DNA from: Rubeoparvulum massiliense
GTDB lineage: Bacteria > Bacillota > Bacilli > Rubeoparvulales > Rubeoparvulaceae
Direction of reading: 5' to 3'
Length of the DNA: 64,000 nt
Assembly: GCF_001049895.1 (NCBI RefSeq)
Contig: NZ_CVPE01000005.1
Span: forward strand, 248,001 to 312,000
The notes beneath the pieces were generated by a model. The model was not told the origin of the DNA, ran no database searches, and saw nothing but the letters and a program-made list of their open reading frames with translations. Shown here one piece after another: positions 1 through 64,000 of the stretch. How positions within the stretch are numbered: position 1 is the stretch's first letter; each line of letters starts with the position of its first letter. Made by a program: the position numbers and the translations under genes.

Positions 1-1222
1 CTGGATAGGAAGCAAAACCGATACTAATATAGACATAGCACTCCTGCTCTTCTAAATAAAATGGCTGGCGTAATAAGGTTTGTAGCGAGGCAATCCGTTC
101 TTCAATATAGTGACTATCCTGCTGTCCCGTGAAAAGCAGAAAGAACTCATCGCCACCCTTACGAGCCAACCATTCACCATCCTCAAGCCATACCTCGATC
201 CGTTCAGCAACACTCTGTAACAGCTCATCCCCAATAAAATGACCAAAGCTGTCATTGATCAGCTTAAAGCGATCAATGTCGAAGTAGGCAAGAACAACAC
301 GAAATTCTGGATGTTCAAATGCACGTTTAAGGATTGCAGTTAATTGCTTCTCTAGAGAGAGCATGTTGGGGAGTCCGGTTAGCATATCGTGGTACGCTAA
401 AAACCTCAGCTTCTCCTCCTGCATCCGATGCTCTGTCACATCTCGTTGCACGCCAATATGACCACGAAAGCGACCAGCTTCATCATAGATGCAGATATAG
501 TCCCCTTCTACCCAGATTATCGAGCCATCCATTCGACGCTCCTGGGTAATCATATGGGTCCGACCTTGCTCCAGCATCTCCCGCCAAAGCTTTCTTGCAT
601 AGGAAAGGTGATCAGCAAAAAGCTGGGCAGGTGTTTTTCCCAGCATTTCTTCAATGGTAGTCCCATACTGATTGGCCATGGCTTGATTAATTTTCACCAG
701 TTTTTGATTAACAAGAATATGATCCAAAAGCGCCTCTGTATCCTCTGCATGCTGCCAATCCACCGGATCCTCAAGCATCATGAAGAAACAGCCCTCTAGG
801 CTTTGCGAGAGAAAAAGATCAAAAAAGGACTCCTGCTGTCGTAGCTTTTCTTCCAGTTGGATAGACTCCGTGGCTTCTGTAACGATGCCAATCACATCAG
901 ATGATATATTGGATTCCTCAACACTGGTGAGCACATGATAGTAAAACCTTCCTTGATGCTCAATATGAAATTCCACATTTTCTCCGCGCAGGGTCTGTTT
1001 TACCATCTCATCAGCTTGGGCAAAATAAGATGGAGGAAGTACATCCTTTAACAGAACCTTATGGGGCAGATTGGTGGGGAGTCCAAACTCCCAAGTTAAA
1101 CCGCCTTTATTATAGAGAAGCCACAGGCATCCATCAGGATCGCGATGTATACGAAAAAAATTGTAGGGTAGATGATCGATCACTTTGATAAAGTCCTGTA
1201 GAATCATCTCATGGTTGTTCAT
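1..1222 (-). CDS. PAS-GGDEF signalling protein, 3' end outside the window
   Basis: Read by eye on the minus strand from ATG at 1222, preceded by an AGAGGAAG ribosome site; the frame stays open to base 1 (about 407 residues). The first 250 residues look like one degenerate and one clear PAS domain (the second ends in the usual GVQRDVTEHR linker). A diguanylate cyclase domain begins near residue 270 with LAYHDMLTGLPN, followed by FDIDRFKLINDSFGH and the active-site loop ARKGGDEF. The signature GGDEF is intact, so cyclic-di-GMP synthesis is plausible. No RxxD inhibitory site is present before it. An EAL domain could follow outside the window, as is common after PAS-GGDEF. The gene lies downstream of a NarL/kinase pair on the same strand. 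Confidence 0.85.
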   Translation of the reverse strand, partial: MNNHEMILQDFIKVIDHLPYNFFRIHRDPDGCLWLLYNKGGLTWEFGLPTNLPHKVLLKDVLPPSYFAQADEMVKQTLRGENVEFHIEHQGRFYYHVLTSVEESNISSDVIGIVTEATESIQLEEKLRQQESFFDLFLSQSLEGCFFMMLEDPVDWQHAEDTEALLDHILVNQKLVKINQAMANQYGTTIEEMLGKTPAQLFADHLSYARKLWREMLEQGRTHMITQERRMDGSIIWVEGDYICIYDEAGRFRGHIGVQRDVTEHRMQEEKLRFLAYHDMLTGLPNMLSLEKQLTAILKRAFEHPEFRVVLAYFDIDRFKLINDSFGHFIGDELLQSVAERIEVWLEDGEWLARKGGDEFFLLFTGQQDSHYIEERIASLQTLLRQPFYLEEQECYVYISIGFASYP

Positions 1223-1286
1223 AGATTTCTTCCTCTTCCACTACTTTCCTCAGATTTAATGTTTCTATTGTACTATAACTTCCTGC

Positions 1287-1916
1287 TTAATTCATATCAA
1301 ATACATGGTACTTTTGGGCTATTTCTAGCCAATCACTCCGCTTCTTACTACCTAGCTTCTTACTGATGTTTTGGCGATGATTCTCTACCGTTTTTACAGC
1401 AATATTTAATTTATCCGCAATCTCCTTCTGAGTATGGCCCATGACAGTGAGGATAAAGACCTCCCGTTCCCGAGGTGTAATGGGCAGATCCCATGAGGTA
1501 CGGTCCAAGCTATTTTGGCCATGTTGAATCGTCATCTGATCGAAGACTTTATTACCTGCCATAATCAGGTCAAGAGACTGAATCAGTTCATCGCTCTTAA
1601 TGCGTTTCACGAGATAGCCATCAGCTCCATACTCATAAGCACGCTTCTGATAACCAATATCATCATACATGGAGAAGATTACAATCCTTGCACTAGGTAA
1701 TAGCTTGCGCAACTGGATCAGTGTCTGAATTCCATCCATTCCTTCAGGCATGGATAGATCAAGCAGAACCAAATCCACCTCATGGTTGGTCGCTTGTTGA
1801 ACTGCTTCTCGCCCATCTGAAGCAAACATAAAACCATCTACTGGAAATGCATCCTTCATCAATAGTGCTAACCCATCACGAACCACTTCATGATCATCAA
1901 CAATCATGACACGCAT
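1287..1916 (-). CDS. NarL/LuxR-type response regulator
   Basis: 209 residues. The receiver domain (1-120) has acidic D7/D8, the phosphoacceptor D53 in LVLLDLSMP, and a conserved Lys in YLVKRIKSDEL. A LuxR/GerE helix-turn-helix fills residues 145-205 (TPREREV, HTQKEIADKLNIAVKTVENH). The gene is 61 bp downstream of a HisKA_3 kinase on the same strand, so the two probably form a two-component system. Targets are not visible; the divergent cydAB operon is the obvious candidate because the kinase has a redox-type cysteine cluster. Confidence 0.92.
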   Translation of the reverse strand: MRVMIVDDHEVVRDGLALLMKDAFPVDGFMFASDGREAVQQATNHEVDLVLLDLSMPEGMDGIQTLIQLRKLLPSARIVIFSMYDDIGYQKRAYEYGADGYLVKRIKSDELIQSLDLIMAGNKVFDQMTIQHGQNSLDRTSWDLPITPREREVFILTVMGHTQKEIADKLNIAVKTVENHRQNISKKLGSKKRSDWLEIAQKYHVFDMN

Positions 1917-1977
1917 AAACTTTCCTCCTCAAATATAGGTTCATTACTCCATACCGATAGTTTACTTAATTCAATCT

Positions 1978-2979
1978 CTACTTATTTAATGGGATAAATC
2001 CTTCCACTCGGGTGGGACCACCAGGTTGACTAATCCACTTAATCTCCCCATCTAGCATGTGGATCCGTTCTGTCATATGTTTAATCCCCAGGCCCTTTGG
2101 TTGCTCCTCTTTCATGTGAAATCCTTCACCATTATCCATAATTTCAAAGAAAATTTGGTTCTGATACGCTTCTACACGGATTTTTAATTGCTTCGCCTTG
2201 CCATGGCGCACTGCATTATGAACGGCTTCCTGAATGACGCGGAAGAGATGAAGCTCCTGTTCAGAATTGAGTCGTTTATGGTCAGGAATCTGATAGTGGC
2301 ATTCGATCTTGACCTGATACATCTGTTCCCAATCTGTCACGGCCTCCCGTAATGCATCCTCAAGACCAAGATTATCGATCAACTGGGGACGAAGTTCTTT
2401 GGTTAGTCGCTTGATATCCTGAAGAGTGCGTTCCATGATGGTCACCATTTTATTAAGATGTTTCCGATAATCTTCATTGGTAATATGAGGTTTAATGCCT
2501 TCTAAGCCTAAATAGAGACTGTAGACACTTTGGCCAATCTGATCGTGGAGTTCACGAGCTAACCGCTTCCGTTCTGCCTCCTGAGCAAGCATGGTCTCTT
2601 GAACAAGTAGTTGTTTTAGCCTTGCTTCCTCCGAATCAGGAGTCCAAGGCACCGGACGCATCACTAACACATGGTACCATTCATTTTCAATTGAAATCCG
2701 GCTAACACTCATTTCAAAATTACGATCTACCCCTGGGTAATTGGGCATATGGGCAGTAAAGTTGGGTAATGGTCCCTCAAGCGCTAGTAGACAGCGTGTT
2801 TCCCCATTGAAATAATTGCGAAGCTGACAATAGCTACAATATGGAACAAAGTCTCCAATATTCCAACCTGTCATGCTTTTGGCCTGAGCATTAAGATAGG
2901 TAACCTTACGTCTCTCATCTACCACAACAATACCCTCATGGAGCTCTTCAACAATCTGTTTAAAATGTAGTGATTCCAT
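1978..2979 (-). CDS. PAS sensor histidine kinase (HisKA_3) with cysteine cluster
   Basis: Start placed at ATG 2979 because AGGAGGTG stands just before it; a longer reading to 3090 would run through the promoter region. 333 residues, no membrane segment. Residues 5-115 form a PAS domain holding C48, C51 and C63 (CSYC, then RCLL). A HisKA_3 dimerisation domain follows (RKRLARELHDQIGQS, H145), then a HATPase with IMDNGEGF and GLGIKHMTERI. Cytosolic PAS kinases of the NreB type bind an oxygen-labile Fe-S cluster through four cysteines. Here three are visible, so cofactor binding is an inference. Partner: the NarL-type regulator downstream. Confidence 0.9.
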   Translation of the reverse strand: MESLHFKQIVEELHEGIVVVDERRKVTYLNAQAKSMTGWNIGDFVPYCSYCQLRNYFNGETRCLLALEGPLPNFTAHMPNYPGVDRNFEMSVSRISIENEWYHVLVMRPVPWTPDSEEARLKQLLVQETMLAQEAERKRLARELHDQIGQSVYSLYLGLEGIKPHITNEDYRKHLNKMVTIMERTLQDIKRLTKELRPQLIDNLGLEDALREAVTDWEQMYQVKIECHYQIPDHKRLNSEQELHLFRVIQEAVHNAVRHGKAKQLKIRVEAYQNQIFFEIMDNGEGFHMKEEQPKGLGIKHMTERIHMLDGEIKWISQPGGPTRVEGFIPLNK

Positions 2980-3127
2980 ATTTTCACCTCCTATACGATG
3001 ATCTTTCACAAAACATTCAATGTTCAATAATATGTCAAACATTAACGAAGAAACCGTGGAAAGCGTTGGCGCTAGGGATGTTAGCTTCATAGGGGTTTTA
3101 TAGTGAAAACCCTTTTGTCACAAATCA

Positions 3128-3142
3128 TTCAAACGCTTTCAA
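3128..3142. promoter_or_regulatory. Candidate CcpA cre site upstream of cydA
   Basis: On the minus strand this reads TTGAAAGCGTTTGAA and matches the degenerate cre consensus WTGNAANCGNWNNCW at 14 of 15 positions. It lies in the divergent kinase/cydA intergenic region, about 110 bp before cydA. In Bacillus subtilis cydABCD is known to be controlled by CcpA, so the position fits. No binding has been shown here. Confidence 0.4.
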
Positions 3143-3249
3143 AATTGAACGTGCATCCGCGGAAAAACCCTATATCATATGAAATGTAGCAATCTTATAC
3201 TTAAATTATAACAGCTAGTCTAACTTAACTAAGGGAGGGTTATTGAACA

Positions 3250-4632
3250 ATGAGCGACATTCTTTTACTCAGTAGGTGGCAATTCGGAATCACTGTCGCC
3301 TATCACTTCCTGTTTGTCCCATTGACAATCGGGCTTGTCATCCTAGTGGCAATCATGGAGACCAAGTTTGCTCGCACTGGTGACCATCTATACCGAAAGA
3401 TGGCCGATTTCTGGGGTAAACTCTTCACCATCAACTTTGTTTTGGGGGTTGTCACGGGTATCACCATGGAATTCCAGTTTGGAACAAACTGGTCCGAGTA
3501 CTCGAAGTATATGGGGGATATCTTTGGTTCACCACTAGCCATCGAAGCGCTTTTGGCCTTCTTCCTGGAATCAACATTCCTCGGAGTATGGATCTTCGGG
3601 AAGGATAAGATTTCACCCAAATTGAGAGCCATCTCCATGTGGATGGTCGCCCTAGGTACCAATATTTCTGCCCTATGGATTATTACAGCCAATGGTTTTA
3701 TGCAGAACCCAATGGGATATGTATTGAACAATGGTCGTGCAGAATTAGATAGCTTCGGTGAAATTCTATCGAACCCTTATGTATGGCATATGTTAATCCA
3801 CACCATCGTCGCCTGTTATGTAGTAGGCTCTTTCTTTGTAATGGGTATTAGTGCTTACCACTTACTCCGTAAACAAAATGTAGAATTCTTCCAACGCTCC
3901 TTCCGTATCGCTTTAATCATGGCTTTGATTGCAACTACTGCAACACCATTGATCGGACATAAGAATGGTACATTCGTTGCACAAGTTCAACCAGCTAAAG
4001 CGGCAGCATTAGAGGCTGTTTGGGAGACTGGAAGCGGTTTGCCATTCCATATTATCTCCTTCCCAGACCCAGCTAATGAACGGAATATCGAAGCCTTACC
4101 AATTCCAAAAATGGGTAGCTTCCTTTATACCAATTCTTTCAATGGTGAAGTAATCGGCCTGAAGGATATCCCAGAAGATGAACGTCCACCTGTTCTCCCT
4201 GTTTTCTATAGCTTCCGCATCATGGTTGCTTTAGGTACGTTCTTCTTGCTTGTTTCCTGGTTTGGATATTATCTCTATCGCAAAGGAAAGCTCTTGGTAT
4301 CTCGTCGTTATCTGAAAATCATGCTCTATTCTATCCTTCTTCCTTATGTTGCAACAACTGCAGGATGGATCGTTGCTGAGATGGGACGTCAACCTTGGAT
4401 CGTATATGGATTAATGAAGACCAATGATGCAGTATCACCAATTGCTTCCTCACAAGTTTGGTTCTCATTAATCGGCCTCATCGTCTTCTATACAACCTTA
4501 ATTATCGCTGACGTTTATCTATTGAAAAAATATGCTAAACAAGGGCCTGACATGGATGATCACTTCCAAACTCCAAATCCAGTAGACCCACAACAACCTG
4601 CTGTTACTGCCGCAGGTACGAAGGAGGTTTAA
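3250..4632 (+). CDS. cydA: Cytochrome bd ubiquinol oxidase subunit I
   Basis: 460 residues with about nine membrane helices. It carries the heme b595 ligand H19 in the opening motif RWQFGITVAYHFLFVPLTIG, the ETKFARTG loop, and the GRQPW signature followed by IVYG. The quinol-binding loop is short, as usual in Gram-positive enzymes. The enzyme oxidises menaquinol and reduces oxygen to water at high affinity in the cytoplasmic membrane. AAGGGAGGG precedes the ATG. cydB begins 4 bp after the stop, so the two are translated from one message. A cre-like site lies upstream. Confidence 0.97.
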   Translation: MSDILLLSRWQFGITVAYHFLFVPLTIGLVILVAIMETKFARTGDHLYRKMADFWGKLFTINFVLGVVTGITMEFQFGTNWSEYSKYMGDIFGSPLAIEALLAFFLESTFLGVWIFGKDKISPKLRAISMWMVALGTNISALWIITANGFMQNPMGYVLNNGRAELDSFGEILSNPYVWHMLIHTIVACYVVGSFFVMGISAYHLLRKQNVEFFQRSFRIALIMALIATTATPLIGHKNGTFVAQVQPAKAAALEAVWETGSGLPFHIISFPDPANERNIEALPIPKMGSFLYTNSFNGEVIGLKDIPEDERPPVLPVFYSFRIMVALGTFFLLVSWFGYYLYRKGKLLVSRRYLKIMLYSILLPYVATTAGWIVAEMGRQPWIVYGLMKTNDAVSPIASSQVWFSLIGLIVFYTTLIIADVYLLKKYAKQGPDMDDHFQTPNPVDPQQPAVTAAGTKEV

Positions 4633-4636
4633 GCCA

Positions 4637-5662
4637 ATGTCCCACGATACACTAGCTATTATCTGGTTCGCTCTGTGGGGTGTGCTTTGGGCCGTATACT
4701 TCATTCTTGAATCCTATACATCTGGAACGGGAATGCTCTTCTCCTTCATTGCAAAAGACCGACAAGAGCGGAACCAATTACAAGAGACCGTCGGACCTTT
4801 CTGGGGTGGGAATGAGGTTTGGTTGATTACCGCTGGTGGTGCTACCTTTGCCGCTTTCCCTATCACCTATGCCAATATGTTTAGTTGGCTTTATACACCA
4901 CTGATGTTAATCTTGTTTGCCCTGTTCTTCCGGGCAACTGGCTTAGAGTTTATGCATAAGGATGATAATCCAAAATGGCAAGCCTCTTGGAAATGGGCTT
5001 ACAACATCAGTAGTTTCTTAATTCCATTACTCTTTGGGGTAGCCTTTGCCAATCTCTACTATGGACTACAAGTAACTGAAAATGGATACGAAGGAACCTT
5101 ACTCTCCCTTTTGCATCCCTACGGATTATTAGGTGGCGTACTCTTTGTCGCCCTATCCCTTCTGTCCGGTTCCCTCTGGGTATCCCTCAAGAACTCAGGT
5201 CCTGTGGCAGAGCGAGCTAAACGACTCATCACCTATTTCTGGGTCATCTCTGTTGCAGTATTAGCCATCTTCTTTGTGGCAACGAACAATCGTACACCAT
5301 TACTTGATAAGTTTGCAGATTATCCTGTTCTCTGGGTATTCCCAGTATTAACACTGGTACTGCTCGTACTTGTTAAGCCTTTTGCTAGTAAGGGGAAATT
5401 CGGCTGGGCTTGGATTTTCACAGCACTCTCCTTCCTGATGCTTATGGCCACTGGTTTCATCGGGATGTTCCCAAACATGCTACCAACTATCGATCCACAA
5501 TACAGTGTCAACCTCTTTGATGCACGTGGTAGTGCAAAGAATCTGCAGATCATGTTCATTGTTGCACTAATCTTTGTACCAATCGTCATCGCTTATCAAA
5601 CCTGGGCACACTGGCTCTTCCGGAAAAAGATCGATAAAGACGAAGCTAAGGGATATCATTAA
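4637..5662 (+). CDS. cydB: Cytochrome bd ubiquinol oxidase subunit II
   Basis: 341 residues, about eight to nine transmembrane helices. The opening IIWFALWGVLWAVYFILESY and the ETVGPFWGGNEVWLITAGG motif are typical of CydB. Its ribosome site AAGGAGG overlaps the end of cydA. There is no cydCD after it, unlike in B. subtilis; assembly exporters must lie elsewhere. A full copy of the 54-bp palindromic repeat begins 14 bp after the stop codon, then a bidirectional terminator. Confidence 0.96.
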   Translation: MSHDTLAIIWFALWGVLWAVYFILESYTSGTGMLFSFIAKDRQERNQLQETVGPFWGGNEVWLITAGGATFAAFPITYANMFSWLYTPLMLILFALFFRATGLEFMHKDDNPKWQASWKWAYNISSFLIPLLFGVAFANLYYGLQVTENGYEGTLLSLLHPYGLLGGVLFVALSLLSGSLWVSLKNSGPVAERAKRLITYFWVISVAVLAIFFVATNNRTPLLDKFADYPVLWVFPVLTLVLLVLVKPFASKGKFGWAWIFTALSFLMLMATGFIGMFPNMLPTIDPQYSVNLFDARGSAKNLQIMFIVALIFVPIVIAYQTWAHWLFRKKIDKDEAKGYH

Positions 5663-5676
5663 TAATAAGTGATAAG

Positions 5677-5732
5677 TGGGGGTCAGACCCCCACTAAGTT
5701 AATGCGTTAAAGCGGCGGGGGTCTGACCCCCA
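5677..5732. repeat. Dispersed double-palindrome repeat, copy R1 (subtype A)
   Basis: Left arm TGGGGGTCAGACCCCCA, AT-rich spacer with the core TTAATGCGTTAA, right arm GGGGGTCTGACCCCCA. Each arm is itself a near-palindrome, and the two arms are reverse complements of one another, so both small hairpins and one long hairpin are possible. It lies between the convergent cydB and padR genes, just after cydB. No T-run follows, so it is not a standard terminator by itself. Confidence 0.95.
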
Positions 5733-5742
5733 TCCCATCTAA

Positions 5743-5772
5743 AAAGGGCACATCCGAATGGATGTGCCCTTT
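5743..5772. terminator. Bidirectional terminator between cydB and padR
   Basis: A perfect 13-bp stem (AAAGGGCACATCC, loop GAAT, then the complement) is flanked by A- and T-runs, so it can end transcripts from both convergent genes. It overlaps the padR stop codon by 2 bp. Confidence 0.85.
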
Positions 5773-6256
5773 ACAATTCCAACCACTTCAAATCCGCCTC
5801 TAAATGCAGAATTGCCCCTTCCACAAGGAGGATCATCGCATGATCCTCCACTGGATCCAACTGCGTCCGTAATGCTCGCATCTGTAGCATATTCCTTAGA
5901 ATCATTTCCTTCTGCCGGCGGATCATCTCCTCCTCCTGATGGAATTGGATCTGCTTCGCACATAATAGCTTAAAGTAGAATTCATCTTTTAAAAGAGAAC
6001 GCTCTACCGGACCAATTAACCATTGATAGAGCTCCTCTCTTCCCTGCTGTGTAATCTGGTATTCCTTCTTCTCTCCATGTTCAGCATTTAGTGGTTCAAC
6101 AAGACCATCACGGACCAAACGATCCAGCGTGGTATAGATCTGACCCACATTGAGATTCCATTGATGATGTACCATCTCATCGAAGGAGATTTTGATATCG
6201 TACCCATGTCGAGGTCGGCTATATAACAAGGTGAGAATGGAATGACGAACGCTCAT
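5771..6256 (-). CDS. PadR-family transcriptional regulator
   Basis: 161 residues. The N-terminal winged helix has the PadR pattern (VRHSILTLLYSRPRHGYDI, then NVGQIYTTLDRLVRDGLV). The C-terminal 70 residues form the dimerising helical domain. It is the last gene of an ABC-ATPase/FtsX-permease operon, 28 bp after the permease. PadR regulators next to transporters usually repress their own operon and are released by the transported compound. The palindrome at 9494-9523 is the natural operator. The ligand is unknown. Confidence 0.9.
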   Translation of the reverse strand: MSVRHSILTLLYSRPRHGYDIKISFDEMVHHQWNLNVGQIYTTLDRLVRDGLVEPLNAEHGEKKEYQITQQGREELYQWLIGPVERSLLKDEFYFKLLCAKQIQFHQEEEMIRRQKEMILRNMLQMRALRTQLDPVEDHAMILLVEGAILHLEADLKWLEL

Positions 6257-6283
6257 GAAATCAATCTCCTTTTGTACTTATAG

Positions 6284-8782
6284 CTATTCATAGCGAAGCG
6301 CAGAATGGAGTTCCATCTTAACTGCACGCCTTGCAGGTAACAATGCTGCCAGCAAACCTACCAGCATCGAGAAAAGTATTGCCACAACGAGTACCATTAG
6401 TGGAACTGAGTAGGGAATCGTCATCGAGGTACTAAGCATAGCTCGATTTACATTGATGAAAAGTAGACCGAGACCGACTCCTAACCATGCCCCACAGCTA
6501 CCAATCATAAACCCTTCTGCGAGAATTACACGATAGATTTGACCACGGGTAAAGGCGATGGCACGCATCACGCCTAACTCTCTTGTTCGCTCTAATACAT
6601 TGACGAACAAGGTGTTCACAATCCCGATCCCAGCAATGAAGATGGTGAAGAATAAGAGTCCTTGAAAGAGCCCTCGCACTCCTGGAAGTGTATCCTGGGC
6701 GCGTTCTACCTGCTCCTCCACACTGATGATACGGTTTACATCCGTTCCAAGCCTTTGAAATAGGTTTTTCTTAATGGCTACAGTAGACTGGCTCTCGTCG
6801 ATACTTACCAATGCTCGATAAGCCTTGGCGCTTCCCAAGGTAGATGAAAAATGGGGTCCAGAGTAAAAAGCCACATATCCATTATCATGGAGGGTATCTA
6901 CAACACCTAGCACCGGGAGAGATACTTCACCATTGGGTGTATCGAAAGAGATTACTTCACCCACTGCACCTCCCCATTCCCCAAAAGCATAGGAGCCGAG
7001 CAATACACCTTCGCCATTTTGAAAGGCGGTCCTTTGTTGCCGCGCAGTATCACCATTCTCCTGTAGACGATAGAGCGGATTTTTCTCCAGCCAAGCTGGA
7101 TCAACTCCAACCACTTTAAACTGCCTTCGCTCACCTGTTCCCTCCCTCTCCCACTGAACTTGGGTCTCCCACATTTTCGTAACGTCCTTCACACCTGATG
7201 TGCTTGCAATGAGCTGTAAGCCCTGGTCATCCAGGGGCTGCTCCATCCGAACCTGGAGCTGTCCACCAAATGTTGTTCGAACCTCTTCATCCACCATTTC
7301 CTCCATCATCTGAAAGAGCGAGGAAACCAAGAGGAGCACAGCCACACCATAGGAGAGGATCACCGCTGTATTACTAGTACGGGTGATCTGACGCTTCAAT
7401 GCTGTATTTGCCACCTCACCTGGATAGCCCCAGAGCTTCTGATTCCACCATGCTAGGAAGCCTTGTAACAGTTGAAGGAAATAGGGATAGAGGAGGAACA
7501 GACTAACCAATAATGAAAGGTAAGCAATGGGATGATGAAGGAAGCCTCCACCTAATAGGATAACACCCAGTACGAGTCGCCACCAGGGTAAGGGGGTAGC
7601 TTGTTCTCCCATTCCTGGCTTCAACACAGCAATAATGTTCACCCCACTCGCCTTCTTTACCGGGATGGCTGCTGCTAATAAGGGAATGATGAACCCGAGA
7701 AGGATTGTAACTGGCAGGGCCCACTTGAACTGAAGCTGATACTCCAGATTTGCATCGAAGGCACCAAATAAGAGAGTTTGCATTCCACCAGCCATCCAAA
7801 TACCGAGGATGACTCCAATGAAGGTGCCACAGCTTGCCAACATCAGTACTTCACGTAGCACCATCTGCCCGATCTGTGCTGGTGTCAATCCTAAGGTTTT
7901 CATTACAGCAAACTCTTTACGTCGTTCCCAGATCGTTACGTAGAGTGCATTAAACAGAATAAAACCGCTTAACAGTAGGGCTAAAGCTCCCACAAGATAA
8001 AACATCAAATAAAGTGAATCTAAGGGATTAGTTCCCCGCTGATCCAGCACCAATGGATAGAGATGAATCTGCTCAGAATCCAACTGCTGACGAAGAGCTG
8101 TGAGATAGCTCTCCTGATCTACACCCTCATTCAATTGGATCCGAAACTCCTGAATTTCGCCCTGTAAGCCATGCCACGCTTGCAAAGTTGAGAGCGCCAC
8201 CACAGCACGCCATTCTCCCCGATCGTCATCCACTCTTTTCTTTCCGCCATCGAGAAGAGGTGTATCTGCAACAATGGCTGTGATACGGGTATCCACCGCT
8301 CGTCCTTCGATCTGTAAGCGGATAGGATCACCACTCTTCACCTGCCAGAGTGCCGCTGCCTTCTGAGAAATGATGATGCCTTCCCCATGCAGATCACCTG
8401 CTAAAGGATGCAGATTGCTCATGGAACCATCGAGCTGGTCCAAGCCAGTGAGACGAATTCGCCGTTTCTCCCAAGGAATCTCCTGCGATTCTGACCACTG
8501 GATCACCTCCTGCCGATGCAGGACCTTCACCATTTCTGTCAATCCAGCTGTAGCACGGATCTTCTCTTCCCATGCTTCTGAGAGCAACTGATCTCGCCCT
8601 TCCACGAGGATATCCGCATTCCCATAGAAAAGCTTTAACTGTAGGTCAGTGATATGCTGGGTGGTCGCCACCGTCGTCAACACCATCATCATCATGGCAA
8701 CACCCATGACGATGGCAATGAGCGTAAGAAAGGTCCGCCATTTTTTATGCATGAAGTTTCGCCAAGAAATCTGCCATGACAT
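6284..8782 (-). CDS. ABC transporter permease with two FtsX domains
   Basis: 832 residues in the MacB/FtsX architecture: an N-terminal helix (residues 17-40), a large extracytoplasmic domain, three helices near 260-370, a second hydrophobic block near 400-490, a second extracytoplasmic domain, and three C-terminal helices (about 700-825) ending in the typical ALLPARRAVKMELHSALRYE. Such duplicated permeases pair with a LolD-like ATPase and act in lipoprotein, peptide or drug extrusion or in sensing envelope stress. The ATPase gene upstream overlaps its start by 38 bp, and padR follows. The substrate cannot be read from the sequence. Confidence 0.9.
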   Translation of the reverse strand: MSWQISWRNFMHKKWRTFLTLIAIVMGVAMMMMVLTTVATTQHITDLQLKLFYGNADILVEGRDQLLSEAWEEKIRATAGLTEMVKVLHRQEVIQWSESQEIPWEKRRIRLTGLDQLDGSMSNLHPLAGDLHGEGIIISQKAAALWQVKSGDPIRLQIEGRAVDTRITAIVADTPLLDGGKKRVDDDRGEWRAVVALSTLQAWHGLQGEIQEFRIQLNEGVDQESYLTALRQQLDSEQIHLYPLVLDQRGTNPLDSLYLMFYLVGALALLLSGFILFNALYVTIWERRKEFAVMKTLGLTPAQIGQMVLREVLMLASCGTFIGVILGIWMAGGMQTLLFGAFDANLEYQLQFKWALPVTILLGFIIPLLAAAIPVKKASGVNIIAVLKPGMGEQATPLPWWRLVLGVILLGGGFLHHPIAYLSLLVSLFLLYPYFLQLLQGFLAWWNQKLWGYPGEVANTALKRQITRTSNTAVILSYGVAVLLLVSSLFQMMEEMVDEEVRTTFGGQLQVRMEQPLDDQGLQLIASTSGVKDVTKMWETQVQWEREGTGERRQFKVVGVDPAWLEKNPLYRLQENGDTARQQRTAFQNGEGVLLGSYAFGEWGGAVGEVISFDTPNGEVSLPVLGVVDTLHDNGYVAFYSGPHFSSTLGSAKAYRALVSIDESQSTVAIKKNLFQRLGTDVNRIISVEEQVERAQDTLPGVRGLFQGLLFFTIFIAGIGIVNTLFVNVLERTRELGVMRAIAFTRGQIYRVILAEGFMIGSCGAWLGVGLGLLFINVNRAMLSTSMTIPYSVPLMVLVVAILFSMLVGLLAALLPARRAVKMELHSALRYE

Positions 8783-9476
8783 CCCCTTCCGCCTCCTCCC
8801 GTTGATTCACATCTACCTCAATCGCTCCATCCTTTAAGAGAATAGCACGTTCTGCAAAACTTGCAGCGTATAAATCATGGGTCACCATCACGATAGTAAG
8901 ACCCTCTCTAGTATGGAGCTGAGAGAGTAAGGTTAGAATCTCGCTCCCCCTTTTGCGATCCAGATTACCAGTTGGCTCATCAGCTAAAACCAAGGGCGGT
9001 TGCATCACTAGAGCACGGGCCACAGCAACCCGTTGCTGCTGGCCGCCACTCAATTGGGAGGGAAAGGCATGCTCTTTTCCCAGCAAGCCTACTGCTTCGA
9101 CGAGCACTTGAACACGCTCATGTATTTCTTCCTTGCTCTTTCCTGCTGCTTGCATAGGTAGGGCGATATTCTCTGCTACAGTCATGGCAGGGATCAACTG
9201 ATAGTTTTGAAAGACAAAGCCAATGGTATTACGGCGAAAGAGGCAGCGCTTCTTCTCCGAGAGATTGCTTAGCTCAGTGCCATTGATTAACAGCTCTCCA
9301 CCTGTAGGAAGATCAAGCCCACCGAGGAGATGGAGCAATGTACTCTTTCCTGAACCACTTGGACCCATAATGGCGACAAATTCACCTCGGGAAATGGAGA
9401 GATCAATTCCCTTCAGCGCATCGTAACGCTGATTGCCATTACGATAGCTCTTCTTCAAGCCTGTTGCTTTAATCAC
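8745..9476 (-). CDS. ABC transporter ATP-binding protein, LolD/MacB type
   Basis: About 243 residues. It has Walker [10 protein letters not shown], the Q-loop [16 protein letters not shown], the signature [15 protein letters not shown] and Walker [14 protein letters not shown]. The start is uncertain. ATG 9494 lies inside an AT-rich operator with no ribosome site, whereas GTG 9476 ([11 protein letters not shown]) has GGAAGGTG at proper distance and is preferred here. It energises the two-FtsX permease encoded downstream. It is first in the operon, whose last gene is the PadR regulator. Confidence 0.9.
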
Positions 9477-9493
9477 AAGCTTCACACCTTCCA

Positions 9494-9523
9494 TATATAC
9501 TCAGTATATATATTGAGTATATA
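9494..9523. promoter_or_regulatory. Probable PadR operator of the ABC/FtsX/padR operon
   Basis: A perfect 10-bp inverted repeat (TATATACTCA, 10-bp AT spacer, TGAGTATATA) lies directly upstream of the first gene of the operon. PadR proteins bind AT-rich dyads of this size over the promoter. The pairing of regulator and site is inferred from position. Confidence 0.65.
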
Positions 9524-9548
9524 TATTTTTCTTCAATTGTCAATATTA

Positions 9549-9602
9549 GGGGGTCAGTCCCCCATTGCTTTAACGCATTAACTTAATGGGGGACTGACCC
9601 CC
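9549..9602. repeat. Dispersed double-palindrome repeat, copy R2 (subtype B)
   Basis: Left arm GGGGGTCAGTCCCCCATT and right arm AATGGGGGACTGACCCCC are perfectly complementary over 18 nt; the core is TTTAACGCATTAAC. Compared with subtype A, one base in each arm is changed so that pairing is preserved. The 3' end of comFC lies inside this copy: its stop codon is in the core (9570-9572) and its last ten codons are repeat sequence. Confidence 0.95.
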
Positions 9603-10418
9603 TGCTCTGATCAATGTCAACCCATAAATCTGCCACTGAGGATAGCTTGCTTGTAGCACTTGCGCACAATGCTCCAACGTTGATCCTGTGGTATAGAGAT
9701 CATCGAGTAGCAATAGCTGACAAGGTTGATCAGGTTCAATTCCCATCAGTAACTGAGTTGGCAAAGGCAATGGTGCGAATGCTCCATCTAAACTCTGAAT
9801 ACGCCCTCCTCTCCCCTGCTTGCTCTGTTTTACCGTTGCCTTAACCCGCTGAAGGAGGGTGACCATCGGTAGATTCAGCTGTTTGGACAGGATTCTTCCC
9901 AGTAACTCCACTTGATTAAAGCCCCGCTCATAGAGACGACTCTCGTGCAGTGGCACATAGGTTAGAAGTTGAATGGATGGACGTGTGGCTTCCTTGGCAA
10001 AAACCCTGCTCCAGCCCTTCCACAGCGACCAGCTCTTGCCCTTAACTGAGGCGTCATAATACCGTTTAAATCCAAGTACCATCAGTTGACCAAAAAATGT
10101 GTATAATTGCACCTCCCCCCAATACTTGTAGCGATAAAGAAGTTGGCGATTTAGCGGATTATAGGTGAGGAGGCTACGTTGCCCATGAAGAACACTGCCT
10201 CTTCTTACAGCACAATCACCACAGCGTGCAGAGGAGAGATCACCCTCCATGGCACGTCCACAATGAACACAAGAAGGACCTTGGAGCCAGCCTAAGCCCT
10301 GCCAACAAGTATGGCAGATGGCCAATTCCCCCATTTGCCACTCGATTGCCCCTGGACGATATTGCTGTCCACAGGCGAGACATGAGATGGGACGAAGATA
10401 TACAGTCGATGATCTCAT
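9570..10418 (-). CDS. comFC: Competence protein ComFC, phosphoribosyltransferase family
   Basis: 282 residues. An N-terminal zinc finger (CLACGQQY, CHTCWQ, CVHCGRAM, CGDCAV) is followed by a phosphoribosyltransferase-like domain with the PRPP motif LLLLDDLYTTGSTL. ComFC acts in DNA uptake during competence together with ComFA. Its ATG overlaps the comFA stop (ATGA), showing translational coupling. The family core ends near GLTLIRA; the last residues GGQSPIKLMR and the stop codon come from repeat R2. The protein is longer than usual, with a basic insert near residues 115-140. Confidence 0.92.
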   Translation of the reverse strand: MRSSTVYLRPISCLACGQQYRPGAIEWQMGELAICHTCWQGLGWLQGPSCVHCGRAMEGDLSSARCGDCAVRRGSVLHGQRSLLTYNPLNRQLLYRYKYWGEVQLYTFFGQLMVLGFKRYYDASVKGKSWSLWKGWSRVFAKEATRPSIQLLTYVPLHESRLYERGFNQVELLGRILSKQLNLPMVTLLQRVKATVKQSKQGRGGRIQSLDGAFAPLPLPTQLLMGIEPDQPCQLLLLDDLYTTGSTLEHCAQVLQASYPQWQIYGLTLIRAGGQSPIKLMR

Positions 10419-12370
10419 AAATAACCACCTTTCTTCGCTAAGCGATTCATTCTCCGAATATGTGCAATGGCATGACGAACTGCTAGCGTTGGCTGTGTCA
10501 CGACAAACAAAATATGGCCAGTTGGATATTGGGCATTCCGCCCCGCTCGACCTGCCATCTGAACCAACGCCGCTTCATCCCAGATCGCAGCATCTGCTTC
10601 CCAGACCACAACATGGGAGTTGGAAATGGTAACGCCACGCTCTAGAATGCTGGTACAGAGCAAAATCGGGAACTCCTTACGACGGAACGCCTCGACCTTC
10701 TGGATCCGTTCTGGATCATCTGCATGCGTACTCTCCATGGAGAGTGATGTGTGCTGCTGAAAATAGGCCTGTAGTTGACCAATTTCCCTTTTTCGAGGTA
10801 CGAAGAGAAAAAGAGAAGGAAGCACGCTACTATCTCCCATATCATCCCCCATCCCATCCATCACCTTCTGCCAGCGCTCCTCAAACCATCGCAATAATTT
10901 CTGAAAGCGCTGTGGTAATCTGCGAGCACGGGGAGAGTGGCGACAGAGACGGGGAACTGGTAAAGGATGATGATGAAAACGAACTGGGATCGTTACTGTT
11001 GGTAATTGACCACGGAGACTTGCCCGCTGTTCTGCACGGGCTGGTGTGGCGGTTAAAGCTAGGAAGAATCCTTGTGGGTGAAGGGCACGCTGTACAGCGC
11101 GGGGAAGTAATGGTGAATGATGATAGGGGAAGGCGTCCATCTCATCGAGGATTAGGAGATGGAAGGCATGGTGAAAGCGGAGAAGCTGATGGGTGGTACA
11201 GATGATCAAAGCCGGACGCTCCCAGCTCTGATGGCCTCCATAGAGGGCTACCATCTCTGTATAGGGAAAGTACTGCTGGAAGCGAGGAAGCAGTTCTAAT
11301 ACCACATCCTTACGTGGTGTAGTAATGGCAACTCGCAACCCCTGCTCTAATGCCCAGGCGATGGCAGGCAACAGCATCTCCGTCTTCCCTGCTCCACAGA
11401 CAGCCCAGAGTAACAGATGTGGCCAAAAAGAATCGCCTGCTGAATTACGCTTCCCTTGCTCTTCACTTTTCCCTGCTTGTACGTGGTGCTGTTGGAGCGT
11501 AGCCACAACTTGGTTCGCTGCTTCTTGCTGTGCTGGTGTCAAATTGAGGATTTCGATACCAGCGTGATGAGGAGATCCGTGAATAGATCGCTGATGGCTG
11601 ATAGAGGTAGATGGTAGATTCGATGATGGATGGAATGTGGGGTGATTGGGGAATATCGGATTGAGCGCAGCTAGATGAAGTGGTTGGAAGGATTCAGGCA
11701 TTCCTCGAATGATTAATGAACAACTACGAATTTGTCCAAGACTAGAGCAGGAAGAACAAGCATAGCAGGTTTGTCCAGCCGCTTCACAAAGCTGGCAGGG
11801 TACTTGCTTAAGCTCCTCTCCTTCTCGAGCGCCACAACGAGAACAGGCAGGTTTTCCATGATGGTCTAGCGCAGTTCCTGGTAACCATTCCACATCATTG
11901 TTCCAATGCAATTGGTGGAGCAAGTGAAAAAAGTGACGAATGTGATGCTCCTGAGGGAGAAGAGAATTCTGAAGGCTTAACTGTCCATAGGCCTTCCAGA
12001 GTTCCTCGAGTCGGAGCTGTCGACCTGTAATTATAGAAGAGATGGTGGAATAGGGGGACATAACAGGCTGAGAAGAAGGGGTGAGATCCCCTAAAACACT
12101 GCAGGTAATTAGAGGGGCCAAAGTCTTTGCTTCTAAGGCTTCTAAATCTAAAGCTTCTAAGCGCTTTCTTTCTCGTACTGCATGGGGAAAAGGAAGTGAT
12201 GGGCTTATGAGCACCCAAGGAGAAGAAGGGTTGGCGGTGAGAAGTAACTGCTGATCTTTTTCAAAGAGATAACGATAGATTCTGTGTTCAGTATGATAGA
12301 CCACCTTCACCTTTTGCAAGCGGCGCCCCGCCTCCAAAAAGAATGAGGTTTGATCCATGTGCTTTAACAT
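10415..12370 (-). CDS. comFA: ComFA, DNA-uptake ATPase/helicase
   Basis: 651 residues. A four-cysteine zinc module lies near residues 170-215 (CSRCGARE, CQLCEAAG, CYACSSC). A superfamily 2 helicase core follows with Walker A LLWAVCGAGKTEML, the DEAD-like box LLILDEMDAFPYH, motif III ALTATPAR and motif VI QMAGRAGR. ComFA drives import of single-stranded transforming DNA on the cytoplasmic face of the membrane. GAGAGGAG precedes the ATG. comFC overlaps its 3' end by 4 bp. comFB, usually between the two, is absent. Confidence 0.94.
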   Translation of the reverse strand: MLKHMDQTSFFLEAGRRLQKVKVVYHTEHRIYRYLFEKDQQLLLTANPSSPWVLISPSLPFPHAVRERKRLEALDLEALEAKTLAPLITCSVLGDLTPSSQPVMSPYSTISSIITGRQLRLEELWKAYGQLSLQNSLLPQEHHIRHFFHLLHQLHWNNDVEWLPGTALDHHGKPACSRCGAREGEELKQVPCQLCEAAGQTCYACSSCSSLGQIRSCSLIIRGMPESFQPLHLAALNPIFPNHPTFHPSSNLPSTSISHQRSIHGSPHHAGIEILNLTPAQQEAANQVVATLQQHHVQAGKSEEQGKRNSAGDSFWPHLLLWAVCGAGKTEMLLPAIAWALEQGLRVAITTPRKDVVLELLPRFQQYFPYTEMVALYGGHQSWERPALIICTTHQLLRFHHAFHLLILDEMDAFPYHHSPLLPRAVQRALHPQGFFLALTATPARAEQRASLRGQLPTVTIPVRFHHHPLPVPRLCRHSPRARRLPQRFQKLLRWFEERWQKVMDGMGDDMGDSSVLPSLFLFVPRKREIGQLQAYFQQHTSLSMESTHADDPERIQKVEAFRRKEFPILLCTSILERGVTISNSHVVVWEADAAIWDEAALVQMAGRAGRNAQYPTGHILFVVTQPTLAVRHAIAHIRRMNRLAKKGGYL

Positions 12371-12385
12371 ACACTCCTCTCTTAA

Positions 12386-12934
12386 TCATTTGTTTAATTT
12401 TTTCTCTTCCATTGCAGAGAATTCTTTAAATACAAGCCGATATGTGTGAATACGATGGCGAATGAGATAGCCAAAAATTTGTGGTATAGCAAGAATCAAG
12501 ATGGTATATATGAAGAGGTAGACCGTACTGGAGGTATTGGGAAAATAGCTTGGTTCCACGAAGGCAAAGAGCCAGATAATCAGCATATTTAAGCTGGCTA
12601 CACTCATGGCAATACGCCTTGGAAGGTTGACTGATACAATGATTACTGGAATGAGTAAAAGTTCAGGAAAGAGTAGACTACTACTGCCTCCAGTAAACCA
12701 GATCGCAAGCAGGGCAAGGATGGATGGAAGATAAATGATCAATGGTTCACGCATAAAATCACGATCTGTCTTACTCCTGACGCCAATGTAGAATAGCAGC
12801 ATCCCCGTAATGAGCAAGAAGATGAAATAAAGCCAATTATTCTCGATGGAGATCTGAACAATCCCCAGCAACATAAGCAATAATTGGAGTAAAAATAATA
12901 ATAGATTAATCGCTAATCTTTCTCTTTGATTCAA
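12386..12934 (-). CDS. Six-helix membrane protein, paralogue of its upstream neighbour
   Basis: The start is taken as TTG 12934, whose bases overlap the TGA of the upstream gene and which has AGGAAGGAAG before it; this gives 182 residues. Nearly all the chain is hydrophobic, in about six helices, with a short charged C-terminal tail. The central segment FTGGSSSLLFPELLLIPVI matches ETGGVYSQYFPLLFIFPLT of the neighbouring gene, and similar TGG segments are known in the membrane sensor part of histidine kinases. No kinase or other output domain is attached. Function unknown. Confidence 0.75.
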   Translation of the reverse strand: MNQRERLAINLLLFLLQLLLMLLGIVQISIENNWLYFIFLLITGMLLFYIGVRSKTDRDFMREPLIIYLPSILALLAIWFTGGSSSLLFPELLLIPVIIVSVNLPRRIAMSVASLNMLIIWLFAFVEPSYFPNTSSTVYLFIYTILILAIPQIFGYLIRHRIHTYRLVFKEFSAMEEKKLNK

Positions 12935-13503
12935 TGTTCTCTTCCTTCCTGAAGATCCTCGATCAATTCCACAGGACAGTTTATATGCTTTCCACAATCT
13001 TTGGGCGTATGACAATGTAAGCAAGGTGAATTGAAATAGAGGAGCAGTCCGCTCACCGTAAATATCACACTATACTGTAAAAGGATATGAAAGTTCAACC
13101 AGCTGGTACTAGGATCACCTGTTGTGATAAAGAGATAAATCGTGTAAATCATACCTGAAAAATTGACAGCTAGAAACCAGCCCCAATGTGACATCATCGC
13201 GCTATAAGTTAAGGGGAAAATAAAGAGTAAAGGGAAGTATTGACTATATACTCCTCCTGTTTCATAGACAAAGTAGGCGGAAAAAAGAAAGTAAAGCATA
13301 AGGAGGATAGCTGATGGATAGCGAAGAAGCGGATTACGCCGACCACCATAATGCCAGCAGAACATGCTAATCACGAGCGCTACCAACACAATTCCCCAGA
13401 GAATGGCTTGGGAGAGTGGAGAAAACCAGTCCCATGCAAATACCATAAGAATAAGAAAGATCAATGAGATCAACATCGTTGTGATTCGCTGAATCTGGAT
13501 CAT
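12931..13503 (-). CDS. Six-helix membrane protein with C-terminal Cys/His cluster
   Basis: 190 residues, six predicted helices, then a cytosolic tail with CLHCHTPKDCGKHINCP. The four cysteines and two histidines could bind a metal or respond to redox state. The membrane part resembles sensor-kinase input domains and is paralogous to the gene that overlaps its 3' end. The pair sits between degV and comFA, in the neighbourhood of the soluble kinase DegS, which has no membrane input of its own. A functional link to DegS is only a hypothesis. Confidence 0.75.
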   Translation of the reverse strand: MIQIQRITTMLISLIFLILMVFAWDWFSPLSQAILWGIVLVALVISMFCWHYGGRRNPLLRYPSAILLMLYFLFSAYFVYETGGVYSQYFPLLFIFPLTYSAMMSHWGWFLAVNFSGMIYTIYLFITTGDPSTSWLNFHILLQYSVIFTVSGLLLYFNSPCLHCHTPKDCGKHINCPVELIEDLQEGREH

Positions 13504-13542
13504 TCCACCACCCCTCCTCTTTTAACTTTGAACAAGATTTCT

Positions 13543-14397
13543 TTATGAGTAACGACGAATCCAGCTTAAACCGATTGCCCCTTCTCCTACGTGCGTCCCA
13601 ATGACAGGACCAAATTCAGAGATAACCACCTCAACTTGCTCGCCATATTGATTTTCAAACTCTTCCTTCCAGGCGGTAGCCTCCTCCAAACGACGGGCAT
13701 GAATGATACCGAGGCGCATCGGGTACCCCTGTTCTAAGATCTCTTCTAGTAATTCAAAAATACGTTGCTTCGCCCGATTGTATGTACGTACCTTTTCGAA
13801 TACAACGATCTCCTTATTACGGAAGGTTAAGATCGGCTTCACCTTCAACATCGATCCTACAAGGAATTGAGCTGCATTGAGACGGCCACCACGATGGAGA
13901 TGAGCTAAATTGTCCACGAGAAAGTATTGATCCTGGCTCTGCTGAAGCTCGTCCAACCGTACCATAATTTCGTCAACACTCTTCCCTTCCTTAGCCATAC
14001 GAGCTGCCTCAACCACATAGAATCCCAGGGCATAGGTAGCGATGCCTGAATCGAATACATGAACATTGGCTCCTTGGATCATGCGACTGGCTGCTAAGGC
14101 GGAATGGTAGGTACCACTAATCTTACTTGAGATATGGATGGAAATAATCTCATCATACTCTTTAGCTAGCCGTTCATAGGTAGTAAGGATCTCTCCTACC
14201 GAAGGTTGCGAAGTGGTGGGTAGATCCCTACGTTCCTTCAGCATGCGATAGAAGTCATCATTACTAATCTCCTTATATTCACGATAACTCTCTTCGCCAA
14301 AAATTACCTGAAGGGAGACGATTTCAATACCATAAGCTTCAAGTTCATCTTCGGGTATATAGCTTGTACTATCAGTAACAATTGCGATTTTACTCAT
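13543..14397 (-). CDS. degV: DegV-family fatty-acid-binding protein
   Basis: 284 residues from ATG 14397 (AAGGAG 7 nt before it). It has the DegV features: KIAIVTDSTSYIP at the N-terminus, TTSQPSVGE in the ligand loop, SSKISGTYHSA, and a C-terminal GPVIGTHVGEGAIGLSW. Family members bind fatty acids for the FakA-type kinase. The position next to comFA and degSU matches B. subtilis degV (yviA). A second DegV gene is at 44968-45825. Confidence 0.93.
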   Translation of the reverse strand: MSKIAIVTDSTSYIPEDELEAYGIEIVSLQVIFGEESYREYKEISNDDFYRMLKERRDLPTTSQPSVGEILTTYERLAKEYDEIISIHISSKISGTYHSALAASRMIQGANVHVFDSGIATYALGFYVVEAARMAKEGKSVDEIMVRLDELQQSQDQYFLVDNLAHLHRGGRLNAAQFLVGSMLKVKPILTFRNKEIVVFEKVRTYNRAKQRIFELLEEILEQGYPMRLGIIHARRLEEATAWKEEFENQYGEQVEVVISEFGPVIGTHVGEGAIGLSWIRRYS

Positions 14398-14475
14398 TTC
14401 CACACTCCTTCCACAGAATCACCTAACATCCATTATACGTATTTATCGGCACAAGGTATAGAATCCCACTAGTAA

Positions 14476-16164
14476 TTACGCATAAATCGCTACACGGTTT
14501 CGGCCCTCTTGCTTCGCTCCACGATACATAGCACGGTCCGCGTAACGGAGAAGTTCACTCCCTACCTGTCCTTGAATAGGATAGGTGGCGATGCCAATAC
14601 TTAATGTAATCTGGATGCTATGCCATCCGTCCTCCTGTAGTGTTGATGGGATTTGTATGGGTGTCTGTGCAATGACACTACGTAATTGTTCAGCCCATAA
14701 ATATGCCTCTTCCTGCTCCATATTGTTTAAGAGAATGACAAATTCCTCTCCACCATAACGAGCCACCACGTCTTGTGGATTTCGCAATGACCCTTTAAAG
14801 AGTCGGGCACATTCTTGCAATACCTGATTACCTGCAAGATGCCCATAGGTATCATTTACCTTTTTAAAATAATCGAGATCAATCATTAAAAGACTATAGG
14901 GTACTTCTTCAATCCGTGCTGATTCTAGTCGCTCTGTGAGGATTTGTAAAAAAGTGCGGTAGTTAAAAAGACCCGTCAATTCATCATAGCGTGCTCGCCG
15001 CTCTGTAATCCCAAATTGGTATGCATTGAGGAGAGCTACAGAAGCTTGTCCAGCTAGAATTTGCAAGTAAGTTACGTGCTCCTTACGGTAGGTAAATTCG
15101 GCTGAATCTGCACAGGACAGCACTCCGAGTACCTTCCCATCTCCGATAATGGGTACCGCAACCATGGATCGAAACTGCGCTTCTTCCTCAATGGGCTCAG
15201 GTACTGACAACAATTCAAATAGATCATAGATCAACATGGGCTTGCTTGTGGCAGCAACACGCCCTACCACACCTTTACCGAGGGGTATCCTCCTGATTGT
15301 CCCATTAGGTACTGTCGTAGATTTATGATCTTCTGTGCCTGTCCATTGGATGAGTTGTTCTCCATCCACGAGGTGAATACTGTAATAATTGCCTGGAAGG
15401 ATCTGAGCCATCGCCTCATGTACAGCATCCAGCACACGTTCTCTCTCGAGCTGTGAAGTGAAGCGAAAACAGGTTTGATATAAGGTTTGGAGATTATGAT
15501 TGGCCAACTTATTCTCTTCATATGTATTGATTAAGATGACCATTCCCAAGTAAGGAACGGCAAAGAATAAAAAGCCGATGAGGCCCAGTTCTTCAATGAC
15601 GAGAATTAATAGGAAGCTGAGAACGATAGCTAGAAAATGGAATGGTATGAGAAAAAGTACATGAGAAAAACGGATGCGCTCCTGTTCTAAGAATGCATGG
15701 ATCAGCAATGATAGAACCAGATAGATGAGAACATAAAGAAGTAAAGAGCTTATCGTATTAATATGCGAGAACGGATAATGTAGCAGTTCATTCCTCACTT
15801 CAGTATAGACCAAACCTGCGATAAAAGAGCTCCAACCAGCAGAGATTAGACTACCTGCACCTTCCTGCCATGTACGTCTTGGATTCTGGAGTGTCGCTAA
15901 AATAATTGCCAACTGTGTAACCCAAAGCTCCGCTACCATTCCCCAAGTATATAGAAGAGGTAGAGTTACTGTGAGGCTTAGAATCACACGTTGCTGCTTA
16001 ATTACTAATGGATAGGCATATGTCATAATTTGCAGAATAAGGAGGGAGAAGAAGAGGGGCCATTGTGACCAATCCCAACTAGGTTGAAGGACCCAACTCC
16101 CAACAACGAATACCAAATAGGATATAAATAATAGTATGAGAAGAAAACCGCTACGTTTCTGCAA
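14476..16164 (-). CDS. Membrane GAF-GGDEF diguanylate cyclase
   Basis: 562 residues from TTG 16164, preceded by AAGGGGATT. Residues 5-210 contain about seven membrane helices, 220-385 a GAF domain (RSMVAVPIIGDGKVLGVLSC), 395-560 a GGDEF domain with YDELTGLFNYRTF, DLDYFKKVNDTYGH and the active loop VARYGGEEFVILL. The catalytic residues are intact; the RxxD feedback site is not. It probably makes cyclic di-GMP in response to a membrane or small-molecule signal. It lies alone between degV and the degU-linked gene. Confidence 0.9.
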   Translation of the reverse strand: MQKRSGFLLILLFISYLVFVVGSWVLQPSWDWSQWPLFFSLLILQIMTYAYPLVIKQQRVILSLTVTLPLLYTWGMVAELWVTQLAIILATLQNPRRTWQEGAGSLISAGWSSFIAGLVYTEVRNELLHYPFSHINTISSLLLYVLIYLVLSLLIHAFLEQERIRFSHVLFLIPFHFLAIVLSFLLILVIEELGLIGFLFFAVPYLGMVILINTYEENKLANHNLQTLYQTCFRFTSQLERERVLDAVHEAMAQILPGNYYSIHLVDGEQLIQWTGTEDHKSTTVPNGTIRRIPLGKGVVGRVAATSKPMLIYDLFELLSVPEPIEEEAQFRSMVAVPIIGDGKVLGVLSCADSAEFTYRKEHVTYLQILAGQASVALLNAYQFGITERRARYDELTGLFNYRTFLQILTERLESARIEEVPYSLLMIDLDYFKKVNDTYGHLAGNQVLQECARLFKGSLRNPQDVVARYGGEEFVILLNNMEQEEAYLWAEQLRSVIAQTPIQIPSTLQEDGWHSIQITLSIGIATYPIQGQVGSELLRYADRAMYRGAKQEGRNRVAIYA

Positions 16165-16288
16165 TTGAATCCCCTTCCCGTACCACTTATCAGCATATAT
16201 GGCAATAGATATTTATCCTTAATTATACTCCAATTTTCCTACCTTGTCTGTATTATTTTTCCCACCCTACTAATAAATTACCATATTT

Positions 16289-16684
16289 CTAGCGTGTCCA
16301 CTTGAGAGAACGCCGTAAATCAATGACCTCTAGCCTATTCTCACTAACTTGATCTCGCTCCACACTACCGATGGTTTCTTCCCACTCTTCAGCGGTGTAG
16401 TAATGAAGTTGATAGTATTGCGCTAGTCGTTCTAAAACCTGAATCGTATCATCCTCCGATGAAAAGTCCACCACAATTAACTCAATATCTACGCCTTGCA
16501 TGGATGCTTTACGGTAGAGCTTCCGAATGGTCCCTTCGATCTCTGCAGCGGAATTCCCTACCAGAATCGCATACCCATGTGGTTTCGCTGTTGAACGATG
16601 CACTTGAACCCACTGCAGGTATAGTAATAACACTCCTTGTGCCATGAGACAAACTAACAATATGATAGATACCCAGATAAACAA
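16289..16684 (-). CDS. Small membrane-anchored protein resembling a glycosyltransferase-2 N-terminus
   Basis: 131 residues from TTG 16684 with AGGAGGG at proper distance. One N-terminal helix (residues 2-26) is followed by a soluble domain with alternating strands and helices (GYAILVGNSAAEIEGTIRKL, IELIVVDFSSEDDTIQVLERL) like the start of family-2 glycosyltransferases. The nucleotide-sugar and catalytic parts are missing. Function unknown. It follows degU by 77 bp, and its ribosome site is folded into a hairpin. Confidence 0.7.
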   Translation of the reverse strand: MFIWVSIILLVCLMAQGVLLLYLQWVQVHRSTAKPHGYAILVGNSAAEIEGTIRKLYRKASMQGVDIELIVVDFSSEDDTIQVLERLAQYYQLHYYTAEEWEETIGSVERDQVSENRLEVIDLRRSLKWTR

Positions 16685-16716
16685 AAGGCATCCCTCCTAA
16701 TTTAGGGTATGCCTTT
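16684..16716 (-). promoter_or_regulatory. Hairpin burying the ribosome site of the 131-residue gene
   Basis: On the minus strand AAAGGCAT pairs with ATGCCTTT, and CCCT pairs with AGGG of the AGGAGGG ribosome site; TTTTGTTT follows. The structure could act as a weak terminator after degU or as a brake on translation of the next gene. Confidence 0.6.
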
Positions 16717-16760
16717 CGTCTATATTCCGTGTATCGCTATGTATAAGACCAGCAAAAAAA

Positions 16761-17468
16761 TTAACGGTCGATCTCTTTATCCAAACGAACCCAACCATTC
16801 TTAATCGCCTTAACAACCGCATGAGTACGGTCCAACACATCTAACTTCTGCAGAATGCTGCTTACATGGTTTTTTACAGTCTTCTCACTAATATAGGCTT
16901 GTTCACCAATCATTCGATTACTCTTACCCTCTGCCATCAATTGCAGTACTTCCCGCTCACGGGGCGTGAGGAGGGCATACTTTTCTGGGTCCTTCATGGT
17001 GGGCACAGAATCATAGATTTGCGTAATCTCTTCTTTATCGCAGAGACGACGATACTCCTCGATGAGACGACCCGTAACCCGTGGATGGATAAATGCTTCT
17101 CCTCGTGCAACTGCTTGAACAGCTTGAATCAAGGTATCAGAGTCCATTTCCTTTAGTAGATAACCGCGGGCACCTGTACGTAAAGTTCTCTGTACATAGC
17201 TCTCATCATCATGGATGGAGAGGATGATGATCTTCATGTCGGGGCAGACTTCAAGAATCTGTTCAGTGGCATCCACCCCGTTTAGGTCAGGCATGTTAAT
17301 ATCCATCAACACAACATCAGGGTTCAATTCTTCTACGAGTTTTACTGCTTCTCTACCAGTTCCTGCTTCACCTATGATTTCCATATTGTCTTCCATCTGT
17401 AGGATGCGCTTAAGTCCCTCCCGGAACAATAAGTGATCATCGACCAATACGATCTTCGTGTTCTCCAT
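16761..17468 (-). CDS. degU: Response regulator DegU
   Basis: 235 residues. Receiver domain with D10/D11, phosphoacceptor D56 (VVLMDINMPDLNG) and Lys in YLLKEMDSD; LuxR-type helix-turn-helix at about 165-225 (LTPREREVLQLMAEGKSNRMIGEQAYISEKTVKNH). Length and sequence fit DegU, which controls exoenzymes, competence and multicellular behaviour. It overlaps the end of degS by 32 bp and has AAGGAGG before its ATG. Regulation of the large protease genes at 28-37 kb by DegU is plausible but not shown. Confidence 0.93.
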   Translation of the reverse strand: MENTKIVLVDDHLLFREGLKRILQMEDNMEIIGEAGTGREAVKLVEELNPDVVLMDINMPDLNGVDATEQILEVCPDMKIIILSIHDDESYVQRTLRTGARGYLLKEMDSDTLIQAVQAVARGEAFIHPRVTGRLIEEYRRLCDKEEITQIYDSVPTMKDPEKYALLTPREREVLQLMAEGKSNRMIGEQAYISEKTVKNHVSSILQKLDVLDRTHAVVKAIKNGWVRLDKEIDR

Positions 17469-18660
17469 CTAGATCCTCCTTGTCTATATCATCATGTATT
17501 GGAATCGTAAATATAACGACTGTGCCCTTCCCCCCTGCTGATTGAAAGCCCATTCTACCCTTGAGCAGAGAAATACGTTCTTCCATCCCCATGATCCCAT
17601 ATGTGGCTTTCTCTCGCACGCCATTCACATCAAAACCAATGCCATTATCCTGTACTGCTACCATTAACTTCTCATCACCGAAGTGGAAATTGATATGAAC
17701 ATGAGTGGCTTGACTATGCTTCGCCACATTGCTTAGGGCCTCTTGAATCAGGCGAAAAACAGCAACCTCTCTCGTAGAGAATAACCGAACCTCCCGACCT
17801 CGAACCTGAACAATTGTCTCCACACCGTATTCTTCTTGAAATCGTTCCGCATATCGACGAACAGCAGGTACGATTCCTAAGTCATCCAACGCCATGGGGC
17901 GCAGGTCGAAGATAATCTTTCTAACATCAGCTAGACTTTGGCGAACCAATACTTTTAATTCTTTTAATTCGCTACGTACCTTACTAAAATCCTGCTGATT
18001 TAGAAGTTTTTCAATAATTTCGGTCCTTAGCACCAGGTTTGCCATAGATTGGGCAGGACCATCGTGGATATCCCGCGCTACACGCTTCCGCTCATCTTCT
18101 TGAGCCTGGATAATTTGTAATCCGAGCTGTGATTTTAATTGAGCATTCTCTAGCTCCTCTTTCATCTGTGAAATACTTCCGGAGAGATACTCAAATACAA
18201 CCCCTAACTGAGTGATGAGGGATTCTGCACGCTGAATGGTAATTTCGAGATTACGCAAGCGAATCTGGAGTTCATCACGACGCCGACGAAGATTGGTTTC
18301 TCGCTCACGAAGCACACCAAGCTCCAGTTGAAGCTGATTAGCGTTCTCGTAGGCCTTCCGAATATCTTCCTCACTGTAGCGATCGAAATAACGACTCACC
18401 ATAGCCAAATGGCTACGAGCCTTACGTGTTTTCAACTCCACCTCATCGTAGTGCTCTACCACTTCCGCTACTTCACCATTCAGCCGTTGTAACTCCTTAT
18501 GTAAGTTACTTCCTTCCTGCTGGGAAGCTTCAAAAATCTCATAGATTTTCTTCTGACTATCCTGCACATGACCGATGGTTTTCTTTAAAACTTGATCCAT
18601 CACCTTAATTTCTTGGGGTTGTTCTTTATCATCGGTCATTACGTCTACGAATGGATCCAT
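17437..18660 (-). CDS. degS: Sensor histidine kinase DegS
   Basis: 407 residues, soluble. An N-terminal DegS-type sensor region rich in coiled coil (about 25-185) is followed by HisKA_3 with H199 (DERKRVARDIHDGPAQSMA) and a HATPase domain (QDNGIGFD, GIMGMEERISLL). It phosphorylates or dephosphorylates DegU, encoded directly downstream with overlap. No terminator separates them. Its upstream region carries a terminator for the preceding operon at 18771-18798. Confidence 0.93.
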   Translation of the reverse strand: MDPFVDVMTDDKEQPQEIKVMDQVLKKTIGHVQDSQKKIYEIFEASQQEGSNLHKELQRLNGEVAEVVEHYDEVELKTRKARSHLAMVSRYFDRYSEEDIRKAYENANQLQLELGVLRERETNLRRRRDELQIRLRNLEITIQRAESLITQLGVVFEYLSGSISQMKEELENAQLKSQLGLQIIQAQEDERKRVARDIHDGPAQSMANLVLRTEIIEKLLNQQDFSKVRSELKELKVLVRQSLADVRKIIFDLRPMALDDLGIVPAVRRYAERFQEEYGVETIVQVRGREVRLFSTREVAVFRLIQEALSNVAKHSQATHVHINFHFGDEKLMVAVQDNGIGFDVNGVREKATYGIMGMEERISLLKGRMGFQSAGGKGTVVIFTIPIHDDIDKEDLDGEHEDRIGR

Positions 18661-18770
18661 TGCCGTCTCACCTTTTTCCCATTTAGCACCTTGGAAGTAC
18701 TTGTGCTGTTACTATTGTACACGATTCTAACTATGTTTGGGGTGGAACAAATGAATCATTTCTATTAATC

Positions 18771-18798
18771 AAAAAAGAATGAAGTCCTACCACTTCAT
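18771..18798 (-). terminator. Terminator after the HAD phosphatase gene
   Basis: On the minus strand, stem ATGAAGT / ACTTCAT with a 6-nt loop, then TTCTTTTTT. It lies between the end of the glpP-HAD operon and the degS start. Confidence 0.7.
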
Positions 18799-18836
18799 CC
18801 TAATGATTTTATTATTATATTATAAATATGATTATT

Positions 18837-18890
18837 TGGGGTCAGACCCCCACTACTTTAAAGCTTTAACGTTATGGGGGTCTGACCCCA
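18837..18890. repeat. Dispersed double-palindrome repeat, copy R3 (subtype A)
   Basis: TGGGGTCAGACCCCCA, spacer with palindromic core TTAAAGCTTTAA, then TGGGGGTCTGACCCCA; exactly 54 bp and almost perfectly symmetrical. It encodes the last 11 residues (GSDPHNVKALK) and the TAG stop of the HAD phosphatase. Confidence 0.96.
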
Positions 18891-19434
18891 CAAAGCAAAA
18901 AGGCATCCCTGCTGCTTTCGCTGCTAACCGATCATACTGGCTATCTCCTATCAGCACTGCTTCAGCAGGCTTGACCTGTAAATAGGAGCATGCTCGATAA
19001 AGTGGTTCCGGATCTGGCTTCCCACACCTCACATCATCTAACGTAATGATCACACTAAAGAACTCTTCCAGATCAAAGAGCTGCAATGCTCGGTTTGTAA
19101 GACTACGTGTCTTATTGGTCACCAACCCTAACTGATAGCCCTCCAGTGTTAACTGCTGAAGGATCTCCTCCACACCTGGGAAGAGCTGGACTGCTTCGTC
19201 ATGGTAACGCAGTGTGTATCGATTAAAATAGTCTAGCACCTCCTCTTTCCGTTCTGGGATCAACGAGGCAAGAAAAGGTTCAAATGCCATACCAAAACGT
19301 GCTTCCACCGCTTCGTATTCATAACGCTTGGGCATAAAATGATCCAGAGTATGATAAACAGCATCGACCACTAACTTTTTACTATCTAGTAATGTTCCAT
19401 CCAGATCAAAGAGTACAGTACGAATTTTTGACAT
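18853..19434 (-). CDS. HAD-family phosphatase, PpaX/Gph-like, C-terminus replaced by a repeat
   Basis: 193 residues from ATG 19434, which lies inside the end of glpP. HAD motifs are complete: FDLDGTLLDS (nucleophile Asp), VTNKTR, KPDPEPLY and GDSQYD. PpaX-type enzymes hydrolyse pyrophosphate or phosphoglycolate. Family members usually run about 20 residues further after the GMPF strand. Here the chain switches to repeat-encoded GSDPHNVKALK and stops, so repeat R3 seems to have shortened it. Whether activity remains is unknown. It is translationally coupled to glpP. Confidence 0.85.
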   Translation of the reverse strand: MSKIRTVLFDLDGTLLDSKKLVVDAVYHTLDHFMPKRYEYEAVEARFGMAFEPFLASLIPERKEEVLDYFNRYTLRYHDEAVQLFPGVEEILQQLTLEGYQLGLVTNKTRSLTNRALQLFDLEEFFSVIITLDDVRCGKPDPEPLYRACSYLQVKPAEAVLIGDSQYDRLAAKAAGMPFCFVGSDPHNVKALK

Positions 19435-20017
19435 CAGTAGGTAGCTCCTTCCATAATACTGGTGTCCCTGTGGAAACAGCCCTGGCACCATGACATAGCG
19501 CCAGCTTCATCTGCTCCTGGTTCTGTATTAGCCCTCCTGTTATCAGTGGATACTCTGTCTTGCTCCGTAAGTAATCAAGATAAGAGGGCAAAAGGGCTGG
19601 CATCACTTCTACTGCATCTGGTTGGTTCTCCTCTACCGATTGCAGTCCATGGTGCAGGGCATCATGGTCAATGAGAAACAGACGTTGGATGGTGAGTAGG
19701 CCCAAACGGTTAGCGAGCTTAATCATACTATTCTTCGTGCTGACAATTCCCGTTGGTTTGAGATAGGAGCTGAGGAAATGCATCCCTTCCTTGTCACAGC
19801 TTAATCCTCCGATTTTCTCCATGTGGAGGAAGACCAGCTTTCCTTCCTGCTGAAAGAGCTGCACATAACGCTTTACCACCCCAATATTGCCCGTCAATAG
19901 AAAGATGACGCGTGCTGGTGACGCTAGCGCTTTCTCTAAATGCCTTGCTTCTTTGACGGAGACGATGAGACGATCCTCTTCGATATAACGAATGAACTGG
20001 TCACGATACAGCTTCAT
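19406..20017 (-). CDS. glpP: Glycerol-3-phosphate-responsive antiterminator GlpP
   Basis: 203 residues. Typical GlpP sequence with VIFLLTGNIG near 35-45, VFLHMEKIGGLSCDKEGMHFL, GIVSTKNSMIKLANRLGL, EVMPALLP and PLITGGLI. GlpP binds glycerol-3-phosphate and leader mRNA to prevent termination at glp genes. A leader of just that kind stands 250 bp away in the divergent transporter operon, giving a self-contained regulatory unit. The HAD gene overlaps its 3' end by 29 bp. Confidence 0.93.
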   Translation of the reverse strand: MKLYRDQFIRYIEEDRLIVSVKEARHLEKALASPARVIFLLTGNIGVVKRYVQLFQQEGKLVFLHMEKIGGLSCDKEGMHFLSSYLKPTGIVSTKNSMIKLANRLGLLTIQRLFLIDHDALHHGLQSVEENQPDAVEVMPALLPSYLDYLRSKTEYPLITGGLIQNQEQMKLALCHGARAVSTGTPVLWKELPTDVKNSYCTL

Positions 20018-20118
20018 CTACAGAACCCCTTCCTCTCCTCATCTTCACTCTTCTACAACCCCCACTCTATACGATCCCTGTAAAGGAGGGATGGGGTTGG
20101 TGTAAATCTTTTGTAAAG

Positions 20119-20172
20119 TGGGGTCAGACCCCCATTACATTAAAGCGTTAAATCGATGGGGGTCTGACCCCA
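20119..20172. repeat. Dispersed double-palindrome repeat, copy R4 (subtype A)
   Basis: TGGGGTCAGACCCCCA, spacer with core TTAAAGCGTTAA, TGGGGGTCTGACCCCA; 54 bp. It is the only full copy not attached to a gene end. It lies between the divergent glpP and ugp operons and ends 4 bp before the proposed -35 box of the transporter promoter. Confidence 0.96.
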
Positions 20173-20176
20173 ATTA

Positions 20177-20205
20177 TTTACACCTCCTCAACACTGCCTT
20201 AATAG
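20177..20205 (+). promoter_or_regulatory. Proposed promoter of the glycerol-3-phosphate transporter operon
   Basis: TTTACA, 17-bp spacer, TAATAG. It would start transcription near 20212, about 50 nt before the leader terminator. The -10 box is weak. Confidence 0.4.
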
Positions 20206-20262
20206 TGAGATGATAATGTAATAAATGACAAGTGAGGAAACTAGGTCAGAGAATAAATGAGA

Positions 20263-20342
20263 GACCTTTAATAGAGCATGGAAAGTTTGGTCCTTATGGA
20301 AGGACATTTTCCAGCCTGTTCTATTAAAGGTCTTCTTCTTTT
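20263..20342 (+). promoter_or_regulatory. GlpP-type antiterminator leader (terminator hairpin) of the ugp operon
   Basis: A perfect 13-bp outer stem (20263-20275 with 20320-20332) is followed by TTCTTCTTTTCT. Inside it is the conserved glp leader pattern ATGGAAAGTTTGGTCC, then AAGGACATTTTCC, which folds as a second stem. B. subtilis glpF and glpT leaders bound by GlpP have this arrangement. The structure should end transcription unless GlpP with glycerol-3-phosphate is bound. Confidence 0.8.
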
Positions 20343-20427
20343 CTCATCTGCTTCCAGCTACTCGACACTCACATGTCAATCAGATCCATTTAGGTAAATT
20401 CTCTCGATGATGAAAGGAGTAGAACCA

Positions 20428-21810
20428 ATGTTGAAATCAATATTCGGACGTAAAGGATTATTTCTTCTACTTACCTTGATATTTGCATTCTCATCGTTAG
20501 TTGCTTGCAATTCCTCCTCAGAAGGCAAAGGAGGAACTACTCAAGACACCTCCGCAGGAGCGAAAGGATCCACCGTCAATTCTGCCACTGCAAATCAAAC
20601 ATCTGCAACTTCACAAGCTGAAGCAGTTGAACCCGTAACCATCCAGTACTGGCATAGCCATGGCGATACACAGGTTGAAGGACTCAACTATATGCTTGAA
20701 GAGTTTAAAAAAGCGTATCCCCACATCACAGTGGAAGCTGTCTTCCAAGGGGGCTATGGTGACCTTGAAAAGAAATTAATCGCTTCCTTAGCAGCTGGTA
20801 ATTTACCTACTGTTACCGTACTAGAATCCGCCAGCATCCCCCACTTTGCCGAGAGCGGTATCCTCGCAGAAATTGAACCTTTTATTCAACGTGACCAAGT
20901 AGACCTTGACGACTTTTCAAAAGGGATGCTACGTGCCTATAGCTACAACGGTAAGCAAGTAGGCCTACCCTTAGTGGTTAGCGCATCAGTCTTTATCTAT
21001 AACAAAGCCATGCTTGATGAGGCTGGCGTGAAACCACCAGAAACCTGGGCGGAAGTCCCTGCTTTCGCTGAGGCTCTCACCATCAAAGAGGGAAACACCA
21101 CCACTCGCCACGCTTTCGCCATCCCTGGTTGGAGTGCTTGGTACTATGACCCTTGGATCATCAATGGTGGTGGACAGATCATCGATGAAAACGGGCAATC
21201 CGGACTGAATCAGGAGGGTACGAAGAAATTCCTGAAGAACTTCCAGACCTGGAAAGAGAACGGCTGGCTACTCTTACCCTATGGAAAAGGAGCTTCTGGT
21301 GAAATGAAACAGCTCTTCCTCGACCAAAAGGTTGCTATGGTAGAGCATACCTCTGCCAATATTGACTGGTATATCGAGAACGCAGGCTTCGAGATCGGTG
21401 TCTCCTTCTTACCAGCTGACATGAACCGTGAAACCCATATTGGTGGTGCAGGGATCGTCATCATGAACGATATTCCTGATGCTGAGAAAGAGGCTGCCTG
21501 GCAATTCGTCAACTTTATGACCTCGGCTGAGCATAATATTGCATTCACCGACTTTACCGGCTATCTACCTACACGAAAATCAGCCCTCGCTTCTGAGGCT
21601 GGACAGCGGTTCTTGACAGAGAAGCCTCAGTATAAAGCCATCCTTGATTGGTTCGATAACGTAAACCCACGGATTCAACATCCAGCCTACGGGGAATTCC
21701 GCAAGCTCTATGAGGAAGTAGTAGGGAAAATCTCCTTGGAAGGCGGCGACGTGGACCAATTAATGGAGCAGGCTGCCAAGCAGATGAACGAGATCTTGGA
21801 AGACTATTAA
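20428..21810 (+). CDS. ugpB: Glycerol-3-phosphate ABC transporter substrate-binding lipoprotein
   Basis: 460 residues from ATG 20428 (AAAGGAG 10 nt upstream). A lipoprotein signal peptide ends in SSLVAC, then a low-complexity Ser/Thr/Gly linker, then a family-1 extracellular binding domain with the UgpB-like opening VTIQYWHSHGDTQ. The substrate is inferred from the GlpP leader upstream and the divergent glpP gene, not from the binding pocket; a sugar substrate is the alternative. First gene of a ugpB-A-E operon. Confidence 0.85.
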   Translation: MLKSIFGRKGLFLLLTLIFAFSSLVACNSSSEGKGGTTQDTSAGAKGSTVNSATANQTSATSQAEAVEPVTIQYWHSHGDTQVEGLNYMLEEFKKAYPHITVEAVFQGGYGDLEKKLIASLAAGNLPTVTVLESASIPHFAESGILAEIEPFIQRDQVDLDDFSKGMLRAYSYNGKQVGLPLVVSASVFIYNKAMLDEAGVKPPETWAEVPAFAEALTIKEGNTTTRHAFAIPGWSAWYYDPWIINGGGQIIDENGQSGLNQEGTKKFLKNFQTWKENGWLLLPYGKGASGEMKQLFLDQKVAMVEHTSANIDWYIENAGFEIGVSFLPADMNRETHIGGAGIVIMNDIPDAEKEAAWQFVNFMTSAEHNIAFTDFTGYLPTRKSALASEAGQRFLTEKPQYKAILDWFDNVNPRIQHPAYGEFRKLYEEVVGKISLEGGDVDQLMEQAAKQMNEILEDY

Positions 21811-21840
21811 GGGGTTGCCCATGATTGTGATGAATGTGAG

Positions 21841-22773
21841 TTGAATGCGATGCTACCAATTGCAAAAAAATTCTCTTTACCGAAGCAAAAGCTCCACTAT
21901 ACCACAAGGGAGAAGCTAAAGGATCTGGGGATGGTTACACCTGCTTTGTTTCTACTCGCCCTCTTTACCTTCTATCCCTTGCTCTACACTCTTTATCTCA
22001 GCTTTACCAAGTGGAATTTTATTCGCCCTGAGAAGGAATGGGTGGGGTGGAAAAATTATCTCTGGGTCTTCAATAATCCTGACTTTTATCAAGTGATGAA
22101 GGTAACCTTTCTCTATACCTTTTTCGATGTGGGCATCACCATGATCCTCGGCCTTCTTCTCGCTCTACTCTTGAATAAGATCGCTCGTCATTATAGCATC
22201 ATGCGCTTGCTGATCTTCATGCCACATTACATCGCCATGGTGGTCTGTGCCATGATCTTTCTTTGGATTTTCAATACCAATTACGGCATCCTCAATCAAA
22301 TCATCGCCTTCTTCGGATTGGAGCCCGTCAATTGGTTACTCAGTCCGAAGACAGCGCTATGGGCCATCATCATCGTGACGGCTTGGAAGAGCACAGGGTA
22401 TGCCATGATGATTTTTCTTGCAGGCTTACGAGGGATCCCTGCGGAGTATTATGAGGCAGCGAAGGTGGACGGAGCCAACGGGTGGCAACGCTTCTGGTAT
22501 ATTACCTTGCCACTCCTCTCCCCCATCACCCTCTTTTTACTAGTCACCTCGGTGATCGGTTCCATGCAGGTTTTTCAATCGGTGGATGTGATGACCGGAG
22601 GAGGACCCCTCAATTCTACGAAGGTGATCGTCTACTGGATCTATGAGACCGCCTTCCATGAATTCCGTGTTGGTCGGTCCTCTGCACTGGTGGTAATCCT
22701 CTTCGTCATTTTACTGACTCTCACAGCACTAATGATGAAGCTATCAAAACGGAAAGTTCATTACGAAGGGTAG
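21841..22773 (+). CDS. ugpA: ABC transporter permease, UgpA type
   Basis: 310 residues from TTG 21841 (ATG 21850 is an alternative; neither has a strong ribosome site). Six membrane helices. The permease EAA motif reads EYYEAAKVDGANGWQRFWYITLPLL and docks to the ATPase. A typical MalF/UgpA length and topology. No ATPase gene lies in this operon; transporters of this class commonly use a shared MsmX/UgpC ATPase encoded elsewhere. Confidence 0.9.
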   Translation: MNAMLPIAKKFSLPKQKLHYTTREKLKDLGMVTPALFLLALFTFYPLLYTLYLSFTKWNFIRPEKEWVGWKNYLWVFNNPDFYQVMKVTFLYTFFDVGITMILGLLLALLLNKIARHYSIMRLLIFMPHYIAMVVCAMIFLWIFNTNYGILNQIIAFFGLEPVNWLLSPKTALWAIIIVTAWKSTGYAMMIFLAGLRGIPAEYYEAAKVDGANGWQRFWYITLPLLSPITLFLLVTSVIGSMQVFQSVDVMTGGGPLNSTKVIVYWIYETAFHEFRVGRSSALVVILFVILLTLTALMMKLSKRKVHYEG

Positions 22774-22787
22774 GTGGAAGTGAATCC

Positions 22788-23627
22788 ATGCCACAGCTCA
22801 TCGGAAGATTTCTCTCATCCACCCGCTTCATGCTAGCCTTAGCTAGCACCTTGATTTTCTGCTTTCCCATCTACTGGATGATCATCACCTCCTTCAAATC
22901 GGAGAAGGAGATCAATACCACCACACCAACCCTCTGGCCTGCAGAGTGGCATTGGGAAAACTATCTGGATGCCTTTCAAATGGCGCCCTTTGGCACTTAT
23001 ATGCTGAACACCATCCTGATGACGGTCGGTATCCTCCTACTCCAGCTCAATTTTGCCATCATCACTGCCTATGCCTTTGCGAAAGGACGATTCCGCGGAC
23101 GAGACCAATTATTTCTCCTTGTACTTGCAGCCATGATGATCCCTGGAGAAGTAACCTTCATTCCAGTCTATGTAATGGTATCAAAACTAGGCTGGCTCAA
23201 TACCTTTGCTGGCTTAATTGTCCCTCACGCCATCTCAGCATATGGAATTTTTCTACTGCGTCAAGCCTTTAAATCCATTGATAACAGCGTAATTGAAGCA
23301 GCCCAGCTGGATGGCGCCAATCGTTGGCAGATTCTCTATGGAATTCTCGTTCCCATGGCCCGTCCTACGGTCATTACACTGGGAATCTTTATCTTCATCG
23401 CTAGCTGGAACTCCTACTTCTGGCCGCTCATCGCTACCAATCAGGAGAGTATGCGCGTCCTCACCGTGGGGATTGCCATGCTAAAGGATACCTTTGTGGG
23501 AACAGAGGTGACCAACTGGCATCTGATTATGGCCGGTAGTGTGCTCACCATCCTACCCATCGTGTTACTTTTTATTATTGCGCAGCGCTATATTGTGCAA
23601 GCCATGTCCAATTCTACGTTTCGCTAG
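22788..23627 (+). CDS. ugpE: ABC transporter permease, UgpE type
   Basis: 279 residues, six helices, MalG/UgpE family. EAA motif: VIEAAQLDGANRWQILYGILVPMA. AGGTGG precedes the ATG, 14 bp after ugpA. It forms the membrane channel with UgpA and takes substrate from the lipoprotein UgpB. Confidence 0.9.
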   Translation: MPQLIGRFLSSTRFMLALASTLIFCFPIYWMIITSFKSEKEINTTTPTLWPAEWHWENYLDAFQMAPFGTYMLNTILMTVGILLLQLNFAIITAYAFAKGRFRGRDQLFLLVLAAMMIPGEVTFIPVYVMVSKLGWLNTFAGLIVPHAISAYGIFLLRQAFKSIDNSVIEAAQLDGANRWQILYGILVPMARPTVITLGIFIFIASWNSYFWPLIATNQESMRVLTVGIAMLKDTFVGTEVTNWHLIMAGSVLTILPIVLLFIIAQRYIVQAMSNSTFR

Positions 23628-23650
23628 ATTTTTTTAGGAGGTGAACGAGC

Positions 23651-24697
23651 TTGAATCATCATAGGAATTGGAAGTTAGGAAAATGGGGGCGCTGGGGAGC
23701 TGCTTTACTCATCCCTCTCCTCGCCCTGATTCTCCTCGTATTCACTGGGGTTCTTGATGGAAAGGATGGAGAGGATCAAGGGGATCACATCTCAGCCTCT
23801 GTGGAATTATCTGCTGATGGGCTTGGGCTGACGGGTGAAGGAGAACTCGCAGCAGGAGAGGAACAAAATCAGGATTTTATCCAGCGCTTCTTCAATCCGG
23901 AATTATCCAATGGTCAGCTACAGATACGATATTTCCACCTGGAAGCCGAAGAGAAGTCGGGGGATGCCATCTTAATTCATGCTCCCAATGGCGAAACGAT
24001 GCTGATTGATGCAGGTATCAAGGAGGTGGGTCCCAAGGTAGCAGAGTATTTGCAACAGCTGGGATTGACGCATCTTGACTATGCAGTGGCAACCCATCCC
24101 CACCATGACCATATTGGTGGCTACACTACCCTTTTGCGAACGCTGGAAATCAAACAATTTTTAACGGTGAATGTGCCCCACACCACAGAGACCTATAAAT
24201 CGGTGGTAGCTCTCCTGGAAGAACGGCAAATTCCGGTGACCTATTTAGAAGAGGGAGACCTTTTACAGTTAGGCGAGGAGGTAACCATCGAGGTTCTGAA
24301 TCCACCGAAGGGGACAGGTCCATCCACCCTGCCAGCTGAGTTAAGCACTTCCACTATCAACAACCATTCCCTGGTCATGCGCTTAACCTATGAGGATCAG
24401 AGCATCCTTTTTACAGGGGATATTTATAAAGAGCGGGAGTATGATCTGGTAGAACGCCTTGGTCCGAAGCTGCAGGCAGATGTGTTAGATGCACCTCACC
24501 ATGGGGATAAGACCTCCTCTTCCAAGTCCTTTATTACAGCAGTTCAGCCTAAATACGTTATTATGAGTGCCAACCTTTTTCAGAGCAAGGCTGTTTACGA
24601 TCGCTATCGAAAGCAGGATATTGATGTCTTTATCACCGGTATAGATGGACATCTTTTAATAACTTGGGGTCAGACCCCCACTGTGTTAAAGCGTTAA
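23651..24697 (+). CDS. Membrane-anchored metallo-beta-lactamase-fold protein, ComEC C-terminal type
   Basis: 348 residues from TTG 23651 with TTAGGAGGTGA upstream. An N-terminal membrane anchor (about 12-34) is followed by a metallo-hydrolase domain with the metal motif ATHPHHDHIGG, a second histidine NNHSLVMRL, the aspartate FTGDI and a late DAPHHG. Similar domains stand at the C-terminus of ComEC and in secreted single-domain hydrolases that attack phosphodiesters. It is 23 bp after ugpE and may belong to that operon, perhaps releasing phosphate esters outside the cell (inference). The last residues GQTPTVLKR and the TAA stop are encoded by repeat R5. Confidence 0.85.
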   Translation: MNHHRNWKLGKWGRWGAALLIPLLALILLVFTGVLDGKDGEDQGDHISASVELSADGLGLTGEGELAAGEEQNQDFIQRFFNPELSNGQLQIRYFHLEAEEKSGDAILIHAPNGETMLIDAGIKEVGPKVAEYLQQLGLTHLDYAVATHPHHDHIGGYTTLLRTLEIKQFLTVNVPHTTETYKSVVALLEERQIPVTYLEEGDLLQLGEEVTIEVLNPPKGTGPSTLPAELSTSTINNHSLVMRLTYEDQSILFTGDIYKEREYDLVERLGPKLQADVLDAPHHGDKTSSSKSFITAVQPKYVIMSANLFQSKAVYDRYRKQDIDVFITGIDGHLLITWGQTPTVLKR

Positions 24698-24719
24698 ATC
24701 ACTGGGGGACTGACCCCCT
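24665..24719. repeat. Dispersed double-palindrome repeat, copy R5 (A/B hybrid)
   Basis: The left arm TGGGGTCAGACCCCCA is subtype A, the right arm TGGGGGACTGACCCCCT subtype B, so one base pair of the long stem is mismatched. The core TTAAAGCGTTAA at 24686-24697 contains the stop codons of both convergent genes: RAYT on the minus strand and the MBL protein on the plus strand. Confidence 0.95.
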
Positions 24720-25255
24720 TCTTCAATAAACTTCCGATACTGCTCTCTTTGTGGTTCAGAAAAATAGGAGAAGGTTTTTGTAGTGGTGATATAGGGGTTT
24801 TTTCGACCAAAAAAGTAGGCTGCATAGCTACTCCAAGGGTACTCTTCAGCTTTTTTCACCATTTGAGCTTCCAATGGATTACGGTGAATATATCGACTAA
24901 CAGTAAGGAAGTATTCATCATTTTTTACTAACTTTGCACCGTATCGTCCTTGAAATAGATGGCCGACTAAGTCATGACGCTTGTTAAATGCTAGAGCATA
25001 GCTGGCATGCCATTTTTTCATAATCAAACCTGGAGGTGTCTCTAAAGTTTCGAGTAGAAGATGAATGTGATTGGGCATGAGGCAATATGCGTGGAGAATG
25101 AAGGGGAATTCCGTGCGGGTCTCTTTCAGTAAAGCGAAATACTTCCGATAATCCCTTTGATCATGGAACAACGAAGAACGTCGATTTCCACGTGCAGTAA
25201 TATGGTAGATGGCACCTGGAAACCATATCCTCGGCTTTCGTGCCAACTTCATCAT
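24686..25255 (-). CDS. REP-associated tyrosine transposase (RAYT, Y1_Tnp HUH family)
   Basis: 189 residues. The HUH nuclease motif is H63-I-H65 in CLMPNHIHLLLE, and the catalytic tyrosine is Y122 in SRYIHRNPL. The RAYT opening GAIYHITARGNRR and LFQGRYGAKLV are also present. RAYTs nick and join single-stranded DNA at REP palindromes, with which they are genetically linked. This gene is boxed by repeat R5 (inside its 3' end) and R6 (18 bp before its ATG). Its last ten residues GGQSPSDLTL are encoded by R5. The gene has no IS ends, so it looks domesticated rather than a free IS200/IS605 element. Confidence 0.92.
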   Translation of the reverse strand: MMKLARKPRIWFPGAIYHITARGNRRSSLFHDQRDYRKYFALLKETRTEFPFILHAYCLMPNHIHLLLETLETPPGLIMKKWHASYALAFNKRHDLVGHLFQGRYGAKLVKNDEYFLTVSRYIHRNPLEAQMVKKAEEYPWSSYAAYFFGRKNPYITTTKTFSYFSEPQREQYRKFIEEGGQSPSDLTL

Positions 25256-25272
25256 CCTTTCATTTGTATTTA

Positions 25273-25325
25273 GGGGTCAGACCCCCACTACGTTAAAGCT
25301 TTAACGTGATGGGGGTCTGACCCCA
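25273..25325. repeat. Dispersed double-palindrome repeat, copy R6 (subtype A)
   Basis: GGGGTCAGACCCCCA, spacer with core TTAAAGCTTTAACG, TGGGGGTCTGACCCCA; 53 bp. It ends 5 bp after the metK stop codon and begins 18 bp before the RAYT start, so it is both the 3' flank of metK and the 5' region of the transposase gene. Confidence 0.95.
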
Positions 25326-25330
25326 TTAAT

Positions 25331-26524
25331 TTAAAATGCTTCTTCTCGCAAAACTTCTGCTTTGTCCACACGTTCCCATGGAAGATCTAGGTCAAGACGA
25401 CCGAAGTGTCCATAGGCTGCGGTCTGTTTGTAGATTGGACGACGTAGATCCAACATACGGATAATTCCCGCAGGACGGAGGTCAAAATGCTTCCGTACCA
25501 ATTGGACGATGAGATCATCCGCCACTTTCCCAGTATCAAAGGTATCTACACTGATGGAAACAGGATGAGCTACCCCGATAGCATAGGCTAATTGAATTTC
25601 ACAGCGCTCAGCTAAGCCAGCAGCTACAATATTCTTCGCTACATAACGAGCGGCATAGGCAGCAGAACGGTCCACCTTCGTAGGATCCTTACCTGAGAAA
25701 GCACCGCCACCATGACGTGCATAGCCACCATAGGTATCTACGATAATCTTACGACCGGTTAACCCCGCATCCCCTTGTGGACCACCAATAACAAAACGGC
25801 CAGTAGGATTGATAAAGTACTTCGTCTTGTCATCAATCATATCCTTAGGAATAATGGGACTGATCACATGGGTCATAAGATCAGCTTTAATCTGAGCAGC
25901 AGTAATGCTGGGGTGGTGCTGTGTTGAAATAACGATGGTCTCAATACGTACAGGCTTGTCCCCATCATACTCTACTGTTACCTGCGTTTTACCATCTGGC
26001 CGTAGATAAGGTAATGTTCCATTCTTACGTACCTCGGACAACCGACGTGATAAACGATGTGCAAGGGAGATAGGTAGAGGCATCAGCTCAGGTGTCTCAT
26101 TACATGCATAACCAAACATCAACCCTTGGTCACCTGCTCCAATCGCATCGATTTCGTTCTCTGTCATGGTTCCTTCACGGGCTTCGAGGGCCTGATTCAC
26201 TCCAAGAGCAATGTCAGGAGATTGCTCGTCGATAGACGTAAGTACCGCACAGGTTTTTGCATCAAAGCCGTACTTAGCGCGAGTATACCCGATCTCTTCT
26301 ATGGTTTCCCGTACCACTTTAGGAATGTCTACATAACAAGACGTGGTGATCTCACCCATCACCATGACCATTCCTGTGGTAACTGCCGTTTCACAAGCGA
26401 CACGGCCATTGGGGTCATTCCGTAAGATTTCATCAAGGATAGCATCGGAAATCTGGTCACAGATTTTATCTGGATGACCTTCAGTTACGGATTCAGATGT
26501 AAATAGATGTCTGCCTGTCTTCAA
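25331..26524 (-). CDS. metK: S-adenosylmethionine synthetase
   Basis: 397 residues from TTG 26524 (AGGAGG 8 nt upstream; the nearby ATG is out of frame). Signatures include [38 protein letters not shown] and [23 protein letters not shown]. It makes S-adenosylmethionine from ATP and methionine as a cytosolic tetramer. Full length for the family. The 180-bp upstream region shows no S-box fold that I can recognise. Confidence 0.97.
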
Positions 26525-26705
26525 GCGTCATTCCTCCTATTCCTTGCCTTCTGCTTTGAGGCGCAGCGAACTGGAAGCCGTGCCAGCATGTAAACTTACC
26601 CTTATTATTGTACCTCAAAACGAGGAACTTTTTACGAAAAGATTTTTCTCTCGGCAGATGGACATATCGGGAAAAATATACGGGATTTCACGACGCTTGT
26701 CAACC

Positions 26706-27926
26706 TTATTGTACAGCCTTCCACATCATGGTTTGTGTAGAACCCATAAACTTCTCTGGTTGAATGGAAATAATGCGCCATTTCTTATCCTGATAAAGCA
26801 ATATAACTTGAAGTGCATGCTGTTGATCCGTCCACTCCTCCGTATATGTACGAGTGGGTTTGGTCAATTGTGTGGGATCGAAGACCATGCTACTCCCTTG
26901 AAGTAAGATGGGGATCGTCACTTGGTATTGTCCTGCATTCCCTTTCTTTTCGATTTGGATATTCTCCGCATCGAGAATAATCCATGCGAGATGCCCGGCA
27001 AAAGGAACCTCCAATTCCGAGTAATGAGTAATATCCGCCCGATAGAGATCCTGAAGATTCCGATCCAAATGTTTAATCACCGTAGCATCGTTCTGCTGAT
27101 AGGCCAGAACAAGAGATTGGTAAAATTGAACGATCAATGTCAGCCATTCTTCCACCATCTCATCCTGCTTGATCTCGAGGTAGAGAGGTTCCACCTCACC
27201 AGCTTGATGTTGAACTGATGCTACCACTGGACCATCCTTCTTCGGAGCACTCTCCGTGAGGAAACGGACATCCATAGGAAGCTCTACCAATGATTTTTTG
27301 CCTTCCTCCATGGGAATATGTAGTGTTTTACGCCATTCACCAAAAGGCGTGGCAACCAACACATCTACATCTTGAGCAAAGAAGGGAAGCTGTATAAAAA
27401 GGAGTCGATCTCCATCCCTCAGTGTTGGCACATACTCCGCCATACCAACCAAGACCTTCCATCCCATCCCTTCATCTACTGGTATCCCCACCAGCTCTAA
27501 ATCGTAATAGCCCACTTGTAATTGATATTCATCAAAGATCCCCCACTTCTTCCCTGCTGGAATCACCTGAAGCCAAGGGGATTGATTGAGGAGAGGATTC
27601 TGCCCTTCTGTGCCTTGTTCAAAATGCTGGCGTAATGCCCGTACCTCATTGAGAAACAATGGAGAGTGCTTCACGGCCTGCTCTAAATACTCCAGATGCT
27701 CAGGGCTAAGGGGTTTACCATTGAAATCCACCAACCACTTCTGTAGCTTATCCATATCCCCCGCTCTCACAGCCTCCTCCACCTCTAACAAAAACGCTGC
27801 TGGTGTGGTGGTAGCTAGACCCCAACGAAGGATGAGAAAGCCTCCTCCTAAAAATGATAAAATGACAGCTACCAGTACCAAATTGGAAAGGCGTATTTCC
27901 ATCATCTCACTCTTACGTCCTACCAT
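26706..27926 (-). CDS. Membrane-anchored protein, TcaA/YvbJ-like
   Basis: 406 residues. One N-terminal helix (about 14-34), then an extracytoplasmic region starting with a helical segment (AFLLEVEEAVRAGDMDKLQKWL) that resembles the second domain of TcaA/YvbJ proteins, and ending with a small alpha+beta domain (QHALQVILLYQDKKWRIISIQ) like an NTF2-type fold. The zinc ribbon that usually precedes the helix in TcaA is missing. TcaA-type proteins affect cell-wall antibiotic response; the similarity is seen by eye and modest. Confidence 0.6.
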   Translation of the reverse strand: MVGRKSEMMEIRLSNLVLVAVILSFLGGGFLILRWGLATTTPAAFLLEVEEAVRAGDMDKLQKWLVDFNGKPLSPEHLEYLEQAVKHSPLFLNEVRALRQHFEQGTEGQNPLLNQSPWLQVIPAGKKWGIFDEYQLQVGYYDLELVGIPVDEGMGWKVLVGMAEYVPTLRDGDRLLFIQLPFFAQDVDVLVATPFGEWRKTLHIPMEEGKKSLVELPMDVRFLTESAPKKDGPVVASVQHQAGEVEPLYLEIKQDEMVEEWLTLIVQFYQSLVLAYQQNDATVIKHLDRNLQDLYRADITHYSELEVPFAGHLAWIILDAENIQIEKKGNAGQYQVTIPILLQGSSMVFDPTQLTKPTRTYTEEWTDQQHALQVILLYQDKKWRIISIQPEKFMGSTQTMMWKAVQ

Positions 27927-28155
27927 GATAACAGCCCTCTTTCATACAGAAAAAATGAAGCATAATCAAGAATGATGACCTATCCATTATTATGGGGATG
28001 AAAAGCCGCTTTGTGTATGGTACTAGGGGACAATTATGATATAGTTCTTTTGATTTGTTTAAAAGGCTAAAGTGATATTTCAACAGCAATTCCTAGTCCA
28101 ATCTACTAATTCAACCTGTGCTGAAATGGGTACATATTCATATATAAATTGAGAA

Positions 28156-28177
28156 CCCCACGGATATCTCCGTGGGG
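28156..28177. other. Isolated perfect hairpin in the 27927-28316 gap
   Basis: CCCCACGGA, loop TATC, TCCGTGGGG. It lacks a T-run on either side, so its role is unclear. Apart from this and the toxin promoter, nothing else was seen between 27927 and 28316. Confidence 0.6.
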
Positions 28178-28246
28178 CATGTTTGATGATTTTAACAAAA
28201 ATATGTCGGATAATATCTAACAAATGATTCTATTAACTACATAATA

Positions 28247-28255
28247 TGGTATAAT
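28247..28255 (+). promoter_or_regulatory. Extended -10 promoter of the type I toxin mRNA
   Basis: TGGTATAAT: a perfect -10 with the TG extension. The -35 region is poor, as allowed for extended -10 promoters. Transcription would start near 28262. Confidence 0.6.
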
Positions 28256-28316
28256 TGGTTCGTGATAGTTGAGTGCCCAAGGGTGGTTGGCACGCTCCCA
28301 GAAAGGGGGTGATGCC

Positions 28317-28412
28317 ATGACGGATTATGAGACGCTATCCATCGTTATGTCAACATTAACGTTGATGATAACTTTTGGAATGTTGGTTGCGGTCTTGTCC
28401 AAAAAGAAGTGA
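28317..28412 (+). CDS. Small hydrophobic toxin, Hol-Tox/BsrG-like (type I TA)
   Basis: 31 residues: starts MTDYETLSIVMS, has one membrane helix (LTLMITFGMLVAVL) and ends in a Lys triplet. This pattern (M-T-x-Y-E-x-L, helix, basic tail) is that of the holin-like type I toxins of Bacillota. GGGGGTGAT precedes the ATG. The 5' leader segment 28275-28284 (GCCCAAGGGT) is perfectly complementary to 28416-28425 just after the stop, a 5'-3' lock typical of such toxin mRNAs. An antisense promoter stands downstream. Confidence 0.85.
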   Translation: MTDYETLSIVMSTLTLMITFGMLVAVLSKKK

Positions 28413-28535
28413 CCTACCCTTGGGCCAAAGGTAGGTCGCGGCTAATTTCTTGCGGTACTGCCAACTCCCTTGGGAGTCGCTATTACGTGCCGAAGGTGTT
28501 CACGCACCTTCGGTCTTTTTATTATATGTTCTATT
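28400..28535 (-). ncRNA. Predicted antisense antitoxin RNA of the type I locus
   Basis: A minus-strand promoter TTTACA (28565-28570), 17-bp spacer, TATACT (28542-28547) should start an RNA near 28535. It would run into the toxin mRNA 3' region and end at the hairpin GACCTACC / GGTAGGTC (28411-28437), followed on this strand by CTTCTTTTT. About 135 nt long, fully complementary to the 3' part of the toxin transcript. This mirrors bsrG/SR4. Expression is inferred. Confidence 0.65.
28490..28520 (+). terminator. Terminator of the toxin mRNA
   Basis: Stem CCGAAGGTG / CACCTTCGG with a 6-nt loop and TCTTTTT. The toxin transcript would be about 260 nt. Confidence 0.85.
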
Positions 28536-28681
28536 AATGTAAGTATAACCTAAAGGCAATAAATTGTAAACTCATTCCAGCTTCATTGCCTATAAAGTAG
28601 ACTTAGTTCAAGGATCTTCTAGGTACCGTAGCGCTCAAAATTTCTTTCTTTCTCAAGAAATTAGTCTCTTATGAGGAGGAA

Positions 28682-28707
28682 CACCCCCTCCATCAATTGA
28701 GGGGGTG
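28682..28707. other. Hairpin downstream of the large protease gene
   Basis: CACCCCCTC, 8-nt loop, GAGGGGGTG. It lies 57 bp after the protease stop on the minus strand. No T-run follows, so it is at most a Rho-dependent or mRNA-stabilising end. The rest of 28571-28763 shows nothing I can name. Confidence 0.55.
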
Positions 28708-28763
28708 CACCTTCTGATTCATATTTTCTAAGTGCTTACTCAAGGCTTTTAAGACAGCCTTGC

Positions 28764-31700
28764 TTAATTCAGATCCAACTGCTCCACCACATCTTCAGGT
28801 AAGAATTCCTCTAGGAATTGATGCAATTCAAGCCCTGCTGGTAAAGCGATGCCTGCTTGGTTGGTCTCTGTGCTATAGGGATTGGATTGATTGAAGTTGA
28901 GGATGACAAAGCCAAGATCGATGATGTTCACCGTACCATCTTGGTTAATATCCACATCTTCACGATCCATATTGGAAAGCTTCGCTGAAATCTGACGAAG
29001 ATAGCTATTTGGCATTACCTCGCCTAGGGTTTTATTCAGTTGAGCCATCCGCTCCTCAATTAAGGTAGCACGATCTTTATTACCTTGATCAAGGTCATAG
29101 AAGAAGGCCACATAGAAGAGGTCGATTAAATCGATGCGGTCATTTTGATCCACATCCCCAGCTGTGAGATGGAAGCGACCTGCATTCACATCCTCCTGCC
29201 CTACTTCTACTTGAGCCTCAGCTGCATCTGGGTAAACCACGAAGTGTCCTGCTACCGTAATGGAGAGACCATAACGAGCATCATTCTCTACCTCGATAGC
29301 AAAATGTCCATCTGCATCAGTAATGGTGCCAACGAACTCCTCGCCTGTGGTTTCTGAGATGGCCTTGACATGAATGGTCTTATCGCGAAGGTCAGCGCCT
29401 GCTAAGCCCTCAGGAAGCACCTGTCCAGTAATCATGCTCGTGGTTGGCAGGATAGTAAGGGTCTTGAAGTTGCCAGCTTCTTCGCTAGCTGCTCCGGGTG
29501 CCAAGAGTTCCACCATACCTGCTTGATTATTGACATAGCTTGCTTGGTGAATAAAGAGATCGGTTGCACCGATACGAGCCTTATCCTCCGTCACGCGCAT
29601 TTCCACCTGATAAAGTGGCATATCGCCAGTAATGGCTGCCCCTTGACCTAATAAGGTGAAGATTCCAGTGGTTAACTGGTGATTTGGATGAGTAGCAGGA
29701 TGTCCTGTCTCATTACGGCTGAAGTATTGGAGACTGAGACCATTCTCTGCTGCATACTGACGTACAGTAGGATGAGCATCCATGCTTACAAGCTCTAACA
29801 TCGCTGGATCATAAGCCAGTGTGTATTGGCTGGTAAAGAGGTTCTCTAGATCCTGTGCAGTCACGTCAAAACGAATGGTTTCGCCCAATCGATACTCCCG
29901 CTTCTCTTCTCCATCCTCTTGTGGAAGTTGAATGGTGATACCTGGATTCGGTTCTTCACCGCCACCACCAGCAACGCCTGTCAATTCATAGTAGGAGTCT
30001 ACCATGTTGCCTGCAAAATCCTCTACACCTAGGAGTAAGGCAACCGTTTCTCCTTCTGCCACTGTAAAGGTATAGCTAAAGTTTCCTTCATCATCCACAG
30101 CTAGATCGAGGATGTCGAAGTTAGCTAGATCGAGGATGAACGCAATGTTCAGAGCTTGCGTTACATTATAACCCGCGCTGCGATACATCTGCAGATTGGT
30201 ATCATTTACATTACCGCTCAGTGTAAATGGTTGATCTGCAGGGATCTCATAGGTGCCTGGATCAGTTGCGAGTTCTACCAGAGGCTTTGTAGTATCCGTA
30301 AATACATCTCCCCACTTCACAAACTCTCTACCTGTTGCATCATAAGCATAGAAATCAATGGTGTAATAACCATCATCAGCTAATACTGGTTCAGAACCAA
30401 TATTTCCATCTGCATCGATGGGGAAGTAGTAGCCATCCCAGCCACCGCTAATCCTATAATTTCCTGCTGGAATCGGTTGATTGATATAACCAATCAAGCC
30501 AACATATTCACCAGTTTCACCAGACCAGAGCAGAATCTCCGTGTACTCCATCTGATTATGATAACCGAAGTAGATATCCGTGTAATCTAGGTAGTTATCA
30601 TTATTGGGTGAGAAGGAGATGGGATCCATGGTGACATAATCAATGCCCGCCATACCGGTAAACCCATAGAAGACAGCAAATGGAATCCGGTAAGCAGAAT
30701 CTCCCTCTGTAATATTGATATAACCTTGATAAATACCCTCATCTACTTGACCAGGAATGGTTAAACGCGCCTCAATGGCTAGATCGCTACCTGCAGCTAC
30801 AGTTACCTGTACGGGCACGTCTAGGGTAACACCATTGGTAATGGCATCAGCTACATTGGGAAGCGTTGGTGATAGGTACTCTACTGCCAGCGTAAGCGTC
30901 TTATCTGCATCGCCATGATTGTGGAAGCGAATGGTCCGCTGATCAGTATAATTGTTTCCATCCCCATCTACCTTACCGAAGGAGATACTACCGGTGATCT
31001 CTTCAATCACTTGCTGCTCGCCATTTACGATATGGATCGTCTCATCCTCTACCTGAATGAGAAGATCTGTCATCACAGCATGGTATGCATCAACACGACC
31101 TGCTCCCGCAACAAAGACATTATAATCTTCGGCTAAAGGAACAGCGGTATTCATCAAGGCAGTTTTCACATCGAAGGTACTGTACTCAGGATGTGCCTGT
31201 AATACCAACGCTGCTACCCCTGCCACATGAGGAGAAGCCATGGAGGTTCCATTGAAACGAGCATAGGCTGTCTCGTAGCTTTGATTTACAGGATCGTTGA
31301 TGTATGCAGGAATCGTTGAGAAAACAGCCACACCAGGCGCAGCTACATCTGGCTTAATGTCAAAGAGCTTACTAACTGGACCACGTGAACTGAAGTCGGC
31401 AATTAGATCGCCTTCAGTCTGGATCAGTTGGAACTGACCAAAGTTGAACATGAGGCCTTGATTCTGCTGAATCGGTTGTTTTTGACGCAGTGGATTTTTC
31501 TTCGGTTGCTTCTCTTGGTTGCTTGTTTGAATACCTGATTGATTTTTCAAACGATCTTGGATATTGATATTGCGGTTTAGAGTACCTTTATTACCAGTAC
31601 CTCCTGCACCTTTTTCCACATCCAGAACAGGTACGCCTGTAACGGGTACATCGGCAGCTTGAATGGCCGCTAAGAGGCGTTCTCCATCTGCCTTGCTCAT

Positions 31701-33434
31701 ATTGAATGTCGGTAAGAAATCAAAGCCATCACCAAAATAGAAAGGCAACGGTCCATCTACGCTATTGAAGATGATGGCTGCCTTAGCACCTGCAGCTTTG
31801 GCATTGGCCATCTTCTCCACAAAGGGAATGGAGCCACGTTTGATTAAGACCATCTTACCTGTTACATCGAGACCTTCAAAATCTTGGGTAGTACCTAAGT
31901 TAACATACACGATGGGGAAAGCCTGATTTTCTAAGGCCGCAACCATCCCGGCGATCCCTTGCTGTGTATTGTAGCCTAAAAGGGGCATATCATAGTTCTC
32001 ACCAGCAGCAGTTGCTACAACTTCTGCTGAGTCAAGGGGAACATTAGTGGCCCCTACTGAAATCGCCAATGCAGATGTCCCTGGGGAACCTACGGTGTAA
32101 TCACCTGGTCCGCTATTCCCGGCGGAGGTAACTGCCACCGTTCCTAACAGCATAGCATTATTCAATGCGATGGAGCTGGCATAGAACGGGTCATTACTAG
32201 AATTACCTAAAGAAAGATTGATGACATCCATGCCTTCTGCCACACTGCGATCAATGGCAGCAATCACATTGGCTGTGGTTCCAGAACCATAGGGGCCTAA
32301 TACACGATAAGCATAGAGATCAACGCCAGGAGCAATGCCCTTCACGGCATAATCGAAACCAGCATGGGTTCCTTGACCTGCTACTGTACCAGATACATGG
32401 GTACCATGATCGGTATAGAAGGAGTGACCACGGTCATTAAACTCAGGACGACCGGAGTCTTGCCAATCATCGTACGTAGTCTCCATAGGGTCATTGTCAT
32501 TATCCACAAAGTCATAACCACCTACATAGACAGATGTACCATCAGGACGTGTAAAATCAGGATGATTGTAATCGATACCTGTGTCAATTACAGCCACCTT
32601 CACGCCTTCACCGGTAATACCCATCTGATGAAGCTGGTCCACACCGAGATGAGGGATGCTATCATGCATCATGATCCCTACATCATCTGCTTGCACAGCC
32701 TCAATGGGATCTAAATAGACAGGCAGATTGGGCCATACAGCTTTAACCGTAGATGACTGGGTCAGAGCATCTAACTGGGAGGCAGGCAGTTGCACAGCCA
32801 CACCGTTGAAGGCGTTGGAGAACTCACGAACAATTTTCGCACGCTTTCCTGACCGTACAAGATCAGCTTTAAACTGCCGATGGGCAGCTGCAGCATCACG
32901 TTGGGCATCCTCGATACTTAGTGAGCGACCGAGAAGTTGTGCCTTCAATACAGCGATCTCAGCTGGATCCTGGCGGAATTGAATGATTACATCTACCTCT
33001 TCGTCATCCGCGACCAATTCCAATTCAGGCGCCACAAAGACTGGCTTAACCCGAGGTGCATCTAGTGTAACTGGAGCTGCTTCTGCATTTGTTCCTGCAG
33101 TTGCTTCCGCGACCTCTTCTGCAACCACCTCTTCAGCTAACTGAAGTAGAGCACGCCGCTCCTCTGGATTAAGGTCACGGGACAAGCGTTCTGCCCGCTC
33201 ACGAATAAGCTGGGCTTGATCCGCAGCCTCTTCATAGCTGAGGCGGGGAAGATTGGCACGGTCAGCTGCACTGAGACCTTGCAACAGTGATTTTGCTTTT
33301 TGTATCGCTTCCGCCTTCCCTGCTGGCATCCCAGCATTGCCGTCTGCTGCCAATGCACCTAACGGCATGGAAAATAGCAAAGTGATGGCCAAAATGAGAG
33401 CTAGAATTGGTTTGAACTGTTTCAACTGCTTCAT
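28764..33434 (-). CDS. Secreted Vpr-like subtilase with PA, cohesin-like and dockerin modules
   Basis: 1556 residues from ATG 33434 (AAAGGAGGAG upstream). Signal peptide 1-30; an Ala/Glu-rich region to 110; inhibitor I9 prodomain about 130-230; subtilisin domain with Asp in VAVIDTGIDYNHPD, His in HGTHVSGTVAG and Ser in NGTSMASPHVAG. A PA domain (VTGKMVLIKRGSIPFVEK) is inserted between the last two. Beta domains follow. Near 1220-1380 is a cohesin-like fold (RLGETIRFDVTAQDLENLF), then a carboxypeptidase-regulatory-like domain. At the C-terminus are two dockerin calcium loops (DVDQNDRIDLIDLFYV and DINQDGTVNIIDLGFV). Cohesin and dockerin in one protease suggest self-assembly or display on the surface. 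Alone in its transcript. Confidence 0.9.
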   Translation of the reverse strand: MKQLKQFKPILALILAITLLFSMPLGALAADGNAGMPAGKAEAIQKAKSLLQGLSAADRANLPRLSYEEAADQAQLIRERAERLSRDLNPEERRALLQLAEEVVAEEVAEATAGTNAEAAPVTLDAPRVKPVFVAPELELVADDEEVDVIIQFRQDPAEIAVLKAQLLGRSLSIEDAQRDAAAAHRQFKADLVRSGKRAKIVREFSNAFNGVAVQLPASQLDALTQSSTVKAVWPNLPVYLDPIEAVQADDVGIMMHDSIPHLGVDQLHQMGITGEGVKVAVIDTGIDYNHPDFTRPDGTSVYVGGYDFVDNDNDPMETTYDDWQDSGRPEFNDRGHSFYTDHGTHVSGTVAGQGTHAGFDYAVKGIAPGVDLYAYRVLGPYGSGTTANVIAAIDRSVAEGMDVINLSLGNSSNDPFYASSIALNNAMLLGTVAVTSAGNSGPGDYTVGSPGTSALAISVGATNVPLDSAEVVATAAGENYDMPLLGYNTQQGIAGMVAALENQAFPIVYVNLGTTQDFEGLDVTGKMVLIKRGSIPFVEKMANAKAAGAKAAIIFNSVDGPLPFYFGDGFDFLPTFNMSKADGERLLAAIQAADVPVTGVPVLDVEKGAGGTGNKGTLNRNINIQDRLKNQSGIQTSNQEKQPKKNPLRQKQPIQQNQGLMFNFGQFQLIQTEGDLIADFSSRGPVSKLFDIKPDVAAPGVAVFSTIPAYINDPVNQSYETAYARFNGTSMASPHVAGVAALVLQAHPEYSTFDVKTALMNTAVPLAEDYNVFVAGAGRVDAYHAVMTDLLIQVEDETIHIVNGEQQVIEEITGSISFGKVDGDGNNYTDQRTIRFHNHGDADKTLTLAVEYLSPTLPNVADAITNGVTLDVPVQVTVAAGSDLAIEARLTIPGQVDEGIYQGYINITEGDSAYRIPFAVFYGFTGMAGIDYVTMDPISFSPNNDNYLDYTDIYFGYHNQMEYTEILLWSGETGEYVGLIGYINQPIPAGNYRISGGWDGYYFPIDADGNIGSEPVLADDGYYTIDFYAYDATGREFVKWGDVFTDTTKPLVELATDPGTYEIPADQPFTLSGNVNDTNLQMYRSAGYNVTQALNIAFILDLANFDILDLAVDDEGNFSYTFTVAEGETVALLLGVEDFAGNMVDSYYELTGVAGGGGEEPNPGITIQLPQEDGEEKREYRLGETIRFDVTAQDLENLFTSQYTLAYDPAMLELVSMDAHPTVRQYAAENGLSLQYFSRNETGHPATHPNHQLTTGIFTLLGQGAAITGDMPLYQVEMRVTEDKARIGATDLFIHQASYVNNQAGMVELLAPGAASEEAGNFKTLTILPTTSMITGQVLPEGLAGADLRDKTIHVKAISETTGEEFVGTITDADGHFAIEVENDARYGLSITVAGHFVVYPDAAEAQVEVGQEDVNAGRFHLTAGDVDQNDRIDLIDLFYVAFFYDLDQGNKDRATLIEERMAQLNKTLGEVMPNSYLRQISAKLSNMDREDVDINQDGTVNIIDLGFVILNFNQSNPYSTETNQAGIALPAGLELHQFLEEFLPEDVVEQLDLN

Positions 33435-33630
33435 GTAACTCCTCCTTTTTCTCTTTCGATTCCAAACAAACATGCGATGTGGGGCCCCTTCATGCTGTTA
33501 CATCGATGTTGTTCTGTTTTTTCTACCTTTTCAGAATATTTACCTTCTTTTAAACTGCATAATATGTAAAAATGAGTTAAAAGAGCTACATTAAGCCATT
33601 TGAAAAGGACTTTCTTCGCAAAATAAAATA

Positions 33631-33655
33631 CCCCGCCTCAGGTATAGAGACGGGG
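33631..33655 (-). terminator. Terminator after the 170-residue secreted protein gene
   Basis: On the minus strand CCCCGTCTC, loop, GAGGCGGGG with one mismatch, then TATTTTATTTT. It separates this gene from the protease gene at 28764-33434. Confidence 0.75.
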
Positions 33656-33673
33656 GAAACTGGTTATATATTC

Positions 33674-34186
33674 CTATTCGTAATCACCGATCACGATGAT
33701 AAAAGCAGAGGATGGCGAATCATCCGCCACCTTTAAGCCACGCTTATCTGTACGAGGGACGAGAAGCAGATGATTTAGTTCCACCTGCTGATTGCCCTTA
33801 AGGTCACTGCCACTGGTTAAGTCAGGAATCCCGTCGCCCTTCGCACCAGCAATGACTTTGACCTTGCCCGTACGAACGATGAACTGTGTTCCTTCCTTTC
33901 CATAGATAGCTTGTCCTGCCTTCAACTCCATGACCTGCACAGCTGTGGAACCGCTGGTGCCTGGTTGCGGTGTAATATTGCCCAACTGACTTTGAATCTG
34001 TTGATTAATAAAAGCTGCCTGCTCCTGACGCAGTTGTTGCATCGCTTGATCCACATAGCTCTTACTCACCAGTGGGTCATCAGATGATCCAGGCGCTGCC
34101 ACCATCTGATTCGCATATGCTGTCGTCACGAGGGACACAGCAAAGATCACCGTAATCAAAAGCGTTCGCTTCATCCACTTCTTCAC
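33674..34186 (-). CDS. Small secreted protein of unknown function
   Basis: 170 residues from GTG 34186 (GAGGAGATG upstream). Signal peptide with cleavage after TTAYA. The mature part begins with a motif APGSSDDPLVSKSYVDQ and a short coiled coil (QAMQQLRQEQAAFINQQIQ), then a beta-rich domain (VMELKAGQAIYGKEGTQFIVRTGKVKVIAG). I have seen the PGSxDDPLV-SKSYVD pattern in hypothetical secreted proteins of spore formers, but no function is known to me. It lies inside the SLH/protease cluster. Confidence 0.7.
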   Translation of the reverse strand: MKKWMKRTLLITVIFAVSLVTTAYANQMVAAPGSSDDPLVSKSYVDQAMQQLRQEQAAFINQQIQSQLGNITPQPGTSGSTAVQVMELKAGQAIYGKEGTQFIVRTGKVKVIAGAKGDGIPDLTSGSDLKGNQQVELNHLLLVPRTDKRGLKVADDSPSSAFIIVIGDYE

Positions 34187-34318
34187 CGAAACATCTCCTC
34201 TCTCTATCCAAACTCTCTAATCAACTCTCTAATCTTTGTCCTACTATCTACTCTTTAATCTACATATGAATCTATGATCTTGCTAAATCTATCATCTTGC
34301 TATTTAAAAACCGTCTGA

Positions 34319-37138
34319 TCACTTCTTCACCTTCGAGGAAAACCACACCCGATCCACCACCGTGACAAACTCAGCACGGGTGGTGGAAGCATCAGGTCGA
34401 TAGAATCCTTCATCGTCACCATGAAGATATCCATAGCTATTCATGATACGAATCGCTTCTGCAGCCCAATGGGTATGGGGAACGTCTGGGAAGAGCAAGA
34501 CAATCTTCTGCAGGCGAAGCTTCTCAGCAGACACAATGAGCTGAGCTAGCTCAGCACGTGTAATGGGCTGATCCGGTCGGAGGGTATTATCTGGGTACCC
34601 CTTGAGAAAGCCATTCTGATAAGCGATGAGCAGATTGCGATAAGCCCAGTGCTGCTGCTTCACATCCTTAAAGGGAAGCTTCGCCTTCTTGTTGTTCGGC
34701 TCTAGCTGCTGGGTACGCACTAAGATGGTAGCCACCTCTGCACGGGTGATGGCTTTATTAGGGCGGAAGGAGTGATCGGCATAGCCACTGATCACTCCTT
34801 TATCACTAAGCTTGACGATCTCATTCTTCGCCCAGTGGCTCTGGATATCATTAAACGGTAGCATATTGCTGGTTACACTGAGATGGTAATACTCATACTC
34901 CATCTCCTTGGTCATCTGCAAGCGTATATAATACTTGCCCTTGGGTAACCACTTCTTCACCATCAGCTTACCATTCCGATTGGAAAGACCATAATCACCT
35001 ACAGAATCAAGCTTTTCAGTAAAGAGCACGAGCTGCCCGTACTGATAGTCGGGATAGCTGAGCTGGATGTAAACCTCCTGACCGCGGGTTAAGGTGAACT
35101 TATACCAATCTACATCAAACTTATTACTTACTGAGCCTCTCGTAGATTGGTTAAGTATTAAGTTCGTAGCTTCGGAGTAAACGTTATTGGGTTCATTGTG
35201 ATCAATCAAGGCTTGTTGATAATGGATCTTCAAAAAATATTGGGCATTTACAGGAAATCCATAATAATTATAGGAATGAAAATAATACCGGCCTGGTTGA
35301 ACCTCAATTTCGATGGACTCTCGCTGTTGATTAAACACATTTCCGTTATCGACCTTAATCCCTTCATTTAAGCCAGGACCATGAACATGTAGTACCACAT
35401 CCATCCGGAGAGAATCCGTGGTGATATCAACACTTAACTTGCCTTTCCGGTTCACATCCACATAGTACCAATCAGAATCATTCTCTTGATGATAGTTCGC
35501 AGTGATGGTGGAATTGACAGGAATACGCTTGGCAGTTGCCTTCGTATCATTAGATTCATAGGCATCTGCAGTGATATGAAATTTATTTTCTAGTAAAAAG
35601 CGATGGGAGCCACTATTTAGTAGATCCGCATAAGGTGTTAACTTAAGATAAACCGTCCCAGCCCTCGACTTAAAGGTGAGTGGTTCATTCGCCTGATGAA
35701 GGATCGTGGAGGCTGGTGAGCCTACGGGATAGAGGTCTACCTGTACAGTCCCTGCAAAGCCAGGGTTCTTCCGTAGCTTCTCATCCAGCATGGACAAGGT
35801 GAGGTTCACCTCTCCACTATACGGAAGATCGATACGATACCAGCTGGAGTTTTCCCAGGTGAACTGACCAACACGCTCTGTTGAGATGGGAAGGGCGTAG
35901 GCCCCCTCTTTACTGGTATTATTCATGGGGATGGGCACCCCATTCTCAAGCAATGCTTGGTACATGTTGATTAAGCCAAAGCCTGATGTAGTGTTCCACT
36001 CCTTGCCGCTTAAATTGGTGGTAGTGGTAATAATCAACTGGCGAACTTGGCGAGGCGTATATTCAGGGTACTGCTGCTTAATTAATGCAGCTAATCCTGC
36101 TACCTGAGGTGCAGCCATGGATGTACCATCATTGGACATGTAGCCTCCATCTGCTCCAGTGGTAAAAATTCCTGCACCAGGCGCCACAACATCAATCTCC
36201 GGTCCTGAATTGGAGTACTGATGGATTCGCCCTTGCTTATCGATGGCACCTACCGACAATACCGTGGGGAAGGCTGCAGGATAATTGACCCTACTTCCTT
36301 CATTCCCTGTGGCAGCCACCACAAAGACACCATTATTCTCTGCATACACAATTGCTTCTTCCATGTATGGGGAATAGATTACATCCCCCAGTGAAAGGAG
36401 AATAATCTGAGCACCGGCATCTACCGCTTGATAGATCCCTGCAGTAACATCGTACTCATCCCCTTCCCCATTACCATCCAGTACCTTAATGGGCATAATA
36501 TTGGTCTTACCTACCACGCCCATAATCCCAAGTCCATTATTATGTTTCGCTGCTAGAATCCCTGCCACATTGGTACCATGACCATTATTATCATAGGGAA
36601 GCAGATTGGGATTGAGAATATTGTACCCTTCTACTAGTTGCCCCTTGAGATCAGGATGATCTAGCCATATCCCCGTGTCTAATACCGCGATGGTGACATC
36701 GGGAGCATCGGCTTGGATATTCCATGCTTGCTTCGCACGGATCCGATCTAAATAGTACTGGCGTGCAACATAAGGCTCCTGGATGGTTGAGGTGGTCGAG
36801 ATCTTCACCTTTTTGTTGGGGTAGAGATAGCAGACATCATTGCGATTACGCCACTCTTCAATCAGATCAATGGTGATGGGCGGAAGTTTTTCATCCCTTG
36901 CCTGATTCAAGGTGATCTTCGCTGTTTTCTGCTTCTCATTCTTGGACAAAATGGTGATTCGCTCATCTTGGATGGGGAACTCGTCACCTTGCCACTTGAT
37001 TATCCATTCTGCTGGGAGAGAGGTAATCGCTTCCGCTTCATCATTTAACTCTCCGTAGGCCCAATAGCCGGTAGAGAAAATGAAGGAGATACTTAGGAAG
37101 ATGATCCCGAACAGCGTTGCGACCTGTCTCTTCTTCAT
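34319..37138 (-). CDS. Surface-anchored subtilase with three SLH domains
   Basis: 939 residues from ATG 37138. Signal peptide; prodomain to about 110; S8 catalytic domain with Asp in VTIAVLDTGIWLDHPD, His in GHGTNVAG and Ser in GTSMAAPQVAG. Two PPC-like beta domains follow (DAYESNDTKATAKRI and DHNEPNNVYSEATNL). Then three SLH domains from about 760 on (FNDIQSHWAKNEIVKL, FKDVKQQHWAYRNLL, FPDVPHTHWAAEAIRI) bind pyruvylated cell-wall polymer. A cell-wall-bound protease, possibly processing S-layer or secreted proteins. A possible DegU target. Confidence 0.93.
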   Translation of the reverse strand: MKKRQVATLFGIIFLSISFIFSTGYWAYGELNDEAEAITSLPAEWIIKWQGDEFPIQDERITILSKNEKQKTAKITLNQARDEKLPPITIDLIEEWRNRNDVCYLYPNKKVKISTTSTIQEPYVARQYYLDRIRAKQAWNIQADAPDVTIAVLDTGIWLDHPDLKGQLVEGYNILNPNLLPYDNNGHGTNVAGILAAKHNNGLGIMGVVGKTNIMPIKVLDGNGEGDEYDVTAGIYQAVDAGAQIILLSLGDVIYSPYMEEAIVYAENNGVFVVAATGNEGSRVNYPAAFPTVLSVGAIDKQGRIHQYSNSGPEIDVVAPGAGIFTTGADGGYMSNDGTSMAAPQVAGLAALIKQQYPEYTPRQVRQLIITTTTNLSGKEWNTTSGFGLINMYQALLENGVPIPMNNTSKEGAYALPISTERVGQFTWENSSWYRIDLPYSGEVNLTLSMLDEKLRKNPGFAGTVQVDLYPVGSPASTILHQANEPLTFKSRAGTVYLKLTPYADLLNSGSHRFLLENKFHITADAYESNDTKATAKRIPVNSTITANYHQENDSDWYYVDVNRKGKLSVDITTDSLRMDVVLHVHGPGLNEGIKVDNGNVFNQQRESIEIEVQPGRYYFHSYNYYGFPVNAQYFLKIHYQQALIDHNEPNNVYSEATNLILNQSTRGSVSNKFDVDWYKFTLTRGQEVYIQLSYPDYQYGQLVLFTEKLDSVGDYGLSNRNGKLMVKKWLPKGKYYIRLQMTKEMEYEYYHLSVTSNMLPFNDIQSHWAKNEIVKLSDKGVISGYADHSFRPNKAITRAEVATILVRTQQLEPNNKKAKLPFKDVKQQHWAYRNLLIAYQNGFLKGYPDNTLRPDQPITRAELAQLIVSAEKLRLQKIVLLFPDVPHTHWAAEAIRIMNSYGYLHGDDEGFYRPDASTTRAEFVTVVDRVWFSSKVKK

Positions 37139-37268
37139 GGACTGAGCTCCTCTTCCTCTCTTTAATTCTTCTCTCAAATTCATCTCTTAAATTCTTCAAT
37201 TCTTCACTTTGATACTTGTAACGCCATTCATTCTACGCTTCTTACCGCCACTTTACAATCCTCAAAAA

Positions 37269-37306
37269 AGAGTAAAATCCCACGATAATTCCGGGGATTT
37301 TACTCT
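37269..37306 (-). terminator. Terminator after the SLH repeat protein gene
   Basis: A perfect 13-bp stem AGAGTAAAATCCC / GGGATTTTACTCT with a 12-nt loop, then TTTTTT on the minus strand. Confidence 0.85.
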
Positions 37307-37319
37307 GACATTTGAACGA

Positions 37320-40013
37320 TTATAGTTCAATCTCATAGACCACATCATCATAGATATAGAGCGTGATCACTTGGTCTTTTAGAATATTTCTTAGAGATTC
37401 CACTTTATCGCCCCGGTGAATATAGACTTGTTTGGCCAGCTTATACTTCAACCAGGAAGGTTCCTGCACCAGATAGATATAATCCTTATCATCAAAGGTG
37501 TAGTACTTACCAGTTACCTTCTGCAATACTTGAATCTGTACTTGCCCCTTTACATTCTTCGTAATGAAAACAGGGTCATTTAAGGCTAGCATGGAGAGCG
37601 AGTCATAGGTCTTATTATTCAAGGAGATGGAGAAGCCATTCTCTAGGTTAACAACTTCTTGCTTTCCAGCCAATGTATTGATGGTCAGCTTTTTAGCGAC
37701 GGTATCAATCTTGGCAATCCGGCCTTGAATTTTTTGGGTTATTTCAACCTTGGCAAGTGAATCGCCCATATAGGTAAAGTGAGCAATTTGTCCTGCTGCT
37801 AAATCTCTCACCTTTGGATTAGTGATTCCAGGGATAATTAGCTTTACATCACTGTTAATATAGTCATAATCGGTATTACTCCGATCATCCTTGTAGTAGA
37901 CACGGTTGGAGGATTCACGAACCTCGGTGATTTCATAGAGGAAGGTACGTTCCACATCGATGCGGGAGACGAACTCATTATCGTTTAGAGTCACCTTCAC
38001 AATGTCTCCTACCTCAATATCACCGAGATCCTCTCGCGTCATTCCCTTTATATTGACAGACGGATCTCCATCGGTGTAGTACTTCTTCGCACCCTGCTCA
38101 GGGGTACGGACAGTGATCCATCCCCGTTCCTCACTAATACCTTCCACTGTTCCTTGGAGGGAGTTATCATATTTAATATAGATAATCTGATCCTGCTCTA
38201 GTTGAATCTGAATTGACATCCCTAGAGTCAAGTCAGTTAGGCTTGCATAACGAGTACCAATATCTAGAGTGACTCGATCACTTACTTTGAAGACACGAAG
38301 CTTACCTTCTAAATCAGTGATGGTAATCATCTTATTAACAGTATCAACGCTCACGATCTTACCCTGTACATCTGCTGTACCTGTCCGATTGGTCACCACA
38401 ATCTTCTGTACCACACCTTGAGCAATGGCTGCTTCAACTGCATCGCCATCACGAAGGTCCGTGAGATCAGCTACATCAAGGCCGCGAATCTCCACAACCA
38501 CCTTATCCGAGATGGGATAGGCTTCATAATGGCCACTCTGATCCTTGAGGGTAACCACCCGATCCGTAGTAGAGAGCTGAACAATACTCCCTGTGAAGGT
38601 GAGCTGATGATTCGGCGCGAGCATTTCGATCTGCGTGACAAAGCCCTTCTCCACAACTACCTTCACTTTATCACCATCCTTCAGATCCTTTACGGAAGGA
38701 TAGCGTACATTACTATAGATCACAGTAGGTGTAGGCGATAATGGATAGGAGACATAGCCGCCATTATCACTTTGGATAATAATCAGTTGATCATCTAAGG
38801 AAAGGTCGAAGATGATCCCTGTGGTTGCTCGATCATCGGTCATCTTCTTCACAGTAATGGCCGTAACTTCCTTCTGAGCATTGATCACTAAATCGATCTC
38901 ATCGTTCTTATGAAGATCTTGGATGGTATATGGTTGTTGATTGAGACCAACAATCTTCACTTGACCATGTAAGGTATAGGTCTCGATGGTTTGACCATCT
39001 GCACCTTTTACAATCAAAAGGCTCTGTGCTGGGTAAACCTGTACAACGGTAGCAGATTGGGTAGTGCCTGTAACAGGAGGTTGGGGCGTAACTGGTGTTA
39101 CTGGTGTTAAGGTATCCACCTTCTCCACATAGTAGGCAACCCCTTGATCAACGATTAAGCCGACGGTTTGACCTTGTAACTGAGTTAGTTCTACCTTCTG
39201 CTCACCATCATAAATGGCTGCTTGATTCCAGAGACTGAAGGTACGAAGATCGCCATTGGCCATGCGGAGTGAGAGTTGGAAGGTTCCTACGCTCTCCACT
39301 GTACCTGTCACTAAGCGCTGATAAGGATTAATGGTGATAAACTTACTTCCGCGGCTTAGCATGACCGCCATCTCAGCACGAGTAATCTCTTTATCTGGCT
39401 TAAAGTAAGTAAGATTCTTCTCTTTATAACCAGTGATTAACCCCTGCGCGTTGGCATAATTCACATAGCCCTTCGCCCAGACTGGAATAGCAAAACTGTC
39501 AGTAAAGAGATTGGTTTGATTAGCTAAAGCAGCAGCATCTGCATCCTTCCCAATGGTACGTACGAGAAGCTGTGCCACCCAAGCACGAGAAGCAGGTTGA
39601 TTCCAATTAAAACGATTCTCCTCTGCCTTGAGCAAGCCGTGGTCATAGGCTACCTTTACATAGCCTTTCGCCCAATCTGGTAATGAAGTGAAGCGTACAT
39701 CACCCACTGGTACAACGGCTTTCTTCGCCTCTCCTTCTAAATTGAGGACGCGAATCGCCATGATGACTGCTTCCACTTGGCGAACAGGGTCCTGTGGTTT
39801 ATAGAATCCATTATCATTCCCGACGACCACACCATGAAGTGCTAGCTTCGAGATATGCTTCATCGCCCAGCCATAATTGCTGGAATTCACATCGGGGAAT
39901 GTGAGTGTCATGTTGTCTGGTAGCATGGCCGCTGATGCTTGCATCGGTGGTAAAGTAATACCCACCAGCAGGGCTAGCACCAATGCCCAAGCCATTATCT
40001 TCCGTAGCTTCAT
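37320..40013 (-). CDS. SLH protein with nine tandem beta-barrel repeats, possible S-layer component
   Basis: 897 residues from ATG 40013 (GAGGAG upstream). Signal peptide ending MQASA; three SLH domains (about 35-225: FPDVNSSNYGWAMKHISKL, FTSLPDWAKGYVKVAY, FTDSFAIPVWAKGYVNY). A Pro/Thr linker sits between the first and second units of a run of about nine units of 70-75 residues, each with the pattern G-x-I-x-x-I/V-D ... L-x-D-L-x-x-G-D-x-V-x-V. The run reaches the C-terminus. This is a stalk-like surface protein. The cluster position and SLH anchor suggest an S-layer or cell-wall role. Confidence 0.88.
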   Translation of the reverse strand: MKLRKIMAWALVLALLVGITLPPMQASAAMLPDNMTLTFPDVNSSNYGWAMKHISKLALHGVVVGNDNGFYKPQDPVRQVEAVIMAIRVLNLEGEAKKAVVPVGDVRFTSLPDWAKGYVKVAYDHGLLKAEENRFNWNQPASRAWVAQLLVRTIGKDADAAALANQTNLFTDSFAIPVWAKGYVNYANAQGLITGYKEKNLTYFKPDKEITRAEMAVMLSRGSKFITINPYQRLVTGTVESVGTFQLSLRMANGDLRTFSLWNQAAIYDGEQKVELTQLQGQTVGLIVDQGVAYYVEKVDTLTPVTPVTPQPPVTGTTQSATVVQVYPAQSLLIVKGADGQTIETYTLHGQVKIVGLNQQPYTIQDLHKNDEIDLVINAQKEVTAITVKKMTDDRATTGIIFDLSLDDQLIIIQSDNGGYVSYPLSPTPTVIYSNVRYPSVKDLKDGDKVKVVVEKGFVTQIEMLAPNHQLTFTGSIVQLSTTDRVVTLKDQSGHYEAYPISDKVVVEIRGLDVADLTDLRDGDAVEAAIAQGVVQKIVVTNRTGTADVQGKIVSVDTVNKMITITDLEGKLRVFKVSDRVTLDIGTRYASLTDLTLGMSIQIQLEQDQIIYIKYDNSLQGTVEGISEERGWITVRTPEQGAKKYYTDGDPSVNIKGMTREDLGDIEVGDIVKVTLNDNEFVSRIDVERTFLYEITEVRESSNRVYYKDDRSNTDYDYINSDVKLIIPGITNPKVRDLAAGQIAHFTYMGDSLAKVEITQKIQGRIAKIDTVAKKLTINTLAGKQEVVNLENGFSISLNNKTYDSLSMLALNDPVFITKNVKGQVQIQVLQKVTGKYYTFDDKDYIYLVQEPSWLKYKLAKQVYIHRGDKVESLRNILKDQVITLYIYDDVVYEIEL

Positions 40014-40062
40014 ACCAGTTCTCCTCTCATTTTTGATCATCTGTTTAATTCTTATCTATTCT

Positions 40063-40959
40063 TTATGGGAGACGGTCCAGCTGATCCTCGATGATGGACT
40101 CAATCTTCCATTGGTACCGTTCTAAATATTTCTGACTATCCCGAAGATATTTATTGGCCTTCTTATCTGCCTTTAGAAAATCCTCATAGGCGTCATTATC
40201 TTGCTCCTGCCGCCACTCTAATAAGGATTGGAAGGCATCCTGCTTCTTCACCCAAGCATCCTCTAGTTCATCAAGTCCGTCATCCCAATCATCGAGATAT
40301 TCCAGATTATTGCGGACCTGATAAGAGCGGCTGTGCTCCCGGATATAATCCTCCATATAGTCCTCATGCTCACGGTGAGAGGCTTGGAGATAATCGATGT
40401 TCTCCTCCCAAATTTTTAGCTTCTCAGAGATTTCATCGATCAAGGTGGTACGATTCCAGCCATAATGCTCCGCCTTTACGATCTCGTTGAATTTCTCAGT
40501 GAGTGCATTTAGCTCCTCGATGCCAACGAGAGCATACTGGAGATTCTCATTATGTACCTTGATAGAAAAGGGGAGAACCTCTAAGGGCGCAGCGCCCTCC
40601 CACTTTTGAAACTTACCAGGAATTGGTGTGGAGCCACTGGAACTAGAGCCTGAGCCTGTGGTTGTGGTAGAACCACTATTCCCTGATATATAGGTATTTT
40701 TAAAGGTTAAGCTACGCTTCTCATCATTCCATTCCAGCTTCTTTCCCGCGACTTGAGCAAGGGATTGGGCTGGAACCATGACCTGGCCATTTATCAAGAC
40801 TGCTGGGCCGTAGTTATCAGGTAATGCTTGATTCCCCCAATAGACCTTCACAATCTCATAGCCTTGATAAACACCGTGCATGTAATAATTGACGGCAAAT
40901 GCGCTTGTCCCTACTAATAATAATGCTACGACTAAGAGGGTAATCCGTCGCTTCATCAT
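40063..40959 (-). CDS. Secreted stalk-domain (copper amine oxidase N1-like) protein with helical C-terminus
   Basis: 298 residues. Signal peptide 1-22; stalk domain about 30-95 with INGQVMVPAQSLAQVAGKKLEWNDEKRSLTF; a Gly/Ser/Thr linker; then a charged alpha-helical domain rich in Glu, Asp, Tyr and Trp. No enzyme motif. The stalk domain is widespread in cell-surface proteins of Paenibacillus-like bacteria and does not imply amine oxidase activity. GGGTGGTGAG precedes the ATG pair. Confidence 0.8.
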   Translation of the reverse strand: MMKRRITLLVVALLLVGTSAFAVNYYMHGVYQGYEIVKVYWGNQALPDNYGPAVLINGQVMVPAQSLAQVAGKKLEWNDEKRSLTFKNTYISGNSGSTTTTGSGSSSSGSTPIPGKFQKWEGAAPLEVLPFSIKVHNENLQYALVGIEELNALTEKFNEIVKAEHYGWNRTTLIDEISEKLKIWEENIDYLQASHREHEDYMEDYIREHSRSYQVRNNLEYLDDWDDGLDELEDAWVKKQDAFQSLLEWRQEQDNDAYEDFLKADKKANKYLRDSQKYLERYQWKIESIIEDQLDRLP

Positions 40960-41080
40960 CTCACCACCCTTATCATGAACTCTGTGTTCAATCGGACTAC
41001 GATTCTACCTAAAAAAGGGCAGAAATACCCATTACAACTAATTCGCCAAGATTCAACAAAATTCCTGCCTCACCTGAAAA

Positions 41081-41134
41081 AACGACCTCTCCCAGACCCA
41101 CCCCACGAGGGGGTATGGGGAGGGAAAGATCGTT
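41081..41134 (-). terminator. Long imperfect terminator hairpin
   Basis: On the minus strand AACGATCTTTCCCTCCCC and ACCCC pair with GGGGTGGGT and GGGAGAGGTCGTT, then TTTTTTC. It lies 100 bp after the 41237-43630 gene and ends its transcript. An open plus-strand frame across it is not credible as a gene. Confidence 0.7.
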
Positions 41135-41236
41135 TCATTTGTGACGAGCCAACTACTTTCATACCATCTACTATCATAGACGCTTCAATTCGTAGGAGGT
41201 TACGGTCACCGTGTTAATTTGTTGAGAATTATTGAA

Positions 41237-43630
41237 TTAATAGAGTTTGTATTCGGCTAAGAGATGTTTTGCGTCATTAAAGACTTCATATACATAGAGT
41301 GTGGATTTCCGATTCTTAAACTTATATACAAAATCCCACTTCATGTCTGACTCTAAATCCACATTATGGCTATCGAAATTGATCATGCCATTGGTCACTT
41401 TCTTATCATCGAGGACAATGGTTTTACTTAGAACGAGCTTGCCATCTGGCTTATTGTCCTCACGAACCTCCAATAGAATGGTAGGTGCTTCCTCTTTTTG
41501 CTGTACATAATCGATTAATTCCTTCTCGAAATTAAACTCATACGCAGTATAGGTCCGATTAAATCTAAACTTACTTAGGTTAATCTCATAGGGATAGACT
41601 TGAATATTTTTCACACCATCTTGAGCCTTTTCTGGCGTGAAGGCAAAGAAGTGAATATCCCCTGCTACGGTCTTCTCCTCCGTGATTGGAAGTGCTTCCG
41701 CCAGCATGAACTTCAGCTCTTCAGTATTGATCCCTTTTGGCATTGTTGTCCAGAAGGTGATCATATCCCGCTGAAGCGGTGTACGAAGCCCACCCTTTTC
41801 AGGCAACCGTTCCGCTTTGAAGGTGAAGCCCTCCTTGGTCTGGAAGAAGCCTAGCGCATCATTGGTATCAAAGAAGCGATTGGTCTTATTCTCCGTTACG
41901 AAGCGGGCAACCACCACTTGATTAATGGGTGTTTCGAACTTCTTCATCTCTTTAATTTGATAGGTTATCTCCCGATCCTGATTACGAATCACCGCTTCGG
42001 TGACAAGGTTTTGATTTTGGTTCATCTGTGTAAAACCAACATTAAAGGCATGAAGATTTACCTTATGTTCCTTCTCGCCCACGGTGAAGCTTTCACCTAA
42101 GGTGAGTTGTAGTGCCTCATTGGTAATACCATAAGGAAGCTTACCTGTAACGAGAATGGTAGCCTGCTCACTAGGTGCAAGCACATCGGTTTCTGCAACA
42201 CTCTGTAGTGTCCATTCTGCTGGGTAGGACTTCCCTCCCGTGATTTGGTATTGGAAGTTCCACTTTGGAAGCTTAAAGGGTTGATCCCCGGTATTTTGAA
42301 TACTGAGATGAGAGACCACAGTATTGGTATTTCCATCTGGATAGTGATAGCTACCACTCTGAGTGATGGTTAAGCCATGATAGATTTCGTTCAAGGCCAT
42401 TTGAGAGAGAATCTCTTTTTTCAAGAGCATGGAGACGAACTCTTGACCATCGACGCCCTCAGGGCGGAATTGCAATGTGGTATTGCCACTATTGACATTG
42501 ATACCCTGTGGTACAAGGAGCGTAATGTAAGTACGTCCATCCTTCTCGATCAGAGTATCATTGGATAGCGTATTCCATGTACCTGTATAATTCCAACGAT
42601 ATTGGATGGCTGGTAGTTTTGCTTCCTTAGAGGCAAGCGTCCCCATGAGACTAAGTGTTGCCGTAGTGCCATTGGCTTGAGCATGAATATTCTCTAAGGC
42701 AATTTGGACAGCATCGGTTTCACTGAGCACAACCGTCACAGGAGCTGCCACAATCTTGAACTGTTCCTGCTGAGCAGTACGATGTAACCCTACCGCAGCG
42801 ATGGGTAGCGCACCATCCTTATCTTGTGGCAATAAGAGATAGAGCGTGCTATCTTGTAATGACTGATTTAAGGGGATAGTACCGAAGAGTTTCATATCCA
42901 CCTTTTCATCAGGATTTAGAGTTAAAGCTCCTTGGTTTGCGGTTAAAGGATACACTTTTCCTTGCTTCGTTACCAATTCATACTTCAACTCTGGTAGCGT
43001 AAGAGGATAATCCCCTTTATTCACATAAGTCATACTGACGAAGGCGCTTTGTGCATCTCCTACATTCCCGAAGGAGAAAGTATTGGTAGTCACAGTCATT
43101 GGTTGTTCAAAGTTATTAAGAGCAATGGTTTGCTTAGTTTTATGGATGCCCTGCTGTAACTGACTGCCTAGGTTGAACTTCCCTACGGCCCTTTCATAGT
43201 TTGCTTGGGAGAAGTCCCATTGAATCATGTTCAGTTGGAGCTGTGATGTCTTTTGATTAATTGGAAGCTGAGAATAGTAGGTAAACTGCTTGCTGGCTCC
43301 TGGAGTAACTTTATATGAATTGGGCTTCACCATCTTCATGGAAAAGTTACGTCCCTGTGTATTGTTCAGTTTAAACCAGTATTGATTATAAAAATTGATA
43401 GAACTATCTCCATTATTCTGCACTTCTACTGTATAGGCTAATAATTGTTCCTCTTCATAAGGAACAACGAGAGCTTGTAGTAATGTCACAGTAACCCCGT
43501 TTCCAACTGTGATTTTTTGTGCTTTGGATTGGCCATTGGTACCACTGCTTGCCCAGACTGTTAGACTTGTTGTAAGCACTAACAAGATGGCGAGTCCCAG
43601 GGTTCCGATTCGTTTTAATCTATTCACCAT
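41237..43630 (-). CDS. Large secreted beta-repeat protein of unknown function
   Basis: 797 residues from ATG 43630, which has GGGGTG upstream; the signal peptide starts at MVNRLKRIGTLG. The mature protein is made of about five repeated beta-sandwich units, each with a turn like LPYGITNEALQLTLGE, IPLNQSLQDSTLYLLLPQ, MPKGINTEELKFMLAE. No membrane anchor, LPxTG or SLH domain was seen. It belongs to the surface-protein cluster. Nothing suggests an enzyme. Confidence 0.75.
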   Translation of the reverse strand: MVNRLKRIGTLGLAILLVLTTSLTVWASSGTNGQSKAQKITVGNGVTVTLLQALVVPYEEEQLLAYTVEVQNNGDSSINFYNQYWFKLNNTQGRNFSMKMVKPNSYKVTPGASKQFTYYSQLPINQKTSQLQLNMIQWDFSQANYERAVGKFNLGSQLQQGIHKTKQTIALNNFEQPMTVTTNTFSFGNVGDAQSAFVSMTYVNKGDYPLTLPELKYELVTKQGKVYPLTANQGALTLNPDEKVDMKLFGTIPLNQSLQDSTLYLLLPQDKDGALPIAAVGLHRTAQQEQFKIVAAPVTVVLSETDAVQIALENIHAQANGTTATLSLMGTLASKEAKLPAIQYRWNYTGTWNTLSNDTLIEKDGRTYITLLVPQGINVNSGNTTLQFRPEGVDGQEFVSMLLKKEILSQMALNEIYHGLTITQSGSYHYPDGNTNTVVSHLSIQNTGDQPFKLPKWNFQYQITGGKSYPAEWTLQSVAETDVLAPSEQATILVTGKLPYGITNEALQLTLGESFTVGEKEHKVNLHAFNVGFTQMNQNQNLVTEAVIRNQDREITYQIKEMKKFETPINQVVVARFVTENKTNRFFDTNDALGFFQTKEGFTFKAERLPEKGGLRTPLQRDMITFWTTMPKGINTEELKFMLAEALPITEEKTVAGDIHFFAFTPEKAQDGVKNIQVYPYEINLSKFRFNRTYTAYEFNFEKELIDYVQQKEEAPTILLEVREDNKPDGKLVLSKTIVLDDKKVTNGMINFDSHNVDLESDMKWDFVYKFKNRKSTLYVYEVFNDAKHLLAEYKLY

Positions 43631-43704
43631 AATGCACCCCTTGTCTTCAAATCTTACCATTCCCAAATATACTCTATTGATATAGACGCAAGAAAGGGGT
43701 GAGA

Positions 43705-43741
43705 GGTTTCAAGAATCTTAACCAAGCTAGCGCTTGAAACC
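43705..43741 (-). terminator. Hairpin after the Panacea-domain gene
   Basis: GGTTTCAAG / CTTGAAACC with a 19-nt loop, 6 bp after the stop codon of the gene at 43747-44745 on the minus strand. No clear T-run. Confidence 0.5.
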
Positions 43742-43746
43742 CCTCC

Positions 43747-44745
43747 TTAACGAATTACTTTACTAAACAGATCATTACTATAATCACGAATATCAGTTAA
43801 ATTAAACATACTATATTTCTGCTTAATATCAGTGAAATACTGTGCAATTAATGCTTTATCAATTATTCGATCAGTTCCCTCATTTTCATTTAATCCATTT
43901 CTCGTCTCACGCCAAGGTTTTTCGGTATGAGCCATTTTTTCTAAAATTTTTCCGCTATAGCATCCAAAGTTTCTAATTACACTATCCAATACCTCTTTTT
44001 CAATATCACTTAAAATGATGTCATCATACTGGTTTGTACCTTCGTCAATTGGGTTATAACCATAATTTTTATATTTAAAGTAGATGTTTTTATATACTGG
44101 GCCATGTACCCATGCTTCACAATCATTATAAAAAAGGTACTCCCCAGTAAAAGCTTTATAAAAACCCTGTGAGAAGTACAGTAATTTTTGAAGAGCTAAT
44201 GGTGTTATATCCATGCTATTTGACAATAGATATTTAACAACATGATCAATTTTATCTTCAGCTTCAACTGTCACTGCTTCTGTTTTGATATTGAATAAGG
44301 CACTTTTACATTTTTCATATGCGATTCGCGTAATATTTTCTTTATTTCTTTCCAGAATCTCCTCCATATAATTTGGATCATGGAGAACTTTTCGAAGGAT
44401 ATCGGAATACAGCTTAGTTGGGATATCTCCGTTTAAATACCTCGTTATCGTCCCTTCTCCCCAACCTAACAGTAAGGAAAAAGGCCTTTTGCCAATATCG
44501 TATTTCCTAAGTATTTCTTCTACTTCAGATTGAAAAATTAGATCTTCCTTTTCTCGATAAGCTTTGTCAAGTGCAACTAAATTAGCATCTCTAAGTTCTG
44601 CGACAAATATCTCACTCCCGCATTCATTGCAGTATGCTTCCTTTCCCATGTATTCAATATTTTTTCCTTTAATCATTTTTTCTTTCTTTTCGCTACGAAT
44701 GGTGTATTCAACAATATCATGGCATTTTTCACAAAAACCCATCAT
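43747..44745 (-). CDS. Orphan antitoxin-like protein: zinc ribbon, HTH and Panacea (SocA/DUF4065) domains
   Basis: 332 residues. The N-terminus has two CxxC pairs (CEKC, CNEC) like MqsA. A helix-turn-helix follows (FSLLLGWGEGTITRYLNGDIPT, about 95-120). The C-terminal half is a Panacea domain (HVVKYLLSNSMDITPLALQKLLYFSQGFYKAFTG, CEAWVHGPVYKNIY). Panacea proteins act as antitoxins for many unrelated toxins and are usually adjacent to them. No small toxin gene is visible next to it: 223 bp upstream and 81 bp downstream contain only terminators. It may be a stand-alone regulator or have lost its toxin. Confidence 0.85.
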   Translation of the reverse strand: MMGFCEKCHDIVEYTIRSEKKEKMIKGKNIEYMGKEAYCNECGSEIFVAELRDANLVALDKAYREKEDLIFQSEVEEILRKYDIGKRPFSLLLGWGEGTITRYLNGDIPTKLYSDILRKVLHDPNYMEEILERNKENITRIAYEKCKSALFNIKTEAVTVEAEDKIDHVVKYLLSNSMDITPLALQKLLYFSQGFYKAFTGEYLFYNDCEAWVHGPVYKNIYFKYKNYGYNPIDEGTNQYDDIILSDIEKEVLDSVIRNFGCYSGKILEKMAHTEKPWRETRNGLNENEGTDRIIDKALIAQYFTDIKQKYSMFNLTDIRDYSNDLFSKVIR

Positions 44746-44872
44746 TTCATAGCCCCCCTTTCACGTAAACAGGCGTTTGATTGGTTTGTTACATTACCAT
44801 ATATTACACTAAATGTATCATGTTTCAATATAGAATGTACTTTTTAATACGTTTTATATCTAATTTCGTACA

Positions 44873-44907
44873 AAAAAACACTCTTATCTATGATGAGAGT
44901 GTTTTTT
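44873..44907. terminator. Bidirectional terminator
   Basis: AAAAAACACTCTTATC, 3-nt loop, GATGAGAGTGTTTTTT, with one G-T pair. It lies between the second degV and the Panacea gene. Confidence 0.85.
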
Positions 44908-44967
44908 GAATACGATTTTTGAATGAAGCAACAATTTATCCCTGTATTTACAATGATGAAACTGATA

Positions 44968-45825
44968 TTATCTCATATCTTGATTCGTATAGTAAGCGAT
45001 GCCGATTGCCCCTGGCCCCACATGGAGTCCAATCACAGGCCCAATGTCTGCGATACTGACCTGAATATTCAGCTTCTCCTGTAGCTGATTCGCTAACGCC
45101 TTCGCTTTATCATAGCAATGGATATGATGAACAACGACCTCATTCAAGCCATAGTCTTGATGGTCTAATAAGAGTTGGTCGATCATGGTCATGATAGCCT
45201 TCTGCTGTGTTCGTACTTTTTTTACAAGGGCTGTCTTGCCGTTTTCAACAGTAAGGATGGGAATGATTTTGAGGAAATTTCCGATTAATGCACTAGCTCC
45301 GCCGATTCTTCCACCTTTTTTAAGATATTCGAGATTCTCTGGAATAAAGAGAAACCGGCTTCGTCTGATGATCTCCTCTGCTTTTTCCTTCACCACATCT
45401 AGCATGTTGCCTAATTGTGCTGCTTTGGCTGCAACAATGGCTGCAAACCCTAACTGCATACAATTAGAACGAGAATCCACGATCTCAATCTTGGCATCGG
45501 GGTAATCCTCGAGGATCATCTCTTTCACATGGCATGCAGTGGAATAGGTCCCACTCATATCTGAGGAGATAAAGATGCCAAGCAGATTATCACCCTGGGC
45601 AACCACCTCTTCCATCTCATGATAGAGATCGCCAATGGATGGCTGGGAGGAGTTCGGAATGCCCTTCTGCTCCATCTTAGTATAAAAGTCATGGTTTTCG
45701 ATCTCCATTTCCTTCATATCCTCATCCTTAAAAGAGACATGGAGTGAAACCACCCTGATATCCAACATCTCTCTAATCTCTTTTGGGATGTAGCTTGTAC
45801 TATCTGTGAGAATTTTTACCGTCAT
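44968..45825 (-). CDS. DegV-family fatty-acid-binding protein (second copy)
   Basis: 285 residues from ATG 45825 (AAGGGAGAGAG upstream). VKILTDSTSYIPKEI, NSSQPSIGDLYHEM, SSDMSGTYSTA and GPVIGLHVGPGAIGIAY mark the family. About the same length as the degV copy near comFA and clearly paralogous. A fatty-acid carrier for the FakA kinase is the known role of relatives. It stands alone between two terminator-bearing gaps. Confidence 0.9.
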   Translation of the reverse strand: MTVKILTDSTSYIPKEIREMLDIRVVSLHVSFKDEDMKEMEIENHDFYTKMEQKGIPNSSQPSIGDLYHEMEEVVAQGDNLLGIFISSDMSGTYSTACHVKEMILEDYPDAKIEIVDSRSNCMQLGFAAIVAAKAAQLGNMLDVVKEKAEEIIRRSRFLFIPENLEYLKKGGRIGGASALIGNFLKIIPILTVENGKTALVKKVRTQQKAIMTMIDQLLLDHQDYGLNEVVVHHIHCYDKAKALANQLQEKLNIQVSIADIGPVIGLHVGPGAIGIAYYTNQDMR

Positions 45826-46127
45826 ACATCTCTCTCCCTTTACCATAATCTACCCGCTCAATGCTGATATATTAACTATATCACAAGATAAATGATGATC
45901 GCTCTATTAACACTTTCGAAGAAATGAATGGTTGGTGACCACAACCATCTCCATCAGATCCTGGTAATATTCATAATGACATATAATGAATTGGAGGCTA
46001 TAGTAAAAATATACTATTGTTCCTTACCTATAATTGATTCTAAAGGATTATATTGAAGAGATTTTGCTACTTCCTACAAAGAATAAATCCGTATTGCTAT
46101 GGTGTATGGAAAAAGGAGAAATGGTTA

Positions 46128-47423
46128 ATGAAAAAAGTATCTGCTGTAATTATTGTATTACTATTGTTATCATCAATCATTCCAGCTCATATTATTGAGG
46201 CTTCCGACATTGGTGTTGTTTCTGATATAAAAACCCATTGGGCGAAGGATACGGTTAATATGGCGATAACCCAAGGTTGGGTGAATGGGTATGAGGACCA
46301 CACCTTTAAGCCAAACCGTAGTGTAAGTCGCCAGGAATTTATCAAGATCATCATTAGTGCACTAGGGTATCAAGTCAATGTTTCTGGTGCGGACTGGTAT
46401 GTTCCCTACGTGGAAAAAGCACTTCATGATCGATTGATTACTCAAGACTATTACGAGCAGTTGCAGAATGTATCGTTTGGAAGAGGGCATATCACCCGAG
46501 GTGAGGTTACACAGATTGCGTATTTAGCCTATGCGCAACGTGTAGATGTAGTCTCAGCTCCACAGAGTACCCCTTCATTTAAGGATACGATTCCAAACCA
46601 TTTAACGACTGCAGTAGCCACCTTGGTCAACGCGGGTGTGATTACTGGCTACCCTGATAATACCTTCAAATATGCACAAGGGATTACGCGTGCGGAAACT
46701 GTCGTTGTCATTGAAAGGCTGCTCAAGCTGGTTGATGGAGATGAACCAGCAAAAGACGGGATTAGCATTAATGAAATGATGTCTACCATTGCGGATACGA
46801 TTCCACTCACGGTGGACATTATTGAGAAGTCAGGCATCAAGGAGAAGTCCGGCAAAGAAGTGGCTACCATGGATGATTTTTACCGTGTGGTAGGTGCCTA
46901 CTTTGGATTTGATAAAACGTATGAGCCCAAATACGTGGCGCGTGTGCCTAAACTAATAACCCCTGATGAAGTGATAGCATACCAAGGCGAAAATGGATTA
47001 AGTAAAGACTATATGAAAAATAAACTTCAGAAGGTAAAACAAATAATCGCTAAGCAGAAGGTGTTGGAGCCTGTTATTGAAAAGATTGAGAAGTCTTTCT
47101 ATAACGAAAAAGGTAAAATTCATGTAGAAATACTCGGAAATGATCGAGAGAAATATGATCTCTATGCCTTTGTTCAATGGACTGGTGGAGAATGGATTGG
47201 CCAATCTTTATATGAGGGTTTTGAAGATGGAGTTGTTGATTTTGAACAGCAATATGGTGAAGTTACCATTGTTATTACAGATATCTCCGGTGAATCACAT
47301 TATTACAAAATGTATAGAGTAACACTGCCAGGAGGTAGTATAGAAGATGTTACTCGTGAGGATGCCATTCAAGTTTATATGAATCAAAAAAAATCATTTG
47401 AAAAACTTCAAATAATAAGGTGA
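46128..47423 (+). CDS. SLH-domain surface protein
   Basis: 431 residues from ATG 46128 (AAGGAG upstream; a longer frame to 46053 lacks a ribosome site). Signal peptide MKKVSAVIIVLLLLSSIIPA. Three SLH units: VVSDIKTHWAKDTVNMAITQGWVNGYEDH, a degenerate second, and FKDTIPNHLTTAVATLVNAGVITGYPDN. The C-terminal 200 residues have no recognised domain. A TATAAT stands at 46029-46034, but its -35 is poor. Confidence 0.88.
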   Translation: MKKVSAVIIVLLLLSSIIPAHIIEASDIGVVSDIKTHWAKDTVNMAITQGWVNGYEDHTFKPNRSVSRQEFIKIIISALGYQVNVSGADWYVPYVEKALHDRLITQDYYEQLQNVSFGRGHITRGEVTQIAYLAYAQRVDVVSAPQSTPSFKDTIPNHLTTAVATLVNAGVITGYPDNTFKYAQGITRAETVVVIERLLKLVDGDEPAKDGISINEMMSTIADTIPLTVDIIEKSGIKEKSGKEVATMDDFYRVVGAYFGFDKTYEPKYVARVPKLITPDEVIAYQGENGLSKDYMKNKLQKVKQIIAKQKVLEPVIEKIEKSFYNEKGKIHVEILGNDREKYDLYAFVQWTGGEWIGQSLYEGFEDGVVDFEQQYGEVTIVITDISGESHYYKMYRVTLPGGSIEDVTREDAIQVYMNQKKSFEKLQIIR

Positions 47424-47427
47424 TGAA

Positions 47428-47565
47428 GTGAAAAGTAAATTTATCAAAACATGTTTATTAATTGTCATTTTTTTAAATTATGCAATTCCACTAAATTTAT
47501 TTGCTTTTTACAATGACCAAAAAGTCAAGGTAGGTTTTCCTAATAGGATTACTTATGATATGTAA
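47428..47565 (+). CDS. Short secreted-type frame, probably a gene remnant
   Basis: GTG at 47428, 4 bp after the SLH gene stop, opens 45 residues with a signal-peptide-like start (KFIKTCLLIVIFLNYAIPLNLFA). After the TAA at 47563 the same frame stays open for 36 more codons (HWEGRLITHRGSEKVYTSMNG) to 47676. A further short frame with its own ATG lies at about 47701-47760. This looks like a decayed secreted-protein gene rather than a functional 45-residue product. Nothing else was seen between 47761 and 47891. Confidence 0.4.
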   Translation: MKSKFIKTCLLIVIFLNYAIPLNLFAFYNDQKVKVGFPNRITYDM

Positions 47566-47891
47566 GTCCTTCACTGGGAAGGTCGATTAATTACTCACCG
47601 TGGAAGCGAGAAAGTCTATACCTCCATGAATGGTCACTCTAAACAAGTGGGCAATCTATTTCACTTCAGAACGTAGAGAGAAAAATATGGGAGAAGATCA
47701 ATGAAAAGTCATAAAGAAGACTTGGATCAGGTGGAGTTTTATACTTCATCTGAACCTTAGTCGCCCTTATTTCAAAGCTTGGCGGCACTTTACTCCCACC
47801 TAGAGGGGGAGTATTAGTAAAGCCACTAAGATAAAATTGAACTCCTCCCTACGGTATAAATATCGTAGAACCATCTATCGCATTTAAGCTT

Positions 47892-47919
47892 GTAGCTCTC
47901 AAATGAGTGCTACTTTTTT
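47892..47919 (+). terminator. Terminator after the SLH gene and its remnant
   Basis: GTAGC-T-CTC, loop AAAT, GAG-T-GCTAC, then TTTTTTA. Confidence 0.75.
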
Positions 47920-47992
47920 ATTCCCAGCCTTTTTCTACCTCCCCCATAGTCATGAAATCCTCCTCAAAAAAATAAAAATAGAATAAATCTAG

Positions 47993-48021
47993 TTGACAAA
48001 TTTCCTTTATTGCTTTATCAT
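47993..48021 (+). promoter_or_regulatory. Strong promoter of the amino-acid ABC operon
   Basis: TTGACA (47993-47998), 17-bp spacer, TATCAT (48016-48021): near-consensus for the housekeeping sigma factor. The -10 lies inside the palindrome described next. Confidence 0.8.
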
Positions 48022-48040
48022 ACTAAAGTAATAAAGGAAA
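48001..48040. promoter_or_regulatory. 40-bp palindromic operator over the amino-acid ABC promoter
   Basis: TTTCCTTTATTGCTTTA (48001-48017), 6-bp centre, TAAAGTAATAAAGGAAA (48024-48040): 16 of 17 positions per arm are symmetrical. It covers the -10 box and the start site, so a bound dimer or tetramer would block transcription. The regulator is not in the window; an amino-acid or sulphur repressor is likely. Confidence 0.75.
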
Positions 48041-48099
48041 TAAACCAATATTCCGAGATACAAGGTTAAATAATCACTGATAAAAAGGAGAGGTCAAAC

Positions 48100-48906
48100 A
48101 TGATGAAAAAAGTTAAAACAACGATCATTGGCACACTAGTATTCCTCGTAAGTATGATTGGCTTAGCAGGCTGTTCTTCCGATAAAGCTACAGAGGATAC
48201 ATTCCCTAAGATTAAAGAAAAAGGTCAAATCGTCATGGGCCTTGATGATACATTTGCACCTATGGGCTTCCGTGATGCGAATAATGAAATTGTTGGCTTT
48301 GATGTGGATCTAGCCAAGGAAGTGTTCAAGCGGATCGGTCTAGAGGTGAAGTTCCAGCCTATTGATTGGGCGATGAAGGAATCTGAATTGAATGCCGGCA
48401 ACATCGATTTAATCTGGAACGGTTACTCCATTACCGAGGAACGAAAAGAGAAAGTAGCATTCTCTACCCCTTACCTCGAAAATAGTCAGATTATCATTAC
48501 GCTTGCAGGTTCTGATATCAACACTAAACAAGACCTTGCAGGGAAAAAGGTGGCTGCCCAGAGCGGTTCCAGTGCCGTGGATGCGATGAATACCGAGCCT
48601 GAACTAGTCAGTGCTTTTGCTGGTGGAGAGCCGATCGTATTCGATACCAATAATGAAGCTTTCTTGGATTTGGAAGCAGGACGGGCAGATGCAGTGGTAG
48701 CTGATGAGGTCTTAGCTCGTTACTATATTAAGCAACGTGGAGAAGATCAATTCAAGGTACTAGAAGAGGACTTTGGAAAAGAAGAGTATGGAATCGGCAT
48801 GAGAAAAGGTGACAAGCAATTAGTAGAACTCGTGAATCAAGCCTTAGCTGAAATGAAGCAAGATGGCTCCTATGATAAGATTTATCAAAAATGGTTCGCC
48901 AAATAA
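48100..48906 (+). CDS. Amino-acid ABC transporter substrate-binding lipoprotein
   Basis: 268 residues. Lipoprotein signal ending LAGC; family-3 binding domain with KGQIVMGLDDTFAPMGFRDANNEIVGFDVDLAKEV, WNGYSITEERKEKVAFSTPYLEN and ADAVVADEVLARYY. The carboxylate and amino contacts expected of polar amino-acid binders are present in general form, but the specific substrate (cystine, glutamine, arginine or another) cannot be read. AGGAGAGG precedes the ATG. First gene of a three-gene operon. Confidence 0.93.
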   Translation: MMKKVKTTIIGTLVFLVSMIGLAGCSSDKATEDTFPKIKEKGQIVMGLDDTFAPMGFRDANNEIVGFDVDLAKEVFKRIGLEVKFQPIDWAMKESELNAGNIDLIWNGYSITEERKEKVAFSTPYLENSQIIITLAGSDINTKQDLAGKKVAAQSGSSAVDAMNTEPELVSAFAGGEPIVFDTNNEAFLDLEAGRADAVVADEVLARYYIKQRGEDQFKVLEEDFGKEEYGIGMRKGDKQLVELVNQALAEMKQDGSYDKIYQKWFAK

Positions 48907-48990
48907 GAAGAGCATCACAGGGAGTTGCACAATGAAGTATTGATGAAGTGCTGAAACTCTATTAATTATGTAGATAAAGGGTTGTGATCG

Positions 48991-49635
48991 ATGATGGACT
49001 ATATCATCACACTGATGCCTGCATTGCTATCTGGACTAGTGACCACCTTACAGGTGTTCTTTATCACACTAGTCCTTTCCATCCCTTTAGGGATCCTCGT
49101 AGCGATAGGTAGGCTCTCCAAATTTAAACCACTGGTAGCTCTGCTGCAATTCTATATCTGGATCATGCGGGGTACACCACTGCTGTTGCAAATCGTCTTC
49201 ATCTTCTTTGGCTTACCGATTGTGGGCATTACCGTTGAGCGTTTTCCTGCCGTTATCGTTGCCTTCTCTCTCAACTATGCTGCCTATTTCGGTGAAATCT
49301 TCCGAGGCGGTATTGCCGCTATTGATAAAGGACAGTATGAAGCAGCGAAAGTGCTGGGTTTTACACCGACAAAGACCTTCTTCAAGATCATCCTGCCGCA
49401 AATGATGAAGATCGTCCTACCCTCCGTCGCCAATGAAGTGATCACCCTGGTAAAGGATACGGCTTTGGTCTATGTGGTGGGCCTCGGTGATCTCTTACGT
49501 GCTGGGAAAATCGCTTCCAACCGTGATGCCTCATTGACACCGCTCGTGATGGTGGGCATCTTTTACTTAGGGCTAACGGCAATCCTAACCAGTCTCTTTA
49601 AAAAGCTAGAGAAACGACATGCCTATTATCAATGA
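48991..49635 (+). CDS. Amino-acid ABC transporter permease
   Basis: 214 residues, about five helices, His/Glu/Gln/Arg permease family. The opening LLSGLVTTLQVFFITLVLSIPLGIL and the EAA loop QYEAAKVLGFTPTKTFFKIILPQM are diagnostic. The gap of 84 bp after the binding-protein gene has no terminator. It works with the ATPase that starts 25 bp later. Confidence 0.94.
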   Translation: MMDYIITLMPALLSGLVTTLQVFFITLVLSIPLGILVAIGRLSKFKPLVALLQFYIWIMRGTPLLLQIVFIFFGLPIVGITVERFPAVIVAFSLNYAAYFGEIFRGGIAAIDKGQYEAAKVLGFTPTKTFFKIILPQMMKIVLPSVANEVITLVKDTALVYVVGLGDLLRAGKIASNRDASLTPLVMVGIFYLGLTAILTSLFKKLEKRHAYYQ

Positions 49636-49659
49636 TATTGAATGAAGGGAACGAGGAGC

Positions 49660-50406
49660 ATGACACTCAAGGTAGAGGGATTATCAAAGAGCTTCGATGG
49701 GAAGCCAGTCCTACAAAATATTAACTTCCAATTAGCGACTGGGGAGATCCTCGCCATCTTAGGACGATCGGGGGCAGGCAAGACCACCCTACTCCGTTGC
49801 ATCAATCACCTTGAAAAGTGTGACCGAGGCACGGTTCAGATCGCAGGTATGGATCTATGTCGAGATGAAGCGGGTCATAGTGTCTATGCCAAGTCTGCTC
49901 AGCTGCGGAAGATTCGGAAGGAGATCGGCTTGGTTTTTCAAAACTTCAATCTCTTCCCCCATATGTCCGTGCTAGAGAATATTACAGCAGCTCCTATTCA
50001 CTCGTATGGAATCTCGAAGCAAGCTGCGACGACGAAAGCAATAGAACTACTAGAGATGCTAGAGTTGTCCGATAAGGCAGACGCCTATCCTTACCAACTA
50101 TCAGGGGGACAGCGACAACGGGTGGCCATCGCGCGGGCCTGTGCCTTAGAGCCGAAGATTATGAGCCTGGATGAGCCTACCTCCGCTCTCGATCCTGAGC
50201 TCAGAGAAGGCATCGCCTTAACCATTGAACGTTTAGCTGCAACCGGCATGGGGATTCTTCTTATCACCCATGATATGAACTTTGCCAAGCGGGTGGCGCA
50301 GCGCGTGATCTTTATGGAAGATGGTCGAATCATTGAAGAGGGGAGTAATGAGGAGTTCTTTGGGAATATGGAGAATGAGCGAGTGAAGCGATTTGTGGGG
50401 GTGTGA
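49660..50406 (+). CDS. Amino-acid ABC transporter ATP-binding protein
   Basis: 248 residues from ATG 49660 (an upstream in-frame ATG at 49642 has no ribosome site). Walker A GRSGAGKTT, Q-loop VFQNFNLFPHMSVLEN, signature LSGGQRQRVAIARACA, Walker B KIMSLDEPTSALDPEL. GlnQ-type. The stop codon lies inside the terminator hairpin at 50398-50427. Confidence 0.94.
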   Translation: MTLKVEGLSKSFDGKPVLQNINFQLATGEILAILGRSGAGKTTLLRCINHLEKCDRGTVQIAGMDLCRDEAGHSVYAKSAQLRKIRKEIGLVFQNFNLFPHMSVLENITAAPIHSYGISKQAATTKAIELLEMLELSDKADAYPYQLSGGQRQRVAIARACALEPKIMSLDEPTSALDPELREGIALTIERLAATGMGILLITHDMNFAKRVAQRVIFMEDGRIIEEGSNEEFFGNMENERVKRFVGV

Positions 50407-50427
50407 GTTTACACCCCTATATTTTTA
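50398..50427 (+). terminator. Terminator of the amino-acid ABC operon
   Basis: GGGGTGT, loop GAGTTT, ACACCCC, then TATATTTTT. It includes the TGA stop of the ATPase gene. Confidence 0.8.
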
Positions 50428-50457
50428 CGGAGTGATTTCTTTAAGCTTGTTACCTTC

Positions 50458-51186
50458 TTAAGATTCAATAGTAGAGGAAGATAATTGAATAAATTCAAAA
50501 AGCAATGGTACATTTGTATACCGATGTAAGGAAGCTAAACCTTGTTCAACCTGTTGCCAGCTCTCTAAATATTTCACCCCATAATCATCACTACTAGAAC
50601 TAGGAATGTATTCTCTTAAAAAATCCTCTACCGGTACCTCCAAATCATCCAAAAATCTTTCTACATCTGAAATCTTCGTTTCTTCATTTGGATTCGGTTC
50701 ATTAAACAATGCATGCTCCAAGTTTCTTGAAAAATAGTATATTCTATAATCAATTTTATTCTCAAGTATTTTAGATGAGGTTTTCATTATTTTTACATTA
50801 CGGCTTTTTTGCTCATTTCTCTCAATTATACGTCTCTTTTGCTCTTCATCAATAACACATATATTATCCTGGCAGTACAAAGTTTTGGTCCCCTGATTTA
50901 CATCAATTTTAATATTTCCTTCCGGAATAAAGCATCCATCAGTATCAATAATCTGTAAGACTGCCAAGATATCCTCAGGTTTAAATTTATACTTGTTCAT
51001 ATATTTTTTTACAGTTTCACCTACAATCGCCTTGATTGAGCGCTGTCTATTACGAAAATCACTGAACATATCACCACCCTGAATATAAAAACGGATCTTG
51101 TGATTTTCAAAGAGCTCCCGTAAGCGATCGATTAATAGGACTTCTTCACATGGACCTTCAACAATCAATAAAACCGCTTTATTCAT
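50458..51186 (-). CDS. TOPRIM-domain protein, probable nuclease partner of the AAA ATPase
   Basis: 242 residues from ATG 51186, which overlaps the stop of the upstream ATPase gene by 8 bp. The N-terminus AVLLIVEGPCEEVLLIDRL gives the TOPRIM glutamate (E10), and IIDTDG gives the metal-binding D81 and D83. The C-terminal half is helical and unrecognised. AAA plus TOPRIM operons include OLD, PARIS (AriA/AriB), Gabija and related anti-phage systems, where the TOPRIM part cuts nucleic acid. The exact family cannot be settled by eye. Confidence 0.78.
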   Translation of the reverse strand: MNKAVLLIVEGPCEEVLLIDRLRELFENHKIRFYIQGGDMFSDFRNRQRSIKAIVGETVKKYMNKYKFKPEDILAVLQIIDTDGCFIPEGNIKIDVNQGTKTLYCQDNICVIDEEQKRRIIERNEQKSRNVKIMKTSSKILENKIDYRIYYFSRNLEHALFNEPNPNEETKISDVERFLDDLEVPVEDFLREYIPSSSSDDYGVKYLESWQQVEQGLASLHRYTNVPLLFEFIQLSSSTIES

Positions 51187-52540
51187 GGCTTTCACCGTTT
51201 GATTCTCCTGCTTTTCTAAAGGCTCTTTTAATATCATAGAGATTAGTTTCAGCATAAATCTCTTCGTCTTGGCCACCTAACTGTATAGCACGTAGATAAA
51301 TATCTCGTGCATTACTTAATTTTTTCACACCCTTTAATTGGAGATAACGATTATTTTCATTTGGTGTTGTAAACCATAAATTGCGAATCGGTAGCACTTC
51401 TAAAATACGTAAATTATGCGATGTGAAAAGCAGTTGTCCCTTTCCATTGTCATGTAATACTTCTAATAACTCTCCAAGTAGATATTCAAAAATTCCAGCA
51501 TCAAGTTCATCAACCACAACGCATGCATTTGAGTTATTATAAACAGCAATGAGTGTACTCAAAATAGAGATGATTTTCAAAATTCCTTCAGACTCACTTC
51601 TGAGGGGAAGCTCAATTTCTCCCCTTTTAGAGAGGAACTCAAACCTTATGCCTTCCTTTCCATCACTTAACTTTTGAGTATTAATCTCTCTAATCTTTAT
51701 TTGAAGACCTGGAATAATTGTCTGTAAAACAATGTTAGTCTGAGTAATCACATCTTTAATAACTCTATATACATGTAATGGTAATACCATCGTGTCCTGC
51801 ATTTCATAGGGAATATTACCACGTTTATTTTCTAAGTGAATACTAAAGGGCATAATAATATTCGCAACAAGAAGACCATATTGTACAGTATCGATAACAT
51901 GTAAATCCCGATTAAAATCAACTGATAGATTTTTGATAATTTCAGCCTCAATTTCATTAAAGAAATCCTTTAACACTTCTTGTAGTTCTTCTCTAAACAC
52001 AAAAGAAGTATAGCTCGTTGCAGCCATTTTGTTTGCGACCATGCATGTGACTCTTTCTGATTCATTCATTTCATTGACTGATTTATTGCGAATGGAGATT
52101 TGGTTCTTATTTTTAGATATTAGTACTTTGAATCGCTTATTCTTCTCATTTTCACGATAAGATATCTCCTCTTTCATTACTTGTAGTCGTTCTTCCCCAG
52201 CCATTAAAGATGTATGGTAATGTACATAGAACTCACCATATTGATTCTTTACGAGAAATTTAAACATCAATCCAATGAATTCTTCATTTAAATATAGTAA
52301 ATTATCCGTCAACTTAGGCAATATAAATTGATCCTTGTTAGATAGCTTCGCAGATAGCAAGATTTTCAACAAATTAAATGCATCAACAACACTTGTTTTT
52401 CCAGAGCCATTTTGTCCATAAAATCCAATAATATCTGCCTTATCCATATGAGCAAAATTAGAATTTGTATGGAAGGATCCTTTTTTAACATTTTTCAGGT
52501 TAGTAATTTCTACTTCATAAACCCTGACAACAGTTGTCAT
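51179..52540 (-). CDS. AAA-family (ABC-like) ATPase of a probable defence pair
   Basis: 453 residues from ATG 52540 with GGGGGG upstream. Walker A GFYGQNGSGKTS (about 40-50), Walker B ACVVVDELDAG (about 365), and a switch histidine in LLFTSHNLRILE. The middle 250 residues are family-specific. This RecF/SMC-like head without coiled coil is typical of AAA_15/AAA_21 proteins in OLD- and PARIS-type systems. AT-rich codon use differs from the neighbouring transporter, which suggests acquisition. It is translationally coupled to the TOPRIM gene. Confidence 0.82.
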   Translation of the reverse strand: MTTVVRVYEVEITNLKNVKKGSFHTNSNFAHMDKADIIGFYGQNGSGKTSVVDAFNLLKILLSAKLSNKDQFILPKLTDNLLYLNEEFIGLMFKFLVKNQYGEFYVHYHTSLMAGEERLQVMKEEISYRENEKNKRFKVLISKNKNQISIRNKSVNEMNESERVTCMVANKMAATSYTSFVFREELQEVLKDFFNEIEAEIIKNLSVDFNRDLHVIDTVQYGLLVANIIMPFSIHLENKRGNIPYEMQDTMVLPLHVYRVIKDVITQTNIVLQTIIPGLQIKIREINTQKLSDGKEGIRFEFLSKRGEIELPLRSESEGILKIISILSTLIAVYNNSNACVVVDELDAGIFEYLLGELLEVLHDNGKGQLLFTSHNLRILEVLPIRNLWFTTPNENNRYLQLKGVKKLSNARDIYLRAIQLGGQDEEIYAETNLYDIKRAFRKAGESNGESHE

Positions 52541-52874
52541 CACTATCCCCCCTCATATCTTTTATTAATCATTTTATTTTTTACTTCGTTTTTGGTTAGT
52601 GGAATTACAAAATTCAATCTGTAATGAATTCATTTTTTACTGGCACATTCCTATGTTCAATACTTAATTTGAGTATATCACACTGAAATGTTGTTATAAA
52701 TATTTTTGATAAATTATTTCCTTTTTTTATATTTATATAATGTATTTTTATATTTCATATATAAATATCGTCATTATTTACGACTTTTATACATATATTA
52801 GATCATTCCATTTAACAACTAATAACCAATATCCTACAATATTATTGATATCTTAAGAAAGGACTGATGATAAC
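52541..52874. other. AT-rich intergenic region
   Basis: 334 bp between the divergent ATPase and DUF1643-like genes, very rich in A and T. It must hold both promoters. I saw no repeat, hairpin or RNA gene that I could defend. Confidence 0.5.
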
Positions 52875-53570
52875 TTGATAAGCAAAGCTGAGCTCGATGG
52901 AAGATATTCTGTTTATGGATCATTTTATCAATTACAGATTGATGAAGATATTATTCTATCTTGCCGAAACCGACTAGAAATCATCGCAAACGATAGTACC
53001 TTATTTACTATTGAAGATTCACTAAAGCATCAGCCAGAGCTGATTGCCATCATGATGAATCCTGGTTCGTCTTCACCAGCGGATAGCACTTATAAGGAGA
53101 GAAGATATACCTCATCCCAGTTACATAAGATTGTTACCAACGAATTGACTCTGGCGAAACCAGATGATACACAGTATCAGATTATGAGACTTATGCTGGA
53201 ACATAATATAAAGCATGTCCGCATTCTTAACCTATCTGATGTAAGAGAGCCGAATAGCCAAAATTTCATGAAGCATCTCAATGGAATCCGCTATGCAGGA
53301 AATACGGTTCATTCCATCTTTTCTATGCAGAGAAAGGATGAACTGTTGGCTTCGATTGACGAAGAGGTCCTGTATCTATTGGCATGGGGAGTGAATCTGA
53401 AGCTAGTAGGATTAGGAAAGCAAGCATTCAATTGTATTTCCTCGAGGCGTTATTGCGGTATCAGAAAAGATGGTAATTTGTACTATCATCCACTTCCGCG
53501 AATCAATAGTAAGCAGAAAGAATGGTTAATAGAGATAGGAAAGCAATTAAAAAGAAGAGAACTACCATAA
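52875..53570 (+). CDS. DUF1643-like protein of unknown function
   Basis: 231 residues from TTG 52875. The segment LIAIMMNPGSSSPADST resembles the LNPS-type motif of DUF1643 proteins, and the rest is alpha/beta with an LKLVGLGKQAF strand-loop near the end. No catalytic motif is known. It is divergent from the AAA/TOPRIM pair and could be an accessory gene of that island. Its stop codon lies inside an 18-bp-stem hairpin. Confidence 0.6.
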   Translation: MISKAELDGRYSVYGSFYQLQIDEDIILSCRNRLEIIANDSTLFTIEDSLKHQPELIAIMMNPGSSSPADSTYKERRYTSSQLHKIVTNELTLAKPDDTQYQIMRLMLEHNIKHVRILNLSDVREPNSQNFMKHLNGIRYAGNTVHSIFSMQRKDELLASIDEEVLYLLAWGVNLKLVGLGKQAFNCISSRRYCGIRKDGNLYYHPLPRINSKQKEWLIEIGKQLKRRELP

Positions 53571-53594
53571 TCGAATATGGTAGTTCTCTTCTTT
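53551..53594. terminator. Bidirectional hairpin joined to half repeat R7
   Basis: A perfect 18-bp stem AAAGAAGAGAACTACCAT, loop AATCGAAT, and its complement. It contains the stop codon of the DUF1643-like gene and continues without a gap into the AT core of a half repeat. Confidence 0.8.
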
Positions 53595-53640
53595 AATGCT
53601 TTAACGCAGTGGGGGTCTACGCAGTGGGGGTCTGACCCCT
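53591..53640. repeat. Half copy R7 of the dispersed repeat with internal duplication
   Basis: Only the AT core (TTTAATGCTTTAACG) and the right arm are present; the right-arm block ACGCAGTGGGGGTCT occurs twice in tandem (53604-53618, 53619-53633), then GACCCCT. Its edge, read on the minus strand as TAGGGG, forms the stop codon of the nucleotidase gene. Confidence 0.85.
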
Positions 53641-55747
53641 ATGGTAAAGTGATGGCCAACTTTTGATTGGGATAAATCAAGTTGGGATTCTTGATGTTGT
53701 TCTCTTTGGCAATATCGAGGTAATGTACATTATATTTTTTCGCAATCTTGATTAGGCAGTCGCCTTTTTGCACCACATAGACAACCGACTTCTTCTCTTC
53801 CGGTTTGGTCTCCTGATCTACTTCAGCCTTCTGCTCTTCAGGCTTCTCTGGCTTCGACTCTACCTGTGGTGTGGGTGTGGTCGTGACAGGAGCTTCAGAA
53901 GGCTCCGGATCTTGCCCTACAACTTCATCTGTTGCTGGTGCTACGACCTTCCCATCCTTAATGACACCTTGCGCTTCTAGCTCTTGAATATTAAGAGCTT
54001 GGTTATATGGTACGGGCAATTTTTGCGTATTGACTAAGTTAATAATCTCATCACGAAGAGGATGATCTAAGTCTACCCCGACGATCTCCCAGTTGTTTGT
54101 TACGACAGGATGGATGGTGCCTTCTTTTTGAATATATTCAGCGAGGTAATCTCGAATCGCCTTGGGTGATTCCCACTTTTTATTGGCTGCTACAAGCTTA
54201 TTCGCCTTTAATCCACTGGAGTAGCGATAATTGTTTACGGCTAAGGTTAATACTTGATCATCCTTTAATGGTTCACCTTTGAATGTTACATCAACGATTC
54301 TCTCACCGACGGGCTTGGATAAGTCTACCTTATACTCTACGCCTTCAAACATATCATAACGATATCCAGGGATATTCTCATCGAAGGAGATGGAGATATC
54401 GCCGGGCTTCCATGTATTATAGTGAGAAGCGGACCATTCCATGAATGCCTTTAACTCTTTGCCTGTTACATCCACTGTATATAAGGTGTTATCAAATTTA
54501 TAGATATTGAATAGGGTTCCATAATTGATATCGCCAGTCTTAATATCGGACTTATCCTGGAATAGGGCCACAGCCGTTACATCAGCTCCGGAGATATCCA
54601 GCTGGACCATCGCGATTAAATCAATCACTGCCGTATCCCGTAGCTTACCTTCTGGAATGCCCAGGATTTCATTCTTAGGCTGGAAGTCTGCAGAAGCTTG
54701 GCCGAAGATGCCTCCCCCTTCAATTCCATCCTCTTCTCCGCCTTCACCCTTGATAAAGTTGATGGTGGTGTCATGCTCTACTTGGATTAGATCACGAATC
54801 TCTTGATCAGGCTCTACGGTTTCCATATCTACGGTTTTCACTGCTCTATCAACGACTACGAGTTTGCCATCTTCTTTTGCTAGATTGAGATCGAATTGAA
54901 CCACATCACGTCCATTATTTCGCGGTGAACCAACGAGCGTATTGCCGATTTGCTCAGCATTCTTCGTATGATTATGACCTAATAAGAGTACATCGATTTC
55001 AGGAACTTCCTTCAATAATTTCTCTGCACCATCGGCACCCGTCTCTTCATCATATTCTGGAATGAAGCCCACGTGGGCGGAGACAATTAGGAGATCCACC
55101 TTCTCCTCTTCCTTAAGAATCTTCGCATATTTCTTACCTATTTCTGCTACCGAACTAAATTGAACAGAGTCTACCTTTTCTCCATCCCACCGTGGGGCAT
55201 TGGGATTGGTGAGACCGAGGATACCGATCTTTACACCATCTTTTTCTATGATCGTATAAGGCTTGGCTAACTCTCTGCCATCCTTATAGACTGCGTTTGC
55301 TGCAAGAACAGGCATCTCTAGTTCTTTGACAATTTTATCAACAAAATTCATGCCAAAATTGAATTCATGATTTCCTAAAACCATGGCATCATATTTCATC
55401 TGATTCAGTACCTTAGTAACGGGATGAACCACATCTAGTTGATTATAGATTGCATCAGCTAGGATCGTCCCCTGATATGTATCGCCATTATCGATGAGAA
55501 TAGTGTTGGGATTCTGAGCCCTTGTTGCCTTTAAGTAAGTAGAGACACGAGCCAAGCCGTTGTTCTTTGATTCCATATCATCCTCATAACTAAAACCGTA
55601 TAGATTGGAATGGGTATCCGAGGTACCAAGAATAGTAATTTGAATAGGCTCTGCTTTTGCCGCTTCGGCGTAGGAAATATTGATTGTACCAAACATACCG
55701 ATAATGAAGGCTAAAACAATGACGACACTTTTTCTAAAGTGTTTCAA
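53639..55747 (-). CDS. Secreted 5'-nucleotidase / cyclic phosphodiesterase with LysM domain
   Basis: 702 residues from TTG 55747 (GGAGGAGG upstream). Signal peptide ending ISYAEA; metallophosphatase domain with ITILGTSDTHSNLYGF, LIDNGDTYQGT, VLGNHEFNFG and LLLGHNHTKNAEQ; then the 5'-nucleotidase C-terminal domain (about 370-560). A Pro/Glu/Lys linker leads to a C-terminal LysM domain (YVVQKGDCLIKIAKKYNVHYLDIAKENNI) for peptidoglycan binding. It resembles YfkN/UshA-type enzymes that hydrolyse 2',3'-cyclic nucleotides and nucleotides outside the cell. The TAG stop is the edge of half repeat R7. Confidence 0.92.
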   Translation of the reverse strand: MKHFRKSVVIVLAFIIGMFGTINISYAEAAKAEPIQITILGTSDTHSNLYGFSYEDDMESKNNGLARVSTYLKATRAQNPNTILIDNGDTYQGTILADAIYNQLDVVHPVTKVLNQMKYDAMVLGNHEFNFGMNFVDKIVKELEMPVLAANAVYKDGRELAKPYTIIEKDGVKIGILGLTNPNAPRWDGEKVDSVQFSSVAEIGKKYAKILKEEEKVDLLIVSAHVGFIPEYDEETGADGAEKLLKEVPEIDVLLLGHNHTKNAEQIGNTLVGSPRNNGRDVVQFDLNLAKEDGKLVVVDRAVKTVDMETVEPDQEIRDLIQVEHDTTINFIKGEGGEEDGIEGGGIFGQASADFQPKNEILGIPEGKLRDTAVIDLIAMVQLDISGADVTAVALFQDKSDIKTGDINYGTLFNIYKFDNTLYTVDVTGKELKAFMEWSASHYNTWKPGDISISFDENIPGYRYDMFEGVEYKVDLSKPVGERIVDVTFKGEPLKDDQVLTLAVNNYRYSSGLKANKLVAANKKWESPKAIRDYLAEYIQKEGTIHPVVTNNWEIVGVDLDHPLRDEIINLVNTQKLPVPYNQALNIQELEAQGVIKDGKVVAPATDEVVGQDPEPSEAPVTTTPTPQVESKPEKPEEQKAEVDQETKPEEKKSVVYVVQKGDCLIKIAKKYNVHYLDIAKENNIKNPNLIYPNQKLAITLP

Positions 55748-55854
55748 ATCAATTCCTCCTCCATATTTTACTTACATTGTAATTCTATCATCCTTTTTAC
55801 TTAAATTGTTGTATTGATTAAGTAAAATTTGTCATATGTGGATGCCGAGTATAA

Positions 55855-55892
55855 GAAAAGAGCAACTGCGAATCAATGCAGTTGCTCTTTTC
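55855..55892. terminator. Bidirectional hairpin joined to half repeat R8
   Basis: A perfect 15-bp stem GAAAAGAGCAACTGC, 8-nt loop GAATCAAT, and its complement ending in TCTTTTC. Same design as 53551-53594: hairpin, then TTCTTTA, then half repeat. Confidence 0.8.
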
Positions 55893-55926
55893 TTTACCGC
55901 TTTAGTGGAGTGGGGGACTGACCCCT
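55892..55926. repeat. Half copy R8 of the dispersed repeat (subtype B arm)
   Basis: AT core CTTTACCGCTTTAG followed by the right arm TGGGGGACTGACCCCT. The edge read on the minus strand (TAGGGG) supplies the stop codon of the split stalk-domain gene. Confidence 0.85.
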
Positions 55927-56176
55927 ATTTAATAAAATGAGCATTGAATAATCCGATATCTGTACTAAACAAATTACGAGAATCTGCGGTGACCCTAATT
56001 GTCATTTTTTGAGCATTCGCAGTATCAAAAGATATCTCCTCTGGGAAGTCACCTGCCTTTACCATTGTAGAATACACCGAATTACCATCAAGAATAAATG
56101 CTACATTAAATGTTAGTACTGTATTCTTACTAGTATCTAGTAATCCAATGGTTGAAATAAATTTTTTATATTCACC

Positions 56177-57582
56177 CACTAGTGTTGCATTAATTTACAC
56201 AGATGATTCAAAATATAAATAATATTCAATATTTATAGGTCCATACAATAAAAAATCCTTTACAATGGAAGGACAGGTGGTTCCTGTCCAAATCCAACGT
56301 AAAGGATCATATACATGGATAAGGATACACTAATTTCGTCATTTGGTAAATGGATTTCTCCCATCAATTTTGACTTTTTTGATGAACAGGTCAAAATACG
56401 GAATCTTGACTATTACACGAAGAAGCTAACGACAGAAGCTTACTTGAAATTGATGCTTCTCGCTCAACTCAATCAATGGGATAGCTTACATGAGATGAGC
56501 GATGCCCTTGTTGATGAAGGTCTTCAGGAAACCGTAGGTTTTCAATCGATTAGCGTATCTCAGCTATCGCGACGGAATCGTGAAATTCCATCGAATGTGA
56601 TGGCCATGATATTCTTCCAACTGGTCAGTAAAATAAAGGCTTTCCATCAAAAGAACCAATCATCCATGCCATTGCATATCATTGATTCAACTACCATCCC
56701 CTTGAATTTAGGGAAGTTTGCTTGGGCGGATTTTCGGAAGACGAAGGCAGGAATCAAAGTCCATCTACGCTTAGTAATGATGGACCAACACATGACCTAT
56801 CCTGACCAACTCACGATTACACCCGCTAAAGAACACGATCGCGGTCAATTGGAAGTCCTCATCGATGACAAGAACGCGACTTATGTGTTTGATCGAGGTT
56901 ACATCGATTACGAACGCTTTGATCGTATGACGGATGACGGCTATTTTTTCGTGTCCCGTTTGAAAGCCAATGCCGTCACTCATCCCATTAAATCCTTTGA
57001 CACCGGTGAAAATCCTGCGATCCTTTCGGATCAAATGGTTTGGCTAGGGACCTCACCAAGCCTTGCAGAGAACGTCTTCCGACTCGTTGAAGTGCTCGAT
57101 CATCGCGGGAAAACACTTCGATTGATTACGAATCGATTTGATATTCTTCCGGAGGAAGTGAGCGAGATCTATCGCGCCCGTTGGGCGATTGAGCTCTTCT
57201 TCAAATGGTTGAAGCAGCATGTGAAGATTAAAACGTTCTATGGTGAAAGTGAAAATGCTGTCAAAAATCAGATCTATACGGCATTGATCGTGTATTGCCT
57301 TCATGTTTTGATTCAGCTAGAGATGAATAGTCAGCGGAAAATACTTCAGATCCAACGTTGGCTCAAACGTTTGCTTTGGAAGCCAGCCAATCAATGGGTT
57401 CGTCGCATGGAGGACCGTACGGTCCCTTAAGAAATGGGATCTGTCGTTGTTGCCCCTTTGATTAAACTGTATAAATATGCCAAATGGACAGAGCCACTTT
57501 TTGTTCGAGTTTTCCTTTTTTAACTTAAAAGTGAGAGAATCAATAAACTAAATATTCTATCTTTATTTATGCAACACTAGTG
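56177..57582 (+). mobile_element. IS4-family insertion sequence, complete
   Basis: 1406 bp with terminal inverted repeats beginning CACTAGTGTTGCAT at both ends. It is flanked by a 9-bp direct duplication ATATTCACC (56168-56176 and 57583-57591). One transposase gene. Ends and duplication are intact, so it may still be mobile. Confidence 0.93.
56315..57430 (+). CDS. IS4-family DDE transposase
   Basis: 371 residues. An N-terminal DUF4372-like domain is followed by the DDE domain: first Asp in LHIIDSTTIPLNL, second in TYVFDRGYIDY, and the YREK-type segment IYRARWAIELFFKWLKQ carrying the Glu. Full length without frameshift, consistent with an active element. Confidence 0.94.
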   Translation: MDKDTLISSFGKWISPINFDFFDEQVKIRNLDYYTKKLTTEAYLKLMLLAQLNQWDSLHEMSDALVDEGLQETVGFQSISVSQLSRRNREIPSNVMAMIFFQLVSKIKAFHQKNQSSMPLHIIDSTTIPLNLGKFAWADFRKTKAGIKVHLRLVMMDQHMTYPDQLTITPAKEHDRGQLEVLIDDKNATYVFDRGYIDYERFDRMTDDGYFFVSRLKANAVTHPIKSFDTGENPAILSDQMVWLGTSPSLAENVFRLVEVLDHRGKTLRLITNRFDILPEEVSEIYRARWAIELFFKWLKQHVKIKTFYGESENAVKNQIYTALIVYCLHVLIQLEMNSQRKILQIQRWLKRLLWKPANQWVRRMEDRTVP

Positions 57583-58185
57583 ATATTCACCCATTAATGG
57601 GAACTCCAACTCACACCAATTTTCTTCTTTTGATCCTGAACTAACGGAAAATGTGAGATAATTACTATACTGGTTTCCAATATTGTCTGCTACCGTTCTC
57701 GATGAATTATATTTGTATGTATAGTCATGCCATGATCCCTTTTGAAAGTTCATCGATTCTATCCCGTTTCCTGGATATACCGCAGTTTCTTCACCGGTTT
57801 CACCAATTAAAACCGTATTCGTTTTCCCATCCCAAGCTACAGGGTAGCCAAGATTTTCACTAATATAGCGTAAGGGGACAAAGGTTGTTCCTTTATGGAT
57901 AAAGGGCTTAAGCTGCTCCTCTTTTGGCATCTTAGAAATTTGATTAATTTTAATATCCTTCACAGTATAGAAAACCTCTATCATTTTTCCACTTACAGCA
58001 AAAGCCGTTAATGAACCAAATATTAATGCACCAGATAAAAATCCAATGATAAATCGCTTCATCGTTATCATCTCCTAAATGGGACTATTTACTATATAAT
58101 ACTTTATATTTACTTTTATGTAAACATGAGTATAAAAATTACATTACTAGCTTTAGCTAGTTGGTTAATCCCACTTTATGAGAAA

Positions 58186-58210
58186 AACTACCGCATACCT
58201 TGCAGTAGTT
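58186..58210 (-). terminator. Terminator-like hairpin between the stalk gene and the IS block
   Basis: On the minus strand AACTACTGCA, loop AGGTA, TGCGGTAGTT, then TTTC. It would stop transcripts leaving the IS3/IS21 block. The rest of 58072-58343 holds the promoter region of the split gene and nothing else I can name. Confidence 0.55.
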
Positions 58211-58377
58211 CCCCTGAATGATATTCTATAAAAATTGTTTAATATTATATCCTAAACAAAACCTTTTTCTACGATGCTTCAATGTTATTCAACAACCGTA
58301 ATACGCGTTCAGACTGCTGAATTGCTTAAGAATATGTACCCCCTGTGTAGTGCAAAATAAAAGTTAAGAGGAGGGAG

Positions 58378-60016
58378 TGCGGACGTTTTCTTGGACCTTA
58401 AACAGCCAACCCCAGACTTCTTCTGTAATCTAAAGGACTCATTCCACCTAGCGATAACTTAATCCGTTTTGATGAATACCACTTTATGTATTCATCAAGT
58501 TGCTTTATGAATTGATTTATTGTAATACCGGTCCAGTGGCGATTGTAAAACATCTCATTTTTGAGTCTGCCAAAGAAGCCTTCACAGGCGGAGTTATCAG
58601 GTGAACAACCTTTCTTTGACATTGAGCGTGTAAGTTGAGCCTTTTCCACTCGTTCTATCCAACCTGGCCAACGATAATGGCTGCCACGGTCTGAATGAAT
58701 TACGGGGTGCTCACCCTCTTTAAGTACAGAGATTGCCTCATCAAGCATTCTATTAACTAATTCAGCATCCGGTGATGTTCCAATGGTCCAACTTACTGGC
58801 AGCCCATCAAGGCAGTCAATTATGGGAGACAGATATATTTTTCCGGCTGGGATATGAAATTCCGTTATATCGCTAAGCCATTTTACATTTGGCTTGTCCG
58901 CATGGAAATCACGATGAATAACATTCGCTACCTCCGGGCTAATTTCACCTTTGTATGAGTTGTATTTCCTGCGCCTTATACTGGGTACGATTAATTGCTC
59001 TTCCTTCATAATCCGGCGAATTACCTTTTCTGATATGACTGTGCCGGCTAATTTAATGACAGAATGGATTCTGCGATAACCGTAACGACTGGAAGATCCA
59101 TTAAATGCTTTCTTTACTTCTTTACGCAAGTCAGCATATTTATCACTTTTGTTCAGGATAAAGGCTTGGTAACAATAGCTGCTTTTGGCCATATGGAGAA
59201 TTTGAAGAAGATCCTTCAGAAAATATTTTTCTCTTAGGGCATTAATCACTATAGCCTTCTCATGATTAGTGAATGTTGCAAGACTAATGCCCTTTTCTTT
59301 TTTTATGATTTCTGCGGCTTTTTCTAATATGTCCCGCTCCAGCTGCAGACGGTAAATTTCTTTTTGAAGTTCATCTACTTGTTTTGTCAGGTGTTCTTTT
59401 TCAGCCAGTAAATCGGTTGTTTGTCCTTCATGTTTGACATCAGTTGATGTATTTGAAACTTTGTCTTTCTTTGTCATTTTTGGTTCGCGTCCTTCTTTTA
59501 AAAGCTGCCTTTTCCAGTTATAAAGGACTTCACGGGATACCCCAATTTCATTAGCAACCTCTTTAGCGGGTTTACTTCTTGAGCACAAGGAAATGACTGC
59601 TTTTTCTTTTTGTTCACGCGTATATTTTATCAGTGATCCTCCTGACCGACAATATTTCTTTTCTTCAGGGGCCAGCTCTTTGATCCAAGCATCAAGTTCA
59701 GGTCTGCTAGGATATCCCAGGATCCTAGCTGTACGGGAAACGCATTTGCCGTGCTCCAAGTAGTAAGCAACAGCCTTTTGGCGTTCTTCTTCGCTGTATT
59801 TTGACTTTCTTATGAAATCCTTATGAAGATCACCATTTTCGATGTATTCTTTGTACCAGTTGATAAGCGCCCCTTTTGAAGGGTATCCTAGTTCACGTAT
59901 TACTGTTGCATAACTCATATCGTACTGTATTACTAACTGGACTGCCTTAATTCTTTCCTGATAGGTAAACATGCGGAACCCCCTGGTTTTATATTAGGTC
60001 CAGGTTTTTGTCCGCA
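58378..60016 (-). mobile_element. IS3-family insertion sequence nested in the IS21 element
   Basis: 1639 bp, ends TG...CA. Inverted repeats: TGCGGAC at both tips, then a diverged stretch, then TTGGACCT / CTGGACCT. It stands between the IS21 left tip and istA. No clear 3-4 bp duplication is seen. Confidence 0.8.
58398..59972 (-). CDS. IS3-family transposase in a single reading frame
   Basis: 524 residues; AGGGGG precedes ATG 59972. Three helix-turn-helix units (about 5-45, 60-100, 115-150), a leucine-rich coiled coil (about 190-225), then an rve integrase core with DDE residues in WLSDITEF, VIHSDRGSHY and DNSACEGFFGRLKNE. Most IS3 elements split this into orfA/orfB joined by frameshifting; here one continuous frame covers both, so no frameshift is needed. 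Confidence 0.92.
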   Translation of the reverse strand: MFTYQERIKAVQLVIQYDMSYATVIRELGYPSKGALINWYKEYIENGDLHKDFIRKSKYSEEERQKAVAYYLEHGKCVSRTARILGYPSRPELDAWIKELAPEEKKYCRSGGSLIKYTREQKEKAVISLCSRSKPAKEVANEIGVSREVLYNWKRQLLKEGREPKMTKKDKVSNTSTDVKHEGQTTDLLAEKEHLTKQVDELQKEIYRLQLERDILEKAAEIIKKEKGISLATFTNHEKAIVINALREKYFLKDLLQILHMAKSSYCYQAFILNKSDKYADLRKEVKKAFNGSSSRYGYRRIHSVIKLAGTVISEKVIRRIMKEEQLIVPSIRRRKYNSYKGEISPEVANVIHRDFHADKPNVKWLSDITEFHIPAGKIYLSPIIDCLDGLPVSWTIGTSPDAELVNRMLDEAISVLKEGEHPVIHSDRGSHYRWPGWIERVEKAQLTRSMSKKGCSPDNSACEGFFGRLKNEMFYNRHWTGITINQFIKQLDEYIKWYSSKRIKLSLGGMSPLDYRRSLGLAV

Positions 60017-60143
60017 CCTCCGGATTGCAATGAAAAAGTGAGAATGCTGCAAGCAGAAAAAAGTGCAAAAAAATAGGCTTGCCAGCCTTCCCGATTTTCC
60101 CTACTGTATTTGGTGCCGAATCAAAACAGTGGAGGTTGAAAGG

Positions 60144-61578
60144 ATGCTGGCAATGCCTATCGTACATACTATCAAAATTTTACGGAATGAGAAATCCTTT
60201 TCCATCAATAAAATCGCCAATACATTGAATATCGCCTGGACGACTGCGAAGAAATATGCGGATGAAGAACAGGTTCCTCAAGAGAAACAGAAAGCCCGGA
60301 CAGGAATGATGTACGACGAGGACTGGGGAGCGATCGTCTCTGACTGGCTGGGAGGACGAGAAGCTAAAGAAAAAGCAACGCAGGAATAACAAGAGCATCT
60401 TTGAAGCGCTACAGAAGAAGAGGTTTAAAGGGTCCTATCGGACCGTTTGCCTGTTCATTCAAGAATGGCGCGAAAGTAAGCAAGAGACCGAGGCCCCTGT
60501 TGACCAAAATATGACACGGCTCAGCCATCCACCGGGCGAGGCCCAACTTGATTTCGGTCAGATGGAGGCAGTGAGGAATGGAGAACTGGTGGATATCCAT
60601 ACTCTCATTTTGTCCCTTCCCTTCAGTAATAGCTTCACCGCGATTCCACTTCCCAGGGAAAATACAGAATGTCTCTTGCATGGGCTTCAGGAAATCTTCA
60701 AGCAGTTTGATTTCGTGCCGAGAAGCATCCGGATCGACAACATGCGTCCAGCTGTCGCCAAAGCTCGCGGCAATGGATCTGAGATGGTCTTCACGGATGA
60801 ATTCATCAAGTTTGCCAACTTCTATGGCTTCACTCCCATCGCCTGCAATCCCCGTTCGGGGAACGAAAAGGGGAACGTAGAGAACAAGGTCGGTTATGTC
60901 CGATACAACTTCATGACCCCCGCTCCTGTCATTGACGACCTAGAACACTTGGGCCGAATCCTGGCCAGGAAATCGGAAGAGGACCGGGAGCGTCTTCACT
61001 ACCAGAAGGAGGTTCCGATCAGAGAACTGTTGGATGAGGAGAAAAAGCATTGTCTTGCCCTGCCGGAGACCGATTATCCAGTGTTCCGAGAGGAGGAGGC
61101 CAAGGTAAACAAATACGGAGAGATCACGTTGGACAAAGAAAAGGTCTATGTGCCGAGGGGAGCCAATTTTGCCAAGCTTCATGTCGTGAAGTACTGGGAC
61201 CGCTTCAAGGACGTTTCTCCATTCGGCGAGATCCTGCTTGAAGACCACCGACCGTATATGGGCAAGACCAGAAAGATTCCGTGGAAGGAAATCCTGACTT
61301 CCCTGATCCGCAAGCCACGTGCAGTGGACAATTCGAGACATATGGAGTACTTGCCACAGAATGTCCGCGAGTACCTCAGCATCCCGGACTTTCGCCTTCG
61401 AAAGGAACGGCTGCGCTGGCTGGTCGGCCTTCTAAGCCATCACAGCATACAGGAAATCGGAGACCAGTTCTATGAGCTGGAGCCTATGTGTTCGGATGAT
61501 TCCGGCTCCCATCCCTATGAAGTGGATTGGTCGAAGTATGACAGTCTTCAGAGCACCGGCAAGGAAGTGGGCGCATGA
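60144..61578 (+). pseudogene. istA: IS21 transposase istA with a one-base frameshift
   Basis: Start ATG 60144 after GGAGG. The N-terminal HTH reads HTIKILRNEKSFSINKIANTLNIAWTTAKKY. At 60350-60352 one extra G in CTGGGAGGAC shifts the frame. Without it the protein continues DWLEDEKLKKKQRRNNKSIFEALQ into the rest, which includes the integrase core (QLDFGQME, RIDNMRPAV, GNEKGNVENKVGYVRYN). The downstream fragment is intact to 61578. Sequencing error in a G run is the alternative to true inactivation. Confidence 0.88.
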
Positions 61579-62456
61579 ACATAGACATCAAAAACATGTG
61601 CAAGCAACTTCGCCTCGCCCACCTGGCGGATGTCTATGAAGATATCCCCTTCGGGGACCGAGAACAGTTTGTCGAGGAACTCCTAAGGCGTGAACTGGCA
61701 CTCCGTAAGGAGACCAAAGCGAAAACGTTGATCAAACGGGCCCGCTTCCTCCATCATAAGTCGCTTGCCTCCTTCGAATGGCGGGACCAGGTCCATCTGC
61801 CTCCTAAGCTGGATAAAGGAGAACTAGAGTCCCTGAACTTCATTCACCGCAAGGAGAATATTGTCCTCTCCGGTTCTCCGGGAACCGGGAAGACCCATTT
61901 GGCTGTCGGGCTCGGGCACAAGGCCTGTGAACAGGGAAAGGAAGTCCGCTTCTACCGCGTGGCTGATTTGGCAGAGACTCTTGAAAAGACATGGCGGGAA
62001 GGACGGTTTCAGCAGTTTCGCAACCGGTTCAAGCAGGTAGATCTGATCATTTTAGACGAAATGGGATATGTCCCATTCAGCCGGGAAGGGGCGGAGCTCC
62101 TTTTCCAACTCATCTCGGATTGGTACGACCAAAAGAGTGTGATCATCACCTCCAATCTGGAGTTCAGTCAATGGAATCGGATTTTTAGCGATTCCAGACT
62201 GACTGCGGCACTGGTCGACCGCGTGATTCATCACGCCCACATTTTGAGCTTTACAGGGGATAGCTATCGAGTCATGAACGCACTTTCTCGAAAAAATAAA
62301 ATATGGATTGGAAGGCTACAAAGTTCTAAACTTTTCTATTGCAAAACACATATAGCTTATATTCTTCTGAATTTATCAATATTTCCTTTGTTGAAATATC
62401 TCCATTTGAACATAGTTGGTCTACCTTACGCCTTATATGAGGAATACTTGGATTAG
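61575..62456 (+). CDS. istB: IS21 helper ATPase IstB, C-terminus running past the IS end
   Basis: 293 residues as read. The ATG overlaps the istA stop (ATGA). Walker A GSPGTGKTHLAVGLG, Walker B VDLIILDEMGYVPFS, sensor ITSNLEFSQW. DnaC/IstB-type AAA+ ATPases position the IstA transposase. The family chain should end about ALSRK; here an A-run (62291-62296) reads through and the frame crosses the right IS end at 62350 into host DNA. One more A would create a stop, so the tail of about 50 residues is not native. Confidence 0.88.
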   Translation: MNIDIKNMCKQLRLAHLADVYEDIPFGDREQFVEELLRRELALRKETKAKTLIKRARFLHHKSLASFEWRDQVHLPPKLDKGELESLNFIHRKENIVLSGSPGTGKTHLAVGLGHKACEQGKEVRFYRVADLAETLEKTWREGRFQQFRNRFKQVDLIILDEMGYVPFSREGAELLFQLISDWYDQKSVIITSNLEFSQWNRIFSDSRLTAALVDRVIHHAHILSFTGDSYRVMNALSRKNKIWIGRLQSSKLFYCKTHIAYILLNLSIFPLLKYLHLNIVGLPYALYEEYLD

Positions 62457-62585
62457 ATAACTCATCATATACCTGTTTAGGCAATACAACTATCTCTGGA
62501 TAGAGTTTTAAATAAAAAATTCTCTCTCTTTCACCCACAAAAAGGTAGAGATACAATTAGTATCAAAAAACAACTTATTAGTCAT
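62351..62585 (-). pseudogene. PIN-domain (DUF4411-like) toxin gene, frameshifted and truncated by IS21
   Basis: ATG 62585 overlaps the end of the ImmA-like gene by 8 bp. The first frame gives MTNKLFFDTNCISTFLWV, the start of a PIN nuclease (first metal Asp in FFDTN). After a shift near 62539-62548 the next frame gives GERERIFYLKLYPEIVVLPKQVYDELSNPSIPHI up to SEEYKLY, where the IS21 right end interrupts it. Roughly half of a PIN domain remains. The missing 3' part is not at the other end of the IS. It is inactive. Confidence 0.8.
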
Positions 62586-63336
62586 ACTTTTCTTCCTCTT
62601 GTGTATCAAACCCGTATACAATGTCTGCTCTAAAACCGTTTAAAAGTAATTCTTCATACTTACCAGTTGAAACGAGTTCTTTTGTTTTTAATTCCTCAGC
62701 CAATTTGACATATTTTCCATAAGTGGCATATTGCTTTTCTTCTGGTGTGGGTATATATAATTTATCATCATAGCCAAGTTTTATGGCTGAAGCTATTATA
62801 CCTGTCTTCATCGTATCGGCTTTTCCACGGGTTATATATCCGTCATTTATTAATCTCCATAACGTAGCCTGCCTGCTCAATCCATAGTGCTGTTCTATTC
62901 TTACAATATCTTCTATCTCAAGTTGATGCTTTTCCTTTTTAAGCTTATTTTTAATGAAATAAGTCAGAGATTCATAAGGTGCTAGGAAATAAGATGCAAA
63001 CATATCTGCTTCCTTTTCCTGTGGGTCATTGTTTGCTTCAAGGTCATTTGAACAAACTATACCCTTAAAGTCTTCATGGAAAAATAAGTGATAGAGCTCG
63101 TGTGCTATTGTAAAACGTTGCCTACCATAGGTCGAAGTAGAGTTAATACCGATTATTTTATTCTTTCCATCTCTAATACACATTCCACTTACTCGATTGC
63201 TCATAGGGTAAAATATCATCGTTAAATCGTCATTGTTGTGAATCAAAGAGAATATATCTATTGGGGAATCTACATCTTCGCCAAATTCTTTACGAAGGCT
63301 TATTGCCTCACCATTCAGTTCTATTTTCTCTTTCAT
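62578..63336 (-). CDS. ImmA/IrrE-family metallopeptidase
   Basis: 252 residues. Zinc protease motif FTIAHELYHLFFH (HELYH) with the third ligand in EKEADMFASYFLAP. The C-terminal part has a winged-helix-like segment (YGLSRQATLWRLINDGYI). ImmA-type proteins cleave or relieve XRE repressors encoded next to them. The XRE gene ends 3 bp upstream of its ATG, and a broken PIN gene follows, making a three-gene cassette of the XRE / ImmA / PIN kind. Confidence 0.92.
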   Translation of the reverse strand: MKEKIELNGEAISLRKEFGEDVDSPIDIFSLIHNNDDLTMIFYPMSNRVSGMCIRDGKNKIIGINSTSTYGRQRFTIAHELYHLFFHEDFKGIVCSNDLEANNDPQEKEADMFASYFLAPYESLTYFIKNKLKKEKHQLEIEDIVRIEQHYGLSRQATLWRLINDGYITRGKADTMKTGIIASAIKLGYDDKLYIPTPEEKQYATYGKYVKLAEELKTKELVSTGKYEELLLNGFRADIVYGFDTQEEEKYD

Positions 63337-63339
63337 TGT

Positions 63340-63678
63340 TTATTCCCCCTCGAGTAAGCCTTCCATAAAACGTAAGTTTAATGCAATTTTATTCATAGCA
63401 GCAATTGTCTTTAAATCCTCCACATCTACGCTCTTTGCCCTAAGAGCCATAGGCATTGGCACAAATTCACTTGCTTCATTTGTAAAATATTCTACAGTGC
63501 ATCCGAATAATTCTGCAGCTTTTTCTAGTATATCTACACTAAATTGTCTCTCGTTTTTTTCACATTTTGAAATATAGCTTTGAGCAACCTCTAAATACTC
63601 TGCTATTTGGCCTTGTGTAAAGCCACTAATTTTTCGTATCTCACTAAACCTTCTACCAATCAAGTCAAAGTTTAACAT
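63340..63678 (-). CDS. XRE-family transcriptional regulator
   Basis: 112 residues from ATG 63678, chosen for the GAGGAGGTG upstream (a longer frame to 63720 has none). Helix-turn-helix at about 8-62 (RRFSEIRKISGFTQGQIAEYLEVAQSYISKCEKNERQFSVDILEKAAELFGC). The C-terminal tail may be the ImmA-sensitive part. It likely represses its own operon. Confidence 0.9.
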   Translation of the reverse strand: MLNFDLIGRRFSEIRKISGFTQGQIAEYLEVAQSYISKCEKNERQFSVDILEKAAELFGCTVEYFTNEASEFVPMPMALRAKSVDVEDLKTIAAMNKIALNLRFMEGLLEGE

Positions 63679-63783
63679 TGCTACACCTCCTCTTACTACA
63701 TTATATGTTAGTTTTGTCATAAACTAAAATGATCATTCATTTAAAATTATGACAAGACTTTTTGAGGTGTTGCTGTGGCTCAT

Positions 63784-63817
63784 AAAAAAAGCAGCTACTG
63801 CATTGACTGTAGTAGCT
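63784..63817 (-). terminator. Terminator after the partial gene at the right edge
   Basis: On the minus strand AGCTACTACA, 5-nt loop, TGCAGTAGCT, then GCTTTTTTT. The adjoining TTCTTTAATGGTTTAA resembles the AT core of the half repeats but has no G-rich arm. Confidence 0.75.
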
Positions 63818-63859
63818 CACTTCTTTAATGGTTTAATAAAATGAAGACATCTCATTTTT

Positions 63860-64000
63860 TTATTTTTCTTTTGGATTAAACTCTAATATAATTTGGTTTT
63901 TGCTTGTAGATGTATCATCACTTTCATATTCATCAAACAAATTTTGATTTTTTTTGGCATCTTCTAGTTCAGATTTTATTTCTTCGTATGTGTTATTATT
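63860..64000 (-). CDS. C-terminal end of a protein cut by the window edge
   Basis: 46 codons, open to base 64000, stop TAA at 63860-63862. The tail is hydrophilic and acidic (YEEIKSELEDAKKNQNLFDEYESDD, ending IILEFNPKEK). Nothing identifies it. A terminator follows, which supports a real gene. Confidence 0.5.
   Translation of the reverse strand, partial: NNNTYEEIKSELEDAKKNQNLFDEYESDDTSTSKNQIILEFNPKEK

Follow-up and report, generated by a model that had tools for sequence, protein, structure and literature searches.

The window, a 64,000-nucleotide stretch of the Rubeoparvulum massiliense genome, probably carries a REP-associated tyrosine transposase (RAYT) together with a cognate population of REPIN-like repeats. 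A single RAYT gene is bracketed by two 52-bp inverted dimers, each built as hairpin, TTAAnGCnTTAA core and hairpin, and further copies of the dimer are dispersed through the window (Table 1) and the genome. The core idea of the sequence-only reading of this DNA, a RAYT with its own repeat system, is supported by the copies, by their co-occurrence with the gene across Bacilli and by covariation between the two. To our knowledge, nearly all work on REP/RAYT biology concerns proteobacteria.

Table 1. The RAYT gene and the repeat copies found in the window.
Feature	Coordinates	Strand	Remarks
RAYT (REP-associated tyrosine transposase)	24686..25255	minus	189 aa, ATG start, short form without C-terminal HTH
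R5, complete dimer	24666..24717		overlaps both the RAYT stop codon and that of the convergent ORF 23651-24697
R6, complete dimer	25273..25324		17 bp upstream of the RAYT start; left arm with GTAG foot
Dispersed dimer	5679..5730		between convergent genes
Dispersed dimer	9550..9601		provides ORF 9570-10418 (-) with its stop codon
Dispersed dimer	18838..18889		provides ORF 18853-19491 (-) with its stop codon; left arm with GTAG foot
Dispersed dimer	20120..20171		between divergent genes (the sole such case among 19)
Single arm	53627..53639	plus	core partial; inner half duplicated
Single arm	55913..55925	plus	core partial and degenerate

The window gene is a RAYT by every feature tested: motifs, family model, fold, low copy number and flanking repeats that are dispersed genome-wide. 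Y1_Tnp (PF01797, 52 bits) is its sole Pfam domain. In NCBIfam, the equivalog NF047646, 'REP-associated tyrosine transposase', scores it at 82.5 bits, barely above the cut-off of 80. The HIH motif and catalytic Y122 were already recognised in the sequence-only reading, and H63-I-H65 and Y122-xxx-N126-P127 (HIH, YIHRNP) prove invariant across an alignment of 46 short RAYTs. The AlphaFold model has a pLDDT of 94.9, and a fold search of the PDB with this model places 4er8, the E. coli TnpA-REP in complex with a REP hairpin, at the top (E 3.9e-9), ahead of the TnpA proteins of IS608 and ISDra2. A search of the whole 2,843,796-base genome finds the gene once. The protein shares the Y1 HUH fold with IS200/IS605 TnpA; however, it occurs in single copy, neither the Y-x-x-x-Q motif nor a TnpB partner is found at the locus, which has Y-IHR-NP instead, and the flanking hairpins are inverted rather than directly oriented. 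The window RAYT also lacks the long protein with a C-terminal HTH/DnaA_C domain that is a feature of TIRYTs. Its last residues, GQSPSDLTL, are encoded by the repeat itself (24686-24717); the corresponding residues at locus L043 are GQSPITLK.

Other Y1_Tnp genes of the genome were considered as mobilisers of the repeats and rejected. The further matches comprise three IS200/IS605 elements and one sub-threshold match of 29 residues, and the full matches are tnpA-tnpB relics, not RAYTs. Near-identical IS200/IS605 copies lie at C6:515 kb (L031), C6:693 kb (L032) and C3:193 kb (L034), with a tnpA frame that continues into tnpB (open frames of 432-449 aa) or ends before it.

The repeats had been described as two arms around a TTAA core, and this arm-core-arm architecture stands; the core is more precisely TTAAnGCnTTAA, and each arm is asymmetric, with a fixed outer half GGGGTCAG and an inner half that varies in A/T. 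Both dimers at the gene, one in its 3′ end and one just before its start, and the four dispersed full units lie where they had been placed, and the half copies listed at 53591 and 55892 are single arms, each with a partial core. Exact arms of the form GGGGWCTGACCCC number 14 in the window, compared with 0.01 expected from shuffles. When 48 arms from the whole genome are aligned from the core outward, they read TTAA.GC.TTAA, a foot G[TC][AG]N, TG and GGGG[A/T]CTGACCCC; conservation ends at the outer CCCC and nothing beyond it is conserved, so that the unit has a sharp outer edge and a conserved inner side. Read in the same direction, the arm (GYRN-TG-GGGGW-CTG-ACCCC) has the layout of a short REP, with a foot, a stem of ~5 bp and a small loop. 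Most dimers have arm starts 39 bp apart; there are also units of 44 and 60 bp. Every dimer, folded as single-stranded DNA, greatly exceeds its shuffles in stability (z -5.3 to -9.5). The earlier statement that the unit has no GTAG was too strong: two nucleotides before the hairpin, a GYRN foot is present in 30/48 arms genome-wide versus 2/48 in a mirrored outer control, with exact GTAG in five arms and GTGG in two (GT[AG]G in 7/48), counts that are descriptive rather than a test, since the copies share ancestry.

In the genome as a whole, the strict arm form GGG[AGT][AT]CTGACCC occurs 48 times, and dimers number 18 by one pattern or 19 by a looser one, with 0 hits for the pattern controls. The anticipated tens to hundreds of intergenic copies thus hold as tens, mostly extragenic and located at gene 3′ ends, but not as hundreds. 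This abundance is below that of canonical REPs, which usually exceed 100 copies per genome (PMC2817692). Judged against a non-curated annotation of ORFs of at least 80 aa with the longest kept, 18 of the 19 dimers either are extragenic or reach into an ORF 3′ end, and the remaining one lies within the last codons of an ORF. Eight dimers supply the stop codon of an ORF (both strands of the core contain TAA), no dimer overlaps a start, and only one is located between divergent genes. Such placement, combined with strong hairpins, would fit a regulatory palindrome retained for its effect at gene 3′ ends, such as a transcription terminator or a hairpin that stabilises mRNA, with the RAYT as a bystander. 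Alignments of the genome-wide arms, however, show no regular T run after them, and the arms gather at RAYTs in many genera, co-occur with them and covary with them in their letters, which is unexpected of a terminator. We therefore regard a purely regulatory palindrome as improbable, while a terminator role may accompany the RAYT-associated repeats as a secondary effect.

The arms are unevenly distributed. Within 60 kb of the RAYT, which amounts to 4% of the genome, lie 26 of the 48 arms. A similar concentration is seen in genome G291, where 24 of 71 arms are on the RAYT contig, whose length of 99 kb is taken from the record of locus L040, which has an identical RAYT neighbourhood and is assumed to be the same genome. 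In Marinomonas, REPs are likewise concentrated near their RAYT, which has been interpreted as recent arrival (PMC8266576). Additional clusters distant from the gene (C3 203-210 kb and C6 700-702 kb; C55 of G291) indicate that the clustering resembles local spread in general, beyond the surroundings of the RAYT.

We compared the gene and its flanks with 80 relatives from a scan of GTDB genomes; the host's own order was dropped as a comparison group because it contains only this genome. Relatives outside Bacillota are mostly long (~230-350 aa), and three of the four tested have an HTH_23/HTH_28 or Bac_DnaA_C domain. Most of these long relatives, from many phyla, are flanked by inverted repeats that start with GGGGTCAG or a near-match. 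They fit the TIRYT genes (PMC3733652) and subclass 2.1 (PMC6006769), and the GGGGTCAG end of the window arms is the TIRYT signature, which the sequence-only reading had missed. In a Bipolaricaulota MAG, two long-RAYT copies (L080 and L083, 90% identical) are homologous exactly from TIR to TIR, from -45 to +3, suggesting that long TIRtron elements move as a TIR-gene-TIR unit. As a separate observation, a Thermotoga-labelled MAG contig (L096) and a Bipolaricaulis-labelled one (L097) share 93% identity along the 4.7 kb surrounding the RAYT, a likeness that points to mis-binning or recent transfer.

The Bacillota relatives are mostly short (~180-200 aa) and lack the HTH. Short Bacillota forms adjoin the long ones in a tree with an unreliable root and many open forks; E. 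coli RayT, used as outgroup, sits on a very long branch. The flanks of the short relatives carry arms of one motif family, GGKGNCWGNCMCC, at most 300 bp away in 34/54 loci. Within 300 bp of the short relatives, palindromic arms reach a density of 1.94/kb, compared with 0.275/kb at 0.7-3 kb; far from the long relatives the density is 0.012/kb. Using a 350-bp limit and slightly looser ends, both flanks carry arms in 28/55 short-RAYT loci, and an arm lies inside the RAYT 3′ end in 10/55, as it does in the window. Dimers of other genera are laid out alike, in most cases around a TTAA core and with a GYRN foot, and four of ten feet in genome G362 are GTAG or GTGG.

The shared end sequence raises the possibility that the repeats are simply the TIRs of an autonomous RAYT element, a TIRtron, with the dispersed dimers as deletion relics or abutting ends and without REPIN-like spread. 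The outer half GGGGTCAG matches GGGGWSAS, the consensus of TIRs (PMC3733652), and both the TIRs of the long relatives and the exact TIR-to-TIR homology in the Bipolaricaulota MAG agree with this explanation. Against it, each RAYT flank is a whole dimer rather than a half, and one RAYT stands opposite ~19 complete dimers with a conserved core and a mostly constant 39-bp spacing, so that the dimers resemble units in their own right. We consider the TIRtron explanation unlikely, albeit the strongest of the alternatives to a RAYT with a REPIN-like repeat population.

Among 399 Bacilli genomes, 50 contain a RAYT relative. Two dimer patterns, both widened after inspection of the flanks of RAYT loci, were searched in the same set. 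Pattern GGGGNCWGNCCCC-N12-40-GGGGNCWGNCCCC is found in eight genomes, seven with a RAYT, and GGTGCC-type dimers in seven genomes, all seven with a RAYT. Combined, dimers occur in 12 genomes from 12 genera, and 11 of these carry a RAYT (Fisher p 4.6e-10 among genomes that are non-independent; controls gave 0). Since the patterns were fitted to RAYT flanks, differently lettered repeats of RAYT-less genomes may escape them. By these two patterns, 39 of the 50 RAYT-bearing genomes have no dimer. Arm sequence also covaries with the RAYT, as had been predicted: across 40 short relatives, arm distance grows with RAYT distance (Mantel r 0.42, 0/5000 permutations), and the correlation persists after dereplication at 65% identity (r 0.39, 2/5000 permutations). 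Shared host ancestry can contribute partly to both the covariation and the co-occurrence.

The expectation that repeats would be found only where a RAYT is present held for 11 of the 12 dimer-bearing genomes, and equal abundance without the gene was not seen; G219 is the exception. This genome has nine orphan dimers of the GGGGACAGTCCCC form (L164, L165 and L166) and no match to the RAYT model even at E<=10. Three sampled congeners have no RAYT at E<=1e-10, and in its family the gene is present in 16/29 genomes. A RAYT remnant beside the orphan repeats was looked for in three 20-kb stretches and rejected, as only the arm-encoded peptide GQSPS matched. On the simplest reading, the G219 repeats would be orphans left after loss of the RAYT.

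Repeats in a genome without a RAYT would also be compatible with MITEs of another, DDE-type transposase that merely insert near RAYTs, and terminal palindromes and dispersal are MITE-like as well. Yet no target-site duplication is visible at the unit boundaries, the RAYT is the only gene that sits between copies, and the motif family tracks RAYTs across many genera. An origin as MITEs is thus the least credible of the explanations, and very improbable. MITEs such as bcr1 of Bacillus cereus, compared here by description, are likewise short dispersed elements in Bacilli and are unrelated in their partner gene.

The near-constant presence of the gene in repeat-bearing Bacilli, and hairpin letters that vary with it, make it most likely that the RAYT maintains and spreads the repeats. 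In TnpA-REP, a single-stranded foot and hairpin are recognised and the tyrosine cleaves (PMC8266576). From this biochemistry we infer that the RAYT would bind and nick its own arms, and hence spread or maintain the dimers. The identity of the gene, the anatomy of the repeat, its copies across the genome, their clustering, and the co-occurrence and covariation are direct observations; movement and the direction of causation are inferred. In the putative mechanism, the unit would become single-stranded on the lagging-strand template or in a repair or transcription gap, allowing the arm to fold. The HUH enzyme would bind the hairpin and foot of the arm and nick with Y122, and the unit, bounded by its two outer GGGG/CCCC edges, would be copied or pasted into a new single-stranded site, usually extragenic and often nearby. 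The enzyme gene would stay single-copy, with its own repeats flanking it and recurring in its 3′ end. In species pairs of Fictibacillus (L057/L061) and Sediminibacillus (L058/L059), most repeats occupy common sites and some differ, so movement, if any, would be slow; neither comparison yielded a clean pair of filled and empty sites.

Among known systems, the TIRYT/TIRtron branch is nearer to the window system than classical GTAG REPs are. TIRYT genes have TIRs with GGGGWSAS, and some of their TIR families occur in dimers (Di Nocera et al. 2013, PMC3733652); RAYT group 1 corresponds to TnpA-Y1 subclass 2.1 (PMC6006769). The window system has in common with them an enzyme of the RAYT-like HUH/Y...NP type, inverted repeats on its flanks that carry GGGGWSAS, here GGGGTCAG, nearest relatives outside Bacillota of the TIRYT type, and the dispersal as dimers known from some TIR families. 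In contrast to TIRYTs, the window protein, like its Bacillota relatives, is short (~180-200 aa) and without HTH, the flanks are complete arm-core-arm dimers, and the arms are self-complementary and diversified (GGGGTC, GGGGAC, GGGGCC, GGTGCC).

With the REPINs of canonical REP-RAYT systems (groups 2 and 3; PMC8266576, PMC3116915), the repeats share a unit made of an inverted pair of short hairpins, an extragenic location and a single RAYT flanked by its own repeats. The Marinomonas REPtron Mb (REP-Mb, PMC8266576) is similar in having its foot 2 nt from a stem of ~5 bp and its copies concentrated near the RAYT. However, the foot here is a degenerate GYRN that faces the core, and 48 arms are present rather than hundreds. 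The GTAG-reading region of the E. coli protein, WQPRFWEH, is only partly conserved in the window RAYT, as FQGRYGAK.

The locus is best placed in a branch of short Bacillota RAYTs close to the TIRYTs, one that lacks the helix-turn-helix and has a REPIN-like population of repeats. More broadly, we tentatively propose that the short HTH-less RAYTs of Bacillota may form a separate RAYT system, a reading that is slightly less likely than not. In such a system, TIRtron-type terminal repeats would have turned into free-living REPIN populations, the arm alphabet (GGGGTC, GGGGAC, GGGGCC, GGTGCC) would co-evolve with the enzyme, and spread would be mainly local, often near the RAYT, making the group an evolutionary bridge between TIRtrons and REPINs. 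A literature search on the arm sequences and on TIRYT returned only the 2013 and 2018 papers as relevant and no description of this system; a mention in Bertels et al. 2017 is possible.

Gram-positive systems in which the enzyme and the hairpin letters covary offer natural enzyme-substrate pairs from which a recognition code could be read. Several of these systems are in cultivable Bacillaceae, so whether RAYTs move or maintain REPINs is directly testable there. They also suggest a route by which a transposase gene's terminal repeats can become a repeat population of their own. In Rfam, the repeats match no RNA family, and the only match in the window is BsrG (RF01412) at 28261-28512 on the plus strand, with 72.2 bits against a gathering threshold of 55.
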